Shown here one piece after another: positions 1 to 48,627 of a stretch of DNA of 48,627 nt (position 1 is its first letter; each line of letters opens with the position of its first letter). This DNA comes from Oscillospiraceae bacterium (GTDB taxonomy: Bacteria > Bacillota > Clostridia > Oscillospirales > Acutalibacteraceae). The notes beneath the pieces were generated by a model. The model ran no database searches. It saw only the letters and a list, made by a program, of their open reading frames with translations, and was not told the origin of the DNA. Position numbers and translations under genes: made by a program. The stretch lies in contig CADABX010000007.1 in assembly GCA_902786285.1 (NCBI GenBank), positions 1 through 48,627 on the forward strand. Direction: 5' to 3'.

Positions 1-369
<369 letters not shown>

Positions 370-464
370 ATAAAGACTTGGTTCAAGGACTACAGACCTC
401 AAATGCATTGAAAGTTCTTTGTTCAGTTTTGAAGGTACATAAATATCTTCGCTTTAGGAGAAAA

Positions 465-499
465 GGTCCGACGAGATGTTTCGGGCTTTTCTTTTTTTT
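465..499 (+). terminator. Intrinsic terminator, probably of the rRNA operon
   Basis: A six-pair stem GTCCGA/TCGGGC (466-471 with 481-486, one G-U) around a 9-base loop is followed by a T-rich tract at 487-499. It is the first terminator-like structure after 23S and probably ends rRNA transcription. Confidence 0.6.
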
Positions 500-515
500 G
501 TTTCAAAAAGTCGGC

Positions 516-549
516 TGCACCGCTCCCGCTGCGGGGCGGCGCTTTTTTT
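516..549 (+). terminator. Second, GC-rich terminator after the rRNA operon
   Basis: An interrupted 10-pair stem (516-525 with 533-542, one mismatch and one G-U) is followed directly by seven T at 543-549. Together with the upstream hairpin it makes a tandem terminator, as is common after rRNA operons. Confidence 0.6.
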
Positions 550-624
550 GCCCTGCGCTTGCATTCGGCGCGTCGGTGTGATATGATTATATTAAACTAT
601 TAAGAAATCTTTGAGGTGATTATG

Positions 625-2181
625 ATGAAACGGCTTTGCTGTCTGCTGGTTTCTTTGCTGATGCTGCTTTCTGTTTTCTCTGTCACAGCGTTTGCATGGC
701 GGCCGACGCAGAAGAATGAACACCCGGTCATCTTTATGGGCGGCTTTATTTCCACCAATACGGTGGATGGCGCGACCGGCGAAACGGTCTTCCCGCCGTC
801 GAGGGACACGATCCTGCAGGGCGTGCGCGAAGCCGTCGGCCCGCTGGCGCAGAGCGTTCTGCAGGGAGATTACTCCTTGATGGATTACCCGCTGAACAAG
901 TTGGTCCTGAACCTGCTTGACGGCCTGCGCTGCGATGAAAACGGCGACCCAATCCGTGAAAAGACGGTTTCCGCCTTTGTTTACCCCACGAAAGAGGAGC
1001 TGCAGGCGAAATATCACGATGATGTCGGCTATACCGCAACCGACTTCATCTTTTACAGCTATGACTGGCGCCGCGACATGAAGACGCTTGCCGGCGGGCT
1101 GCATGACTTTCTGCAGTATGTGCTGGCGGCGACCGGCGCCGAAACGGTCGATATCATTGCCCACAGCATGGGAACCTGTGTGCTGAGCACCTATTTCAGC
1201 ATCTACGGCCCGGAATACATTGACCGCGCGGTCTGCTACTGCGGCGCGTTTCAGGGCTCTTCGTTCTGCGGCGACGGTTTCCGCAACGCGATTAAGATGG
1301 ACGCTGAATCCACCGTGGCCTATCTCAACGGCGTGCTCGGCATGGATCTGCGCGGTGAGGTGATCAAGACTATTGTCGATATCCTGCATCAGCACGGCGC
1401 AACGGACGCGGTTGTGGCGCCGGTGGAAACCCTGGTCAACGGCGTGTTTGCCAAAACCTACCGTCAGGCGCTGCTCTATATCTTCGGCCGGATGCCGGGC
1501 TTCTGGGCCATGCTGCCCGATGAGGATTATGACTACGTCCGCAACGAGTATGCAAAAGACGTTGTTACCGATGCCTTCCGTGAAAAGGTGGATTTCTATC
1601 ATGACGTGCAGACCCGCGTACCGGAGATTCTTGCCGGCGTGATGAAACAGGGCACCGACGTGTCGATCATTGCCAAATACGGCTTCCCCAACGTGCCGAT
1701 CATTGAATCGCACTATGAGAACTCCGACTTCGTGGTGGATGTAAAATATGCGTCGCTGGGCGCAACGGCGGCCGATTATGACAAAACGTTCCCGTCGGAC
1801 TATGTGCAGGCGGTGCCCGGCGAAATCAACTATATCTCGCCCGACCGCGTGATCGATGCATCCACCTGCGCCTTCCCTGAAAAGACGTGGTTCATCAAGA
1901 ACACGACGCATCTGAACAACTATACGGAGGACCCGGACTCGGTCTTCGGCTTCTTCGACTGGCTGTTCGCCGCCGACGGCGCTTCGTCGGTGCAGAACGA
2001 GACCTACCCGCAGTTTTTGGTTGAGCAGCCGGATCGGTCCGTGGTGCCGCTGAGTGCGGATACGGATTACAACATCCTCGGTGACTATCGCCGGGAGAAC
2101 GGCTTCTTTGTGCGGCTGAAAAAGATCCTTACGGATTACAGGCAGTTGTTCGTGCTGTTGTTCGCGCTCATTCGGAAATAA
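625..2181 (+). CDS. Secreted alpha/beta-hydrolase, LCAT/lipase-like
   Basis: A 518-residue exported hydrolase. It starts with a signal peptide (KR, then a Leu-rich core, then a VTAFA-W cleavage site near residue 24). The mature start PVIFMGGFIS resembles the oxyanion-loop strand of lipases. The nucleophile elbow is IIAHSMGT with Ser181. The fold is like lecithin:cholesterol acyltransferase-type lipases; the Asp and His of the triad were not assigned. The C-terminus ends in a basic-hydrophobic tail (RLKKIL...LFVLLFALIRK) that could lie on the membrane. Three Met codons crowd the start. ATG 625 is chosen because it stands 8 bases after the GAGG of GAGGTGAT (613-620); ATG 622 or GTG 616 are too close. 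It stands alone between two terminators. Substrate unknown. Confidence 0.8.
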   Translation: MKRLCCLLVSLLMLLSVFSVTAFAWRPTQKNEHPVIFMGGFISTNTVDGATGETVFPPSRDTILQGVREAVGPLAQSVLQGDYSLMDYPLNKLVLNLLDGLRCDENGDPIREKTVSAFVYPTKEELQAKYHDDVGYTATDFIFYSYDWRRDMKTLAGGLHDFLQYVLAATGAETVDIIAHSMGTCVLSTYFSIYGPEYIDRAVCYCGAFQGSSFCGDGFRNAIKMDAESTVAYLNGVLGMDLRGEVIKTIVDILHQHGATDAVVAPVETLVNGVFAKTYRQALLYIFGRMPGFWAMLPDEDYDYVRNEYAKDVVTDAFREKVDFYHDVQTRVPEILAGVMKQGTDVSIIAKYGFPNVPIIESHYENSDFVVDVKYASLGATAADYDKTFPSDYVQAVPGEINYISPDRVIDASTCAFPEKTWFIKNTTHLNNYTEDPDSVFGFFDWLFAADGASSVQNETYPQFLVEQPDRSVVPLSADTDYNILGDYRRENGFFVRLKKILTDYRQLFVLLFALIRK

Positions 2182-2196
2182 TCATCCAAACGGAAA

Positions 2197-2219
2197 GCCC
2201 GCTTTGTGCGGGCTTTTTT
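2197..2219 (+). terminator. Intrinsic terminator after the lipase-like gene
   Basis: Perfect stem GCCCGC/GCGGGC (2197-2202 with 2208-2213), loop TTTGT, then six T (2214-2219). Confidence 0.85.
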
Positions 2220-2229
2220 CACTTTATAC

Positions 2230-2258
2230 TTGCTTTTTTGTTCATCTTATGGTAAAGT
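2230..2258 (+). promoter_or_regulatory. Candidate sigma-A promoter of the structured leader
   Basis: TTGCTT (2230-2235), a 17-base spacer, then TAAAGT (2253-2258). Expected transcription start is about 2265, exactly where the left arm of the long inverted repeat begins. The -10 box is only a moderate match. Confidence 0.45.
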
Positions 2259-2264
2259 ATTTTT

Positions 2265-2420
2265 GCGAGACAAATCCGAATAAAAGTGTCCTATCTGAGG
2301 CAAAGTATGAGATGCATTGTAAAAAATGCATTCTCTACCTACTCATGCTTTGCTTCTCAGTAGGATTTGTCTCGCAGCAAATGAGATGCATTTTTGGCGT
2401 CTCGTTTGAGGCGCTTTTTT
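2265..2420 (+). ncRNA. Structured leader or small RNA ending in a terminator
   Basis: A 111-bp interrupted inverted repeat. GCGAGACAAATCC (2265-2277) and GGATTTGTCTCGC (2363-2375) are perfect 13-base arms. Inside are a second arm pair (around CTGAGGCAAAGTATGAG and its imperfect complement near 2344-2360) and a central hairpin pairing GATGCATT with AATGCATTC (about 2311-2333). It is followed by a terminator hairpin GCGTCTC/GAGGCGC with six T (2397-2420), 34 bases before the next start codon. The 5' arm CGAGAC (2266-2271) could pair either with the right arm or with GTCTCG at 2399-2404 inside the terminator, so a switch is possible. Alternatives: a constitutive small RNA, or a MITE-like insertion whose ends are the 13-base arms. 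Confidence 0.5.
2397..2420 (+). terminator. Terminator in the leader of the small Cys-rich gene
   Basis: Stem GCGTCTC/GAGGCGC (2397-2403 with 2408-2414, one G-U), loop GTTT, then TTTTTTATTTTT. It sits upstream of the coding sequence rather than behind it, which is the position of an attenuator. Confidence 0.7.
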
Positions 2421-2454
2421 ATTTTTCCATGAAATAAGAGAAAGGATGTTTTAA

Positions 2455-2673
2455 ATGCCAATCAGAAGAGCAACAAGCAAAAGATGTTCAACCTGTCGTT
2501 TTTGGGGTGGAGATCGACAACTCTTTAAGGATGAAGCCGGTATATTAAAAATCAAAACCGGTGATAAATCTCGAGGATTATGCACAGGTGCAGGTAATTT
2601 CAATCAGCTCTTGCGAGAAGAGTTTCGTAGTTGCTGTTGTTATGCGTATTTGGAAGGGGTGGGCAATAAATGA
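2455..2673 (+). CDS. Small Cys-rich protein, possible zinc ribbon
   Basis: 72 residues, function not recognised. Cysteines fall in the pattern CSTCRFWGG ... GLCTG ... SCCCYAY, so CxxC plus later Cys could bind zinc or an Fe-S centre. It is basic at the N-terminus and has no signal peptide or membrane segment. A good RBS (AGAAAGGATG) precedes ATG 2455. It overlaps the next gene by ATGA (2670-2673), so the two are probably translationally coupled. It lies in the AT-rich island and behind the structured leader, which suggests joint acquisition and joint regulation. Confidence 0.65.
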   Translation: MPIRRATSKRCSTCRFWGGDRQLFKDEAGILKIKTGDKSRGLCTGAGNFNQLLREEFRSCCCYAYLEGVGNK

Positions 2674-4376
2674 GAAGTCTTGCGATTCTGATTAAATCTG
2701 TAGCTATTACAGTATTTTTTCTACTTCTATTTGTATGTGGTTCAATTGTGGGTGCTCAAGCTGATACAACCTATAAAGTCGGCGATCAAATCCAATTTGG
2801 CAGCTACCCACAGACTGAGGTTAGGGAGACAACTTCATTGAAAAACGCGGCAAAACTGGCAACGTGGAAAAGCTATGATTACTATCCTAATTCACCGAAA
2901 AATCTGCTATATGATGAGAGTATTGTTCCAAGCGACTTCATGCGGTTTGCAGATTTTTATTGTGAGGGTATCAAGTATCGTGCTGTCGTGTTCAACCAAT
3001 ATCGGCCAGATGTACCTTTGACTTCGGTTTTGTATCCAAAGCAGGAAAAAAACGGCTATAAAACAAATAAGGTGTATTATTTTCAATATGAGCCATTAAT
3101 ATGGAGAGTTTTAGACACAACAACTGGGCTCATTTTATGTGAAAATGTCATTGACTCCCAAGCTTATAATAATACTAAATATAAAATAAATGATGATTAT
3201 TGGCGTGACAAAACACAAACAGTTTATGCAAACGATTATGCAGCTTCTTCAATTCGGAACTGGCTTAATTATGATTTTTACGAGACGGCATTCAGTGAGA
3301 ATCAAAAAGCTAATATACTTAAGAAGAATCTCAATAATAATGCATACTACAGCACTTACAATTCTGCAACAACAAATGACAAGATTTTTCTACTTTCTCT
3401 TTGGGAGTCACTATGCTCAGGGTATTATAAGAGCGCGAATAAAGGAACAGACTATTCTTGTTGCCAAGGGCTTCATTGTTCAACAGATGGTGTTTATTGG
3501 CAGAAGCCTTATTGGTTATTGCGTACTGCTGGCAAAGACTCAGGTTCTGTGTGCTATTATAATGAATACGGAAGACTAGGATACGACGGCGACGTTAGTT
3601 GGACAGCACAAGGAATTCGTCCTGCTTGTTGCCTTGTCAACATATCTTCTGATACTTTTCAATCTGACTACTTGTTTTCTAGCGGTATGCAAGAACATAT
3701 CCCCGGCGAAGCGTTGACCGAAAATGAAGTTCCCGCAACGTGCAAAGCCAAAGGTAGCTATGACGAAGTGGTCTACTGCACCGAGTGTGGTGTAGTGCTT
3801 TCAAGATCGTCGCATGAAATCGACATGCTCGCCCACACTCCCGGAGAAATTGTCGTCGAAAATGAAATTGCCGCAACGTGTAAAGCAAAGGGTAGCTATG
3901 ACGAAGCGGTTTACTGTACTGAATGCGGAGCAGAGTTGAACAGAGCACAGCGAGAAACTGATATGATTGAACATACTCCCGGCGAAGCGGTGATTGAAAA
4001 TGAAAAAGTAGCCACATGTTCAGAGCGCGGCAAATATGATCGTGTAATTTACTGCTCTGTCTGCGAAGACGAACTGAATCGTGAAACGGTTGAGACGGAT
4101 GTGCTTGGTCACACTACAGTAATTGTGAATGCCAAGGAGGCTACCGCAACAGAAAGCGGCTACACAGGCGACGTGGTTTGTACTGTGTGCGGGGAAACCA
4201 TTAAAGCAGGTGAAGTAATTCCTCCCACAGCGCAACCGGATGAGCCGGGTCAATCAGAAAAACCGACTTCAGGTAGATGTCCGTTTTGTGGTAGAGATCA
4301 CAGTGGTAGCTTCTTCCAAAAGATCATCGCCTTTTTCCACCGCATTTTCGCGCTGTTGTTCGGTGCACGCTACTGA
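2670..4376 (+). CDS. Secreted repeat protein with DUF6273-like domain
   Basis: 568 residues. An N-terminal signal or anchor (hydrophobic residues ~8-30) is followed by a DUF6273-like domain (~35-340), recognised by VGDQIQFGSYPQTEV near the start, SIRNWLNYDFYETAF in the middle and YWLLRTAG...GIRPACCL near its end. From ~345 to ~495 there are three full repeats of about 43 residues (HTPGE..., ATC.(A/E)(K/R)G.YD, VIYC..C) and a shorter fourth. The tail has a CPFCGRDHSG knuckle and a hydrophobic stretch with FFHRIF. There is no LPXTG. It is likely a cell-surface protein of unknown role. The DNA is clearly more AT-rich than its flanks, which suggests horizontal transfer. The start overlaps the stop of the preceding gene. 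Confidence 0.75.
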   Translation: MRSLAILIKSVAITVFFLLLFVCGSIVGAQADTTYKVGDQIQFGSYPQTEVRETTSLKNAAKLATWKSYDYYPNSPKNLLYDESIVPSDFMRFADFYCEGIKYRAVVFNQYRPDVPLTSVLYPKQEKNGYKTNKVYYFQYEPLIWRVLDTTTGLILCENVIDSQAYNNTKYKINDDYWRDKTQTVYANDYAASSIRNWLNYDFYETAFSENQKANILKKNLNNNAYYSTYNSATTNDKIFLLSLWESLCSGYYKSANKGTDYSCCQGLHCSTDGVYWQKPYWLLRTAGKDSGSVCYYNEYGRLGYDGDVSWTAQGIRPACCLVNISSDTFQSDYLFSSGMQEHIPGEALTENEVPATCKAKGSYDEVVYCTECGVVLSRSSHEIDMLAHTPGEIVVENEIAATCKAKGSYDEAVYCTECGAELNRAQRETDMIEHTPGEAVIENEKVATCSERGKYDRVIYCSVCEDELNRETVETDVLGHTTVIVNAKEATATESGYTGDVVCTVCGETIKAGEVIPPTAQPDEPGQSEKPTSGRCPFCGRDHSGSFFQKIIAFFHRIFALLFGARY

Positions 4377-4400
4377 TTTAAAAGAAAAAAACGAACCCAA

Positions 4401-4432
4401 AACACCCGCCCTCATCAGAGAGAGCGGGTGTT
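4401..4432. terminator. Bidirectional terminator between convergent genes
   Basis: Stem AACACCCGC/GCGGGTGTT (4401-4409 with 4424-4432). T-rich sequence follows on the + strand (TTCACATTTT). On the - strand the run of A at 4381-4391 becomes a T tract. It serves the surface-protein gene and the phosphatase gene. Confidence 0.75.
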
Positions 4433-4449
4433 CACATTTTCAATCTTCA

Positions 4450-4487
4450 ATTCTTAATTCTTAATTCTTAATTCTTAATTCTTAATT
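4450..4487. repeat. Tandem repeat of ATTCTTA, five units
   Basis: Five exact copies of the 7-mer ATTCTTA (4450-4484) followed by ATT. It lies in the short gap before the phosphatase stop codon at 4490. A simple-sequence tract likely to vary in copy number by slippage. Confidence 0.9.
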
Positions 4488-4489
4488 TC

Positions 4490-5518
4490 TCACTCGTCCT
4501 TCGTCGAGAGCGTGTAAATCCACATTACGCCGGAGATGATCGCGTCGAGAATGTCGCGGTGGATCGGTCGAACTTCGCCGATGTAATCGTTAAACAGATT
4601 CGCCGGTACGCGGGCGGTGATGTCCAGCGGCTTGGGGATGCCGAGGGCAAACAGCGCGATGGCCGTCACGTCACGGTTGCGCGTGTCCTTGTCCATGGTG
4701 CCGCCCTTTTTGACGGTTTTGCCCGCAACGGCAATCGTGATCACCGATTCGCGCATCGAGAACCGACCGTGGCCGCCTTCGGCTTTATGGCCGTGGTCGG
4801 GGGTCACAATGATCAGCGAATCGTCCAGCAGACCGTTGCGGATGATGGCGTCATAGATTTGGCCGAGATATTCGTCCACCACGTGGATCTGGTTGAAATA
4901 AAGCTCGGAATCTGAGCCGTAGGTGTGGCCGGCGTGGTCCACACTGTCAAACTGCGTAAACAGCAGCGTCGGTTTGTTGCCTTCGTCCAGATAGTTGACA
5001 ATGCTCTTCGCCACTTCCTCGTCGGTCGGATCGTTGTGCTTGTAGATATCCAGATCGTCCTCCACAATGCCGTAGTTGATGGCGCTCCAGTTGCCAAACG
5101 AGGCGAGAACGGCGTCCGGCATCGCGCAGCGGATGCGGTTGTAGACGGTGGGATACTTGCGCATGTGCTGGATCTTCGGCGGTTCGTCGCCTTCGGGCGA
5201 GATGTTGCCGTTGGTATACATGTTGCGCAGATTGGACACGCCGGTCAGAATGCTGCCCCAGTTCGGTGCGCTGTCGGTATAGACCTCGGCGCGCGCGGTG
5301 TTGGTGACAGCGCCGTCTTTGAAGATGCGGTCAAAGTTCGGCGTATCGGCATGCTGGAAATAGTTGCCTGCGCCGTCAACGCCGAGGATAAAGACGTGCT
5401 TATAGGCGCCGTAGGAGCAGTCGCCCTTGTTCAGCAGCGAGCCGTTTGCGGCAAAAGCCATCGGCACGCAGGAGAACACCAGCAGCAATGTGAGCAGCAG
5501 GGCGATCGTTTTTTTCAT
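4490..5518 (-). CDS. Exported alkaline-phosphatase-superfamily phosphodiesterase
   Basis: 342 residues. Signal peptide MKKTIALLLTLLLVFSC...AFA (cleavage near residue 23-24). The first metal site is in ILGVDGAGN (Asp48). The nucleophile region is TDSAPNWGSILTG. Further metal ligands are visible as VDHAGHTYGS, TPDHGHKAEGG and GHGRFS. This order is that of type I phosphodiesterase/nucleotide pyrophosphatase and sulfatase-like enzymes. The substrate is probably an extracellular phosphate ester, not identified. RBS AAAGGAAG precedes the start. It lies 62 bases downstream of coaX on the same strand with no terminator between, so co-transcription is likely. Confidence 0.85.
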   Translation of the reverse strand: MKKTIALLLTLLLVFSCVPMAFAANGSLLNKGDCSYGAYKHVFILGVDGAGNYFQHADTPNFDRIFKDGAVTNTARAEVYTDSAPNWGSILTGVSNLRNMYTNGNISPEGDEPPKIQHMRKYPTVYNRIRCAMPDAVLASFGNWSAINYGIVEDDLDIYKHNDPTDEEVAKSIVNYLDEGNKPTLLFTQFDSVDHAGHTYGSDSELYFNQIHVVDEYLGQIYDAIIRNGLLDDSLIIVTPDHGHKAEGGHGRFSMRESVITIAVAGKTVKKGGTMDKDTRNRDVTAIALFALGIPKPLDITARVPANLFNDYIGEVRPIHRDILDAIISGVMWIYTLSTKDE

Positions 5519-5580
5519 CGTGAAGACTTCCTTTCTGTGTTTTCATTTTCACGGTGCAGTCAAAGCTGCGGTCCGATTGA

Positions 5581-6360
5581 TTACTGTTTCCTTGCCGTGT
5601 GCGCTTCATAGATCATCTTGAGCCCGTCGAGCAGCAGATGGCGGTCATATTGAAACGCCTTTTTGCAGCACGGCACAATGCCGCCGCCGAGTCCGCCCGT
5701 TGCAACGAGCGAGACGTTTTCTTCGCCCATCTCTGCGGTGATGCGGTCCACCATGCCGTCGAGCATGGCGGCGGTGCCGAACACGGAGCCGGAGCGCATA
5801 CATTCGATCGTGTTGGTGCCGATGGCGTGTTCCGGCATCGTAAAGCTGATGGCAGGTAAAAGCGCCGTGCCCGCAGCGAGGGCGTCGAGCGAAATTTTGA
5901 CGCCCGGGGCGATGGTGCAGCCGAGAAACTTGCCGTCTTTGTCGATCGCGATGATCTTGGTGGCTGTGCCGAGGTCGGCAACAAGGCAGGGCAGCGGATA
6001 GCGCCCTTTGGCCGCCACGGTGTCCACGATCAGATCCGCGCCGATATCGCCGACCGGCAAAATGTCGCACAAAAAGCCGTCGTGCACATCTTCGCCGACA
6101 ATCAGCGGCGCTTTGCCGAGCACGGTTTTGACCGCCTGAAACAGCAGATCGGTCAGCTCCGGCACTACGCTGGAAAGAATCGCGCCGCGAAAATCGACGC
6201 CGCGCACGGCGTGCAGGTGGAAAATATTCATCAGCATCGTGGCGTATTCGTCCGCGGTGCGGTGCTTTTCGGAATAGACGCGCGACGTGAACAGCAGCGC
6301 ACCGTCGGCATAGCAGCCGAGGGTGATATTGGTATTTCCGATATCCATTGCAAGCAGCAT
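5581..6360 (-). CDS. coaX: Type III pantothenate kinase
   Basis: 259 residues, normal for the family. It phosphorylates pantothenate, the first step of coenzyme A synthesis. Visible motifs are the N-terminal phosphate-binding MDIGNTNITLG, LVADLGTATK (metal/ASKHA strand) and the C-terminal ATGGLGGG. The start ATG 6360 has a strong GGAGGTG RBS and lies about 24 bases after the predicted transcription start. It is divergent from the radical SAM gene, and their -35 regions nearly touch. Type III enzymes differ from CoaA in using no feedback by CoA (family knowledge). Confidence 0.95.
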   Translation of the reverse strand: MLLAMDIGNTNITLGCYADGALLFTSRVYSEKHRTADEYATMLMNIFHLHAVRGVDFRGAILSSVVPELTDLLFQAVKTVLGKAPLIVGEDVHDGFLCDILPVGDIGADLIVDTVAAKGRYPLPCLVADLGTATKIIAIDKDGKFLGCTIAPGVKISLDALAAGTALLPAISFTMPEHAIGTNTIECMRSGSVFGTAAMLDGMVDRITAEMGEENVSLVATGGLGGGIVPCCKKAFQYDRHLLLDGLKMIYEAHTARKQ

Positions 6361-6390
6361 AGCGGCACCTCCATGTATTTCTCTGTGAAA

Positions 6391-6419
6391 ATTATAAGCA
6401 AATCGGTGGCAAAAGTCAA
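6391..6419 (-). promoter_or_regulatory. coaX promoter
   Basis: On the minus strand TTGACT (6419-6414), 17 bases, TATAAT (6396-6391). A near-consensus sigma-A promoter with start near 6384. Confidence 0.85.
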
Positions 6420-6435
6420 TGCGATATGCTATAAT
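6407..6435 (+). promoter_or_regulatory. Promoter of the PflX-like radical SAM gene
   Basis: TATAAT at 6430-6435 with a weak -35 TGGCAA (6407-6412) 17 bases upstream. It overlaps the coaX promoter region, so the two divergent promoters may compete. The implied transcript start (~6442) rules out the ATG at 6419 as the translation start. Confidence 0.65.
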
Positions 6436-6463
6436 AAAACAAAAAAGAAGGGGCGTGACGCCT

Positions 6464-7333
6464 GTGGTCTGCAGCGCCTGTCCGCGTCATTGCGGGGTGG
6501 ATCGGAAAAAGAAAACCGGTGTGTGCGGTGTGAACGAATCGTTTTTTGCGGCGCGCGCGGCAACCCATTTTTGGGAAGAGCCGTGCATCAGCGGCACCAA
6601 CGGCTCCGGCACGGTGTTCTTTTCCGGGTGCAACCTGCGGTGCGTGTTTTGCCAAAACTATGAGGTCAGCCACGGCTGCTTCGGCAAAGAGATTTCCGAT
6701 AAACGTCTGTGCGAGATCTTTGACGCGCTGATCGCGCAGGGCGCACATAATCTGAATCTGGTCAACCCGACGCACTACGCCGAACGGCTCGCGCGTGTGC
6801 TGCGCGATTACCGCAGCCCGGTGCCCGTGGTCTATAACAGCAGCGGCTATGAATCCGTGGAGACGCTCAAAAAGCTCGAGGGCCTTGTGGACGTGTATCT
6901 GCCGGACTTCAAGTTTTCGCGGCCCGACCGTGCGCTGCAATACGCCGGCGCGGCGGACTACCCGGCCGTTGCCGCGTTGGCGATCGAAGAGATGAAACGC
7001 CAGCAGCCCGCGGATGTGTTCGAAAACGGGCTGATTCAAAAGGGCGTGATCGTGCGGCATCTGATTTTGCCGAAGAACACCAACGCGTCGATTGAAGTTT
7101 TGCGTTTGATCGCCGACCGGTTCGGCACAAAGACGATCGTCAGCCTGATGGCGCAGTACACGCCCTGCGGCGAGATCGACCGGTTTCCGGAACTGCAGCG
7201 GCCGATCACCCGGCGCGAATACGACAAGGTTGTGGCGGCGCTTGCCGACCTCGGATTCCGAAACGCCTATGTGCAGGAGCGCACGAGCGCCGACACGCAG
7301 TATATCCCACCCTTTGATCTGACGGGGATCTGA
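6464..7333 (+). CDS. Radical SAM protein, PflX/PflA-like (COG1313)
   Basis: 289 residues. It starts VCSACPRHCGVDR, the extra N-terminal Cys motif typical of PflX-type proteins. Next comes the [4Fe-4S]-SAM motif GCNLRCVFCQNYE (CX3CX2C). NSSGYES and DVYLPDFKFS match strands of the radical SAM barrel. The family is related to glycyl-radical-enzyme activases, but its substrate is not established, and no glycyl radical enzyme is nearby. GTG 6464 is chosen: AGAAGGGG ends about 10 bases before it, family members begin at this point, and the longer frame would start upstream of the transcription start. Confidence 0.85.
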   Translation: MVCSACPRHCGVDRKKKTGVCGVNESFFAARAATHFWEEPCISGTNGSGTVFFSGCNLRCVFCQNYEVSHGCFGKEISDKRLCEIFDALIAQGAHNLNLVNPTHYAERLARVLRDYRSPVPVVYNSSGYESVETLKKLEGLVDVYLPDFKFSRPDRALQYAGAADYPAVAALAIEEMKRQQPADVFENGLIQKGVIVRHLILPKNTNASIEVLRLIADRFGTKTIVSLMAQYTPCGEIDRFPELQRPITRREYDKVVAALADLGFRNAYVQERTSADTQYIPPFDLTGI

Positions 7334-7352
7334 CGTTTTTCGCCCCAACCTC

Positions 7353-7381
7353 TTTACAAATCACGGCGCACCATGTATAAT
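7353..7381 (+). promoter_or_regulatory. mscL-proC promoter
   Basis: TTTACA (7353-7358), 17-base spacer, TATAAT (7376-7381). A strong sigma-A match with start near 7388, which places the mscL start at ATG 7418. Confidence 0.85.
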
Positions 7382-7417
7382 AAAACCACCAATATTCCGA
7401 AATGGAGGACAAGAAAA

Positions 7418-7876
7418 ATGAAAAAGTTTGCAAGTGAATTCAAAGCATTCGTGCTGCGCGGCAACGTGATGGATATGGCCGTCGGTGTCATCATCGGCGC
7501 TGCGTTCGGTTCCATCGTCACCGCGCTGACCGACGACTTTATCAATCCCCTGATCGCGTCCATCGGCGGCGTGGAGGTTGCCGGCATGATCAAGCTGCCG
7601 TGGGTCGACTACACCGGTCTGGACAGTGAAGCCACTCAGGCGCTCGCCCTCAACTACGGCCACTTTATCACCACGATCATCAACTTCCTGATCATGGCGC
7701 TGTGCATCTTCCTGATGGTCAAGGCAGTCAACAAGCTGATGAACCTCGGCAAAAAGCCGGAGGAAGAAGCTGCGCCGACCACCAAGGTGTGCCCGTACTG
7801 CAAGAGCGAGGTTGCAATCGAAGCGACCAAGTGCCCGCACTGCACCTCCGATCTGCCGGAAGAAGCAGCTGAATAA
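7418..7876 (+). CDS. mscL: MscL mechanosensitive channel with C-terminal zinc ribbon
   Basis: 152 residues. The N-terminus KKFASEFKAFVLRGNVMDMAVGVIIGAAFG is the amphipathic S1 helix and pore-lining TM1 of MscL, and TM2 spans about residues 80-108 (FITTIINFLIMALCIFLMVKA). The channel opens under membrane tension to release solutes on hypo-osmotic shock. Instead of ending in the usual cytoplasmic helix, the protein continues into a zinc ribbon, CPYCKSE...KCPHCTS (Cys125, Cys128 and a second CxxC). The ATG is set by GGAGG at 7404-7408 and by the promoter. proC follows after 3 bases. Confidence 0.93.
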   Translation: MKKFASEFKAFVLRGNVMDMAVGVIIGAAFGSIVTALTDDFINPLIASIGGVEVAGMIKLPWVDYTGLDSEATQALALNYGHFITTIINFLIMALCIFLMVKAVNKLMNLGKKPEEEAAPTTKVCPYCKSEVAIEATKCPHCTSDLPEEAAE

Positions 7877-7879
7877 GAT

Positions 7880-8677
7880 ATGAAAACAGGATTTATCGGC
7901 GCCGGCAATATGGCGTCGGCAATCATCGAAGGCTTGTGTTCCTCGGCGTGTCTTGCGCCGCAGGAGCTTGCCGTTTTTGATGTGGACACAAAAAAAGCGG
8001 CCGCGCTGGGCGACCGGTACGGGATTGCTGTGTGCGACGACGTGCTTTCGCTCGCGGCCTTTGCCGACTGTATCGTGCTCGCGGTCAAGCCCAACGTGCT
8101 GCAAAGCGTATTGCAAGAGATCCGTGATCTTGTGCGCGAAAAGCAGCCGCTGCTTTTGACGATCGCAGCCGGGAAACCCTTGTTGTTTTACGCCGACACG
8201 CTCGGCTTTCCGGTGCGGATGATCCGTGTGATGCCGAACATCAACGCGTCGGTGCTTGCGGCGGTGTCGGCCTATTGCGGCAGCGACACGGCGACAAAGG
8301 AAGATCTGGCGTTTGCAGACAGGTTCTGCGCCTCGTTCGGCACAGCGATTGCTTTGCCGGAAAAACTGTTCCCGATCTTCGGCGTCATCGGCGGCAGCGC
8401 ACCGGCCTATGCCTATCTGTTCATCGATGCGCTTGCCCGTGCTGCGGTGCAGCAGGGAATGCCGCGCGCCCAGGCGCAGCAGGTTGCGGCGCAGATGGTG
8501 CTCGGCAGCGCGAAGATGGTGCTCGAAAGCGGCGTCCATCCGCAGGAGCTGATCGACCGGGTCTGTTCGCCCGGCGGCACCACGATCGAAGGGCTGCTCG
8601 CACTGCAAAAGGACGGCTTTGAATCCGCTGTTGCCGACGCGGTCAGGGCCGCGGCCGATAAGGACAGCCGCCTGTGA
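7880..8677 (+). CDS. proC: Pyrroline-5-carboxylate reductase
   Basis: 265 residues, normal length. It reduces pyrroline-5-carboxylate to proline with NAD(P)H. The N-terminal dinucleotide motif is GFIGAGNMASAI (residues 4-15). AVKPNVL is the family strand after the cofactor site. The C-terminal signature region GSAPAYAYLFIDALARAAV and SPGGTTIEGL is complete. It begins 3 bases after mscL and has no strong RBS of its own, so translation is probably coupled. Proline is a compatible solute, so pairing with an osmotic channel makes sense (inference). Confidence 0.95.
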   Translation: MKTGFIGAGNMASAIIEGLCSSACLAPQELAVFDVDTKKAAALGDRYGIAVCDDVLSLAAFADCIVLAVKPNVLQSVLQEIRDLVREKQPLLLTIAAGKPLLFYADTLGFPVRMIRVMPNINASVLAAVSAYCGSDTATKEDLAFADRFCASFGTAIALPEKLFPIFGVIGGSAPAYAYLFIDALARAAVQQGMPRAQAQQVAAQMVLGSAKMVLESGVHPQELIDRVCSPGGTTIEGLLALQKDGFESAVADAVRAAADKDSRL

Positions 8678-9514
8678 TCACAGCAGCATCGACAACAGCA
8701 AACACGAAAACAGCATCTTTTCGGGCAGAGGGTCCGTCCCTTTGCCCGTTTGTATTGTATAAGCGGCGCGGTGAAAGGTTTCGCTGAACCAGAACGGAAA
8801 CCCGCCGTCGGGCGTGGTCGCCCGCTGCGGCGACACAGAGAGCTCCTGCGCGAGGAGCTTATCGGCAAGGGAAAAATCCCGCTCCGGTTGCGGCGGGTGG
8901 ACGGTCAGTCCTCGGTCGCCCGGCTGCAGCAGCAGGGCGCGGACAAAGCGCTCTTTGCGGCAAAGCGCCGCGATCGCGTGGCTTTCCGCTTCGCCTTGCG
9001 GGCGTTCTCCGCCAAAGCCGGACGCGCCCGGCGCCGGCTTTCCGGCGGCACGGTATGCGTCAAATCCGGCGCTGAACTGATGCCGCAGATCGACGCCCGA
9101 TGCGTTGGCGTGCCACGGCATGTCATTTTGCACCAGCGGACGCAAAAAGTTTCGCAAGGCGCCGGTGGCAGACAGCCCGTGCGCGTTGAGCTCCAGTCCG
9201 TCCGGGTTGAGACACGGCACAACCGTCAGCCCGCAGTCGCCAAACGCACGCCGCAGATCCACGCCGCAAAACGGCACGCGGTCTTTGCGGCATTGCAAAA
9301 GCGTTTTCACAAAACGCAGCAGCAACGGCGCTGTTTCGTCGGCGCCGGATACACCGGCAAGCAGCAACGTGCGGCAGCGGCGGCTGCCGAGATCGAGCGC
9401 AAACAGCGCACGCCCCAGCGCCGTGCGGCCAAACACACGCGGCAAAATGCCGAAATCGCGGTACAGCTTCTCGAGTGCATGGCACAGCGCCGCGTAATCA
9501 AAAGAATCCTCCAA
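8678..9514 (-). CDS. M14 carboxypeptidase-like protein, apparently inactive
   Basis: 278 residues with the M14 zinc carboxypeptidase layout, but the catalytic residues have changed. The HxxE zinc motif reads VSGADE (His replaced by Ser; Glu kept). The substrate segment NPDGLELN is kept. GVDLNRNF reads GVDLRHQF. The third zinc ligand in the HSQG position reads LLQPGD. The catalytic Glu in xTIExG is Gln (YTIQTGKGT, codon CAA). I infer a pseudoenzyme, perhaps binding peptidoglycan peptides. TTG is the start codon, with GGGAGG seven bases before it. It has no signal peptide. It is convergent with proC, with which it abuts, and divergent from nudF. Confidence 0.75.
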   Translation of the reverse strand: MEDSFDYAALCHALEKLYRDFGILPRVFGRTALGRALFALDLGSRRCRTLLLAGVSGADETAPLLLRFVKTLLQCRKDRVPFCGVDLRRAFGDCGLTVVPCLNPDGLELNAHGLSATGALRNFLRPLVQNDMPWHANASGVDLRHQFSAGFDAYRAAGKPAPGASGFGGERPQGEAESHAIAALCRKERFVRALLLQPGDRGLTVHPPQPERDFSLADKLLAQELSVSPQRATTPDGGFPFWFSETFHRAAYTIQTGKGTDPLPEKMLFSCLLLSMLL

Positions 9515-9580
9515 GACGATCCCTCCCGTTTCATCATAGCGCCGGGCAGGGCAGAATAGAACCGAAGGAGACAGGAACCG

Positions 9581-10126
9581 ATGGAATTATTTGAAAAAAC
9601 GCTGCGGGAGACCACCATCTACGACGGCAAAATCATTCGCCTGCATGTGGACGATATCGAGCTGCCCAACGGCAAAAACGCCATCCGCGAAATTGTGGAG
9701 CATTCGGGCGGCGTGTGTGTGGCGGCGCTCAGCGACCGCGGCACATTGCAGTTTGTGCGCCAGTACCGCTATCCGTATCACAAGGTGCTGCTTGAGCTGC
9801 CGGCCGGCAAGCTTGAAAAAGGCGAAGAGCCGCTGGAGGCCGGGATGCGCGAGCTTGAGGAGGAATGCGGGCTGCAGGCGGACAATGTACGCTCGCTCGG
9901 CTGCGTCTATCCCACCGTGGCCTATTGCAGCGAGATCATCCACCTCTTTCTCGCCACAGGGCTGCACAAAACGCAGCAGCATTTTGACGAGGACGAATTC
10001 CTTGAAACCGAGGAGATTTCGCTTTCCGATGCGGTGCGCATGGTGATGGACAACGAGATCACCGACAGCAAAACCGTGGCCGCCGTGCTCAAAATCGCGC
10101 GGCTAAAAGAGGAGGGCAAGCTCTGA
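9581..10126 (+). CDS. nudF: ADP-ribose pyrophosphatase (Nudix)
   Basis: 181 residues. It hydrolyses ADP-ribose to AMP and ribose-5-phosphate. The Nudix box GX5EX7REUXEEXGU runs from GKLEKGEEP through RELEEECGL (about residues 77-99). The preceding QYRYPYHKVLLELPAG is typical of the ADPRase subfamily (Arg-Gln-Tyr-Arg and ELPAG). The C-terminal EDEFLE segment supplies family acidic residues. RBS AAGGAGA precedes the start. The stop TGA shares its last base with the start of maf. Confidence 0.93.
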   Translation: MELFEKTLRETTIYDGKIIRLHVDDIELPNGKNAIREIVEHSGGVCVAALSDRGTLQFVRQYRYPYHKVLLELPAGKLEKGEEPLEAGMRELEEECGLQADNVRSLGCVYPTVAYCSEIIHLFLATGLHKTQQHFDEDEFLETEEISLSDAVRMVMDNEITDSKTVAAVLKIARLKEEGKL

Positions 10127-10704
10127 TGGCGCGTTTCATTTTAGCGTCCGCGTCTCCGCGGCGCAAACAACTGCTGAAACAGGCCGGCTACGCGTTTGAA
10201 ATCGTGGTCTCCGACGCCGACGAAAGCCTGCCCGCCGGTATCACGCCGGAAAAAGCGGTCCGGCGCAACGCCGCACGCAAGGCGCAGGCCGTTGCCGAAA
10301 CCAACCCCGGCGCGGTCGTGCTCGGTTGCGACACGGTGGTGGCAATCGACGGAGAAATCCTCGGAAAGCCGCAGGACGAAGCGGAAGCGAAAGCGATGCT
10401 GCGCCGTCTTTCGGGCAACACGCACACGGTCTATTCCGGCGTTTGCATCACAGACGGCAAAAAGGAAACGGTCTTCGCCGTTGCCACGGACGTGACGTTT
10501 TACGCGCTGTCCGACCGGACGATCGACGCCTATGCGGCAACGAAAGAGCCGATGGACAAGGCCGGCGCCTACGGTATTCAGGGGCTCGGCTGTGTGCTGG
10601 TCAAAGAGATATCGGGCGACTACAGCAATGTGGTCGGTCTGCCGTTGAGCGAAAGCGCCCGTGCGCTGGCGGCGTTCGGTGTGTTTGGAACCGTAACGGT
10701 ATAA
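10126..10704 (+). CDS. maf: Maf-like nucleoside triphosphate pyrophosphatase
   Basis: 192 residues, standard Maf length. The N-terminal signature ILASASPRRKQLLKQAG and the following SDADES, GCDTVV, GKPQD and KAGAYGIQG motifs are intact. The family removes non-canonical or modified pyrimidine nucleotides (dTTP/UTP pyrophosphatase activity). It overlaps nudF by one base (TGATG), so the pair is co-translated; both act in nucleotide clean-up. A terminator follows 2 bases after the stop. Confidence 0.95.
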   Translation: MARFILASASPRRKQLLKQAGYAFEIVVSDADESLPAGITPEKAVRRNAARKAQAVAETNPGAVVLGCDTVVAIDGEILGKPQDEAEAKAMLRRLSGNTHTVYSGVCITDGKKETVFAVATDVTFYALSDRTIDAYAATKEPMDKAGAYGIQGLGCVLVKEISGDYSNVVGLPLSESARALAAFGVFGTVTV

Positions 10705-10706
10705 CA

Positions 10707-10735
10707 AAAAGCTGTCGCTTGAAGCGGCAGCTTTT
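10707..10735. terminator. Bidirectional terminator between maf and deoC
   Basis: AAAAAGCTGYCGCT-type stem (10707-10718 with about 10722-10735) with A/T flanks on both sides, between two convergent genes. Confidence 0.85.
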
Positions 10736-10749
10736 ACAATTTGGTTTGC

Positions 10750-11415
10750 TCAATACCCCTGAACATCCTCGTTTTTCATCAGCTTCACAATCGCGCTCGT
10801 GCCCAGCCGGTCGCAGCCCAGGGCGAGGTAGCTTTCGGCGTCTTCCCAGCTTCTGATGCCGCCGGCGGCCTTCATCTTGAGATGATCGGCCTTGTGCGCA
10901 CGGAACAGTTCGATGTCGTGTCTCGTTGCGCCGCCCTTGGAAAAGCCGGTGGAGGTTTTGATATAATCCGCGCCGCTGCGGCTGACAACTCCGCACAGCG
11001 CGATTTTTTCGTCGTCGGTGAGTAGACACGTTTCGATAATGACCTTGAGCGTTTTGCCTTCGCACGCCTTGCGCACAGCTTTGATCTCATGTTCAATCGC
11101 ATCGAAATCGCCCGCCTTGGCGGCGCCGACGTGGATCACCATATCCACTTCATCCGCGCCGTTCAAAACAGCGTCCGCCGTTTCCGCCACCTTTGCGGCG
11201 GTGGTCATATAGCCGTTGGGAAAGCCGATCACCGTGCACACGCGCATCCGGTCACCGAGGTAGTCCTTCGCCTGCTTGACAAACACCGGCGGGATGCACA
11301 CGCTCGCGGTATGGTATTGGAGCGCGTCGTCGCACAATTCGCGGATCTGCGGCCAGGTGGCGTCCACGGCCAGCAGCGTGTGGTCGCAATGGGAAAGAAT
11401 CGTTTGTTTATCCAT
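10750..11415 (-). CDS. deoC: Deoxyribose-phosphate aldolase
   Basis: 221 residues, typical of the short class. It cleaves 2-deoxyribose-5-phosphate to glyceraldehyde-3-phosphate and acetaldehyde in deoxynucleoside breakdown. The Schiff-base lysine is Lys153 in YIKTSTGFSKGGAT, and the second active lysine is Lys182 in KMKAAGGIR. DEVDMVIHVGAAK carries the active-site Asp. It stands alone behind its own promoter. Confidence 0.96.
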   Translation of the reverse strand: MDKQTILSHCDHTLLAVDATWPQIRELCDDALQYHTASVCIPPVFVKQAKDYLGDRMRVCTVIGFPNGYMTTAAKVAETADAVLNGADEVDMVIHVGAAKAGDFDAIEHEIKAVRKACEGKTLKVIIETCLLTDDEKIALCGVVSRSGADYIKTSTGFSKGGATRHDIELFRAHKADHLKMKAAGGIRSWEDAESYLALGCDRLGTSAIVKLMKNEDVQGY

Positions 11416-11448
11416 CGAGCATCAGCCTTTCATCGTTGCTTTTTCAAT

Positions 11449-11477
11449 AGTATACCATGCCGCAAGGGGATTGGCAA
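11449..11477 (-). promoter_or_regulatory. deoC promoter
   Basis: Minus strand TTGCCA (11477-11472), 17 bases, TATACT (11454-11449). Confidence 0.8.
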
Positions 11478-11494
11478 GCTTTATCATTCTTTAT

Positions 11495-11524
11495 TTGACA
11501 CACGCTTTGCCGCTGTGCTACAAT
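11495..11524 (+). promoter_or_regulatory. Nitroreductase promoter
   Basis: Consensus TTGACA (11495-11500), 18-base spacer, TACAAT (11519-11524); start codon at 11544 with GAGGTGAT just before it. Confidence 0.8.
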
Positions 11525-11543
11525 AAACGCGAGGTGATAAACG

Positions 11544-12206
11544 ATGACATTACGCGAAGCCATCGACGCGCGGCACTCCGTGCGTCAGTACAAAGACAAA
11601 CCGATTGAACCCGAAAAAATCGCCGCGCTGCGCGAAAAGGCGGCGGAGCTCAACGCCCAAGGCGGCCTGCATTTCCAGATTGTGACGGACGAGCCCAAAG
11701 CGTTTTCCGGCCCGCTCGCGCACTACGGCCATTTTACCAATGTGAAAAACTACATCGCCTGCGTCGGCAAAAAGGGGAAAGACCTCGGCGAGACGATCGG
11801 CTATTACGGCGAATATCTTGTGCTGTTTGCCCAGCAGCTCGGACTTAACACCTGCTGGGTGGCGCTGACCGCCAGCAAGCGAAAGGCGGCCGCCGAGATC
11901 GGAAAAGGCGAAAAGATGCCGCTGCTCATTGCGCTCGGCTACGGCGAGACCAACGGCCACGACCGCAAAACAAAAACCGCCGCACAAGTCGGCGGCGGAG
12001 AGGATCAGCCCGATTGGTACAAAGCCGGCATCGCGGCGGCGCTCAAGGCGCCCACGGCCACGAACCAGCAAAAGTTTCTGTTCAGCCGCAACGGCGATTT
12101 TGTCAGTGTGCAGCCGACCGGCGGGTTTTACAGCGACGTGGATCTCGGCATTGTGAAATGCCATTTTGAGCTCGGCGCGGGAAAAGAGACTTTCAGTTGG
12201 CGCTGA
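11544..12206 (+). CDS. Nitroreductase-family flavoprotein (TM1586 type)
   Basis: 220 residues. The opening RHSVRQYKDKPIEPEKIAAL is the FMN-contacting start of nitroreductase-like proteins, and the overall pattern (GYYGEYLVLFAQQLGLNTCWV, then LPLLIALGYGE-like strand) fits the TM1586-type nitroreductase family, in which two half-domains form a pseudo-dimer. It is likely an NAD(P)H-dependent FMN oxidoreductase; substrate unknown. Its 3' end overlaps the convergent mutT-type gene by 14 bases, with no terminator in between, so opposing transcription is possible. Confidence 0.85.
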   Translation: MTLREAIDARHSVRQYKDKPIEPEKIAALREKAAELNAQGGLHFQIVTDEPKAFSGPLAHYGHFTNVKNYIACVGKKGKDLGETIGYYGEYLVLFAQQLGLNTCWVALTASKRKAAAEIGKGEKMPLLIALGYGETNGHDRKTKTAAQVGGGEDQPDWYKAGIAAALKAPTATNQQKFLFSRNGDFVSVQPTGGFYSDVDLGIVKCHFELGAGKETFSWR

Positions 12207-12591
12207 CGCCGAAATCGGCTTTGAGCTTTTTGAGGATCTCCACGTCGGCCGGACAGAAGTCAAACCGGTCGATCTCGTCGACGGAGATATAGCGGATCTC
12301 GCTGTGCTCCAATAGCTGCGGTTCGCCCTCCACGATGGCGGCGTTAAACAGCGTCAGCTCCACGGTCATGTCGGGATATTCGTGCACAAGCTGCATATAC
12401 ACATCGTCCACACGGACTTTGACGGCAAGCTCCTCCATGCATTCGCGCATGAGGGCTTGCTGTTTTGTTTCGCCTGTTTCCACTTTACCGCCGACGAATT
12501 CCCACAGCAGCCCGCGCGTTTTGTGCGGCGGCCGGCGGCAGATGAGAAAGCGGTTGTTTTGCCAGATGAGTGCGGCAACGACCTGGGTCAT
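12193..12591 (-). CDS. MutT-like Nudix hydrolase (8-oxo-dGTP diphosphatase type)
   Basis: 132 residues, the size of MutT. It starts VVAALIWQNNRFLICRRP, then has GLLWEFVGGKVETGE and RECMEEL, i.e. a Nudix box in which the final Gly is Ala. WEFPGGK-like sequence before the box is typical of MutT/NUDT1 enzymes that cleave oxidised dGTP. RBS AAAGGAAATGATC precedes the start at 12591. It overlaps the 3' end of the nitroreductase gene. Confidence 0.88.
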   Translation of the reverse strand: MTQVVAALIWQNNRFLICRRPPHKTRGLLWEFVGGKVETGETKQQALMRECMEELAVKVRVDDVYMQLVHEYPDMTVELTLFNAAIVEGEPQLLEHSEIRYISVDEIDRFDFCPADVEILKKLKADFGVSAN

Positions 12592-12621
12592 GGGAGATCA
12601 TTTCCTTTGTTGTATTTTTAT

Positions 12622-12646
12622 TAGCGGCCCGCGGGGCCGCCGCTAC
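12622..12646 (-). repeat. REP-like hairpin, inverted orientation (type A)
   Basis: On the minus strand it reads GTAGCGGCGGCCCCGCGGGC..., i.e. a GTAG tetranucleotide next to a perfect stem GCGGCCC/GGGCCGC with loop GCG. A second copy is at 13261-13283. Confidence 0.85.
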
Positions 12647-12663
12647 GAATAAAACGAAGCAGG

Positions 12664-12694
12664 GTAGCGGTCGCCCCGTGGGCGACTAAGGGAA
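12664..12694 (+). repeat. REP-like hairpin, direct orientation (type B)
   Basis: GTAGCGG followed by stem GTCGCCC/GGGCGAC (loop CGT) and TAAGG. The same unit recurs at 13221-13252 and 13302-13333, so three copies flank the transposase gene. Confidence 0.9.
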
Positions 12695-12699
12695 TACTG

Positions 12700-13155
12700 T
12701 CATTCTGCAAGAAAGTAGCAGTCTTCTTTCCATTTTCGTGGATTGTTACGAATATAATGCCGTATTATGCTGTATTCTTTTTCAGTTCTGATAATATGGT
12801 CGTGAAAGGATTTTTGAAAGATCAGGCAGTTGGCTTCTTTGGTGATACGGCCTTTGGTTTGGTTGATAATGTTTGTAATATTGTTGTCATTGTCTGTTAG
12901 TTCCAGCAGCAGATGGATATGATTCGGCATGATAACGTATTCTGTCAGTTGAACAGAAGGGTATACCACAGGAATACGTTCAATGGCTTTGGCTGCTGCT
13001 TTTCCGATATCCGAATATGAGATATCCTCGGTTTCCTTGAAGCTGTCTTTTGTCCAAAAATAATTCTGCCGTTGGAGGGTGCAGATTGTTATGAAATAAG
13101 CACCCACAGAAGAATAATCAAAATGTTGCATCCGACGCCGCTTTTGATACTTCAT
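12700..13155 (-). CDS. REP-associated tyrosine transposase (RAYT, IS200-like)
   Basis: 151 residues from ATG 13155. It is a Y1-transposase-fold protein: YFITICTLQRQNYF at the N-terminus, HUH motif in MPNHIHLLLEL, then the KGRITKEA helix, and a C-terminal helix EYSIIRHYIRNNPRKW holding the candidate catalytic Tyr. The HYIRNNPRKW ending is typical of RAYT rather than IS200 proper. Such enzymes cut single-stranded DNA at GTAG next to REP hairpins. The start at 13155 is chosen because AGGTGAT stands just before it. The body has no frameshift, so it looks intact. The gene is more AT-rich than its REP flanks. Confidence 0.9.
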   Translation of the reverse strand: MKYQKRRRMQHFDYSSVGAYFITICTLQRQNYFWTKDSFKETEDISYSDIGKAAAKAIERIPVVYPSVQLTEYVIMPNHIHLLLELTDNDNNITNIINQTKGRITKEANCLIFQKSFHDHIIRTEKEYSIIRHYIRNNPRKWKEDCYFLAE

Positions 13156-13220
13156 CACTATCACCTGATTCATCATATCATAATAGAAAAGCGATTGCAA
13201 CATAAAAAAGAAAATCATCT

Positions 13221-13252
13221 GTAGCGGTCGCCCCGTGGGCGACTAAGGAGAT
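13221..13252 (+). repeat. REP-like hairpin, direct orientation (type B)
   Basis: Second copy of the GTAGCGGTCGCCCCGTGGGC unit with the same TAAGGAGAT tail, immediately upstream of the RAYT gene start. Confidence 0.9.
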
Positions 13253-13260
13253 ATGCCAAA

Positions 13261-13283
13261 GCGGCCCGCGGGGCCGCCGCTAC
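13261..13283 (-). repeat. REP-like hairpin, inverted orientation (type A)
   Basis: Same 23-base unit as at 12624-12646. With the neighbouring type B copies it forms a mosaic of head-to-head REP pairs. Confidence 0.88.
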
Positions 13284-13301
13284 ACAATAATAATAAAAAC
13301 C

Positions 13302-13333
13302 GTAGCGGTCGCCCCGTGGGCGACTAAGGAGAT
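13302..13333 (+). repeat. REP-like hairpin, direct orientation (type B)
   Basis: Third copy of the type B unit with the TAAGGAGATA tail. It ends 13 bases before the terminator of peptide gene 1. Confidence 0.9.
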
Positions 13334-13345
13334 ACACACCCAATC

Positions 13346-13367
13346 AAAAAAGCCCTCTTTCGAGGGC
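13346..13367 (-). terminator. Terminator of peptide gene 1
   Basis: On the minus strand GCCCTC-GAAA-GAGGGC followed by six T (13351-13346). A compact GNRA-loop terminator. Confidence 0.9.
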
Positions 13368-13383
13368 CGGGGATTCGCTTAGA

Positions 13384-13533
13384 TTACGCACCTGCGGTTT
13401 CGTCTTTGGATTCGGTCGCAGTCGTAAAGATCTTCTTGAGGGTGTCGATGATGCCCTTGAGGGATTCGTTATCGCCGACAAGCTTTTCGATCAGTTCGAT
13501 AAAAGCGTTAAGGATGCCCTTCAACTGTTCCAT
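13384..13533 (-). CDS. Small amphipathic acidic peptide 1 (49 aa)
   Basis: 49 residues, family not recognised: MEQLKGILNAFIELIEKL, then a turn at GDNES, then LKGIIDTLKKIF, and an acidic tail ending in ETAGA. Both segments place hydrophobic residues every 3-4 positions, as in amphipathic helices. There is no Cys and no signal peptide. GGAGG stands seven bases before the ATG (13533). A promoter, a 5' hairpin (13560-13573) and a terminator frame it as a single-gene unit. It faces away from the other four peptide genes, and all five share length, helix-turn-helix design and cis-elements. Confidence 0.75.
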   Translation of the reverse strand: MEQLKGILNAFIELIEKLVGDNESLKGIIDTLKKIFTTATESKDETAGA

Positions 13534-13559
13534 GGTTACGCCTCCGTTTTAAAAATTCA

Positions 13560-13573
13560 TGAGCCTTTGCTCA
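13560..13573 (-). promoter_or_regulatory. 5' mRNA hairpin of peptide gene 1
   Basis: TGAGC-CTTT/AAAG-GCTCA perfect 5-pair hairpin at the very start of the expected transcript. Confidence 0.6.
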
Positions 13574-13581
13574 CTATCCAT

Positions 13582-13610
13582 ATCTTACCATGCATCCCGC
13601 CCAAAAGCAA
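13582..13610 (-). promoter_or_regulatory. Promoter of peptide gene 1
   Basis: Minus strand TTGCTT (13610-13605), 17 bases, TAAGAT (13587-13582). A TTGTAAAC box (13633-13626) lies exactly 15 bases upstream of the -35. Confidence 0.7.
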
Positions 13611-13811
13611 GGGGCGGGGGACAGTGTTTACAATTATTTTTAATTTTTATGATGATTTTGATGCAATTTGACTTGCACTGCATGACGCGCCGGGCAAAGC
13701 ACTGAAAACGGGGCTTCTCCCGCCGGGGAACCCGATCGGCTTTTGATGCGCGCACTTTACCTTGTTAAAATTAACCAAAGTATGAACGGTTCTTTTGTGC
13801 AAAATTGCGGC

Positions 13812-13840
13812 TTGCAAATCTGTGAATAATGTGTTAATAT
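13812..13840 (+). promoter_or_regulatory. Promoter of peptide gene 2
   Basis: TTGCAA (13812-13817), 17 bases, TAATAT (13835-13840). No TTGTAAAC box in the usual place; an imperfect palindrome TTGTTAAAATTAACCAA lies further upstream at 13762. Apart from this and the peptide 1 promoter, the interval 13634-13811 shows no feature. Confidence 0.7.
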
Positions 13841-13914
13841 ATACACGGCATGAGGGAGATGTATACCTGTATATGGAACCCGAAATGACTACTTTAGAAA
13901 GGAAGTACGTTATA

Positions 13915-14073
13915 ATGAAAGATTTTCTTGACAAGATCGGTGCTGCTCTGAACGATCTCAACAATTCTGATCTGTGGGGCTACATCAAGAACATCGTTGG
14001 TAAGCTTGTTGCTCTCCTCCACCTTGAGAAGGAAGAAGAGACCGCTGCGATCATCGAAGACATCTTCGCATAA
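13915..14073 (+). CDS. Small amphipathic acidic peptide 2 (52 aa)
   Basis: 52 residues, family not recognised: MKDFLDKIGAALNDL, turn, then DLWGYIKNIVGKLVALLHL and the acidic tail EKEEETAAIIEDIFA. It aligns without gaps to peptide 3 with Trp21, Lys25, Asn26 and Lys30 shared. Five Lys against ten acidic residues make it net negative, unlike typical leaderless bacteriocins. No signal peptide. AGAAAGGAAG precedes ATG 13915. The unit has its own promoter and a very strong terminator. Confidence 0.78.
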   Translation: MKDFLDKIGAALNDLNNSDLWGYIKNIVGKLVALLHLEKEEETAAIIEDIFA

Positions 14074-14106
14074 GTTGAGCTCAAAAGTAAGAATAGTTAT
14101 TCTTAA

Positions 14107-14136
14107 CACAAAACCCCGGTTCGCCGGGGTTTTGTG
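14107..14136 (+). terminator. Terminator of peptide gene 2
   Basis: 13-pair perfect stem CACAAAACCCCGG/CCGGGGTTTTGTG around a TTCG loop; works in both directions. Confidence 0.92.
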
Positions 14137-14195
14137 CTGCTTTCGGGCAAAGTTTGCCGTTGTTTTGTTTTGGGTTTGCGCGTCCTGTTGTGAGA

Positions 14196-14247
14196 TTGTA
14201 AACGATTTTTTAAAACACTTGCAAAACGAAAAAGCGCGTGATACAAT
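14196..14247 (+). promoter_or_regulatory. TTGTAAAC box and promoter of peptide gene 3
   Basis: TTGTAAAC (14196-14203), 15 bases, TTGCAA (14219-14224), 17 bases, TACAAT (14242-14247). Box spacing is identical to peptide genes 1 and 4. Confidence 0.75.
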
Positions 14248-14260
14248 CAATACAGCAGCA

Positions 14261-14273
14261 GGAAATCGTTTCC
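14261..14273 (+). promoter_or_regulatory. 5' mRNA hairpin of peptide gene 3
   Basis: GGAAA-TCG-TTTCC, beginning 13 bases after the -10 box, i.e. within ~7 bases of the transcript start. The surrounding ACAGCAG..GGAAATC is shared with peptide gene 4. Confidence 0.65.
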
Positions 14274-14309
14274 GGTTTTCGTTGACTTTACAAAAAAGGA
14301 AGTAATCCC

Positions 14310-14468
14310 ATGAAAGAGTATCTTGATAAGATCGATGCGTTCCTGAACAGTATCGTGAAGCATGACATCTGGAAGCAGGTCAAGAACTTCATCAACAAAA
14401 TCAGAGGCATTCTGGAAGACAAGGGCGACGACGACGCGGTTGAATTCATAGACGTGATGGTCAACTGA
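14310..14468 (+). CDS. Small amphipathic acidic peptide 3 (52 aa)
   Basis: 52 residues, closest paralogue of peptide 2: MKEYLDKIDAFLNSIVKH, then DIWKQVKNFINKIRGILED and the acidic tail KGDDDAVEFIDVMVN. Residues M1, K2, L5, D6, K7, I8, A10, L12, N13, D19, W21, K25, N26, K30 and L35 match peptide 2 with no gap. Net charge is about -3. AAAAAAGGAAG lies upstream of ATG 14310. It has its own promoter and terminator and a 60-base leader. Confidence 0.78.
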   Translation: MKEYLDKIDAFLNSIVKHDIWKQVKNFINKIRGILEDKGDDDAVEFIDVMVN

Positions 14469-14492
14469 GACTTCAAAAAGCACAGCATGAAG

Positions 14493-14514
14493 CTCCGGTC
14501 CTCCGGAGTTTTTT
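14493..14514 (+). terminator. Terminator of peptide gene 3
   Basis: CTCCGG-TCCT-CCGGAG followed by six T (14509-14514). Confidence 0.9.
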
Positions 14515-14531
14515 GCTTCCGTTTGCAATGT

Positions 14532-14583
14532 TTGTAAACAAATTTTAAGAACTATTGTTTTTTATTTTTAATGGTGCTACAAT
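14532..14583 (+). promoter_or_regulatory. TTGTAAAC box and promoter of peptide gene 4
   Basis: TTGTAAAC (14532-14539), 15 bases, TTGTTT (14555-14560), 17 bases, TACAAT (14578-14583). Confidence 0.72.
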
Positions 14584-14596
14584 CAAAACAGCAGAT

Positions 14597-14609
14597 GGAA
14601 ATCCTTTCC
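14597..14609 (+). promoter_or_regulatory. 5' mRNA hairpin of peptide gene 4
   Basis: GGAAA-TCC-TTTCC, again 13 bases after the -10 box, the same position as in gene 3. Confidence 0.65.
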
Positions 14610-14643
14610 GAAATCCGACTGCAGCTAAAAAAGGAGCGAAAGC

Positions 14644-14805
14644 ATGATGTCAGATTTGATTCACAGCATTGACCAGACACTCAGAGAACTTGCTGCCGCC
14701 AGCATTTGGGGCTTTGTCAAGAGCATTATCAAGAAAGTCCGCTGGATCCTTGTTTTGGAAGGCGAACACGAAGGTGCCCAGATTCTCGATATCATTTCCG
14801 AATAA
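14644..14805 (+). CDS. Small amphipathic peptide 4 (52-53 aa)
   Basis: 53 residues from ATG 14644, or 52 from ATG 14647: MMSDLIHSIDQTLRELAAAS, then IWGFVKSIIKKVRWILVL and the acidic tail EGEHEGAQILDIISE. Counted from the second Met, Trp falls at position 21 and Lys at 25 and 30, exactly as in peptides 2 and 3. AAGGAG (14631-14636) is seven bases from the first ATG and ten from the second, so both starts are possible. No signal peptide, no Cys. It has its own promoter and terminator. Confidence 0.76.
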   Translation: MMSDLIHSIDQTLRELAAASIWGFVKSIIKKVRWILVLEGEHEGAQILDIISE

Positions 14806-14811
14806 CACACA

Positions 14812-14842
14812 AAACGCTCCGGTATGGCGGAGCGTTTCGTTT
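14812..14842 (+). terminator. Terminator of peptide gene 4
   Basis: AAACGCTCCG/CGGAGCGTTT (14812-14821 with 14828-14837), then CGTTTT. Confidence 0.88.
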
Positions 14843-14860
14843 TGCACCGGTTTGTTGCGC

Positions 14861-14924
14861 GTGTAAACATTTTTTAAAAAATACGCCGGTATCTATTGCC
14901 AATGTTGGTGCGGCGTGCTATAAT
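14861..14924 (+). promoter_or_regulatory. TGTAAAC box and promoter of peptide gene 5
   Basis: GTGTAAAC (14861-14868), then 27 bases, TTGCCA (14896-14901), 17 bases, TATAAT (14919-14924). The box is 12 bases (about one helical turn) further from the -35 than in genes 1, 3 and 4. Confidence 0.7.
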
Positions 14925-14935
14925 CGAACCGAACA

Positions 14936-14947
14936 GGGGAGAACCCC
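14936..14947 (+). promoter_or_regulatory. 5' mRNA hairpin of peptide gene 5
   Basis: GGGG-AGAA-CCCC, 11 bases after the -10 box; different sequence but same position as the hairpins of genes 3 and 4. Confidence 0.6.
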
Positions 14948-14973
14948 GAAAGAACAGAATTGGAGGATACATT

Positions 14974-15129
14974 ATGGATACTATTGTTGAACTGTTTGTC
15001 AAGCTGCTGCAAATGATCTCCCGCATTCTGACCTCGTCCGATGAAGAAGCTCTCGGCTGGATCTTCGGCAAGGGCGCAGAGCTGCTTGACGAAAACAAAG
15101 ACAAGCTGAACAACACCGACGGCGAATAA
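14974..15129 (+). CDS. Small amphipathic acidic peptide 5 (51 aa)
   Basis: 51 residues, family not recognised: MDTIVELFVKLLQMISRIL, turn TSSDEEA, then LGWIFGKGAELL and the hydrophilic tail DENKDKLNNTDGE. The helix-turn-helix design resembles peptide 1 more than peptides 2-4; Trp is at position 29. No signal peptide or Cys. GGAGG lies eight bases before ATG 14974. It has its own promoter and terminator. No transporter, modification or immunity gene lies nearby. Confidence 0.76.
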   Translation: MDTIVELFVKLLQMISRILTSSDEEALGWIFGKGAELLDENKDKLNNTDGE

Positions 15130-15149
15130 GCCAACCACCAACCAACCCG

Positions 15150-15178
15150 AAAGCACCGCACGCGGTGCTTTTTGTTTT
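15150..15178 (+). terminator. Terminator of peptide gene 5
   Basis: AAGCACCG/CGGTGCTT stem around a short loop (15150-15170) followed by TTTGTTTT. Confidence 0.88.
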
Positions 15179-15513
15179 GCGCGGCACAGCGGGCGATTGT
15201 TGTTTTTTCACGGTCATGGATAACATGGAGGGGTGGAAACGGAGCGAAAAGAGATATGTGAATGGCATTTACAAAGGGCAATCCTATTTGGAAAAGCGTG
15301 AATGAGAATTGTCTTTCACACCTCTTTCACACGTCATTCACATCTCTTTCACAGTCAGAAATGCCCTAACGGTGGGCTTTGTCGGGGTTTTGTTACATGA
15401 GATTCTCATTTTGACAAGTAAAAAGACTGAAAAACAGAAAACAGGAAAAAACGGGAAATGTTGGGAAACGCTGGTTGCTCATGTTTCATTCACAATTAAA
15501 AAAAATACAGCGC
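15179..15513. other. Non-coding interval with repeats, no gene seen
   Basis: No convincing gene: the best frame (15216-15305, 29 codons) has no RBS. The interval holds the 11-bp repeats at 15314-15356. It also holds a 9-base inverted pair AATGAGAAT (15301-15309) and ATTCTCATT (15402-15410) that brackets them. Confidence 0.6.
15314..15356. repeat. Four 11-bp direct repeats, TTTCACACCTC type
   Basis: TTTCACACCTC, TTTCACACGTC, ATTCACATCTC and TTTCACAGTC follow one another with an 11-base period. A repeat near one helical turn suggests phased protein binding sites (iteron- or operator-like). A related TTTCATTCACA occurs at 15483. Confidence 0.8.
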
Positions 15514-15514
15514 C

Positions 15515-15764
15515 CGTAGTGTCGATCATCGATCGACTGGGCGCGGAGATCGACCGGTTGACAGCCAAAACAAAGCCGATCACTGATCGGCGCTACAAAT
15601 ATATATAAACAAAGCGCCCGTAGTGTCGATCATCGATCGACTGGGCGCGGACGGCGTGGCACAATAGCCGCCGACACGGCGGCGCTACGGGGCAGCCGTT
15701 GTAGCATCGATCTCCGATCGACCGGGTGACAGCCAAAACAAAGCCGATCACTGATCGGCGCTAC
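15515..15764. repeat. Cluster of six REP-like hairpins in three opposed pairs
   Basis: Direct units with GTAG at the foot of the stem start at 15515, 15620 and 15701 (core GTCGATC-ATC-GATCGAC in the first two). Inverted units ending in CTAC are at 15575-15596, 15667-15688 and 15743-15764 (cores GCCGATCAcTGATCGGC or GCCGCCGacaCGGCGGC). Each direct unit is followed by an inverted one, the arrangement of BIMEs. A ~36-base block ending at 15596 is repeated exactly ending at 15764. All share GTAG with the RAYT-flanking units, though stems differ. Confidence 0.82.
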
Positions 15765-15913
15765 TGACGACCGATGACTGACGACTACCGACTGTTCTTG
15801 TGCATCTTGCTTGAACTCATACACGATATGTTGTGAAGTTGCACAAATTCGTTGTTCATTTTCCGTTAATGTTTAGGCTTGCAACCAAAAATATTTTTTC
15901 CCCGTTTTTCCTG

Positions 15914-15941
15914 TTGACGAAGTCGCGATTTGTGATATAAT
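15914..15941 (+). promoter_or_regulatory. ptsH promoter
   Basis: TTGACG (15914-15919), 16 bases, TATAAT (15936-15941). Confidence 0.82.
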
Positions 15942-15993
15942 ATGAAGCAACCGAAACCTATATTTCAGCATCGTTTTTTGGGAGATAGATAGT

Positions 15994-16257
15994 ATGTATG
16001 TGAAAGATGTAACCGTACAGAATCAAGTGGGTCTGCATGCCCGTCCGGCAACGTTCTTTATCCAGAAGGCCAACGAATTCAAATCCTCCATCTGGGTAGA
16101 AAAGGAAGAACGCCGCGTCAACGCCAAGAGTCTTTTGGGCGTTTTGTCCCTGGGCATTATGGGCGGCACAGACATCCGCATCATCGCCGGCGGCGCCGAC
16201 GAGGAAGAAGCGGTCAACGCGCTTGTGAAGCTGGTGGAATCCGGCTTTGCCGAATAA
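15994..16257 (+). CDS. ptsH: Phosphocarrier protein HPr
   Basis: 87 residues, standard HPr. The phospho-accepting His15 lies in QVGLHARPAT, and the regulatory Ser46 in VNAKSLLGVLSLG. It carries phosphate from EI to the sugar permeases of the PTS. The intact Ser46 site means it could also act in Gram-positive catabolite repression through HPr kinase and CcpA (family knowledge). Here ptsH stands alone, without ptsI behind it. GGGAG lies nine bases before ATG 15994. No terminator separates it from the T-box promoter 15 bases later. Confidence 0.96.
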   Translation: MYVKDVTVQNQVGLHARPATFFIQKANEFKSSIWVEKEERRVNAKSLLGVLSLGIMGGTDIRIIAGGADEEEAVNALVKLVESGFAE

Positions 16258-16272
16258 TTTTTCAAAATGCAC

Positions 16273-16301
16273 TTGACTTTTCTGCGTTAAAGTGCTAATA
16301 T
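16273..16301 (+). promoter_or_regulatory. Promoter of the T-box leader
   Basis: TTGACT (16273-16278), 17 bases, TAATAT (16296-16301). Start near 16308. Confidence 0.8.
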
Positions 16302-16324
16302 TCTTTCAACAATTCAATACTCAT

Positions 16325-16590
16325 TTGAAAAGCGATGACGAAGACGGACGAACAAAACGTCTTTCAGCGAGCCGGGGTTTGGTGTAAGCCCGGCATGACG
16401 GCTGTTCAAGTTCCCATCCCTTCCGAGCTGAAGACCCGAAAGCGAAAGCGAGTAGATATCTTCCGTGATTGCAGCGTGAATGCATAGGACTTGTTGGAGT
16501 CCGAGAGTGGCGGCTCTTTTGCCGCAATTTGAGTGGTACCGCGGGTATAACATGCTCGTCTCAAAGTTTTTGAGACGGGCTTTTTATTTT
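16325..16590 (+). promoter_or_regulatory. T-box riboswitch, probably isoleucine (AUC)
   Basis: A complete transcriptional T-box. Stem I begins GACGAAGACGG; its distal part has the AG bulge and GCCGGG...GGTGTAA...CCCGGC loop (about 16365-16395). Stem III is GGCGGC-TCTTTT-GCCGC (about 16510-16524). The 14-base T-box proper GAGTGGTACCGCGG is at about 16531-16544. The terminator stem GCTCGTCTCAAA/TTTGAGACGGGC plus T tract is at 16554-16590. UGGU in the T-box fits a tRNA with discriminator A. By pairing GAAG with CTTC at the base of Stem I, the specifier falls on ATC (Ile) in CCC-ATC-CCTTCC; the next base is C rather than the usual purine, so the codon is tentative (alternatives CCC, TTC). Confidence 0.9.
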
Positions 16591-16621
16591 TTCCTATCAA
16601 TATTCTTAGGAGGCAGTTAAA

Positions 16622-18892
16622 ATGAGTGAACAGCATTTTTCCAATGAGATCGGCCAGATCGCAACCAGAATCCGGGAAATGCGCGGTATTATCGGCATTT
16701 CGGTCGATGACATGGCGGAAAAAACAGAGCTGACTGTGGAACAGTACCGCAAATATGAATCCGGCACTGTAGACCTGCCGTTTACGTTTATCCATAAATG
16801 CGCCGTTGCATTCGGCATCGGCATTACCGATATCCTCGAGGGCCAGAGCGCCCATCTGTCCAACTACACCGTGACGCGCAAGGGGCAGGGCATCCGCACG
16901 TCCAAAGAGGACGGAATCGAGATCCAAAAGCTCGCGCCGCTGTTCCGCGACAAGATCGCAAAGCCCTACTGGGCGACCTATGAATATTCCGACGAGCTGC
17001 AAAACAAGCCGATCCATACCACCACCCACGCCGGCCAGGAGTTTGACCTTGTTTTGAGCGGCACACTGAAGGTGCAGGTCGGTGCGCGCACGGAGATTTT
17101 GGAAGAGGGCGACAGCATCTATTATAATTCCTCCATCCCGCACGGCATGATCGCCCTGGGCGGCAGAAAGTGCAACTTCCTCGCGGTCATCATGCCCGAG
17201 GATCAAAAGGTTGACGAGGAGAAGATGGAGCAGGCCGTCTTTGCCGTTGCCAAAAAGGAAAGCTATGTGGTCGACCGCTTTATCGACGCCAAGGAGGACG
17301 ACAAGGGCCGGCTGTTGTCACTCGATTTCAAAAACGAGGAAAGCTTCAACTTTGCCTACGATATCGTGGACGCCATTGCCGACAAGCAGCCGGACAAGCT
17401 GGCGATGCTCCATGTTGCCAACGACAAGACCGAACGCCGCTTTACCTTTATGGATATGAAGCGCGAATCTGCCCGCACGGCGAACTATCTCAAGAGCCTC
17501 GGCATCGGCAAGGGCGACCGCGTGATGATCGTGCTCAAGCGGCACTATCAGTTCTGGTTCTCCATCCTCGCGCTGCATAAAATCGGCGCCATCGCCATCC
17601 CGGCGACCCATCAGCTGCTCTCGCACGACTTCGAATACCGCTTCGAAAAGGCCGGCGTCAAGGGTATCCTTTGCACGGCGGACGACGACACGGCGCATCA
17701 GGTGGAGCTGGCCGAAGAAACCGTCGGCGCGCTGGATTGCAAGATCATGGTCGGCGGCAAACGCGAGGGCTGGCACAGCTTTGAAGACGAATACACCATG
17801 TTCCGCTCGAGCTTTCCGCGTACAGCCGACACACCCTGCGGCTCCGACCCGATGGTGATGTTTTTCTCCTCAGGTACCACAGGCTACCCGAAGATCGCCT
17901 GCCACAACTATAAATACGCCCTCGGCCACTACATCACCGCCAAATACTGGCACACCGTGCGCACCGACGGGCTGCATTTCACCATCTCCGATACCGGCTG
18001 GGGCAAGGCGCTTTGGGGCAAGCTGTACGGCCAGTGGGAATGTGAGGGCGCGATCTTCACCTATGACTTCGACCGCTTCCACGCGTCGGATATTCTCCCG
18101 ATGTTCCAGAAATACAACATCACCACCTTCTGCGCACCGCCGACGATGTACCGCATGCTGATCAAGGAGGACCTGTCCAAATACGATCTGTCGTCCATCC
18201 AGTACGCCACCACGGCCGGCGAGGCGCTCAACCCCGAGGTGTTCTATCAATTTAAAAAGGCGACCGGCCTGACGATCATGGAAGGCTTCGGCCAGACCGA
18301 AACGACGCTGACCATCGGCAATCTGATCGGCACCACGCCGAAGCCCGGCGCCATGGGCAAGGCGATCCCCGCGTATGATATCGATATCGTCGATCCCGAC
18401 GGCAACAGTGTGCAGGACGGCGAAACGGGCGAGATCGTGGTCCGCACCGACAAACGCATCCCGTGCGGCCTGTATATGGGCTATTACGGCGACGAGGAGC
18501 AGACCAAAGCCGCATGGCACGACAATATGTATCACACCGGCGACACCGCGTGGCGCGATGAGGACGGCTACTACTGGTATGTCAGCCGGATCGACGACGT
18601 GATCAAATCCTCCGGCTACCGCATTGGACCGTTCGAGATCGAAAACGTCATTATGGAGCTGCCCTACGTGCTCGAATGCGGTGTGTCCGCCGCGCCGGAC
18701 GAGGTGCGCGGCCAGGTGGTCAAGGCGAGTGTTGTTTTGACCAAGGGCACCGAGGGCACCGAGGAGCTCAAAAAAGAGATCCAGAACTACGTCAAGCATC
18801 ACACCGCGCCCTATAAATATCCGCGCATCGTGGTCTTCCGCGACGATCTGCCCAAGACGATCAGCGGCAAGATCATTCGCAGCAAGCTGTAA
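16622..18892 (+). CDS. HTH-cupin-acyl-CoA synthetase fusion
   Basis: 756 residues in three parts. Residues ~5-72 form an XRE-type HTH (TRIREMRGIIGISVDDMAEK, then YRKYESG). Residues ~110-195 form a cupin_2 barrel (HAGQEFDLVLSGTLKVQVG, EEGDSIYYNSSIPHG). From ~215 to the end is an ANL-family AMP-forming acyl-CoA synthetase: FFSSGTTGYPK for ATP, GFGQTETT, YHTGDTAWRDEDGYYWYVSR, and the C-terminal catalytic lysine in PKTISGKIIRSKL. The enzyme part is closest to medium-chain or acetyl-CoA synthetases. RBS AGGAGG precedes the start. It is controlled by the T-box and lies upstream of the 2-oxoacid oxidoreductase genes. Inference: it activates a short branched (or aryl) acid, and the HTH-cupin half senses ligand or binds DNA. 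Confidence 0.9.
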   Translation: MSEQHFSNEIGQIATRIREMRGIIGISVDDMAEKTELTVEQYRKYESGTVDLPFTFIHKCAVAFGIGITDILEGQSAHLSNYTVTRKGQGIRTSKEDGIEIQKLAPLFRDKIAKPYWATYEYSDELQNKPIHTTTHAGQEFDLVLSGTLKVQVGARTEILEEGDSIYYNSSIPHGMIALGGRKCNFLAVIMPEDQKVDEEKMEQAVFAVAKKESYVVDRFIDAKEDDKGRLLSLDFKNEESFNFAYDIVDAIADKQPDKLAMLHVANDKTERRFTFMDMKRESARTANYLKSLGIGKGDRVMIVLKRHYQFWFSILALHKIGAIAIPATHQLLSHDFEYRFEKAGVKGILCTADDDTAHQVELAEETVGALDCKIMVGGKREGWHSFEDEYTMFRSSFPRTADTPCGSDPMVMFFSSGTTGYPKIACHNYKYALGHYITAKYWHTVRTDGLHFTISDTGWGKALWGKLYGQWECEGAIFTYDFDRFHASDILPMFQKYNITTFCAPPTMYRMLIKEDLSKYDLSSIQYATTAGEALNPEVFYQFKKATGLTIMEGFGQTETTLTIGNLIGTTPKPGAMGKAIPAYDIDIVDPDGNSVQDGETGEIVVRTDKRIPCGLYMGYYGDEEQTKAAWHDNMYHTGDTAWRDEDGYYWYVSRIDDVIKSSGYRIGPFEIENVIMELPYVLECGVSAAPDEVRGQVVKASVVLTKGTEGTEELKKEIQNYVKHHTAPYKYPRIVVFRDDLPKTISGKIIRSKL

Positions 18893-18900
18893 ATCAGTGC

Positions 18901-18948
18901 ACAGTGCACAGTGCCTAGTGCACAGATGCGCCGGCCATCGGCCGGCGC
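18901..18948. repeat. CAGTGCACA repeats and a perfect GC palindrome
   Basis: AGTGCAC recurs three times up to 18925. It is followed by GCGCCGGCC-ATC-GGCCGGCGC (18928-18948), a perfect 9-pair hairpin without a T tract. It resembles the REP stems elsewhere in the window but lacks GTAG. Confidence 0.7.
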
Positions 18949-18992
18949 TGTCGACAGAAAAAGCACGTATAGAACTTTAACGCTTTAAAACC

Positions 18993-19021
18993 TTGACGAA
19001 CAAAAACCGATGTAGTATAAT
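18993..19021 (+). promoter_or_regulatory. Promoter of the P-loop/oxidoreductase operon
   Basis: TTGACG (18993-18998), 17 bases, TATAAT (19016-19021). So the oxidoreductase genes can be read independently of the T-box, though no terminator blocks read-through from it. Confidence 0.85.
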
Positions 19022-19051
19022 TAAAAGAACGAGCGAAAGGCGGTGACAGCG

Positions 19052-19720
19052 ATGCAGCATAAGCGGATCAGCATCTTCTGCGGCCATTACGGCAGCGGCA
19101 AAACCAACATCGCCGTCAATTTTGCGCTCGAGCTGCGTAAAACGCACGACCGCGTGTCGATCATCGACCTCGATATCGTCAACCCGTATTTCCGCACGAA
19201 GGACAGCCAGCAGGAGCTGGATGCGGCGGGTGTGGAGCTGATTTCCTCCGACTACGCAGGCAGTAACCTCGATATCCCCGCGCTGCCGGCGGCCATGATG
19301 CGCCCGATCGCGGAACAGGATACGCAGGTCGTCATGGATATCGGCGGCGACGATCAGGGCGCTGTGGCGCTCGGCCGCTTTGCCGACCAGCTAAACGCCG
19401 AAGGCGGCTACGACATGTTCTTTGTGCTCAATCTTTACCGGCCGCTGACACAGACGGCCGAGGACGCTTTGGCTGTCATGCGCGAAATCGAAGCGGCGTG
19501 CGGCCTGCGGTTTACCGCGATTGTCCACAATTCGAACCTTGGCGCTCTGACGACGCTGCAGGACATTCTGGACAAGCACCGGGAGGCACAAAAGCTTTGT
19601 GCGCTTTCCGGTCTGCCGCTGCAGCTGACAACCGTGCGCGAAGACCTTGCGCCGCAGGCGGCGGCGCTGCTGCCCGGCGTTTTCGGGCTGCGGCTGCAAA
19701 AACAGTTATTTCAACCTTGA
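19052..19720 (+). CDS. MinD/CobQ-type P-loop ATPase
   Basis: 222 residues. The Walker A is GHYGSGKTNIAVNFA with the deviant two-lysine-free form; SIIDLDIVNPYFRT and VVMDIGGDD are the following switch/Walker B strands, and VLNLYRPLTQ the base-recognition region. The fold is that of SIMIBI-class proteins such as MinD, CobQ/CooC. Function unknown; it heads the operon of the 2-oxoacid:ferredoxin oxidoreductase, so a role in cofactor or complex maturation is conceivable (inference). ATG 19052 is preferred over GTG 19043 because GGCGGTGA ends five bases before it. Confidence 0.78.
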   Translation: MQHKRISIFCGHYGSGKTNIAVNFALELRKTHDRVSIIDLDIVNPYFRTKDSQQELDAAGVELISSDYAGSNLDIPALPAAMMRPIAEQDTQVVMDIGGDDQGAVALGRFADQLNAEGGYDMFFVLNLYRPLTQTAEDALAVMREIEAACGLRFTAIVHNSNLGALTTLQDILDKHREAQKLCALSGLPLQLTTVREDLAPQAAALLPGVFGLRLQKQLFQP

Positions 19721-19741
19721 ACTATAAAGGGAGGAACCAAT

Positions 19742-19948
19742 ATGCCAAAAGTGACGTTCAGAACAGACTGGTGCAAGGGCTGCGGCCTGTGCGCGATGGT
19801 CTGTCCGAAACAAATCATTGTGATCAACAAGGAAAAGATCAACAAAAAAGGTCATTCTCCTGCAGAGATCACCGATCAGTCCAAGTGTATCGGCTGCGCG
19901 TTTTGCGCAACGATGTGTCCGGACTGCATCATAACCGTGGAAAAGTGA
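19742..19948 (+). CDS. 2-Oxoacid:ferredoxin oxidoreductase, ferredoxin (delta) subunit
   Basis: 68 residues with two [4Fe-4S] motifs, CKGCGLCAMVCP and CIGCAFCATMCP, each CxxCxxCxxxCP. It is the small ferredoxin-like subunit that passes electrons between the catalytic subunits and free ferredoxin. It has a GGGAGG RBS. It is followed after 9 bases by the alpha subunit gene. Confidence 0.93.
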   Translation: MPKVTFRTDWCKGCGLCAMVCPKQIIVINKEKINKKGHSPAEITDQSKCIGCAFCATMCPDCIITVEK

Positions 19949-19957
19949 GGTGTGAAC

Positions 19958-21025
19958 ATGTCTGAAAAAGTATTGATGAAGGGGAATGAGGCCATTGCCG
20001 AAGCGGCCATCCGCGCCGGCTGCCGCCATTATTTCGGCTATCCCATCACCCCGCAGACAGAAGTTGCCGCCTACATGGCAAAACGCATGCCCAAGATCGG
20101 CGGCTGCTTTTTGCAGGCGGAAAGCGAGATCGCGGCCATCAACATGGTCTACGGTGTTGCCGGCGCCGGCAAGCGCGTGATGACGAGCTCGTCCTCTCCG
20201 GGCATCTCGCTCAAGAGCGAAGGCCTGTCCTATCTTGCCGGTTCCGACCTGCCCGCATTTGTGGTCAACGTCCAGCGCGGCGGCCCGGGTCTCGGCGGCA
20301 TCCAGCCCTCGCAGTCCGACTATTTCCAGGCGACCAAGGGCGGCGGCCACGGCGACTATAAGATGATCGTGCTTGCGCCCGCGTCTGTGCAGGAAATGGC
20401 GTCGCTGACCATCAAGGGCTTCGACCTCGCCGACAAATACCGCATGACCGCGATGATCCTTGCCGACGGCACCATGGGCCAGATGATGGAGCCCGTGGAG
20501 CTCGGCGATGTGGAAGTCAAAGAATATGACAAATCCTGGGCCGTCACCGGCACCAAGTGTGCAAGACCCCACAACATCGTCAACTCCCTGTCTCTCGTGC
20601 CCGAAGAGCTCGAACAGCTCAATTTCGCCCGCTACGAGCGTTACAAGGCTGTCGAAGAAAACGAAGTGATGTATGAATCTTACCTGATGGACGACGCCGA
20701 GATCTGCGTCGTGGCGTTCGGTATCTCCGCCCGCGTTTCCAAAAACGCGATCAACGAAGCGAGAAAGAACGGCATCAAGGTCGGCATGATTCGCCCGATC
20801 ACCCTGTGGCCGTTCCCGAAAGCGCCGCTGCTGGCCGCCGCGGAGCATTGCCACACGTTCCTCAGCGTGGAAATGAACATGGGCCAGATGATCGAAGACA
20901 TCGAGCTCGCCATCCGCTGCAAGCGTCCGGTGCAGCTCGTCAACCGCGTCGGCGGCATGATCCCGTCGCCCGAGCAGGTGCTCCAGGCGATTGAAGAAGC
21001 AGACAAAGGAGGAAAAGCGTCATGA
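19958..21025 (+). CDS. vorB: 2-Oxoacid:ferredoxin oxidoreductase alpha subunit (VorB-like)
   Basis: 355 residues. It carries the pyrimidine-binding (domain I) module, GNEAIAEAAIRAGCRHYFGYPITPQTE, with the acidic core QAESEIAAINMVYGVAGAG, and the domain II strand VGMIRPITLWPFP. The subunit pairs with the TPP-binding beta subunit. Sequence pattern and length fit 3-methyl-2-oxobutanoate (ketoisovalerate) or 2-oxoglutarate oxidoreductases (VorB/KorA); the linked ilvE favours branched-chain substrates. ATG 19958 follows GAGGTG at five bases. The end overlaps the beta gene by ATGA. Confidence 0.9.
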   Translation: MSEKVLMKGNEAIAEAAIRAGCRHYFGYPITPQTEVAAYMAKRMPKIGGCFLQAESEIAAINMVYGVAGAGKRVMTSSSSPGISLKSEGLSYLAGSDLPAFVVNVQRGGPGLGGIQPSQSDYFQATKGGGHGDYKMIVLAPASVQEMASLTIKGFDLADKYRMTAMILADGTMGQMMEPVELGDVEVKEYDKSWAVTGTKCARPHNIVNSLSLVPEELEQLNFARYERYKAVEENEVMYESYLMDDAEICVVAFGISARVSKNAINEARKNGIKVGMIRPITLWPFPKAPLLAAAEHCHTFLSVEMNMGQMIEDIELAIRCKRPVQLVNRVGGMIPSPEQVLQAIEEADKGGKAS

Positions 21026-21780
21026 TCGTATTCCAGAAACCGAAATCCCTGTGCGATGTGCCGCTGCATTACTGCCCCGGCTGCACCCACGGTATTATCC
21101 ACCGTCTCGTCGCCGAAGCGATCGACGAACTCGGGATCGAGGGCGACACCATCGGCGTTGCGCCGGTCGGCTGCGCCGTGATGGCCTATAACTACTTCAA
21201 CTGCGATATGGTCGAGGCGGCCCACGGCCGCGCACCGGCAGTTGCCACCGGCATCAAGCGTGCCGACCCCAGTAAGATCGTCTTTTCCTATCAGGGCGAC
21301 GGCGACCTCGCGTCGATCGGTACGGCGGAGACCGTCCATTCCGCCACAAGAAACGAAAACATCACCGTGATCTTTGTCAACAACGCGATCTACGGTATGA
21401 CCGGCGGCCAGATGGCGCCCACCACGCTGCCCGGTCAGGTGACCCAGACCTCGCCCTACGGCCGCGACGTCAAGCAGTGCGGCTATCCGGTCAAGATCTC
21501 CGAGATGCTCTCGCAGCTCGAAGGCCCGGAATATATCGAGCGTGTGGCGGTCAACAATGTCAAAAACGTCCGCGCGGCGAAAAAGGCGATCAAAAAAGCC
21601 TTCCAAAATCAGATCGACGGCAAAGGCTTCTCGCTGATCGAAGTGATTTCCTCCTGCCCGACCAACTGGGGCATGTCGCCGGAAAAGGCGCTGGGATGGC
21701 TCGAAGAAAACATGATCCCGTATTATCCGCTCGGCGTTTATAAAGACAGATCTGCCGGGAAGGAGGCGGAAGCGAAATGA
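21022..21780 (+). CDS. vorA: 2-Oxoacid:ferredoxin oxidoreductase beta subunit (TPP-binding)
   Basis: 252 residues. YCPGCTHGIIHR at the N-terminus is the conserved CPGCxH of this subunit; the TPP-Mg motif starts at GDGDLASIG and continues to NNAIYGMTGGQMAPTT. It holds the thiamine diphosphate that decarboxylates the 2-oxo acid and passes the acyl group to CoA, or the reverse. It overlaps its neighbours at both ends (21022-21025 and 21777-21780), so stoichiometric translation is expected. Confidence 0.92.
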   Translation: MIVFQKPKSLCDVPLHYCPGCTHGIIHRLVAEAIDELGIEGDTIGVAPVGCAVMAYNYFNCDMVEAAHGRAPAVATGIKRADPSKIVFSYQGDGDLASIGTAETVHSATRNENITVIFVNNAIYGMTGGQMAPTTLPGQVTQTSPYGRDVKQCGYPVKISEMLSQLEGPEYIERVAVNNVKNVRAAKKAIKKAFQNQIDGKGFSLIEVISSCPTNWGMSPEKALGWLEENMIPYYPLGVYKDRSAGKEAEAK

Positions 21781-22313
21781 TGAACCAAATCCTCATCGCG
21801 GGCTTCGGCGGACAGGGCGTCCTTTTCGCCGGCAAGTTCCTCGCCTATAAAGGTCTGATCGAAGGCAAACAGGTTTCCTGGCTCCCGTCCTACGGCCCCG
21901 AAATGCGCGGCGGCACCGCCAACTGCTCCGTGATCGTTGGCGACGAGCCCATCGGCTCGCCCATCGTGAACGCGCCCAACACGCTGATCGCGATGAACCT
22001 TCCCTCGCTGCAAAAGTATGAGAACGCGGTGGTCCCCGGCGGTCTGATTCTGGTCGATTCCAGCCTGATTGCCGAAAAGGTCAGCCGCACAGACGTCAAG
22101 GTCTGCTATGTCCCGGCCACAAAGCTCGCCAACGATTCCGGCTTTTCGACGCTCGCCAACATGATCCTCATCGGCAAGCTGCTGAAGGAAAGCGAAGACA
22201 TGAGCTTTGACCACACCGAGGACGCGCTCAAAAAGGTGATTCCCGCCCGCAAGATGAATCTCTTGGACGTGAACCTGAAGGCGTTGGAAACCGGCTTCGG
22301 CTTTACGGAATGA
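21777..22313 (+). CDS. 2-Oxoacid:ferredoxin oxidoreductase gamma subunit
   Basis: 178 residues of the POR_N/gamma family: [19 protein letters not shown] at the start (glycine-rich CoA/structural loop), then [20 protein letters not shown], the family signature. It completes the delta-alpha-beta-gamma set. The start is ATG 21777, one of two adjacent ATGs. No terminator is visible after it; a repeat-rich 213-base gap leads to ilvE. Confidence 0.92.
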
Positions 22314-22316
22314 ACG

Positions 22317-22352
22317 GAAAGGGAATAAGGGACTAAGGGACTAAGGGGTTAA
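22317..22352. repeat. GGGACTAA-type short tandem repeat
   Basis: GGGAATAA, GGGACTAA, GGGACTAA, GGGGTTAA in succession; roughly complementary to the array at 22417, so the two could pair. Confidence 0.75.
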
Positions 22353-22416
22353 GTGACGCGCTGAAACTTGATCCTGCAGACGAACCGGTCCCGCGTTTCA
22401 AGCGTTCCGACACCTC

Positions 22417-22488
22417 CTCAATCCCTCAATCCCTCAATCCCTCAATCCCTCAATCCCTCAATTCCTTAATCCCTCAATCCCTCAATCC
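22417..22488. repeat. Minisatellite, nine units of CTCAATCC
   Basis: Nine 8-base units, seven identical and two with one or two changes (CTCAATTC, CTTAATCC), in the leader of ilvE 15 to 110 bases before its start codon. Length variation could affect ilvE expression (inference). Confidence 0.92.
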
Positions 22489-22526
22489 CTGAACATCGAC
22501 TTTATTACAGAAAGGATGCTTCTGTT

Positions 22527-23591
22527 ATGGATATCAAAATCACCAAAACCACCACGCCGAAAGCAAAGCCCGCGCCGGGTCAGCCGCTCGGGTTCGGCAA
22601 GATCTTTACCGATCACATGTTCGTGATGAACTATACCGAAGGCAAGGGCTGGCACGACGCCCGCATCGTGCCGTATCAAAACCTGTCGCTCGCTCCGTCC
22701 GCGATGGTGTTCCACTACGGGCAGGAGATGTTCGAAGGCCTCAAGGCATACAAGGGCGAAGACGGCTCCGTCTATCTGTTCCGTCCCGATATGAACGCCA
22801 AGCGCGCCAACAATTCCAACAAACGTCTGGTCATCCCCGAACTGCCGGAGGAGGACTTTGTGGATGCGATCAAGGCCGTGGTCGACGTGGACCGCGACTG
22901 GATCCCGACCGATCCCGGCACGTCGCTGTATATCCGTCCGTTCATCATCGCCACCGACGAATTCCTCGGCGTGGCGCCGAGCAAAACCTATCTGTTCATC
23001 GTCATCCTTTCTCCCTCGGGCGCGTATTATGAAAGCGGTCTGGAGCCGGTCGGCATCTGGATCGAAGACGAATATGTCCGCGCGGTCAAGGGCGGCATGG
23101 GCTACACCAAGACCGGCGGCAACTACGCGGCCAGCCTGATCGCGCAGGTCAAGGCGCACGACGACGGCTATTCGCAGGTGCTCTGGCTCGACGGTGTGGA
23201 GCGCAAATACATTGAAGAAGTCGGCGCGATGAACATCATGTTTAAGATAAACGGCAAGGTTGTGACCCCGATGCTCAACGGCTCGATCCTGCCGGGCGTG
23301 ACCAGAGACTCCATCCTGCAGGTTTGCAGAGACTGGGGCTATGAAGTGGAAGAACGCCGCATCAGCGTGGACGAGCTTGTGGCAGCCGCCAAGGACGGCT
23401 CGCTCGAAGAAGTCTGGGGTACCGGCACGGCTGCGGTTGTGTCGCCCGTCAACAAGCTGCGCTATGAAGACGAAGTGATGCACATCGGCGACGGCGGCAT
23501 CGGCGAACTGACCCAAAAGCTGTATGACGAGCTGACCGGCATCCAGTGGGGCAAGCGCCCGGATACCCGCGGCTGGCGCGTGACCGTGTAA
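22527..23591 (+). CDS. ilvE: Branched-chain amino acid aminotransferase
   Basis: 354 residues, a class IV PLP aminotransferase of the longer BCAT type. Visible are SAMVFHYGQEMFEGLKAYKG, the PLP lysine Lys195 in GYTKTGGNYAAS, LWLDGVERKYIEEVGAMN, and the phosphate-binding EEVWGTGTAAVVSP. It interconverts Val, Leu and Ile with their 2-oxo acids using glutamate/2-oxoglutarate. Its place after the VOR genes links amino acids, 2-oxo acids and acyl-CoAs in one cluster. RBS AAAGGATG stands before ATG 22527. A terminator follows. Confidence 0.96.
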   Translation: MDIKITKTTTPKAKPAPGQPLGFGKIFTDHMFVMNYTEGKGWHDARIVPYQNLSLAPSAMVFHYGQEMFEGLKAYKGEDGSVYLFRPDMNAKRANNSNKRLVIPELPEEDFVDAIKAVVDVDRDWIPTDPGTSLYIRPFIIATDEFLGVAPSKTYLFIVILSPSGAYYESGLEPVGIWIEDEYVRAVKGGMGYTKTGGNYAASLIAQVKAHDDGYSQVLWLDGVERKYIEEVGAMNIMFKINGKVVTPMLNGSILPGVTRDSILQVCRDWGYEVEERRISVDELVAAAKDGSLEEVWGTGTAAVVSPVNKLRYEDEVMHIGDGGIGELTQKLYDELTGIQWGKRPDTRGWRVTV

Positions 23592-23632
23592 GACAGCAAG
23601 ACAGCAAGATACAAGATAGCAAGACAGCAAGA

Positions 23633-23663
23633 AGCCGCTCGGAAAACCGGGCGGCTGTTTTTG
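23633..23663 (+). terminator. Terminator after ilvE
   Basis: AGCCGCTCGG-AAAA-CCGGGCGGCT followed by GTTTTTG. Preceded by short AGACAGCAAG repeats (23592-23632). Confidence 0.85.
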
Positions 23664-24058
23664 TTGGGACGCGAAAAACCGCCGGCCGGCGGAACGCGCT
23701 TTCCCGCGAAGGAAACCATCGCGGCGCCGATCCGTGGGCCGCTAGCAGACAAAGCAGCCGTCCCCTCCGGGGAAGGTGGGGTCGATCGACTGGGCGCGAA
23801 GGGAAAAGTTGCGCTGTGCAATGTCCGCAGTTCGGCGGCCGATTTCAAATGCAGATTTTCGCAAAGAATCGCGCAGTCTTCACACTTCGTTCACACGGCG
23901 GGAAAACCGTCGTAAAACTGCCCGAAACGGCTCGGCGCGCCTTGTAAAAACTGCACAAACACGGCTGTGAAATTATGGAGTGTTGGCGCATAGATTTTTT
24001 TGCGCTTTTATTGTATGATAGTTACGTATAAATAGATACCTTTGAAGGAGGAATCTCT
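23664..24058. other. Non-coding interval with degenerate REP sequence
   Basis: No gene is convincing here. It holds a perfect palindrome CCGCCGGCCGGCGG (23679-23692). It also holds GTCGATCGACTGGGCGCG (23781-23798), which shares GATCGACTGGGCGCG with the REP units at 15531 and 15636. AGGAGG at about 24045-24050 is the RBS of the next gene. A clear promoter was not found. Confidence 0.55.
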
Positions 24059-27000
24059 ATGAAACAACATACGAACAAACACCTGCGCCGCGCGCTGGCT
24101 CTGTTCATGACCGTGCTGATGGCCATGAGCTGCATGTCTGCGGGAATGAGTGTGTGGGCGGCCGACCTTGACGTCAGTAATTATCCGGACAGAACATGGA
24201 ATACTGCGACAAATGCAACGGCAACAACCGGTGCCTACGGCGTTCCCATTTGGAACGGCACGGGAACAAACTCTTTTACATGGGATGACTTTGATGGAAA
24301 AGATGAAAACTATTTATACTATCAATATCCCAGCGATATCTATCTTGATATCAGCGAAAGCTTGGAACAAACCGGCTATAAGGCAGCATTTCAGGCGCAT
24401 TACGGCAACGACGACAGCTATCGTCTGAAACTCTCCGGTATGCTTTGGGGCGAACTCGATGTTGCGAATGACAGCGATTATCTGAATGTTCCCGAAGCGC
24501 AGATTACGGATTCCGTTTTCTTTAACTACGGTCACGTCGGCACTGTAAGCGACACGCGCAGAACGACGGAAGCGAACAACACGAAAAGCGGAGACTACTG
24601 GTTCCACAACGATGACGTTGCACAAGTCTATAACAATGATACGGCGACCAACCCCGGTATTCTGTATAAGTATGTCAACAACAGCAACGAAGACTATAAT
24701 GAATATGTCTTTCTGACCGGTCAACCGACAAAAACCGGTGATTATACCTATTCCACCTATGGTTGGGGCGGCAGCACCGGCCTTGTGAATTTTGACTGGT
24801 ATGGTGTTTCCGGCTTGTCCTGGCGCTGGCAGGTCAGAAGCCTTCTGAAAGATGGCTCAACCCATAACAGTGTGACGTCTGCTTCTTCCGTGATGAAGGA
24901 CGGATATAAAGAAATTGAGATCAACTATCATATCTATGATAAATCCACGCTTGCTGCGCTGATTGCCGGCATTGACAACGGCACGATCACACCGACCGCA
25001 GAACAGTCTGCAAACCTTGAAAGCGCTAGAGCGGTGTTGAATAACCGCTATGTGACCAAGGCGCAGGTGGAAGCGGCTGCAAATTCTATTGGCGACAGAA
25101 TGACCCTGCTTGTCAGCGATAACTATCCGAACTATTCCGCTTCGGCGGCTTCGACCGGACTTGGCACGGCGGCGAACACGTTTGACGCGCAAGCCTATCA
25201 TCAGGGAGCAGAAACCACGGGCGCTTATTCCAACTTGGTTTATTCACCGATTGGGACGACTTCTTGGTCAGGAAATGGCGTAGGGGACGTTGCGTGGGGT
25301 GTTGGCAGAATTGATTTTAAAGTTGCTATTCCCAGAAATGTTGTTATGGTTTACGATGGTGTTCACGAGGCCTACGCTCCAATTACTTTGGAATCCCGGT
25401 GTAACGATACCGGTGGTTCTTCTCATATCATTCATTATGCGGATTATAACAATGACGGCAGTGTATATGAGTTGAAAAACGATTTTTGGCAAGGCTACAG
25501 CAAGACTTGGGATGTCTGGGCAAAGGACAACATAAACACAGCGGAGCAGTTTGCCGCCTATTGGCATGACGGTGGTGCGCCGGGCGAATCCCCCGATTCC
25601 CAAAGAGATGGGGATTCCCGCTTCTGGTGGAATATGATCCAATACTATGGCACCGGTAATACCACCTCATATTATGACCATGAGACAAATTTCAAATTTG
25701 ATGCAAAGACCAGTTATAAAAGCAGCAGTAGACAGTATAAATATGGTACGTTTACTTCGTTAACTGATTTTTATACAATTAACTATCAGCCAGTCTACAG
25801 CAAGCTCACTGATGCTGCAGCAGTGGAAACCGAGCTGGAAAACAATGAATGGATGTACACCGATGCGTCCGTGCGTCGCGCCAAAGCAACGATTGCGGCA
25901 ATGGTGGCTGCCAACCCGAAGAATTTTGACTATGCTTCCGACGTTGCTGGACAGGTCGCTGCCTGCGCACAAAAGATTTCCGATGCGGCATATATGCTTG
26001 ACAACGACGGTCTGACGCTTGTCAAAAAGACCGGCACGGTGATTTTCAAGAACTTTGAAGGCGTGGAGATCAGCCGCACATCCGGCGATTACGGCACTGT
26101 CGTGACGGAGCCGAGCCTTGCTTCTCTTGACAGATCGTCCACGGAAACCGATAAGTACGACTACGATCTGATCACATGGAATCCCGCGCCGCAGCGTGAA
26201 GCCAACGACGCCATTTTGATTCGTGGCGACGTGGAATATCAGGCATTTGACAACCGCAGACTGAAGACCTTTACGCTCAGCTTCTATGACGGAGACGGCA
26301 ATAAGCTGATGGATGCGGAAAATGTGGAGTGGGGCACGAACTTTGTTTATGACGAAGAAATGCCCGCACCGACCAAAACGCAGACCAACGACACTGTCTA
26401 TGCATTCAATCAGAAATGGGCAGACGGCACGGACAGCAGCGCAACAGTTTATACAAACTTGCCGGCCGTGACTGCAGATGCGAGCTATTATGCACAGTTC
26501 GACGCCTCGCCGCGTGAATACACCCTGACGTTCTATAACGGCGATATCGATAACCCTTATGAGATCCAGACCTATCATTACAATGATCCTTATGTTGCGC
26601 CGGCTAATCCGACGATTGCGGACAGCGGTGACGTAAAATATAAATTTGCCGGCTGGGCTGCGGCGCCGTATGAGGAAGAAGGTTGGAATACAGTTGTTGA
26701 TATTCCCGCAACCGTCACCGCAAGCGCAAATTACTATTCGCTCTATAACGACTATGTGACCGTGACGTGGATGAACGGCAGCACGCAAATCGGTGAAACA
26801 ACGGATATCATGTGCGGTGAAACGCCGTCCTTCACCGGCACAACGCCGACGAAAGTCACCCCGCAGTACACCTATACCTCTATCGGCTGGGCAACGACAA
26901 ACAACGCGACGACTGCGCTTGCAACCCTTCCGGCAGCCGGAACGAGCAACCTCGTTTTCTACGCCGTTTATGACGAAACCGACAGCAACGAGAACACGAC

Positions 27001-30000
27001 CCGCACGGTAAACAGCTATACTGTGAAATGGATTGTTGACGGTGTGGAAACCGAAACAACCTATGAATACGGCGCAACGCCGAGTTATGGTACGAACCCG
27101 ACGAAGGCTGAAGATGCAACTAACACCTACGAATTCAGCGGCTGGTCGCCGGAGATTGCGACCGTGACGGGCGACGCGACCTATACGGCGCAGTTCACCG
27201 CAACCGCTAAAACTGCAAATTACACGAACATGGACGCTGCGCTTGAAAAAGCGGATGCAGCCCTTGCAGCTGCAGGCATCACAGATGACGTGAAAACTGC
27301 GATTGAAACTGCCGTTGCAACAGCGAAACGGGCGGCCTACAACGAAGACGGTGAAGGAAACTACACCGTTCAAAAGACTCTCGACGAAGAAAACGCCCAG
27401 CAAAAGATTGACGCTGCCGCCGCTGCGCTGATGAACACGATTCAGGAGTACTTCGATATTGATGAAACAACCGGCGCAGTTACGCCGAAGGACGCCGCGC
27501 TGCAGGAATTCACTGTAACATGGAAAAAGAACGCCGAAGCCGAAGCGATAAAGGCCGTCACCGTGAAGTACGGCAAGGCGGTTGATTCCGCTGACATTCC
27601 GGATGCTCCGGCGGACGATTATGATGCAACGAAGCATTACACCTATGCTTGGGCTGATACAGATCTGAGTGCCGTTACGGAAAATAAAACGGTTCTTGCC
27701 GTTGCAACCGGCACGGCTCACAGCTTCTCCGCCGAATGGACATGGGCGGAAGACGCATCAACAGCCACGGTTGCACTCTCCTGCGATTGCGGCTACAGCG
27801 AGACACAGAACGGCACAGTGAGCCAGAAATCTCACACGAACGGCACTTGCCTTGCAAAAGAAACAACGGTTTATACCGCAACGTATGGTGCTTACACCGC
27901 ACCCGACAAGACGGTGGAAGGCGACTACGGCGATCATGTTTACAACGCGGAATATGATCAACTCATCCGTCCGGTCAAAGATGAAAACGGTACGTGGTCT
28001 AACGGAACGAAGATCTGGTATTGCCAGACTGTCGGCGGCACGAGCAACGATGAACACAACAAGACCGCATCTGTCGCAAGAGCAAATTATGATGCTTTTG
28101 ACGAGTTGATTGCGAAGGTGCAAGGCTATCTTGAACAGGATATTACCGACGAATTCAGAACTGCGATCAACAACGTTCTCGGTATGGACGAAATCAAGAA
28201 CTTGCCGGATAACCTGATTGTCGACGAGCAAACGCAGGTAGACGCTGCGGTCACGATTCTCAATGCGGCCTATGCGCAGGCAAAAGAAGGCGGAATCTTA
28301 GACGAAGACGGCAATATTACCGACAACGGGTATAAACATTACACCATCACCTTCGTGACCGACGGCTCCGCTGTGGAAAGTATCACCGGCGCGAAGAAGG
28401 GCGACGAGATCACGCTTCCCGAAACCGCGAAGGACGGCTTCCACTTTGAAGGCTGGTATACCGATGAGACCCACGCCGACGGCACAAAGGCTGCGGATCC
28501 CTATACCGTGACCGGCGACGTCACGCTCTATGCGTTCTTTGAAGAGCTGAGCCTGAACGGCGACGACGTGGAAGCTGCCATCGCAGCGGCGACCGCAGGC
28601 GTTTCCGGCATCTGCTACACCGAAGAAAGCTACACCGCGTATACAAACGCTGTTGCGGCTGTCCGCGCCTTCAAGGACCAAAGCGCAACGACCGAAAACC
28701 TGACCGCCTATAACAACGCGCTGGCTGCGCTCGACGCTGCGGTTGCCGCGCTTGTGGTTGAACACGCCTACACCGGCCAGCCGGCCATTACCCGTCCGGT
28801 ATATGACGAAGCGACCGGTACCTGGAGCAAGGGCGTCAAGACCTGGACCTGCGCCAATAACGCAGACCACCCGGTCAGGACCGAGGAGGTTGACCGCGCC
28901 GACTATGCGACCTATGACAGCGTGCTGGAACAGATCAGCGACCTGCTGGACGAAGACTTGACGGACGACGTGAAGACTGCGTTGGAAGAAGCCAAAACCG
29001 CGCTCGAAGCGATTCCGCAGAATTACATCACCGACGAACAGGCAACGCTCGACAACGCGATTCAGGAGATTCTTGACACGCTGAAGGGCAACGACAAGAT
29101 CGACGTTGACGAAAACAACAGCATCACGGTCGATCCGGATACGGCATATAAGACCTATACGCTGAAGCTGACCAACAACGTGAACACGGATTACATGGAA
29201 TTCACGCAGAAGGCCGGCACGACCGCGCACCTCAACCCGGGTCTTTCGGGCTACACGCTGAAGGGCTTCAGCGAGAACGCCAACTACAACGCCGAAACCG
29301 GCATCTACACCTTCCCGCAGAGGGACGACACCATCACCGCGCTGTATGTGAAGGATCTGACGGATAACGAGGCGATCACAGACGCAAACGCGATCATCAG
29401 CGATGAGAACGATCCGGATTCCGGCAAGGACTATGACGACGATTACATTGACGATCTCAACGATCTGCTGGACGACATCGACGCGATCAAGGACGACCCG
29501 ACGAAGATTGACGAACTGAACGAAAAGCTCGAAGACCTGCAGGCGCTGGTTGACAAGGCCGAAGAGAACAGAGCCTACACCATCACGTGGAGCATTGATG
29601 GCGTGGAAACGACTGAAACTTATAAAGTCGGCGATACCCCGACCCACGAAGACCCGACCAAGGAGGGCTTCCGTTTCACCGGTTGGGAACCGGCAATTGT
29701 TGCCGTGTCCGGCGACGCGACCTATACGGCTGTCTTCACGGAGATTTCCGCAGAGCCCGCCGACTACAGCGAATATGACGCCCTGTTTGAAAAGCTCGGC
29801 ACGGTCGTGACCAACGACGTGATTACCGACGAACTCAAGCAGGAGGCCCAGGACAAACTCGACCATCCGCTGGATCGCGACCTGACCGCCGACCAACAGC
29901 AGATCATCGACGACGAGGTGGCAGCCATCAAGGCGATCCTCGACAAGATCTTTGAAAAAGACGGCAACGGCGACTACACCGATACTGTGAAAGACAGCGC

Positions 30001-30745
30001 GGCGATCCATTACAACGTGGTCTTCCACTGGCTCGACGTCACGCTGACCAAGACCGTTGTGAAGGGCAGCGGCGTTTCGGCCCCGAACGTGACCGAAATG
30101 TACGGCGTGGAAGGCGAAGCAAACGGACACTATGTCTTTGACAAGTGGGATAAGGACTTTGCTGTTGTGAACGAAGGCCTTGACATCTACGGCTCCTACA
30201 AGCTTGCGGACCATACCGGCGCATGGATCGAGCATGCGGCGACCTGCAGCCATGTGGCGTACAAGGAAATCACCTGCACGACCTGCGGCCTGCACTTTGA
30301 GGTCAACACCGGCACCGAAAAGGCGGACCACGACTGGAACGACTGGGTCGAATCTCCGGCAACCTGCGCCCATCCGGGCAGCCGGACCCGTACCTGCAAG
30401 AATGACGCAACTCACACCGAATTTGAGGTCATCCCGCAGCTTGCGCACACCGACGCCAACGGCGACACGATCTGCGACGTTTGCGGCAACCCGACCGAAA
30501 ACCACCAGCACACCGATGTCAACGGTGACGGCAAGTGCGATACCTGCGGCGCAAAGACCAATGCGCATGTGCATAACTACCAGAACGGCGTTTGCACCGG
30601 CTGCGGCCAGACGCAGGACGGCTCCTTCCGCTGCAACATGTGCCCGGTCTGGGAGCGTTACCGCAGCATTCCGGTTGCCGGTTGGATCCTGACCGCGATC
30701 CACTTCTTCTATCACCTGATCTGCCAGATCGTTTCCTGGCGGTAA
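24059..30745 (+). CDS. Giant secreted InlB-repeat surface protein
   Basis: 2228 residues with a signal peptide (to about residue 35, VWAA-DLD). Residues 35-650 form a beta-rich region with no family I recognise. From ~650 on there are many InlB/Flg_new (MucBP-like) beta repeats, such as TVKWIVDGVETETTYEYGA at ~985 and TITWSIDGVETTETYKVGD at ~1840 with FxFTGWxP. They alternate with FIVAR-like helical segments (~1057, ~1540, ~1600, ~1770). The last 180 residues carry ATC...G...C repeats, HTDxNGDxxCDxCG motifs, and a tail CNMCPVWE...IHFFYHLICQIV. No LPXTG. Probable adhesin or glycan-facing scaffold. RBS AAGGAGG. It is acidic and Lys-poor in long stretches. Confidence 0.85.
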   Translation: MKQHTNKHLRRALALFMTVLMAMSCMSAGMSVWAADLDVSNYPDRTWNTATNATATTGAYGVPIWNGTGTNSFTWDDFDGKDENYLYYQYPSDIYLDISESLEQTGYKAAFQAHYGNDDSYRLKLSGMLWGELDVANDSDYLNVPEAQITDSVFFNYGHVGTVSDTRRTTEANNTKSGDYWFHNDDVAQVYNNDTATNPGILYKYVNNSNEDYNEYVFLTGQPTKTGDYTYSTYGWGGSTGLVNFDWYGVSGLSWRWQVRSLLKDGSTHNSVTSASSVMKDGYKEIEINYHIYDKSTLAALIAGIDNGTITPTAEQSANLESARAVLNNRYVTKAQVEAAANSIGDRMTLLVSDNYPNYSASAASTGLGTAANTFDAQAYHQGAETTGAYSNLVYSPIGTTSWSGNGVGDVAWGVGRIDFKVAIPRNVVMVYDGVHEAYAPITLESRCNDTGGSSHIIHYADYNNDGSVYELKNDFWQGYSKTWDVWAKDNINTAEQFAAYWHDGGAPGESPDSQRDGDSRFWWNMIQYYGTGNTTSYYDHETNFKFDAKTSYKSSSRQYKYGTFTSLTDFYTINYQPVYSKLTDAAAVETELENNEWMYTDASVRRAKATIAAMVAANPKNFDYASDVAGQVAACAQKISDAAYMLDNDGLTLVKKTGTVIFKNFEGVEISRTSGDYGTVVTEPSLASLDRSSTETDKYDYDLITWNPAPQREANDAILIRGDVEYQAFDNRRLKTFTLSFYDGDGNKLMDAENVEWGTNFVYDEEMPAPTKTQTNDTVYAFNQKWADGTDSSATVYTNLPAVTADASYYAQFDASPREYTLTFYNGDIDNPYEIQTYHYNDPYVAPANPTIADSGDVKYKFAGWAAAPYEEEGWNTVVDIPATVTASANYYSLYNDYVTVTWMNGSTQIGETTDIMCGETPSFTGTTPTKVTPQYTYTSIGWATTNNATTALATLPAAGTSNLVFYAVYDETDSNENTTRTVNSYTVKWIVDGVETETTYEYGATPSYGTNPTKAEDATNTYEFSGWSPEIATVTGDATYTAQFTATAKTANYTNMDAALEKADAALAAAGITDDVKTAIETAVATAKRAAYNEDGEGNYTVQKTLDEENAQQKIDAAAAALMNTIQEYFDIDETTGAVTPKDAALQEFTVTWKKNAEAEAIKAVTVKYGKAVDSADIPDAPADDYDATKHYTYAWADTDLSAVTENKTVLAVATGTAHSFSAEWTWAEDASTATVALSCDCGYSETQNGTVSQKSHTNGTCLAKETTVYTATYGAYTAPDKTVEGDYGDHVYNAEYDQLIRPVKDENGTWSNGTKIWYCQTVGGTSNDEHNKTASVARANYDAFDELIAKVQGYLEQDITDEFRTAINNVLGMDEIKNLPDNLIVDEQTQVDAAVTILNAAYAQAKEGGILDEDGNITDNGYKHYTITFVTDGSAVESITGAKKGDEITLPETAKDGFHFEGWYTDETHADGTKAADPYTVTGDVTLYAFFEELSLNGDDVEAAIAAATAGVSGICYTEESYTAYTNAVAAVRAFKDQSATTENLTAYNNALAALDAAVAALVVEHAYTGQPAITRPVYDEATGTWSKGVKTWTCANNADHPVRTEEVDRADYATYDSVLEQISDLLDEDLTDDVKTALEEAKTALEAIPQNYITDEQATLDNAIQEILDTLKGNDKIDVDENNSITVDPDTAYKTYTLKLTNNVNTDYMEFTQKAGTTAHLNPGLSGYTLKGFSENANYNAETGIYTFPQRDDTITALYVKDLTDNEAITDANAIISDENDPDSGKDYDDDYIDDLNDLLDDIDAIKDDPTKIDELNEKLEDLQALVDKAEENRAYTITWSIDGVETTETYKVGDTPTHEDPTKEGFRFTGWEPAIVAVSGDATYTAVFTEISAEPADYSEYDALFEKLGTVVTNDVITDELKQEAQDKLDHPLDRDLTADQQQIIDDEVAAIKAILDKIFEKDGNGDYTDTVKDSAAIHYNVVFHWLDVTLTKTVVKGSGVSAPNVTEMYGVEGEANGHYVFDKWDKDFAVVNEGLDIYGSYKLADHTGAWIEHAATCSHVAYKEITCTTCGLHFEVNTGTEKADHDWNDWVESPATCAHPGSRTRTCKNDATHTEFEVIPQLAHTDANGDTICDVCGNPTENHQHTDVNGDGKCDTCGAKTNAHVHNYQNGVCTGCGQTQDGSFRCNMCPVWERYRSIPVAGWILTAIHFFYHLICQIVSWR

Positions 30746-30780
30746 TCTGATTGAAACAGGGATCCTCTGACAAGACAAAG

Positions 30781-30805
30781 CCCGCTGCTTCGGCAGCGGG
30801 TTTTT
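30781..30805 (+). terminator. Terminator after the giant surface protein
   Basis: CCCGCTGC-TTCG-GCAGCGGG followed by five T. Confidence 0.93.
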
Positions 30806-30806
30806 C

Positions 30807-30835
30807 TTGCGCAAAAAAGAAACCTGTGGTATACT
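30807..30835 (+). promoter_or_regulatory. Promoter of the LMW phosphatase gene
   Basis: TTGCGC (30807-30812), 17 bases, TATACT (30830-30835), directly behind the terminator. Confidence 0.78.
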
Positions 30836-30858
30836 GAAAAAGCGAAAGGGGAATGGGT

Positions 30859-31329
30859 ATGCAGCGCATTTTGTTTGTATGTCTGGGCAACATCTGCCGC
30901 AGTCCGATGGCGGAATATCTGTTGCGCACAATGGCGCGTGACGCGGGGAAAGACGGCGACTTTCTGATCGAATCCGCCGCGACCAGCGACGAAAACGTAT
31001 TTCGCGGCGTGGGCGCGCCGGTCTATCCGCCGGCAAGGGCGCTTTTGCGCCGCCACGGCATCGACTGCAGCGGCAAGCGTGCGCGGCAGGTCACGAAAGA
31101 CGACTACGCGCGCTTTGACCGCATCCTTTGCATGGACGACAGCAATGTGCGCAATCTGCGGCGCATCTTCGACGGCGACCCGGACGGGAAGATCCAAAAG
31201 CTGCTCGATCTCACCGACCGGCCGGGCAATGTTGCCGACCCGTGGTACACCGGCGATTTTGAAACCGCGTTTTGCGATATCGAAAAAGGCTGCCGCGCCA
31301 TCCTGAACGAGGGAGGGGAGACGCAATGA
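30859..31329 (+). CDS. Low-molecular-weight protein-tyrosine phosphatase
   Basis: 156 residues. The P-loop FVCLGNICRSPMAE is the CX5R signature with catalytic Cys near residue 8, and the general acid Asp is in VADPWYTGDF. It dephosphorylates phosphotyrosine or phosphoarginine in proteins; which one is not decidable here. ATG 30859 is chosen because AAAGGGG is seven bases upstream; ATG 30853 is only one base from it. The stop overlaps the next start by ATGA. Confidence 0.94.
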   Translation: MQRILFVCLGNICRSPMAEYLLRTMARDAGKDGDFLIESAATSDENVFRGVGAPVYPPARALLRRHGIDCSGKRARQVTKDDYARFDRILCMDDSNVRNLRRIFDGDPDGKIQKLLDLTDRPGNVADPWYTGDFETAFCDIEKGCRAILNEGGETQ

Positions 31330-31736
31330 TCCGACCGGTTGTCCGCGACCCGATCCGCCTCGGCGTGCCGTCGACCCCGGCCACATTTGCCGATTTGCCG
31401 GCCGCACAGGATCTGCGCGATACGCTGCATGCCAACCGGGCGCACTGCGTCGGTATGGCGGCGAATATGATCGGCGTCCATAAGCGCATCATCGCGATCG
31501 ACTTTGCCGGAGATGTGCTGCTGATGCTCAATCCGGCGATTCTCACGAAAAAAGGCGCCTTTCAGACGACGGAGGACTGCCTGTCGCTGCCGGGACAGCG
31601 CACGGCCACACGATATCGAGAAATCACCGTGAAATATCAGGACACGCATTTTGTGTGGCACACCCGGGCGTTTGCCGGCTTTCCGGCACAGATCATCCAG
31701 CACGAAATCGACCATTGCAACGGGATTTTGATATAA
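31326..31736 (+). CDS. def: Peptide deformylase-like protein
   Basis: 136 residues. Peptide deformylases remove the formyl group from new proteins. Motif 2 is EDCLSLPG (EGCLS in the family) with the metal Cys, and motif 3 QHEIDHCNG gives the HExxH metal site, both intact. Motif 1, usually GxGLAAPQ, reads GMAANMIG, so the conserved Gln is Met; this fits the divergent short deformylase-like group in Clostridia, whose activity is less certain. It is translationally coupled to the phosphatase gene. Confidence 0.85.
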   Translation: MIRPVVRDPIRLGVPSTPATFADLPAAQDLRDTLHANRAHCVGMAANMIGVHKRIIAIDFAGDVLLMLNPAILTKKGAFQTTEDCLSLPGQRTATRYREITVKYQDTHFVWHTRAFAGFPAQIIQHEIDHCNGILI

Positions 31737-31760
31737 AAAAGCAGGCGCAACCGCGTCTGC
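31735..31760 (-). terminator. Terminator of rnhA (also weakly for the + strand)
   Basis: GCAGGCGC/GCGTCTGC stem (31741-31748 with 31753-31760). On the minus strand it runs into TTTTTT. Confidence 0.8.
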
Positions 31761-31787
31761 TTTCTTGCTTCTTGCCATCTTGCCGTC

Positions 31788-32231
31788 TTATTCTTCTTTG
31801 AGCTTCGTCCAGCCTGCCACCGCCAGCGCGTCGCAGCGTTCGTTTTGCGGGTGGCCGTCGTGGCCGCGGATCCATTGGAACCGGACCTCGTGCTTGTCCA
31901 GCAGCGCCAGCAGTTCGTCCCACAGATCGGGATTGAGCGCCGGCTTTTTGTCCTTTTTGCGCCAACCGTTCGCTTTCCAGCTTTTCGCCCAGCCCTTTTC
32001 AATGCCGTTGACGACATATTGCGAATCGGTCACGATCAGCACGCGGCAGGGCTCCTTGAGTGCCCGCAGCCCTTCAATCACGGCGGTCAGCTCCATGCGG
32101 TTGTTGGTCGTCTGCTGTTCGGCGCCGCAAAGCTCTTTTTCCCGGCCGTTATAGCTGAGAATCGTGCCCCAGCCGCCGGCGCCCGGGTTGCCCGAGCACG
32201 CGCCGTCGGTATAAATCGTTACGTCCTTCAT
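31788..32231 (-). CDS. rnhA: Ribonuclease HI
   Basis: 147 residues. It cuts the RNA strand of RNA-DNA hybrids. All four catalytic acids are present: YTDGACSGNPG, NNRMELTAVI, VTDSQYVV and NERCDALA. The basic segment WKANGWRKKDKKP is the handle region of E. coli-type enzymes. The start is ATG 32231 after GGCGGTGAT; longer frames add 45 unrelated residues. It is transcribed towards def and ends at a shared terminator. Confidence 0.95.
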   Translation of the reverse strand: MKDVTIYTDGACSGNPGAGGWGTILSYNGREKELCGAEQQTTNNRMELTAVIEGLRALKEPCRVLIVTDSQYVVNGIEKGWAKSWKANGWRKKDKKPALNPDLWDELLALLDKHEVRFQWIRGHDGHPQNERCDALAVAGWTKLKEE

Positions 32232-32345
32232 ACAATCACCGCCCAAGATTTTACCATAAGACCCTGTTTGATGCAAGAGAAAAGCGGCAATAATTTCAAA
32301 CGGCAGTCTTTTTTTCGTCAATCCCTCGGATTTCGCCGAGACTTC

Positions 32346-32374
32346 TTGACTTCTTTTTAAAAACATAGTATTAT
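32346..32374 (+). promoter_or_regulatory. Promoter of the RNase J-GdpP operon
   Basis: TTGACT (32346-32351), 17 bases, TATTAT (32369-32374). Confidence 0.75.
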
Positions 32375-32450
32375 ATAATGACTATTTATATTGGAATATT
32401 TTTCGTACATAGAGATTTCAGTATAGTAAAGGAGTGTTGAACGAATATTT

Positions 32451-34331
32451 ATGAGCGAAAAAAGCAATAAAACAAAACTCGACAAGGGTCTTGCCTCGAT
32501 GGGCAGACAAAACCATAAACAGCAGCCGAAACCCAACGCCGCCCAGGGCAATAAGCAAAACCGCTATCTGCGCGGCAAAAAACAACAGCAGCCGCAAAAC
32601 CGCCCGTTTGACTACCGGAACAACCGCTCCCAGGGCAAAAAGCGAAACAAACAGCGCAAGGCGCCCAAGGCGCAGCCGATCCGCATTTCGTTTCTCGGCG
32701 GCATCAACGAAGTCGGCAAGAACATGACCGTGTTCGAATATGAAAACGATATGATCATCGTTGACAGCGGGCTCGCGTTCCCCGACGAGGATATGCTCGG
32801 CATCGATCTTGTTATTCCCGATTTTACCTATGTCAAGGAAAACGCCGACAAGCTGCGCGGCGTTGTCATCACCCACGGCCACGAGGACCATATCGGATCG
32901 CTGGCCTATCTGCTGCGCGAGCTGAACGTGCCGGTCTATGCCACACGGCTGACGATCGGTCTGATCAAGGGGAAACTGGAAGAGCACAATCTGCTTTCGT
33001 CCGCAAAGCTCAACGAGGTTTCCCCGGGCGAACATGTGACGCTGGGCGGCTTCGACGTGGAATTTATCCATGTCAACCACTCGATCCCCGACGCCGTCGG
33101 CTTCGCCATCAAATGCGGCGGCGGCACCATCGTCCACACGGGCGACTTCAAAATCGACGCCACGCCCATCGACGGCGGCATGATCGATCTTGCCCGTTTC
33201 GGCCAGCTCGGCAACGAAGGCGTGCTGTGCATGCTCGCCGATTCCACCAACGCGGAGCGCCCGGGCTTTACCGAAAGCGAACGCAAGGTGGGCGAATCGT
33301 TTGAACGGCTCTTTAAAAACGCCGGCGAACGGCGCATCATCATTGCGACGTTTGCTTCCAATATCCACCGTGTCCAGCAAATCATTGACGTGGCGCAAAA
33401 GGAAGGGCGCAAAGTGGCGCTGTCCGGCCGCAGTCTCGAAAACGTGGTATCTGTCGGCCGCGAGCTCGGCTATCTGAAGGTGCCCGACGAGGTGCTGATC
33501 CCGCTCGATCTGATCCACCGCTACAGCGCGAAGGATCTGGTGCTGATCACCACAGGCAGCCAGGGCGAGCCGATGAGCGCGCTGACGCGCATGGCGCTGA
33601 GCGACCACCGCAAGGTGATGATCACGCCGAACGATTACGTCATCATTTCCGCAACGCCGATCCCCGGCAACGAAAAGACCGTCGGCCGCGTGGTCAACGA
33701 GCTGATGAAGCTCGGCGCAGAGGTCGTATATGAAAAAATGTATGACGTCCATGTGTCCGGCCACGCATGCCAGGAAGAGCTCAAGCTCATGCTCTCCCTG
33801 ATCCACCCGAAGTTCTTTATCCCCGTGCACGGTGAACAAAAGCATTTGCAAAAGCACGCCGGTCTCGCCAGAGCCGTCGGCATGGCGGACGATCATATCA
33901 TGCTCGTGGACAACGGCGTGCAGGTCGAGCTGCTGCCCGACAAAATCAAAAAGAACGGCAGCGTGCCCGCCGGCCAGATCTTTGTGGACGGCAGCGGCGT
34001 GGGCGACGTCGGCTCCGTGGTCATCCGCGACCGCAAGCATTTAGCCGAGGACGGCATCATCATCATTGCCGCCGGCATCGACCGCACCACCGGCTATCTC
34101 ACCGGCGGCCCGGACGTCGTTTCGCGCGGATTCGTCTATGTGCGCGAAAACGAGGATCTGATCGAAGAGGTCAAAAAGGTCGCGACCAAAACCATCCTCA
34201 AGTGCTACGACCGCAATATCCGTGAATACAGCGCGATCAAAAACCGTATCCGCGACGACGTGTCCCGGTTGCTGTATGAGCGCACGCGGCGCAGCCCGAT
34301 GATACTACCTGTTTTTTTGGAGATTGACTGA
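32451..34331 (+). CDS. rnj: Ribonuclease J
   Basis: 626 residues. Residues 1-~72 are a Gln/Asn/Lys/Arg-rich, low-complexity extension not found in short RNase J. The metallo-beta-lactamase core starts at FLGGINEVGKNMTVFEY. The metal motif THGHEDHIG is at ~141-149, GDFKIDATP follows, the beta-CASP region has ADSTNAERPGFTESE and FASNIHRVQQ, and VHVSGHACQEELK ends the core. It acts as 5'-3' exonuclease and endonuclease in mRNA and rRNA processing. AAAGGAG lies unusually far (16 bases) from the ATG. The stop shares its last base with the gdpP start. Confidence 0.95.
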   Translation: MSEKSNKTKLDKGLASMGRQNHKQQPKPNAAQGNKQNRYLRGKKQQQPQNRPFDYRNNRSQGKKRNKQRKAPKAQPIRISFLGGINEVGKNMTVFEYENDMIIVDSGLAFPDEDMLGIDLVIPDFTYVKENADKLRGVVITHGHEDHIGSLAYLLRELNVPVYATRLTIGLIKGKLEEHNLLSSAKLNEVSPGEHVTLGGFDVEFIHVNHSIPDAVGFAIKCGGGTIVHTGDFKIDATPIDGGMIDLARFGQLGNEGVLCMLADSTNAERPGFTESERKVGESFERLFKNAGERRIIIATFASNIHRVQQIIDVAQKEGRKVALSGRSLENVVSVGRELGYLKVPDEVLIPLDLIHRYSAKDLVLITTGSQGEPMSALTRMALSDHRKVMITPNDYVIISATPIPGNEKTVGRVVNELMKLGAEVVYEKMYDVHVSGHACQEELKLMLSLIHPKFFIPVHGEQKHLQKHAGLARAVGMADDHIMLVDNGVQVELLPDKIKKNGSVPAGQIFVDGSGVGDVGSVVIRDRKHLAEDGIIIIAAGIDRTTGYLTGGPDVVSRGFVYVRENEDLIEEVKKVATKTILKCYDRNIREYSAIKNRIRDDVSRLLYERTRRSPMILPVFLEID

Positions 34332-36289
34332 TGAAAAAGCTTTGGAAACGCGCGGATATGTCTTTGCTGTTTTTAACGGCAGGGCTGATCCTGGCTGCAC
34401 TGATGTTCCGCTATCACCGTGTGCTGGCGTTGGTGCAGGCGGGCGTATTTGTTGCGCTTTTCCTGCTGCAGATGATCTACCGGCGCGTGGTGCAGCAAAA
34501 GCTGCTGTATCAGATCCACACCGTGGCGGACGAGCTGGACTATGAAAAGGGCAAGGCCTTTTCCGCGCTGAGCGTGGCGTGCTGCGTCACCGACAGCGCC
34601 GGCACCATCCTTTGGCTCAACAGCGCGTTTGAAACGGCGTTCCATATCGACAAAAAGACCGTCTCCTGCAAGCTTCAGCAGCTTTTGCGGCGCGACAGCC
34701 TCGACAAGCTCTTTGTCGGCCGCGGGTTCAAGATCAAATGCGGCGAACAATTCTTCGCCGTATATTCCAGCGAAGTGCCGATGGACGAGGAGACGCTGTA
34801 TCTGCTGTATTTCTTCGACGAGACCGCTTTGCGGCAAACGGAGCGCGCCTATTACGATTCGCGCCCGAGCGTGATGCTCACGGTGCTCGACAACGCCGAT
34901 GAGCTGCTGCAGACGTTTAAAGAAAGCGAATGCGCCGCCATCTATTCCATGATCGAACAGATGATCGACGACTGGGCGTCGGGCTACGGCGCGCTGTGCC
35001 GCAAGATCTCGTCCGACCGCATGCTGATCATCGTGGAGGAAAAATCGCTGCAGCGGATGGTGAACGACAAGTTCAAGATCCTCGATCAGGTGCGCGATTT
35101 CACCTATGACGGCAAGCAGACCGATCTGACGCTGTCGATCGGCGTGGGCCGCGAAGACAGCTTCCACGACTCCAACAACGCCGCACGCCAGTCGCTCGAC
35201 ATGGCGCAAAGCCGCGGCGGCGATCAGGTGGCGCTGCGCCACGAAGCGCAGTACCGCTTTTACGGCGGCGTGTCGGCCGGGTATGAACGCAAAAACAAAG
35301 CCAAGACCCGCCTGATCGCAAAGACGATCGCCGCAATCGTGCAGGAGAGCGAACAGGTGCTGATCATGGGCCATCGCTTCTCCGATTTCGACGCCATCGG
35401 CTCGTCCATCGGGCTGTATCAGATCGCGCGCTTTTACGGCAAACCGGCGCATATTTTGGTGGATGAATCCACAACCCTTTCCAAACCGCTGTGCGACATC
35501 TACCGCGAAAGCGGCCATGAAGACGCCTTCATTTCCCCGGAAAAGGCGCTGCTCGCCGTCAGCGGCAACACACTGTTGTTTGTCACCGATACCCACAAGC
35601 AGGACTTCACCGAATGTCCGCCGCTGGTGGATAAGGCTGGGCAGGTGATCGTGATCGACCACCACCGCAAATCGGTGCAGTTTATTGAAAACACCGTGGT
35701 GTTCTACCACATTCCCAACGCGTCGTCCGCCAGCGAAATGGTGACGGAGCTGGCGCAGTATATGGATAAAAAGCCGATCCTCGACCCGGTGTCGTCGCTG
35801 GCGCTGTTTGCCGGCATCACGCTCGATACGCGCCATTTTGTGCTGCGTACCGGTGTGCGCACCTTTGAGGCGGCGGCCTATCTGCGTTCGCGCGGCGCAA
35901 ACACCGTGGAATGTAAAAAGCTGTTTTCCACGGATATGGATATTTTCCGCGCAAGAAACAAAATCATCGACTCTGCCGTGCGCTACCGCGAGGTCTGCGC
36001 CATCTCCACCCTGACGCAGGAATGCGCCAACGAACGGCTGATCACATCGCAGGCGGCGGACGAGATGCTCAATATCGAAAACGTCAAAGCGTCGTTCGTT
36101 TTGTTCCGCCTCGGCAACAGCTATCAGATCTCCGCGCGCTCCTACGGCGAAGTGAACGTCCAGCTCATTATGGAAGCGCTCGGCGGCGGCGGCCACCAGA
36201 CCATGGCGGCCTGCCAGCTTGGCAATGTGAAATTTGACGAAGCGATGCAAAAACTCAAACAAGCGATCGATCAGATCCTGGATCTTTAA
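34331..36289 (+). CDS. gdpP: Cyclic-di-AMP phosphodiesterase GdpP-like
   Basis: 652 residues. Two N-terminal membrane helices (~10-50), a PAS-like domain (~80-170), a degenerate GGDEF domain (~180-310, no GGDEF motif), then DHH/DHHA1. The DHH motifs are [22 protein letters not shown] and [13 protein letters not shown]1 ends with [13 protein letters not shown]. The family hydrolyses c-di-AMP to pApA, tuning potassium, osmolytes and cell-wall stress. The gdpP-rplI-dnaB order is classic for Firmicutes. TGATG overlap with rnj suggests coupling. Confidence 0.94.
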
Positions 36290-36306
36290 CAAGGGGGTCA
36301 AACTTT

Positions 36307-36747
36307 ATGAAAGTGATTTTGAAGCAGGATGTCAAGGGACTCGGCAAAAAAGGCCAGCTTGTCAGCACGTCCGACGGCTACGCCAGAAACTTTTTGTTCC
36401 CGAAGGGCCTTGCCGCCGAAGCAAACGCCCAGGCGATGAGCGAACTGAAAAACAAAGAGGACGCCGAACGCTACCGGATCAAAACCGAAACGGCCGCGGC
36501 GCAAAAGGCAGCGGACGAGATCGGCGGCAAAACGATCCGCATCTCCGCCAAGGCCGGCCAGAACGGCAAGCTGTTCGGCTCCGTGACCGCCAAGGAGATT
36601 GCCGAAACGCTCAAAAGCACCTTTGGCGTCAACGTGGACAAACGCAAGATCAATGTCGAAGAAATCAAACAATTCGGCACCTATGAATTTGAAGTGAAGC
36701 TGTATACCGGCATCAGCGCGAAGCTTTACGTAATGGTTGGTGAATAA
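36307..36747 (+). CDS. rplI: Ribosomal protein L9 (bL9)
   Basis: 146 residues. The N-terminal signature is [34 protein letters not shown]; a long central helix and the C-terminal domain ([16 protein letters not shown]) follow. It binds 23S rRNA near the L1 stalk. It starts 17 bases after gdpP with an AAGGGGG site and ends one base before the chosen dnaB start. Confidence 0.97.
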
Positions 36748-36748
36748 T

Positions 36749-38131
36749 ATGCCGAACAATCAGACGATCGTCTCGCTCGACGACGTTCAGCTGCCCTACA
36801 GTCTGGAGGCCGAACAGGCGGTGCTCGGTTCGATTCTGACCGAGCCGGACTGCATCACGCAGGTTTTGATTTTGCTCAAAGCAGATCACTTCTACCTGCC
36901 GCAGCACAAGGCGATTTTCAATATTATGCAGGAGATCGACGCCCTCGGCGGCAAAGTCGATCCGCTTGTGGTGCTCGAACGGCTCAAAAGCGAAAACGTC
37001 TATGACGATGCGGGCGGCAAAAACTATCTCTATCAGCTCGCCCAATCGGTGCCCTCCACCCAGAATGTGGAAAGCTACTGCAAGATCGTCAAGGAAAAAT
37101 ACTACATACGCACGCTGATCAACGTTTCCAAAGAGATCATCGAGGACGCGTCCGGCGCAGACGAGGAAGCCGATCTTTTGCTCGATTCCGCGGAACAAAA
37201 GATTTACGATATCCGTCAGGGCAAGATCAGCAAAGGCCCGACCAAAATCGGCGATATCATCATCAACGAGGTCTACGATAAGCTGCAAAAGCTTTCGTCC
37301 GCCGACAGCGATCAGTACAAGGGCTACACGACCGGCTTTACCGATCTCGACCGCAGCATCACGGGTCTCAACAAATCCGACCTCGTCATCATCGGTGCGC
37401 GTCCCGCCATGGGTAAAACGAGCCTTGCGCTGAATATGGCGCGCAACACGGCGATGCTGGGCAAAAAGAAGGTTGTCTTCTTTTCCCTGGAAATGACCAA
37501 GGAGCAGCTCGCCCAGCGCGTGCTGGCTACGGAGGCGCGGGTGGAAAGCACCAAGATGCGCACCGGCAATATCACGTCGGACGAATGGGCAAGGCTCGCA
37601 ACAGCCACGTCGCTGCTGTCAAACTGCGAGCTGTATTTCGACGACACATCCAACATGACGGTGCCCGAAATGAAATCGCGCATCCGGCGTCTGAGAGACG
37701 TCGACGCGGTGTTTGTGGACTATCTGCAGCTCATGAAAAGCGGCCAGCGGATCGAAAACCGTGTGCAGGAGGTCAGTGAGATCACGCGAAACCTCAAGCT
37801 GATGGCCAAGGACCTCAACATCCCGGTCGTTGTGCTCGCGCAGCTGGCGCGTTCCACCGAAGGCCGCGGTAAATCGCACAAGCCGCAGCTGAGCGACCTG
37901 CGTGAATCCGGCTCCATCGAGCAGGACGCCGACATCGTGATCATGCTCTACCGCAAGGAATACTATACCGACGATGAGGGCGAGATTCCCGAAGAGGACA
38001 AGCCCGCCATCAACGAAGCGGAATTCATCATTTCCAAAAACCGCCACGGTCCGACCAACACGGTCAAGGTCGCGTGGAACGGCGATTATACGCTGTTTTC
38101 CAATCTGGAGACGATGCGCAATGATATGTAA
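36749..38131 (+). CDS. dnaB: Replicative DNA helicase DnaB
   Basis: 460 residues. The N-terminal domain begins LPYSLEAEQAVLGSIL; the RecA-like motor has Walker A GARPAMGKTSLA, Walker B DAVFVDYLQLM, and SDLRESGSIEQDADIV with the conserved Gln. It unwinds DNA at the fork as a hexamer. ATG 36749 is taken; GTG 36740 and TTG 36737 lie in frame upstream, but the family starts near the ATG. Its last 11 bases overlap tilS in another frame. Confidence 0.97.
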   Translation: MPNNQTIVSLDDVQLPYSLEAEQAVLGSILTEPDCITQVLILLKADHFYLPQHKAIFNIMQEIDALGGKVDPLVVLERLKSENVYDDAGGKNYLYQLAQSVPSTQNVESYCKIVKEKYYIRTLINVSKEIIEDASGADEEADLLLDSAEQKIYDIRQGKISKGPTKIGDIIINEVYDKLQKLSSADSDQYKGYTTGFTDLDRSITGLNKSDLVIIGARPAMGKTSLALNMARNTAMLGKKKVVFFSLEMTKEQLAQRVLATEARVESTKMRTGNITSDEWARLATATSLLSNCELYFDDTSNMTVPEMKSRIRRLRDVDAVFVDYLQLMKSGQRIENRVQEVSEITRNLKLMAKDLNIPVVVLAQLARSTEGRGKSHKPQLSDLRESGSIEQDADIVIMLYRKEYYTDDEGEIPEEDKPAINEAEFIISKNRHGPTNTVKVAWNGDYTLFSNLETMRNDM

Positions 38132-39443
38132 GGTGCAGCAAACGGTCGACCGCTATGCGATGCTGGAAGGCGCAAAAAGCGTCTGCGCGGGCGTGTCGGG
38201 CGGGATGGACTCCATGTGTCTGCTCGATCTTCTGGTGCGTTTGCAGCCGCAATACGGCTACCGGCTGCAGGTGGTGCACGTCAACCATCTGCTGCGCGGC
38301 GAAAACGCCGACCGCGACGCGCTGTTTGTGCAGCAGCGCTGCCGCGATTACGGTGTGCCGTGTACGGTGGTGCGTGCCGATGTGGCGGCGCTCAGCCGCG
38401 AAAAGGGCATCGGGCTCGAGGAAGCCGGCCGGCAGGTACGTTACGACGCGTTTCGCGCATCCGGCTGCGACCGCATCGCTGTGGCGCATACGCTGACCGA
38501 CCGGATAGAAACGGCGCTGTTTCATCTCACACGCGGCACATCGCCCAAAGGCGCCGCCGGCATCCCGCCGGTGCGCGGCAACGTGATAAGGCCGCTGATC
38601 GACTGCACAAGACAGGAAATCGAAGCCTATATCCAATCGCTGGGTCTGCCGTTTGTTTTTGACGAAAGCAACGACACCGACGCCTATACGCGCAATCTTC
38701 TGCGGCATCATGTGCTGCCGGTGTTCCGGCAGATCAACCCGTCGTTTGAACAAAGCTGGGCGCGGTTTTTTGAAACCGCGGCAAAACAGCAGGACTTTCT
38801 CGCCGGTGAAGCGCAAAAGGCGCTCGCATGCGCGAAAACCGAAACCGGCTATGTGCTGTCTGCGCTGCAAAAGCTGCATCCGGCGCTGCTCGATCAGTGC
38901 GTGATGCTGTTGCTCGAAAATGCGATGCGAAAAATGCCGGAGGAAACCCATGTTGCGCTTTGCCGAGGCGCTGTCCTTGCCGGCCGCGGCCGGGTGACGG
39001 TTGGGGAGAACCTGTTTTTTACCGTGCAAAGCGGCGTCGTTTCGCTGGAAACCCCGGCGGTGCTGCCCAAACCTTATTGCGTGACGCAAATCGACGGCGT
39101 GTTCCATACGCCGCACGGCGACTATTATCTTTGCCCGCCGCAGCCGGACGATCGAGTGCCGCCGCAGCGGCAGCTCGACGGCGACAAGCTGCGCGGCGTT
39201 CTGACGCTGCGAACCCGACAGCCCGGCGACCGGTTTCGCTATCCGGACCGGCAGGGCACAAAACCACTCAAAAAACTATTCAACGAACTGAACCTGACGC
39301 CGCAAATGCGCGCAACCCGCGCGATTCTTTGCGCCGACGGCGAAATCGCCTTTTTGGAAGGCGTCGGCGCGGCGCTGCCGTTTGCGGCAACCAACAGCAC
39401 AACACACCGGCTCGTACTGCAAAAAAAGGAGGACCATGCATGA
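38121..39443 (+). CDS. tilS: tRNA(Ile)-lysidine synthase
   Basis: 440 residues. The PP-loop CAGVSGGMDSMCLL (SGGxDS at 26-31) binds ATP; HVNHLLRGENADRD and HTLTDRIETALFHLTRG are family signatures, with the C-terminal domain ending near LKKLFNELNLTP. It converts C34 of tRNA-Ile(CAU) to lysidine so that AUA is read as Ile; essential in bacteria. ATG 38121 lies inside the end of dnaB. It overlaps hpt by ATGA. The tilS-hpt-ftsH order is conserved in Firmicutes. Confidence 0.95.
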   Translation: MICKVQQTVDRYAMLEGAKSVCAGVSGGMDSMCLLDLLVRLQPQYGYRLQVVHVNHLLRGENADRDALFVQQRCRDYGVPCTVVRADVAALSREKGIGLEEAGRQVRYDAFRASGCDRIAVAHTLTDRIETALFHLTRGTSPKGAAGIPPVRGNVIRPLIDCTRQEIEAYIQSLGLPFVFDESNDTDAYTRNLLRHHVLPVFRQINPSFEQSWARFFETAAKQQDFLAGEAQKALACAKTETGYVLSALQKLHPALLDQCVMLLLENAMRKMPEETHVALCRGAVLAGRGRVTVGENLFFTVQSGVVSLETPAVLPKPYCVTQIDGVFHTPHGDYYLCPPQPDDRVPPQRQLDGDKLRGVLTLRTRQPGDRFRYPDRQGTKPLKKLFNELNLTPQMRATRAILCADGEIAFLEGVGAALPFAATNSTTHRLVLQKKEDHA

Positions 39444-40021
39444 GCATGTTACAGGATATCCAGGAGGTATTTTACAGCCAGGAGGATCTTGCACAAATCG
39501 CCAACCGCCTGGGGCACCAGATCAGCCACGATTACAAGGACCGCAATCTGCTGATCGTCAGCGTACTCAAGGGCTCGGTGATCTTTATGGCCGATCTGAT
39601 GCGCAGCATCACCATTCCCTGCAAAATCGATTTTATCACCGCGTCCAGCTATCACGCCGGCACCGAAAGCAGCGGCAAGGTTTCCGTGACAGACGAATTG
39701 AGCGTCAAGGATGTGCACGGGTACGATATTCTGATCGTGGAGGATATTCTCGACACCGGGCGCACGCTGCAAAAGCTGTCGGATATCTTTAACAAAAAAG
39801 GCGCGGCCTCCGTGAAAATCTGTACGCTGCTCGACAAGCCCGAGCGCCGTGATCCGTCCGTCAGAATCAAACCGACCTATGTCGGCGCCGAAGTGCGCAA
39901 CGAATTCGTGGTCGGCTACGGACTGGACTTTGACCAAAAATATCGGAACTTACCCTTCATCGGCATTCTGAAGCCGGAAGTTTACAATACTGAGACACAA
40001 AACGAGGAGGAGTCCCACTGA
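39440..40021 (+). CDS. hpt: Hypoxanthine phosphoribosyltransferase
   Basis: 193 residues. The PRPP motif is [31 protein letters not shown] and [14 protein letters not shown] (flexible loop) are typical. It salvages hypoxanthine and guanine to IMP and GMP. AAAGGAGG stands seven bases before ATG 39440. The TGA stop shares a base with ftsH. Confidence 0.96.
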
Positions 40022-41943
40022 TGCAAGACAAACGCAAATGGGGCAATCTGCTGTATCTGATCATCCCGATCCTGCTGATCGGCAGCATTGCCATGTTTTC
40101 GAACGGCCGCGCGGAAAAAAAGGCGACCTATGCGGAAATTATGAACCTGTTCCACAACAACCAGATCACGGAATACACCGTGAATTTCAGCTCCGGCGCG
40201 CTGCTGTATAAAGTGAAGGGCGACAACGCCGTCAAAAAATACGCACTGCCGAGCGTCGACCTGTTTATCATGGATATTCATGAGGACGTGGTCAAGTATA
40301 ACGAGGAGCACCCGGAAGCGCAGATCAAATATGACTATAAGGCCGGGTCCAACAACTCGTTCTGGTTCTCCATGCTGCCGATGCTGCTGATGGGCGGTAT
40401 CTTCGTGTTTGCCATGTTCTATATCTACCGCAAGATGGGACAGGGCATCATGATGGAAAACAACCGCACCATGTCGTTCGGCAAGGCGCGTGTGACCGAC
40501 GCGAAGGACACCAAGAAAAAAGCGACGTTCGAAGACGTTGCCGGCTGCGACGAGGAAAAAGAGGAGCTTTCCGAAATTGTGGAATTCCTCAAGGATCCCA
40601 AAAGGTTCAGCGCCCTCGGCGCCCGCATTCCCAAAGGCGTTTTGCTTGTCGGCCCTCCGGGCACCGGTAAAACGCTGTTGGCCCGCGCTGTGGCAGGCGA
40701 GGCGAATGTGCCGTTTTTGTCGATCTCCGGCTCCGATTTTGTGGAGATGTATGTCGGCGTCGGCGCATCGCGCGTGCGCGATCTGTTTGCCCAGGCCAAA
40801 AAGCTTGCGCCCTCGATTCTGTTTATCGATGAGATCGACGCCGTCGGACGCCACCGCGGCGCCGGCATGGGCGGCGGCCACGACGAACGCGAACAGACGC
40901 TCAACCAGATGCTGGTGGAAATGGACGGCTTTGACGCCAACGAAAGCGTGATCGTCATCGCCGCCACCAACCGCCCCGATATCCTTGACCCGGCGCTGCT
41001 GCGTCCCGGTCGGTTTGACCGTCAGGTCACCGTCGGCTACCCGGATATCAAGGGCAGAGAGGCGATTTTGAAAGTCCACGCCAAGGATAAGCCGCTGGCG
41101 CCGGACGTGAAGCTGTCCGTCATCGCGGCGTCCACCGCCGGGTTTACGGGCGCAGATCTGGAAAACCTGCTCAATGAAGCAGCGCTGCTTTCCGCCCGCC
41201 GCGGCAAGAAAGCGATCACCATGGAGGAGATTGAGGAAGCGACCATCAAGGTCGTTGTGGGCACGGAAAAACGCAGCCACAAGATCTCCGACAAGGAAAA
41301 ACGTCTCACCGCCTATCACGAGGCCGGCCACGCGATTGCGACCTACCATCTGGAAAGCCAGGACCCCGTGCATCAGGTGTCGATCATTCCGCGCGGCATG
41401 GCGGGCGGCTATACGATGTCGCTGCCGACGGAGGACAAATCCTACCGTTCCAAGGGCAGTATGCTCGACGATATCGTTGTGCTGCTCGGCGGCCGGGTCA
41501 GCGAAGCGCTGATTCTCGGTGATATTTCCACAGGCGCCTCCAACGATCTGGAACGCGCCACACAGATCGCCCGCGACATGGTCACGCGCTACGGTATGAG
41601 CGACGTGATCGGTCCGCTGTCGCTGGAATCCGGCTCGCATGAGGTATTTCTCGGCCGCGATTATTCCTCCGCGCGCGCCTATTCCGAAACGGTGGCCGCG
41701 CAGGTGGACGAAGAGGTCAAGCGCATCGTCAACGACGGGTATGCCCGCTGCGAAGCGATCCTGTCGTGCCATGAGGATCAGCTGCACACCCTTGCGCAGT
41801 ATCTGATCAAGCATGAAAAGATCGACGGCGACAGCTTCAAGCGGCTGCTTGAAACCGGCTCCGCCGAAGAAGCGCCGGCCGAAGAAGCGGCGCCCGAAAC
41901 ACAACCGGAAACGGCCGCGCCGACGCCGGACGAAGAAGTCTGA
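40021..41943 (+). CDS. ftsH: ATP-dependent zinc metalloprotease FtsH
   Basis: 640 residues. TM helices at ~9-27 and ~113-136 enclose the external domain. The AAA module has Walker A GPPGTGKT (211-218), Walker [18 protein letters not shown] and the SRH region [19 protein letters not shown]. The zinc site is HEAGH (433-437). It degrades membrane and unstable cytosolic proteins as a hexamer. The C-terminal tail is Glu/Ala/Pro-rich. It is translationally coupled to hpt. Confidence 0.97.
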
Positions 41944-41970
41944 TTGCTGATTCTAAGAAAGGAAACCGCT

Positions 41971-42828
41971 ATGCTTTACTATCTCAAAATGCTGATCATC
42001 TCGCTGATCAGCGGCATCTTCACGGCGCTGCCCGTTTCCTTCGGCGCCCACTATGCCTATTTGTCGTCCGTCCTTCCGGTTACGAACGACAAGGATCTGC
42101 TCGGGTTTTACTACGCTGTGATCGCCGTGGCGTTTTCCGTGGTGGTGTTCGGCTATCTGCGCCGGATCTATCGCAAGGCGCTGATCTATTCGGTGTTCAC
42201 CAAAAAGGGCAGTGATCCCGCGTCGAAACAAAGCTATCGCCGCATTTTGCTGAATATCCTGATCTCGCTGATTCCGGCCGCTCTCATGTTCATTCCGATC
42301 AAGGACGTCGGGCTGGTGATGGATATTTTCACCAACCTTTTGCAAAGCAACTATCTGCTGGTCACCGCGTCGTGCTGTGTCGGCTCCGGGCTGTTTTTGC
42401 TCATCGCCGTTTGGTATACCCGCCAGCACTACGCCGCGCCCGTGCGCTCGTCGAAGCCGCTGTCGGTGCTGCGCTTTGCGATTTATCAGACGCTCGCGTA
42501 TCTTTTGCCCGGCGTGTCCCACGTCGCGCTCGGCAGCACAGGGCTGATGCTCAGCGACGTGGAGCCGAAGGTGATCGTGCGCGAAATGCTCGTGTATCTT
42601 GCGCCGTCCATGTTCGTGGTCAATGCCGCCCGCATCGTGCGCTATATCATCGGCGGCGTTGTGCTCAGTCCGGTGATGATTGCTGTCGCGTTTGCCGGCG
42701 CGGCGCTCGGCAGTTTGTTGATGATCCATCTGATCAGTAAGTTCAATTTGCGCAAACACTTTGTGTTCTTTGCCGTGTATGCGGTCGTGTTCGGTCTGTT
42801 CATCGCGGTGAGCGCGTTTGTGTTTTAA
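41971..42828 (+). CDS. UppP/BacA-like membrane protein lacking catalytic motifs
   Basis: 285 residues with about eight membrane segments. The two inverted half-motifs of undecaprenyl-diphosphatase UppP are recognisable but altered: EGLTEFLPVSSTGH reads [14 protein letters not shown] (both Glu lost), and PGxSRSxxT reads [11 protein letters not shown] (Arg is His). It is therefore a homologue with doubtful phosphatase activity; a lipid-binding or transport role is possible. ATG 41971 is chosen for the AAAGGA site before it; a TTG-type start at 41944 would abut ftsH. Sits between ftsH and ftsK. Confidence 0.7.
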
Positions 42829-42842
42829 AAGAAGAGGAGAGT

Positions 42843-45518
42843 ATGGCAGACAAGAAAAAGGCCGCGGCTTCCAAAAAGAAGACCGCGCCGAAAAAGAACA
42901 ATGCTTCCAAGGGACGCGCAAAGACGTCCGGCGGCAAAAAAGCGCAGCCGCAGGTCAGCTATTACGAAAGCCACCGCAAGCTTTTGATGCTGATCTATCT
43001 GGTGCTGTCGCTGGTGTTTTTGTGCATCGCGTTTATCCCGGGCTACAACGTCTGGGCCAAGATCCGCGGCGTGTTTTTTGCGTTTTTCGGCACCGGCTTT
43101 TATGTGTTTAATCTTTGCATGTTTATCATCGGCGTGCGTATGGCGACCGACAGTCTTCGGCGCTCGCTGACCTTGACGTCGCTGGCCGGCGCGTTTTTAA
43201 CCGTTGTCTTCAGCTCCATCATCCATCTTGCGACGTTCAGCGTTGACGGCGGGTCCTATGTGGATCAGCTCAAAGAGGCGATGAGCGACGGCTATTCCAT
43301 CGCGTATGAGGGCTTTTCGATGACCGGCGGCATCCTCGGCGCCGCGTTTGGCGGCGGACTGCTGCATACCTGCGGCAAGGCGGCCGGCTTTGTGATCGTC
43401 TTCGCGCTGCTGATCCTCGCCGTGATTTTGTATCTCAACATCAGCGTGGATACCGTGAGTGATTCCGTGTCCAGCGCGATCAACAAAAGCAAGGAAAGAA
43501 TCGACGCGACCCACGAACGCGGCCGCGAAAAACGCAGCATCCGCCGTCAGCAGCGCGAGCTTGACCGGCAGGAAAAAATCGACGCGCAGCGCTATGAACT
43601 CGAAGAGGAGCGGCTGCGGCGCGAACAGGAAAAACGCCACGCCATGTTCGATTTTACCAAAACCGACGTCGAACTGCAGGACGACCGTCCTGCCCGCGAA
43701 TACCGCACCCCGAAGCCCTATACGCCGCAAAACCGGCTGTTTACCTTTGTGGAGCCGGGCGAAGCCACACCGAAAGACACGGCGGAAGAACCCGAAACAG
43801 CCGAAACGCCGATCATACCGGCGATGCCCGAAGTGCCTGCGGAACCCGAGCTGCCCGACGGCTTTGAAGAGATCCCGGACGGCGACACGCTGGACGACGG
43901 CGCGCAAAGATTAGTTGACGATGCGATCAAACAAGCCGACCGCAACGCCAAAAAGAACCAGAAGGAAGTGCTCGCATTTCCGGAGGAAAAGAAGCGCCGC
44001 AGCAAAAAAGACTATGTGCTGCCGCCGATCCGCTGCCTGAAGGAACCCGATTTCAGCAAGGTCGGCGACATCTCCGCCGAGATCCGTCAGACGTCGCAAA
44101 AGCTGGTGGACACGCTCAAAAGCTTCGGTGTGGAGACCACACTCATCGGCGTGAGCCGCGGCCCGTCCGTCACACGCTATGAGCTGCAGCCGGCGCCGGG
44201 CGTCAAGATCAGTAAGATCACGAGCCTTGCGGACGATATTGCGCTGAACCTCGCGTCCTCCGGCGTGCGCATCGAAGCGCCGATCCCGAATAAATCCGCG
44301 GTCGGCATCGAGGTGCCGAACCAGAACCGCGCCAGCGTCACACTGCGCGAGATCATCGCGTCGTCCGAGTTCCAGTCCAGCAAATCGAAGCTGAACGTCG
44401 CACTCGGCAAGGATATCACCGGTCAGGTCAACTGCACCGACCTTGCAAAAATGCCGCATCTTTTGATCGCCGGCACCACGGGTTCCGGTAAATCGGTATG
44501 CCTCAACTGCATGGTCTGCTCGATTTTGTACAACGCGTCGCCCGACGACGTCAAGCTTTTGATGATCGACCCGAAGCAGGTCGAATTCTCCGTCTACAAC
44601 GGCATTCCGCATCTGCTGGTGCCGGTCATTTCCGACGTGCGCAAGGCTGCCGGTTCGCTCGCGTGGGCGGTCGGCGAAATGGAAAACCGCTACAAGCTGT
44701 TCTCCCAGTGCGGCGTGCGCGATATCAAGGGCTTCAACAAATACATCATCGGCAAGCCCGAATATGAACATATGCCGCAGATCGTCATCTTCATCGACGA
44801 GCTGAACGATCTGATGATGATTTCGCCCAAAGAGGTCGAAGACTCCATCTGCCGTCTGGCGCAAAAAGCGCGTGCCGCCGGTATGCATCTGGTGGTCGCC
44901 ACCCAGCGTCCGTCCGTGGACGTCATCACGGGTATTATCAAAGCAAACATTCCGTCGCGTCTGTCGCTGTCGGTATCCAGCCAGGTCGACTCGCGTACCA
45001 TCCTCGACGCCATCGGCGCCGAAAAGCTGCTCGGCAACGGCGATATGCTCTTCAGCCCCATCGGCAACTCGAAGCCCGTGCGTATTCAGGGCGCCTATGT
45101 GTCGGAGGAGGAGATCGAAAATATCGTCGATTTCATCAAGGCGCAGGCCGAGGTGGAATATGACGACGAGATCACCGAAGCGATCAATCAGCTTGCAACC
45201 GCCGAAAAGAAAAAGACCGCGCTGGCTTCGGCCGGCGACGAGGCCGACGACGGCGGCGACGTGATGCTCGACGCGGCGATCGAGGTTGTGGTTGAAACGC
45301 AGCAGGCGTCCACCACGCTCTTGCAGCGCAAATTGCGGCTCGGCTATGCCCGCGCGGCGCGGATTATGGACGAGCTGGAACAGCGCGGCGTGGTCGGCCC
45401 GAGCGAGGGCAGCAAACCGCGCAAGGTGCTGATGAGCAAAGCCCAGCTTGCCGAAAAAATGGCCGGCAAGGATTACAGCGAAACGGACGCGCAGTCGTTC
45501 GACATTCTTTCAGATTAA
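42843..45518 (+). CDS. ftsK: DNA translocase FtsK/SpoIIIE
   Basis: 891 residues. A Lys-rich N-terminus, four predicted membrane helices (~45-200), a charged Arg/Glu/Gln-rich and Pro/Glu linker (~215-380), then the motor: alpha domain, Walker [15 protein letters not shown] (~542), Walker [13 protein letters not shown], and the gamma DNA-reading domain ([23 protein letters not shown]) near the end. It pumps chromosomal DNA through the division or sporulation septum. Starts 14 bases after the UppP-like gene with AGAGGAGAGT. Confidence 0.95.
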
Positions 45519-45527
45519 GGAACGATC

Positions 45528-47405
45528 ATGGACTTTTTGCCAATTACAAAACAAGACATGGACCGGCGCGGTTGGGACGCGCCGGACTTTGTCTATGTCA
45601 ACGGCGACGCCTATGTGGACCACCCGTCCTTCGGCGCCGCCATCATCACGCGTGTGCTTGAGCATGCCGGGTATCGCGTGGCGTTTTTGGCACAGCCGGA
45701 CTGGCACTCCAAAGCCGATTTCATGCGCTTTGGGCGGCCGAAGTACGGCTTTTTTGTGTCTTCGGGCAACATCGATTCCATGGTCGCGCACTATACCGCC
45801 GCCAAAAAGCGCCGCCACGACGACGCCTATACCCCGGGCGGCAAAACCGGCGCGCGCCCCGACCGCGCCGTGATCGTCTATTGCAACCGCATCCGCGAGG
45901 CATACGGCGATATCCCGATCATCATCGGCGGGCTGGAGGCGTCGCTGCGTCGCTTTGCGCATTACGACTACTGGGACGACAAGATCCGGCGCTCGATCCT
46001 ATTTGACGCGCAGGCGGATCTGATCTCCTACGGAATGGGTGAAAAGCAGACGGTTGAAATCGCCGACCGGCTGGCGAAGGGTGAGCCGGTCTCGGCGCTG
46101 CGCGACATCCGCGGCACCTGCTACGCGTGCGACGTGCGCGAAACGCCGCTTGCCGGTGCGGAGTGTCCGTCGTTTGAACAGGTGTGTGAAAGTAAGGAAA
46201 AGTATGCGCTTTCCTGCCGGATCCAGCAGGACGAGCAGGATCACATCCGCGGCCGGTTGATCCGTCAGCGCCACGGCACAAAGATGCTTGTGCAAAATCC
46301 GCCGATGCCGCCGCTGACCACGGAGGAGCTCGACGCCGTTTATGCGCTGCCCTATATGCGCACCTACCATCCGTCGTACGACGCCATCGGCAAGGTGCCC
46401 GGCATCGAGGAGGTCCGCTTTTCCATTACGCACAACCGCGGCTGCTTCGGCGCGTGCAATTTTTGTTCCATCGCGCTGCATCAGGGCCGGTTCATCTCCA
46501 CACGCAGCAAGGAGTCGATCCTTAAAGAAGCAAAACTTTTAACGACGCTGCCCGACTTCAAAGGGTACATCAACGATATCGGCGGCCCAACGGCGAACTT
46601 TCGCCGCACAAGCTGCGACAAGCAGCTCAAAGCCGGCCTTTGCAAAGGCAAAAAGTGCCTCGCCCCAAAGGCGTGTCCGGCCCTCATTGCCGATCACAGC
46701 GATTATATTGATCTGCTGCGTGCCGTGCGCAGCTTGCCGATGGTGAAAAAGGTCTTCATCCGCTCCGGCATCCGCTATGACTATATGCTCAAGGACAAGG
46801 ACGACACATTTTTCCGCGAGCTGGTGAAATACCATGTCAGCGGCCAGCTCAAGGTCGCGCCCGAGCACTGCTCCGCGATGGTGCTCGACAAAATGGGCAA
46901 GCCGCACATCGATGCGTATATCGCGTTTTCCAAAAAGTATTTTGAACTCTCCGGTCAGGTGCACAAGGAGCAGTATCTTGTGCCCTATCTGATGAGCTCC
47001 CATCCGGGCAGCACGCTCAAGGAAGCGGTGGAGCTGGCACTGTTTCTCAAAAAACGCCATATCCGTCCCGAGCAGGTGCAGGATTTTTATCCCACGCCGG
47101 GCACGATTTCGACCTGTATGTTCTATACCGGGCTGGATCCGTATACCATGGAGCCGGTCTATGTGGCAAAATCACCGCAGGAAAAGGCCATGCAGCGCGC
47201 GCTGCTGCAATACTATCTGCCGCAGAACCACGATTTGGTGGAACAGGCGCTGCGCCGCTGCGGCCGCTATGATCTGATTGGCACCGGGCCGCAATGTTTG
47301 GTCCGTCCGTCGCCGAAAGCGGCCGCCCGACCGGGCGCCAAAGGGCAAAGCAAGGGAGGCGGCAAAGCCTATGCGGGCGCAAAAGGAAAACAAAAGCGGC
47401 GCTAA
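45528..47405 (+). CDS. YgiQ family radical SAM protein
   Basis: 625 residues. The N-terminal domain (FLPITKQDMDRRGWDAPDFVYVNGDAYVDHP...) and IIIGGLEASLRRFAHYDYWDD are specific to the YgiQ group. The [4Fe-4S] motif is FGACNFCSI in NRGCFGACNFC (CX3CX2C), and IRSGIRYDYML and VAPEHCS follow. Biological function is not established. The C-terminus is Lys/Gly/Ala-rich and disordered. Its last 35 bases overlap the next gene. Confidence 0.92.
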   Translation: MDFLPITKQDMDRRGWDAPDFVYVNGDAYVDHPSFGAAIITRVLEHAGYRVAFLAQPDWHSKADFMRFGRPKYGFFVSSGNIDSMVAHYTAAKKRRHDDAYTPGGKTGARPDRAVIVYCNRIREAYGDIPIIIGGLEASLRRFAHYDYWDDKIRRSILFDAQADLISYGMGEKQTVEIADRLAKGEPVSALRDIRGTCYACDVRETPLAGAECPSFEQVCESKEKYALSCRIQQDEQDHIRGRLIRQRHGTKMLVQNPPMPPLTTEELDAVYALPYMRTYHPSYDAIGKVPGIEEVRFSITHNRGCFGACNFCSIALHQGRFISTRSKESILKEAKLLTTLPDFKGYINDIGGPTANFRRTSCDKQLKAGLCKGKKCLAPKACPALIADHSDYIDLLRAVRSLPMVKKVFIRSGIRYDYMLKDKDDTFFRELVKYHVSGQLKVAPEHCSAMVLDKMGKPHIDAYIAFSKKYFELSGQVHKEQYLVPYLMSSHPGSTLKEAVELALFLKKRHIRPEQVQDFYPTPGTISTCMFYTGLDPYTMEPVYVAKSPQEKAMQRALLQYYLPQNHDLVEQALRRCGRYDLIGTGPQCLVRPSPKAAARPGAKGQSKGGGKAYAGAKGKQKRR

Positions 47406-48267
47406 GGGGCTGCTGTGGTGGGCGGCGCTGGTGCTCATCGCCATCCTCGTTGTCTACGGCGGCAACCTTCTGCACCCGGCCGATACCGACTACACCGCCG
47501 ATGACCGCGTCACGGTGCATTTCATCGACGTGGGGCAGGGCAGCGCGACGCTGATCCAAAGCGGCACGCAAGGCATTCTGGTCGACGCCGGCGAACAGGT
47601 ATACGCCGATCGTGTCATCAATTATCTCAAAGACTGCGGCGTGCGCGAGCTGCCGTATGTGGTGGCGTCCCATCCGCACGCGGACCATATCGGCGCATTG
47701 CCCGACGTGATGCGTGCGTTCCCTGTCGGTGCGGTGATCCTGCCGCGGCTTACGAAAGAGAACATCCCCGCAACGACGTGCTATGAGCATCTGCTCAAAA
47801 CGATGCAGAGCGAAAAGATCAAAGCGGTTGCCGCAAAGCCGCAATCGCAGTATTCGCTGCCCAACGTAACAATGACGGTCCTTTCGCCGCTGGTGCAGGA
47901 CAGCGAACTCAACAACATGTCTGTTGTGTGCACGGTGCGCGCATTTGACACGCTGTTGCTGCTGACCGCCGACGCAGAGATTGCGGCGCAGCAGCGGCTG
48001 GTGGAAGCGGGGAGCGATCTTCGCTGCGATGTTTTGCAGGTGCCGCACCACGGAGCCGACAATGCGCTGTGTGAAGCGCTGCTCGATCTCGCGCATCCGC
48101 AAGCGGCCGTGATCTCCTGCGGTAAAAACAACGACTACGGCCATCCGCACCGCGCGGTGCTTGCCGCCCTCAGTCAGCGCGGCGCAGAGATCTACCGCAC
48201 CGACGAACAATCCACCGTCACCGTGTCCTGCTATGCCGACGGCTACCGCGTGGATACGGCAAAGTAA
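47371..48267 (+). CDS. ComEC/Rec2-like metallo-beta-lactamase, membrane-anchored
   Basis: 298 residues. An N-terminal anchor (LLWWAALVLIAILVVYGG, ~14-31) is followed by a metallo-beta-lactamase domain of the ComEC C-terminal type: VHFIDVGQGSATLI, SHPHADHIG (HxHxDH), VPHHGADNA, and GHPHRAVLAAL. The competence (channel) domain of ComEC is absent. Such stand-alone proteins are thought to be surface nucleases or phosphodiesterases; substrate unknown. GGGAGG lies 11 bases before ATG 47371. It is paired with a DUF3006 gene, a common association. Confidence 0.88.
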   Translation: MRAQKENKSGAKGLLWWAALVLIAILVVYGGNLLHPADTDYTADDRVTVHFIDVGQGSATLIQSGTQGILVDAGEQVYADRVINYLKDCGVRELPYVVASHPHADHIGALPDVMRAFPVGAVILPRLTKENIPATTCYEHLLKTMQSEKIKAVAAKPQSQYSLPNVTMTVLSPLVQDSELNNMSVVCTVRAFDTLLLLTADAEIAAQQRLVEAGSDLRCDVLQVPHHGADNALCEALLDLAHPQAAVISCGKNNDYGHPHRAVLAALSQRGAEIYRTDEQSTVTVSCYADGYRVDTAK

Positions 48268-48278
48268 AGGAGAAAAAG

Positions 48279-48518
48279 ATGGAATACTATGTGGACCGAC
48301 TGGACACGGACAAAGCCGTTTGCACCTGTGAAAACGGCGAAACCTGCCTCATTTCGCGCGAAGAGCTGCCGGACGATGTCTTTGAAGGCTGCGTATTACG
48401 CAAAGAAAACGGCACCTTTTTGCTCGATTCCGAGCGTACCGCAGCGCGCAAGGCGCAAATGCTGGCGTTGCAGGACAGCCTGTTCGGCGAGGAAGCACCG
48501 GCCTGGGATCCCGCCTGA
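48279..48518 (+). CDS. DUF3006 domain protein
   Basis: 79 residues. YYVDRLDTDKAVCTCENGE at the start and ISREELPDDVFEGCVLR match the short beta-barrel-like DUF3006 family, whose function is unknown. AAAGGAG precedes the start by six bases. It lies 11 bases behind the ComEC-like gene, its usual partner, and closes the long rightward run. Confidence 0.85.
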   Translation: MEYYVDRLDTDKAVCTCENGETCLISREELPDDVFEGCVLRKENGTFLLDSERTAARKAQMLALQDSLFGEEAPAWDPA

Positions 48519-48627
48519 ATGCTTGCTTTGTTATGGTACAATTGATGGGTAACAAATAAAAGAAGAAATTCAACTCAAATGTGATATGATGTTAATAACC
48601 ACAAAAACACATATCAAGGGAGAGCTG
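48519..48627. other. End of window, upstream region of a next gene
   Basis: AT-rich non-coding sequence. AAGGGAG near 48615 looks like the RBS of a rightward gene starting just beyond the window. No terminator for the DUF3006 gene is visible. Confidence 0.5.

Follow-up and report, generated by a model that had tools for sequence, protein, structure and literature searches.

Arrays of genes for small acidic amphipathic peptides in an Oscillospiraceae genome and in related genomes of the same genus

What might a bacterium make from five tiny genes that lie side by side, most of them apparently equipped with a promoter and a terminator of their own? The question is raised by an array in the 48.6-kb window analyzed here (the whole stretch of 48,627 nucleotides). 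The first-pass annotation had described five small genes with good ribosome-binding sites, and the same frames were found again, namely p1 (13384..13533, reverse strand, 49 codons), which is oriented divergently from the other four, and, on the forward strand, p2 (13915..14073, 52 codons), p3 (14310..14468, 52 codons), p4 (14644..14805, 53 codons from the first Met, with a Shine-Dalgarno spacing of 7, or 52 from the second Met at 14647) and p5 (14974..15129, 51 codons). All five start with ATG and have a Shine-Dalgarno (SD) sequence 7-11 nt upstream (read by eye for p5); the array as such is confirmed. A sequence-blind filter, with thresholds chosen after the family had already been seen, retrieved exactly these five ORFs from the window and none from 174 kb of control loci. 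Family search assigned the immediate neighbors to SDR, GH127, phosphodiesterase, nitroreductase, NUDIX, HPr and Y1_Tnp; neither ABC transport nor PH-domain genes were detected among them, in line with the earlier remark that no transport gene is nearby, and the neighboring genes that were read revealed no exporter or signal peptide.

The peptides p2-p4 align without gaps and have M1, I8, L12, W21, K25, K30 and L35 in common, including the Trp and the two Lys residues singled out in the first-pass annotation. The same annotation attributed another sequence to p1 and p5; these are not wholly unrelated: the profiles of the p1-type and p5-type subfamilies align over 40 columns with an hhalign probability of 66%, the sole moderate link, the others between subfamilies being mostly weak. 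The net charges of p1-p5 are -3, -5, -3, -3 and -6, respectively; the peptides contain 0-2 Trp and no Cys, and no signal peptide was recognized by eye; the excess of acid and the lack of Cys and of a signal peptide are as previously described. The proposed amphipathic design also holds, the maximal 18-residue hydrophobic moment lying above that of shuffled sequences, with z values of 3.6, 2.1, 3.2, 1.7 and 2.8 for p1 to p5.

Searches of Pfam, NCBIfam and PHROGs with p1-p5 yielded no match near the cut-off, which agrees with the earlier opinion that any likeness to phenol-soluble modulins (PSMs) or leaderless bacteriocins is one of design only; PADLOC gave weak matches only. A hit of p5 to Cas12c models (E 0.001-0.014, and 0.008 in another search) spans about 30 residues, the size of one helix, whereas the model has about 1000, and was put down to chance. 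The p2-p4-type and p1-type profiles retrieved nothing from PDB sequences, the best-scoring entry being a designed helical protein at E 0.02, and no match was found in phages with p3 as the query, in plasmids with one peptide of a second array (see below) or in viral contigs with two profiles. In the open-access literature searched, we recognized no paper treating such arrays.

The claim of a sigma-A promoter for each gene has to be graded gene by gene because a stricter consensus scan recovers the promoters of p3 and p5 only. It is firm for p3 (TTGCAA-17-TACAAT, 14219..14247, forward) and p5 (TTGCCA-17-TATAAT, 14896..14924, forward, 11 of 12 consensus positions), and good for p4 (TTGTTT-17-TACAAT, 14555..14583, forward); none of 200 dinucleotide shuffles scored as well as any of these three. 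For p1 (TTGCTT-17-TAAGAT, 13582..13610, reverse; shuffle P=0.05) and p2 (TTGCAA-17-TAATAT, 13812..13840, forward; P=0.07) the support is moderate. Among 50 chosen genes of this class, 39 have a promoter with P<=0.05 against shuffles, and the 17-bp spacing occurs in 46, compared with 53% in shuffles scored alike; most units thus carry a sigma-A-type promoter with this spacing. A motif search of the window further detected, ahead of the p3 promoter, a TGTAAACNATTTTTTAA box (14197..14213) and related TGTAAAC boxes upstream of p4 (14533..14549, three mismatches) and p5 (14862..14878, two mismatches), all on the forward strand; these are the three matches in the window at up to three mismatches, with 0.21 expected. 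The box is not general because TGTAAA lies upstream of just 9 of the 28 units examined. A terminator was recovered for every gene, as had been claimed: the terminator scan reported those of p1 (stem and T tail, 13345..13368, reverse), p4 (14809..14845, forward; reported on the reverse strand and also read by eye) and p5 (15149..15180, forward), and those of p2 (stem, 14107..14136, forward) and p3 (14493..14514, forward; absent from the scan list) were read by eye.

Between promoter and start codon, several units appear to hold a structured leader. The 42-nt leader of p1, next to its promoter on the reverse strand, contains a hairpin (P=0.02), and a hairpin within the first 32 nt is significant in 14 of 49 single leaders, those of p2 and p4 not being among them. 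The p2 leader (13847..13914, forward) shares a stem with the other p2-type genes, with four of seven stem positions pairing. When hand-chosen anchors (GCA ... TGAC) were applied to 11 of the 12 p2-type leaders, with p4 of this genome excluded and two leaders (from genome G166) preceding peptides of a different subfamily, 27 of 33 variable positions paired, compared with a mean of 17.7 for re-dealt strands, and none of 10,000 re-dealt sets was as good, indicating that the stem co-varies. No consensus structure was found in a MAFFT alignment of the leaders, and a search of Rfam gave no match near the cut-off. Behind p2, 15 nt from the stop codon, lies a 24-bp element (14088..14111, forward) that contains the perfect palindrome TAAGAATAGTTATTCTTA. 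With up to two mismatches allowed, it has five matches in the 34 genomes of the genus, all of them perfect, directly behind p2-type genes and nowhere else; viral contigs contained no exact match.

The reading frames are maintained by purifying selection in the relatives from sister species. Of the dN/dS values for 21 peptide pairs, 19 are finite, with 17 between 0.06 and 0.47 and two at 0.77 and 0.81; the third codon position is the most changed in 20 pairs, with one tie. An AMP-ligase comparison between the present genome and G152, made on the wrong strand, was excluded. The frames are therefore conserved, contrary to the outcome that the first-pass annotation had named as refuting its reading. 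Relatives of p1 occur in genomes G152 (54% amino acid identity) and G166 (66%, dN/dS 0.20). Among 354 substitutions in 15 pairs, the hydrophobic or polar class was kept in 78%, compared with 51% under random re-pairing. Besides the array in the window, this genome has eight more such genes in a second array and two that stand alone, and at least 15 genes of the class altogether; at least two adjacent peptides were detected in at least 23 of the 34 genomes of the genus, with fast turnover and changes in copy number among sister species. A search of 150 genomes drawn from the family with A1, p1 and p5 gave weak matches only (best E 0.001), mostly within long frames, and the filter retrieved no peptide of the class from the loci of these matches. 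In a 709-kb sample from other genera (40 stretches, 21 genomes), the filter produced a single match, presumably SpoIIIAC. The peptides are so far known in one genus only; since the sequence drifts fast, unrelated-looking arrays may exist elsewhere.

Codon usage bears on how much of these peptides is made. When 277 background ORFs were ranked by the codon table of 13 array genes, the top ten were all ribosomal or translation proteins, which we named from their sequences as RpsM, EF-Tu, RplR, RpsG, EF-P, RpsH, RpsE, RpsK, RpsD and RplQ; some translation genes rank below the peptides (RplO 15th, RplF 21st and EF-G 49th of 277). Conversely, with nine of these ten as the reference, the 13 peptides ranked between the 82nd and 100th percentiles when compared with 268 other ORFs (P=5e-9, Mann-Whitney test). 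The weaker cases are p3 (94th), a6 (82nd) and a8 (93rd), whose scores are reached by 10, 26 and 12%, respectively, of 50-codon background windows. This similarity to ribosomal proteins and EF-Tu points to a likely strong expression of the peptides, codon bias being a proxy only.

In relatives, a Cys-rich protein specific to the genus, secreted via Sec and with an amphipathic C-terminus, is encoded next to at least two peptides; this arrangement was seen in 9 of the 30 loci that were read. The copy in the present genome ranks at the 98.9th codon percentile, and no peptide gene was seen beside it in the 20 kb read. Its C-terminal helix shows a weak likeness to the free peptides (hhalign probability 9%), as does a second family of secreted neighbors (5% and 4%). 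The first-pass annotation had missed the Cys-rich neighbor family of the relatives, and also the existence of a second array, the spread through the genus, the co-variation in the leader stem and the invariant palindrome.

What, then, might the array be for? The reading that we favor, at somewhat less than even confidence, is that of leaderless amphipathic peptides made in bulk and active at membranes or interfaces, similar in plan to PSMs. The peptides p1-p5 would be members of a rapidly diversifying group of acidic amphipathic peptides that lack a leader and have about 30-66 residues, each produced in quantity from a short, strong cassette of sigma-A promoter, stem-loop leader, strong SD and terminator. 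One or two amphipathic helices would form on membranes or other interfaces, and the peptides would act by mass. Like PSMs, they would coat surfaces, serve as surfactants or assemble together, either on the cell or outside it, and would not be enzymes, regulators or toxins directed at the cell that makes them. Having several paralogues, and arrays of them, would supply dose and variety, and export without a signal peptide would presumably proceed via an unlinked exporter. Both the abundance of the proteins and their role in assembly or at the surface are what we infer. The earlier proposal of a paralogous, separately promoted set of membrane-active appearance fits this reading; its variant of small membrane-associated regulators is disfavored because codon bias of the ribosomal type and at least 15 genes point to a bulk product. 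A bolder version, which we regard as rather unlikely, sees here a new class of bulk peptides that define the genus: a dozen or more hypervariable leaderless amphipathic micro-proteins per cell, translated as strongly as ribosomal proteins from cassettes of one plan. In uncultured gut Clostridia these would co-assemble with proteins secreted via Sec, both Cys-rich and acidic amphipathic ones, to form a coat on the surface, a matrix or a system of vesicles.

Abundant acidic peptides (by codon bias), with no signal peptide and no exporter seen nearby, might instead never leave the cell and line the inner membrane or cover storage granules in the manner of phasins or lipid-droplet proteins. We consider this unlikely: no granule-protein family was detected among the neighbors tested, and an outward role fits better because of the fast turnover and copy-number change and because, in relatives, the peptide genes are linked to those of amphipathic proteins secreted via Sec. 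The lack of a leader, the size of about 50 residues, the arrays and the diversification would equally suit a new type of bacteriocin system, acidic and made up of several peptides, which is nevertheless improbable given the negative charge, the paucity of Trp, the lack of ABC and PH-domain genes among the neighbors tested, and a ribosomal-type codon bias that would be unusual for bacteriocins. Type I toxin-antitoxin modules, in which small membrane toxins are paired with antisense RNAs, also form arrays, as in Ldr and Ibs, and small hydrophobic paralogues in mostly monocistronic arrays with terminators recall them. Antisense promoter-like sites, however, score hardly higher than shuffles (mean 11.95 compared with 11.63), the promoter scan giving P<=0.05 for 5 of 50, and the acidic tails, strong SD and ribosomal-type codon bias also make such modules very improbable. 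Precursors of AgrD-like autoinducers would share the plan of AgrD, an N-terminal amphipathic helix followed by an acidic C-terminal tail, and one of eight members of the type found in the second array gave a weak match (E=0.01). With no Cys in p1-p5 (a Ser lactone is still conceivable), no AgrB found in this genome, and arrays of genes, this origin appears scarcely credible; AgrB, the marker of agr control, scored above the cut-off in 3 of the 34 genomes.

If the codon signal is right, micro-proteins fitting no searched family would be among the most abundant products of these gut and rumen bacteria. A PSM-like design would then have arisen outside staphylococci as a large, variable and strongly expressed set, and such surfactant or matrix peptides of commensals could influence biofilms and contact with the host.

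Among known systems, aureocin A53 is described as a leaderless bacteriocin of 51 residues, highly cationic and with five Trp, and multi-peptide leaderless operons exist in clusters with ABC transport and often PH-domain genes (PMC11580447). Size, lack of a leader and multi-peptide sets are common to this type and the arrays, whereas p1-p5 are acidic and Trp-poor and have no ABC or PH-domain genes among the neighbors tested. LspU of Staphylococcus aureus is a small amphipathic protein that is encoded beside a secreted protein and is reported to exit via the PSM transporters (PMC12607899); the secreted neighbor here is the Cys-rich protein, seen only in relatives, and no exporter was found nearby. 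PSMs themselves are amphipathic and lack a signal peptide, as do p1-p5, in which the helix is predicted. The accounts of PSMs describe several secreted helical peptides of staphylococci, encoded at three loci; the alpha types and delta-toxin are produced in large amounts, and the beta types of 43-45 residues, the nearest in size to p1-p5, are scarce in S. aureus in vitro. Unlike PSMs, p1-p5 fit no family model in Pfam or NCBIfam, have no Pmt-type exporter among the neighbors tested and come from a genome in which the agr marker AgrB was not found; the array genes mostly possess their own promoter, leader and terminator, and a single genome holds 15 or more diverse members.

The five-ORF layout proposed in the first-pass annotation matches the sequence as it was described. 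A filter blind to family sequence picks these five small ORFs, p1 to p5, and nothing else in the window, and none in 38 control loci (174 kb). It asks for 28-68 codons, an ATG start and a strong SD, without overlap of a large ORF; the product must have a net charge <=0 and a high helical moment, with neither Cys nor an early Pro. Its thresholds were chosen after the family had been seen. For p4, there are two candidate start Met residues, the first being preferred by its SD spacing. Judged at the sequence level, the peptide ORFs are genes: dN/dS is 0.06-0.47 in 17 of the 19 peptide pairs with finite values and 0.77 and 0.81 in the remaining two (dS is saturated in two further pairs), the third codon position carries most change in 20 of 21 pairs, and the hydrophobic or polar class is kept in 78% of 354 substitutions compared with 51% at random.

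Relatives of all five peptides, with the p1 relative again divergent from the others, are encoded in another genome of the genus, G152, where the array adjoins the same nitroreductase, NUDIX and Y1-transposase (Y1_Tnp) genes as in the window, the nitroreductase and NUDIX being 75% and 77% identical, respectively. The other flank differs: it carries HPr and an AMP-ligase-like gene in the window, and in G152 a short histidine-kinase piece (195 aa) together with an OmpR-type response regulator, directly downstream of the array (L057, 6694-8524). In genome G166, the p1-outward plan is kept and the inner peptides are swapped for another subfamily. The Y1-transposase (RAYT-like) gene of the window (12700-13218), found at the corresponding place in G152, lies between NUDIX and p1 with three identical 28-nt REP-like repeats around it (12664-12691, 13221-13248 and 13302-13329). 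An identical pair of 29-nt palindromic repeats (15516-15544 and 15620-15648) separates p5 from HPr. In genome G175, the contig breaks off 1128 nt upstream of the AMP-ligase gene, near the position of this pair; therefore, the repeats may break assemblies there.

Contig 8 of the same genome carries a second array of eight ORFs (L056, 3262-5820), and a 400-kb sample of its other contigs yielded two single filter-detected peptides of this class, of 37 aa (L231, 5181-5294, minus strand) and 31 aa (L235, 8915-9010, minus strand). Searching 34 genomes of the genus with three peptide profiles and a Cys-rich protein located at least two adjacent peptides in at least 23 genomes and at least one in at least 26; none was seen in the stretches examined of G155, G162, G170, G171, G174, G175, G178 and G179. 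Nothing convincing was found outside the genus, the single filter match in 709 kb of other genera being what we take to be SpoIIIAC.

The array peptides look strongly expressed from their codon usage. When a codon table was derived from the 13 peptides of the two arrays alone, the top 10 of 277 sampled ORFs were translation genes (eight ribosomal proteins, EF-Tu and EF-P, named by us from their own sequences), with RplO, RplF and EF-G ranking lower (15th, 21st and 49th). With nine of these ten as the reference, the peptides fall at the 82nd-100th percentile (99.6, 100, 94.4, 99.6 and 98.9 for p1 to p5; 29, 13 and 69 for the neighboring nitroreductase, NUDIX and AMP-ligase), a test that is not independent of the former because its reference genes were drawn from the peptide ranking.

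Among 50 chosen genes from eight genomes (G000, the genome of the window, and G152, G176, G156, G166, G163, G151 and G160), 46 have a best sigma-A-type promoter spaced by 17 bp, and in 39 the best such promoter is better than shuffles at P<=0.05. Second genes of pairs (e.g., G176-4, G156-2, G163-2 and a8 of the second array) score low, making the proposed single-gene units a rule rather than a law; a stricter scan of the window recovers the p3 and p5 promoters only. The only matches in the window (<=3 mismatches) to a 17-nt TGTAAAC box precede the promoters of p3, p4 and p5, with the TGTAAAC core alone present upstream of p1. In a stem common to 11 leaders of the p2 type, 27 of the 33 variable positions pair, versus 17.7 expected; automatic folding of the leader alignment found no structure. 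Behind p2-type genes, we identified a 24-bp palindromic element, present in five copies in the 34 genomes, all perfect, and seen only there, 14-17 nt behind the stop codon. Its 18-bp perfect palindrome (14088-14105, behind p2) is invariant in the five copies from four species, and the proteins preceding it show as little as 27-47% identity to p2. The element may function as an operator or as an RNA element.

In several relatives, arrays of shorter peptides follow genes for Sec-secreted proteins. One is a Cys-rich protein with an amphipathic helix at its end (set A8; L155-L184; about 150-180 aa, with 14 Cys invariant across four aligned members); the second, often present, is an acidic protein with a Lys-containing amphipathic segment (set A11; L145, 6488-6871, and relatives), encoded just upstream of the Cys-rich gene in several species. 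A clear member of the Cys-rich family occurs in 33 of the 34 genus genomes (E<=5e-14). The match in G152 (5e-4) is doubtful because matches of signal-peptide length reach this value. In 147 genomes from other genera of the taxonomic family, no match reached E<=1e-6. Of the 30 Cys-rich loci read, 9 hold two or more filter peptides within 1.5 kb, and three more hold one. Three members tested gave no Pfam match at E<=0.01, and comparison of profiles for the Cys-rich helix and the free peptides (9%) did not establish homology.

The peptides are amphipathic, acid-tailed and diverse and appear to be expressed in bulk, which argues for a mass-action role at an interface. We infer that the peptides would be exported, which is the weakest step of this reading. 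Membership in the phenol-soluble modulins, or in any family tested, fails on sequence. The phenol-soluble modulins are the nearest working parallel, including LspU, whose gene is reported to lie next to that of a secreted lipase, which LspU traps at the surface (PMC12607899).
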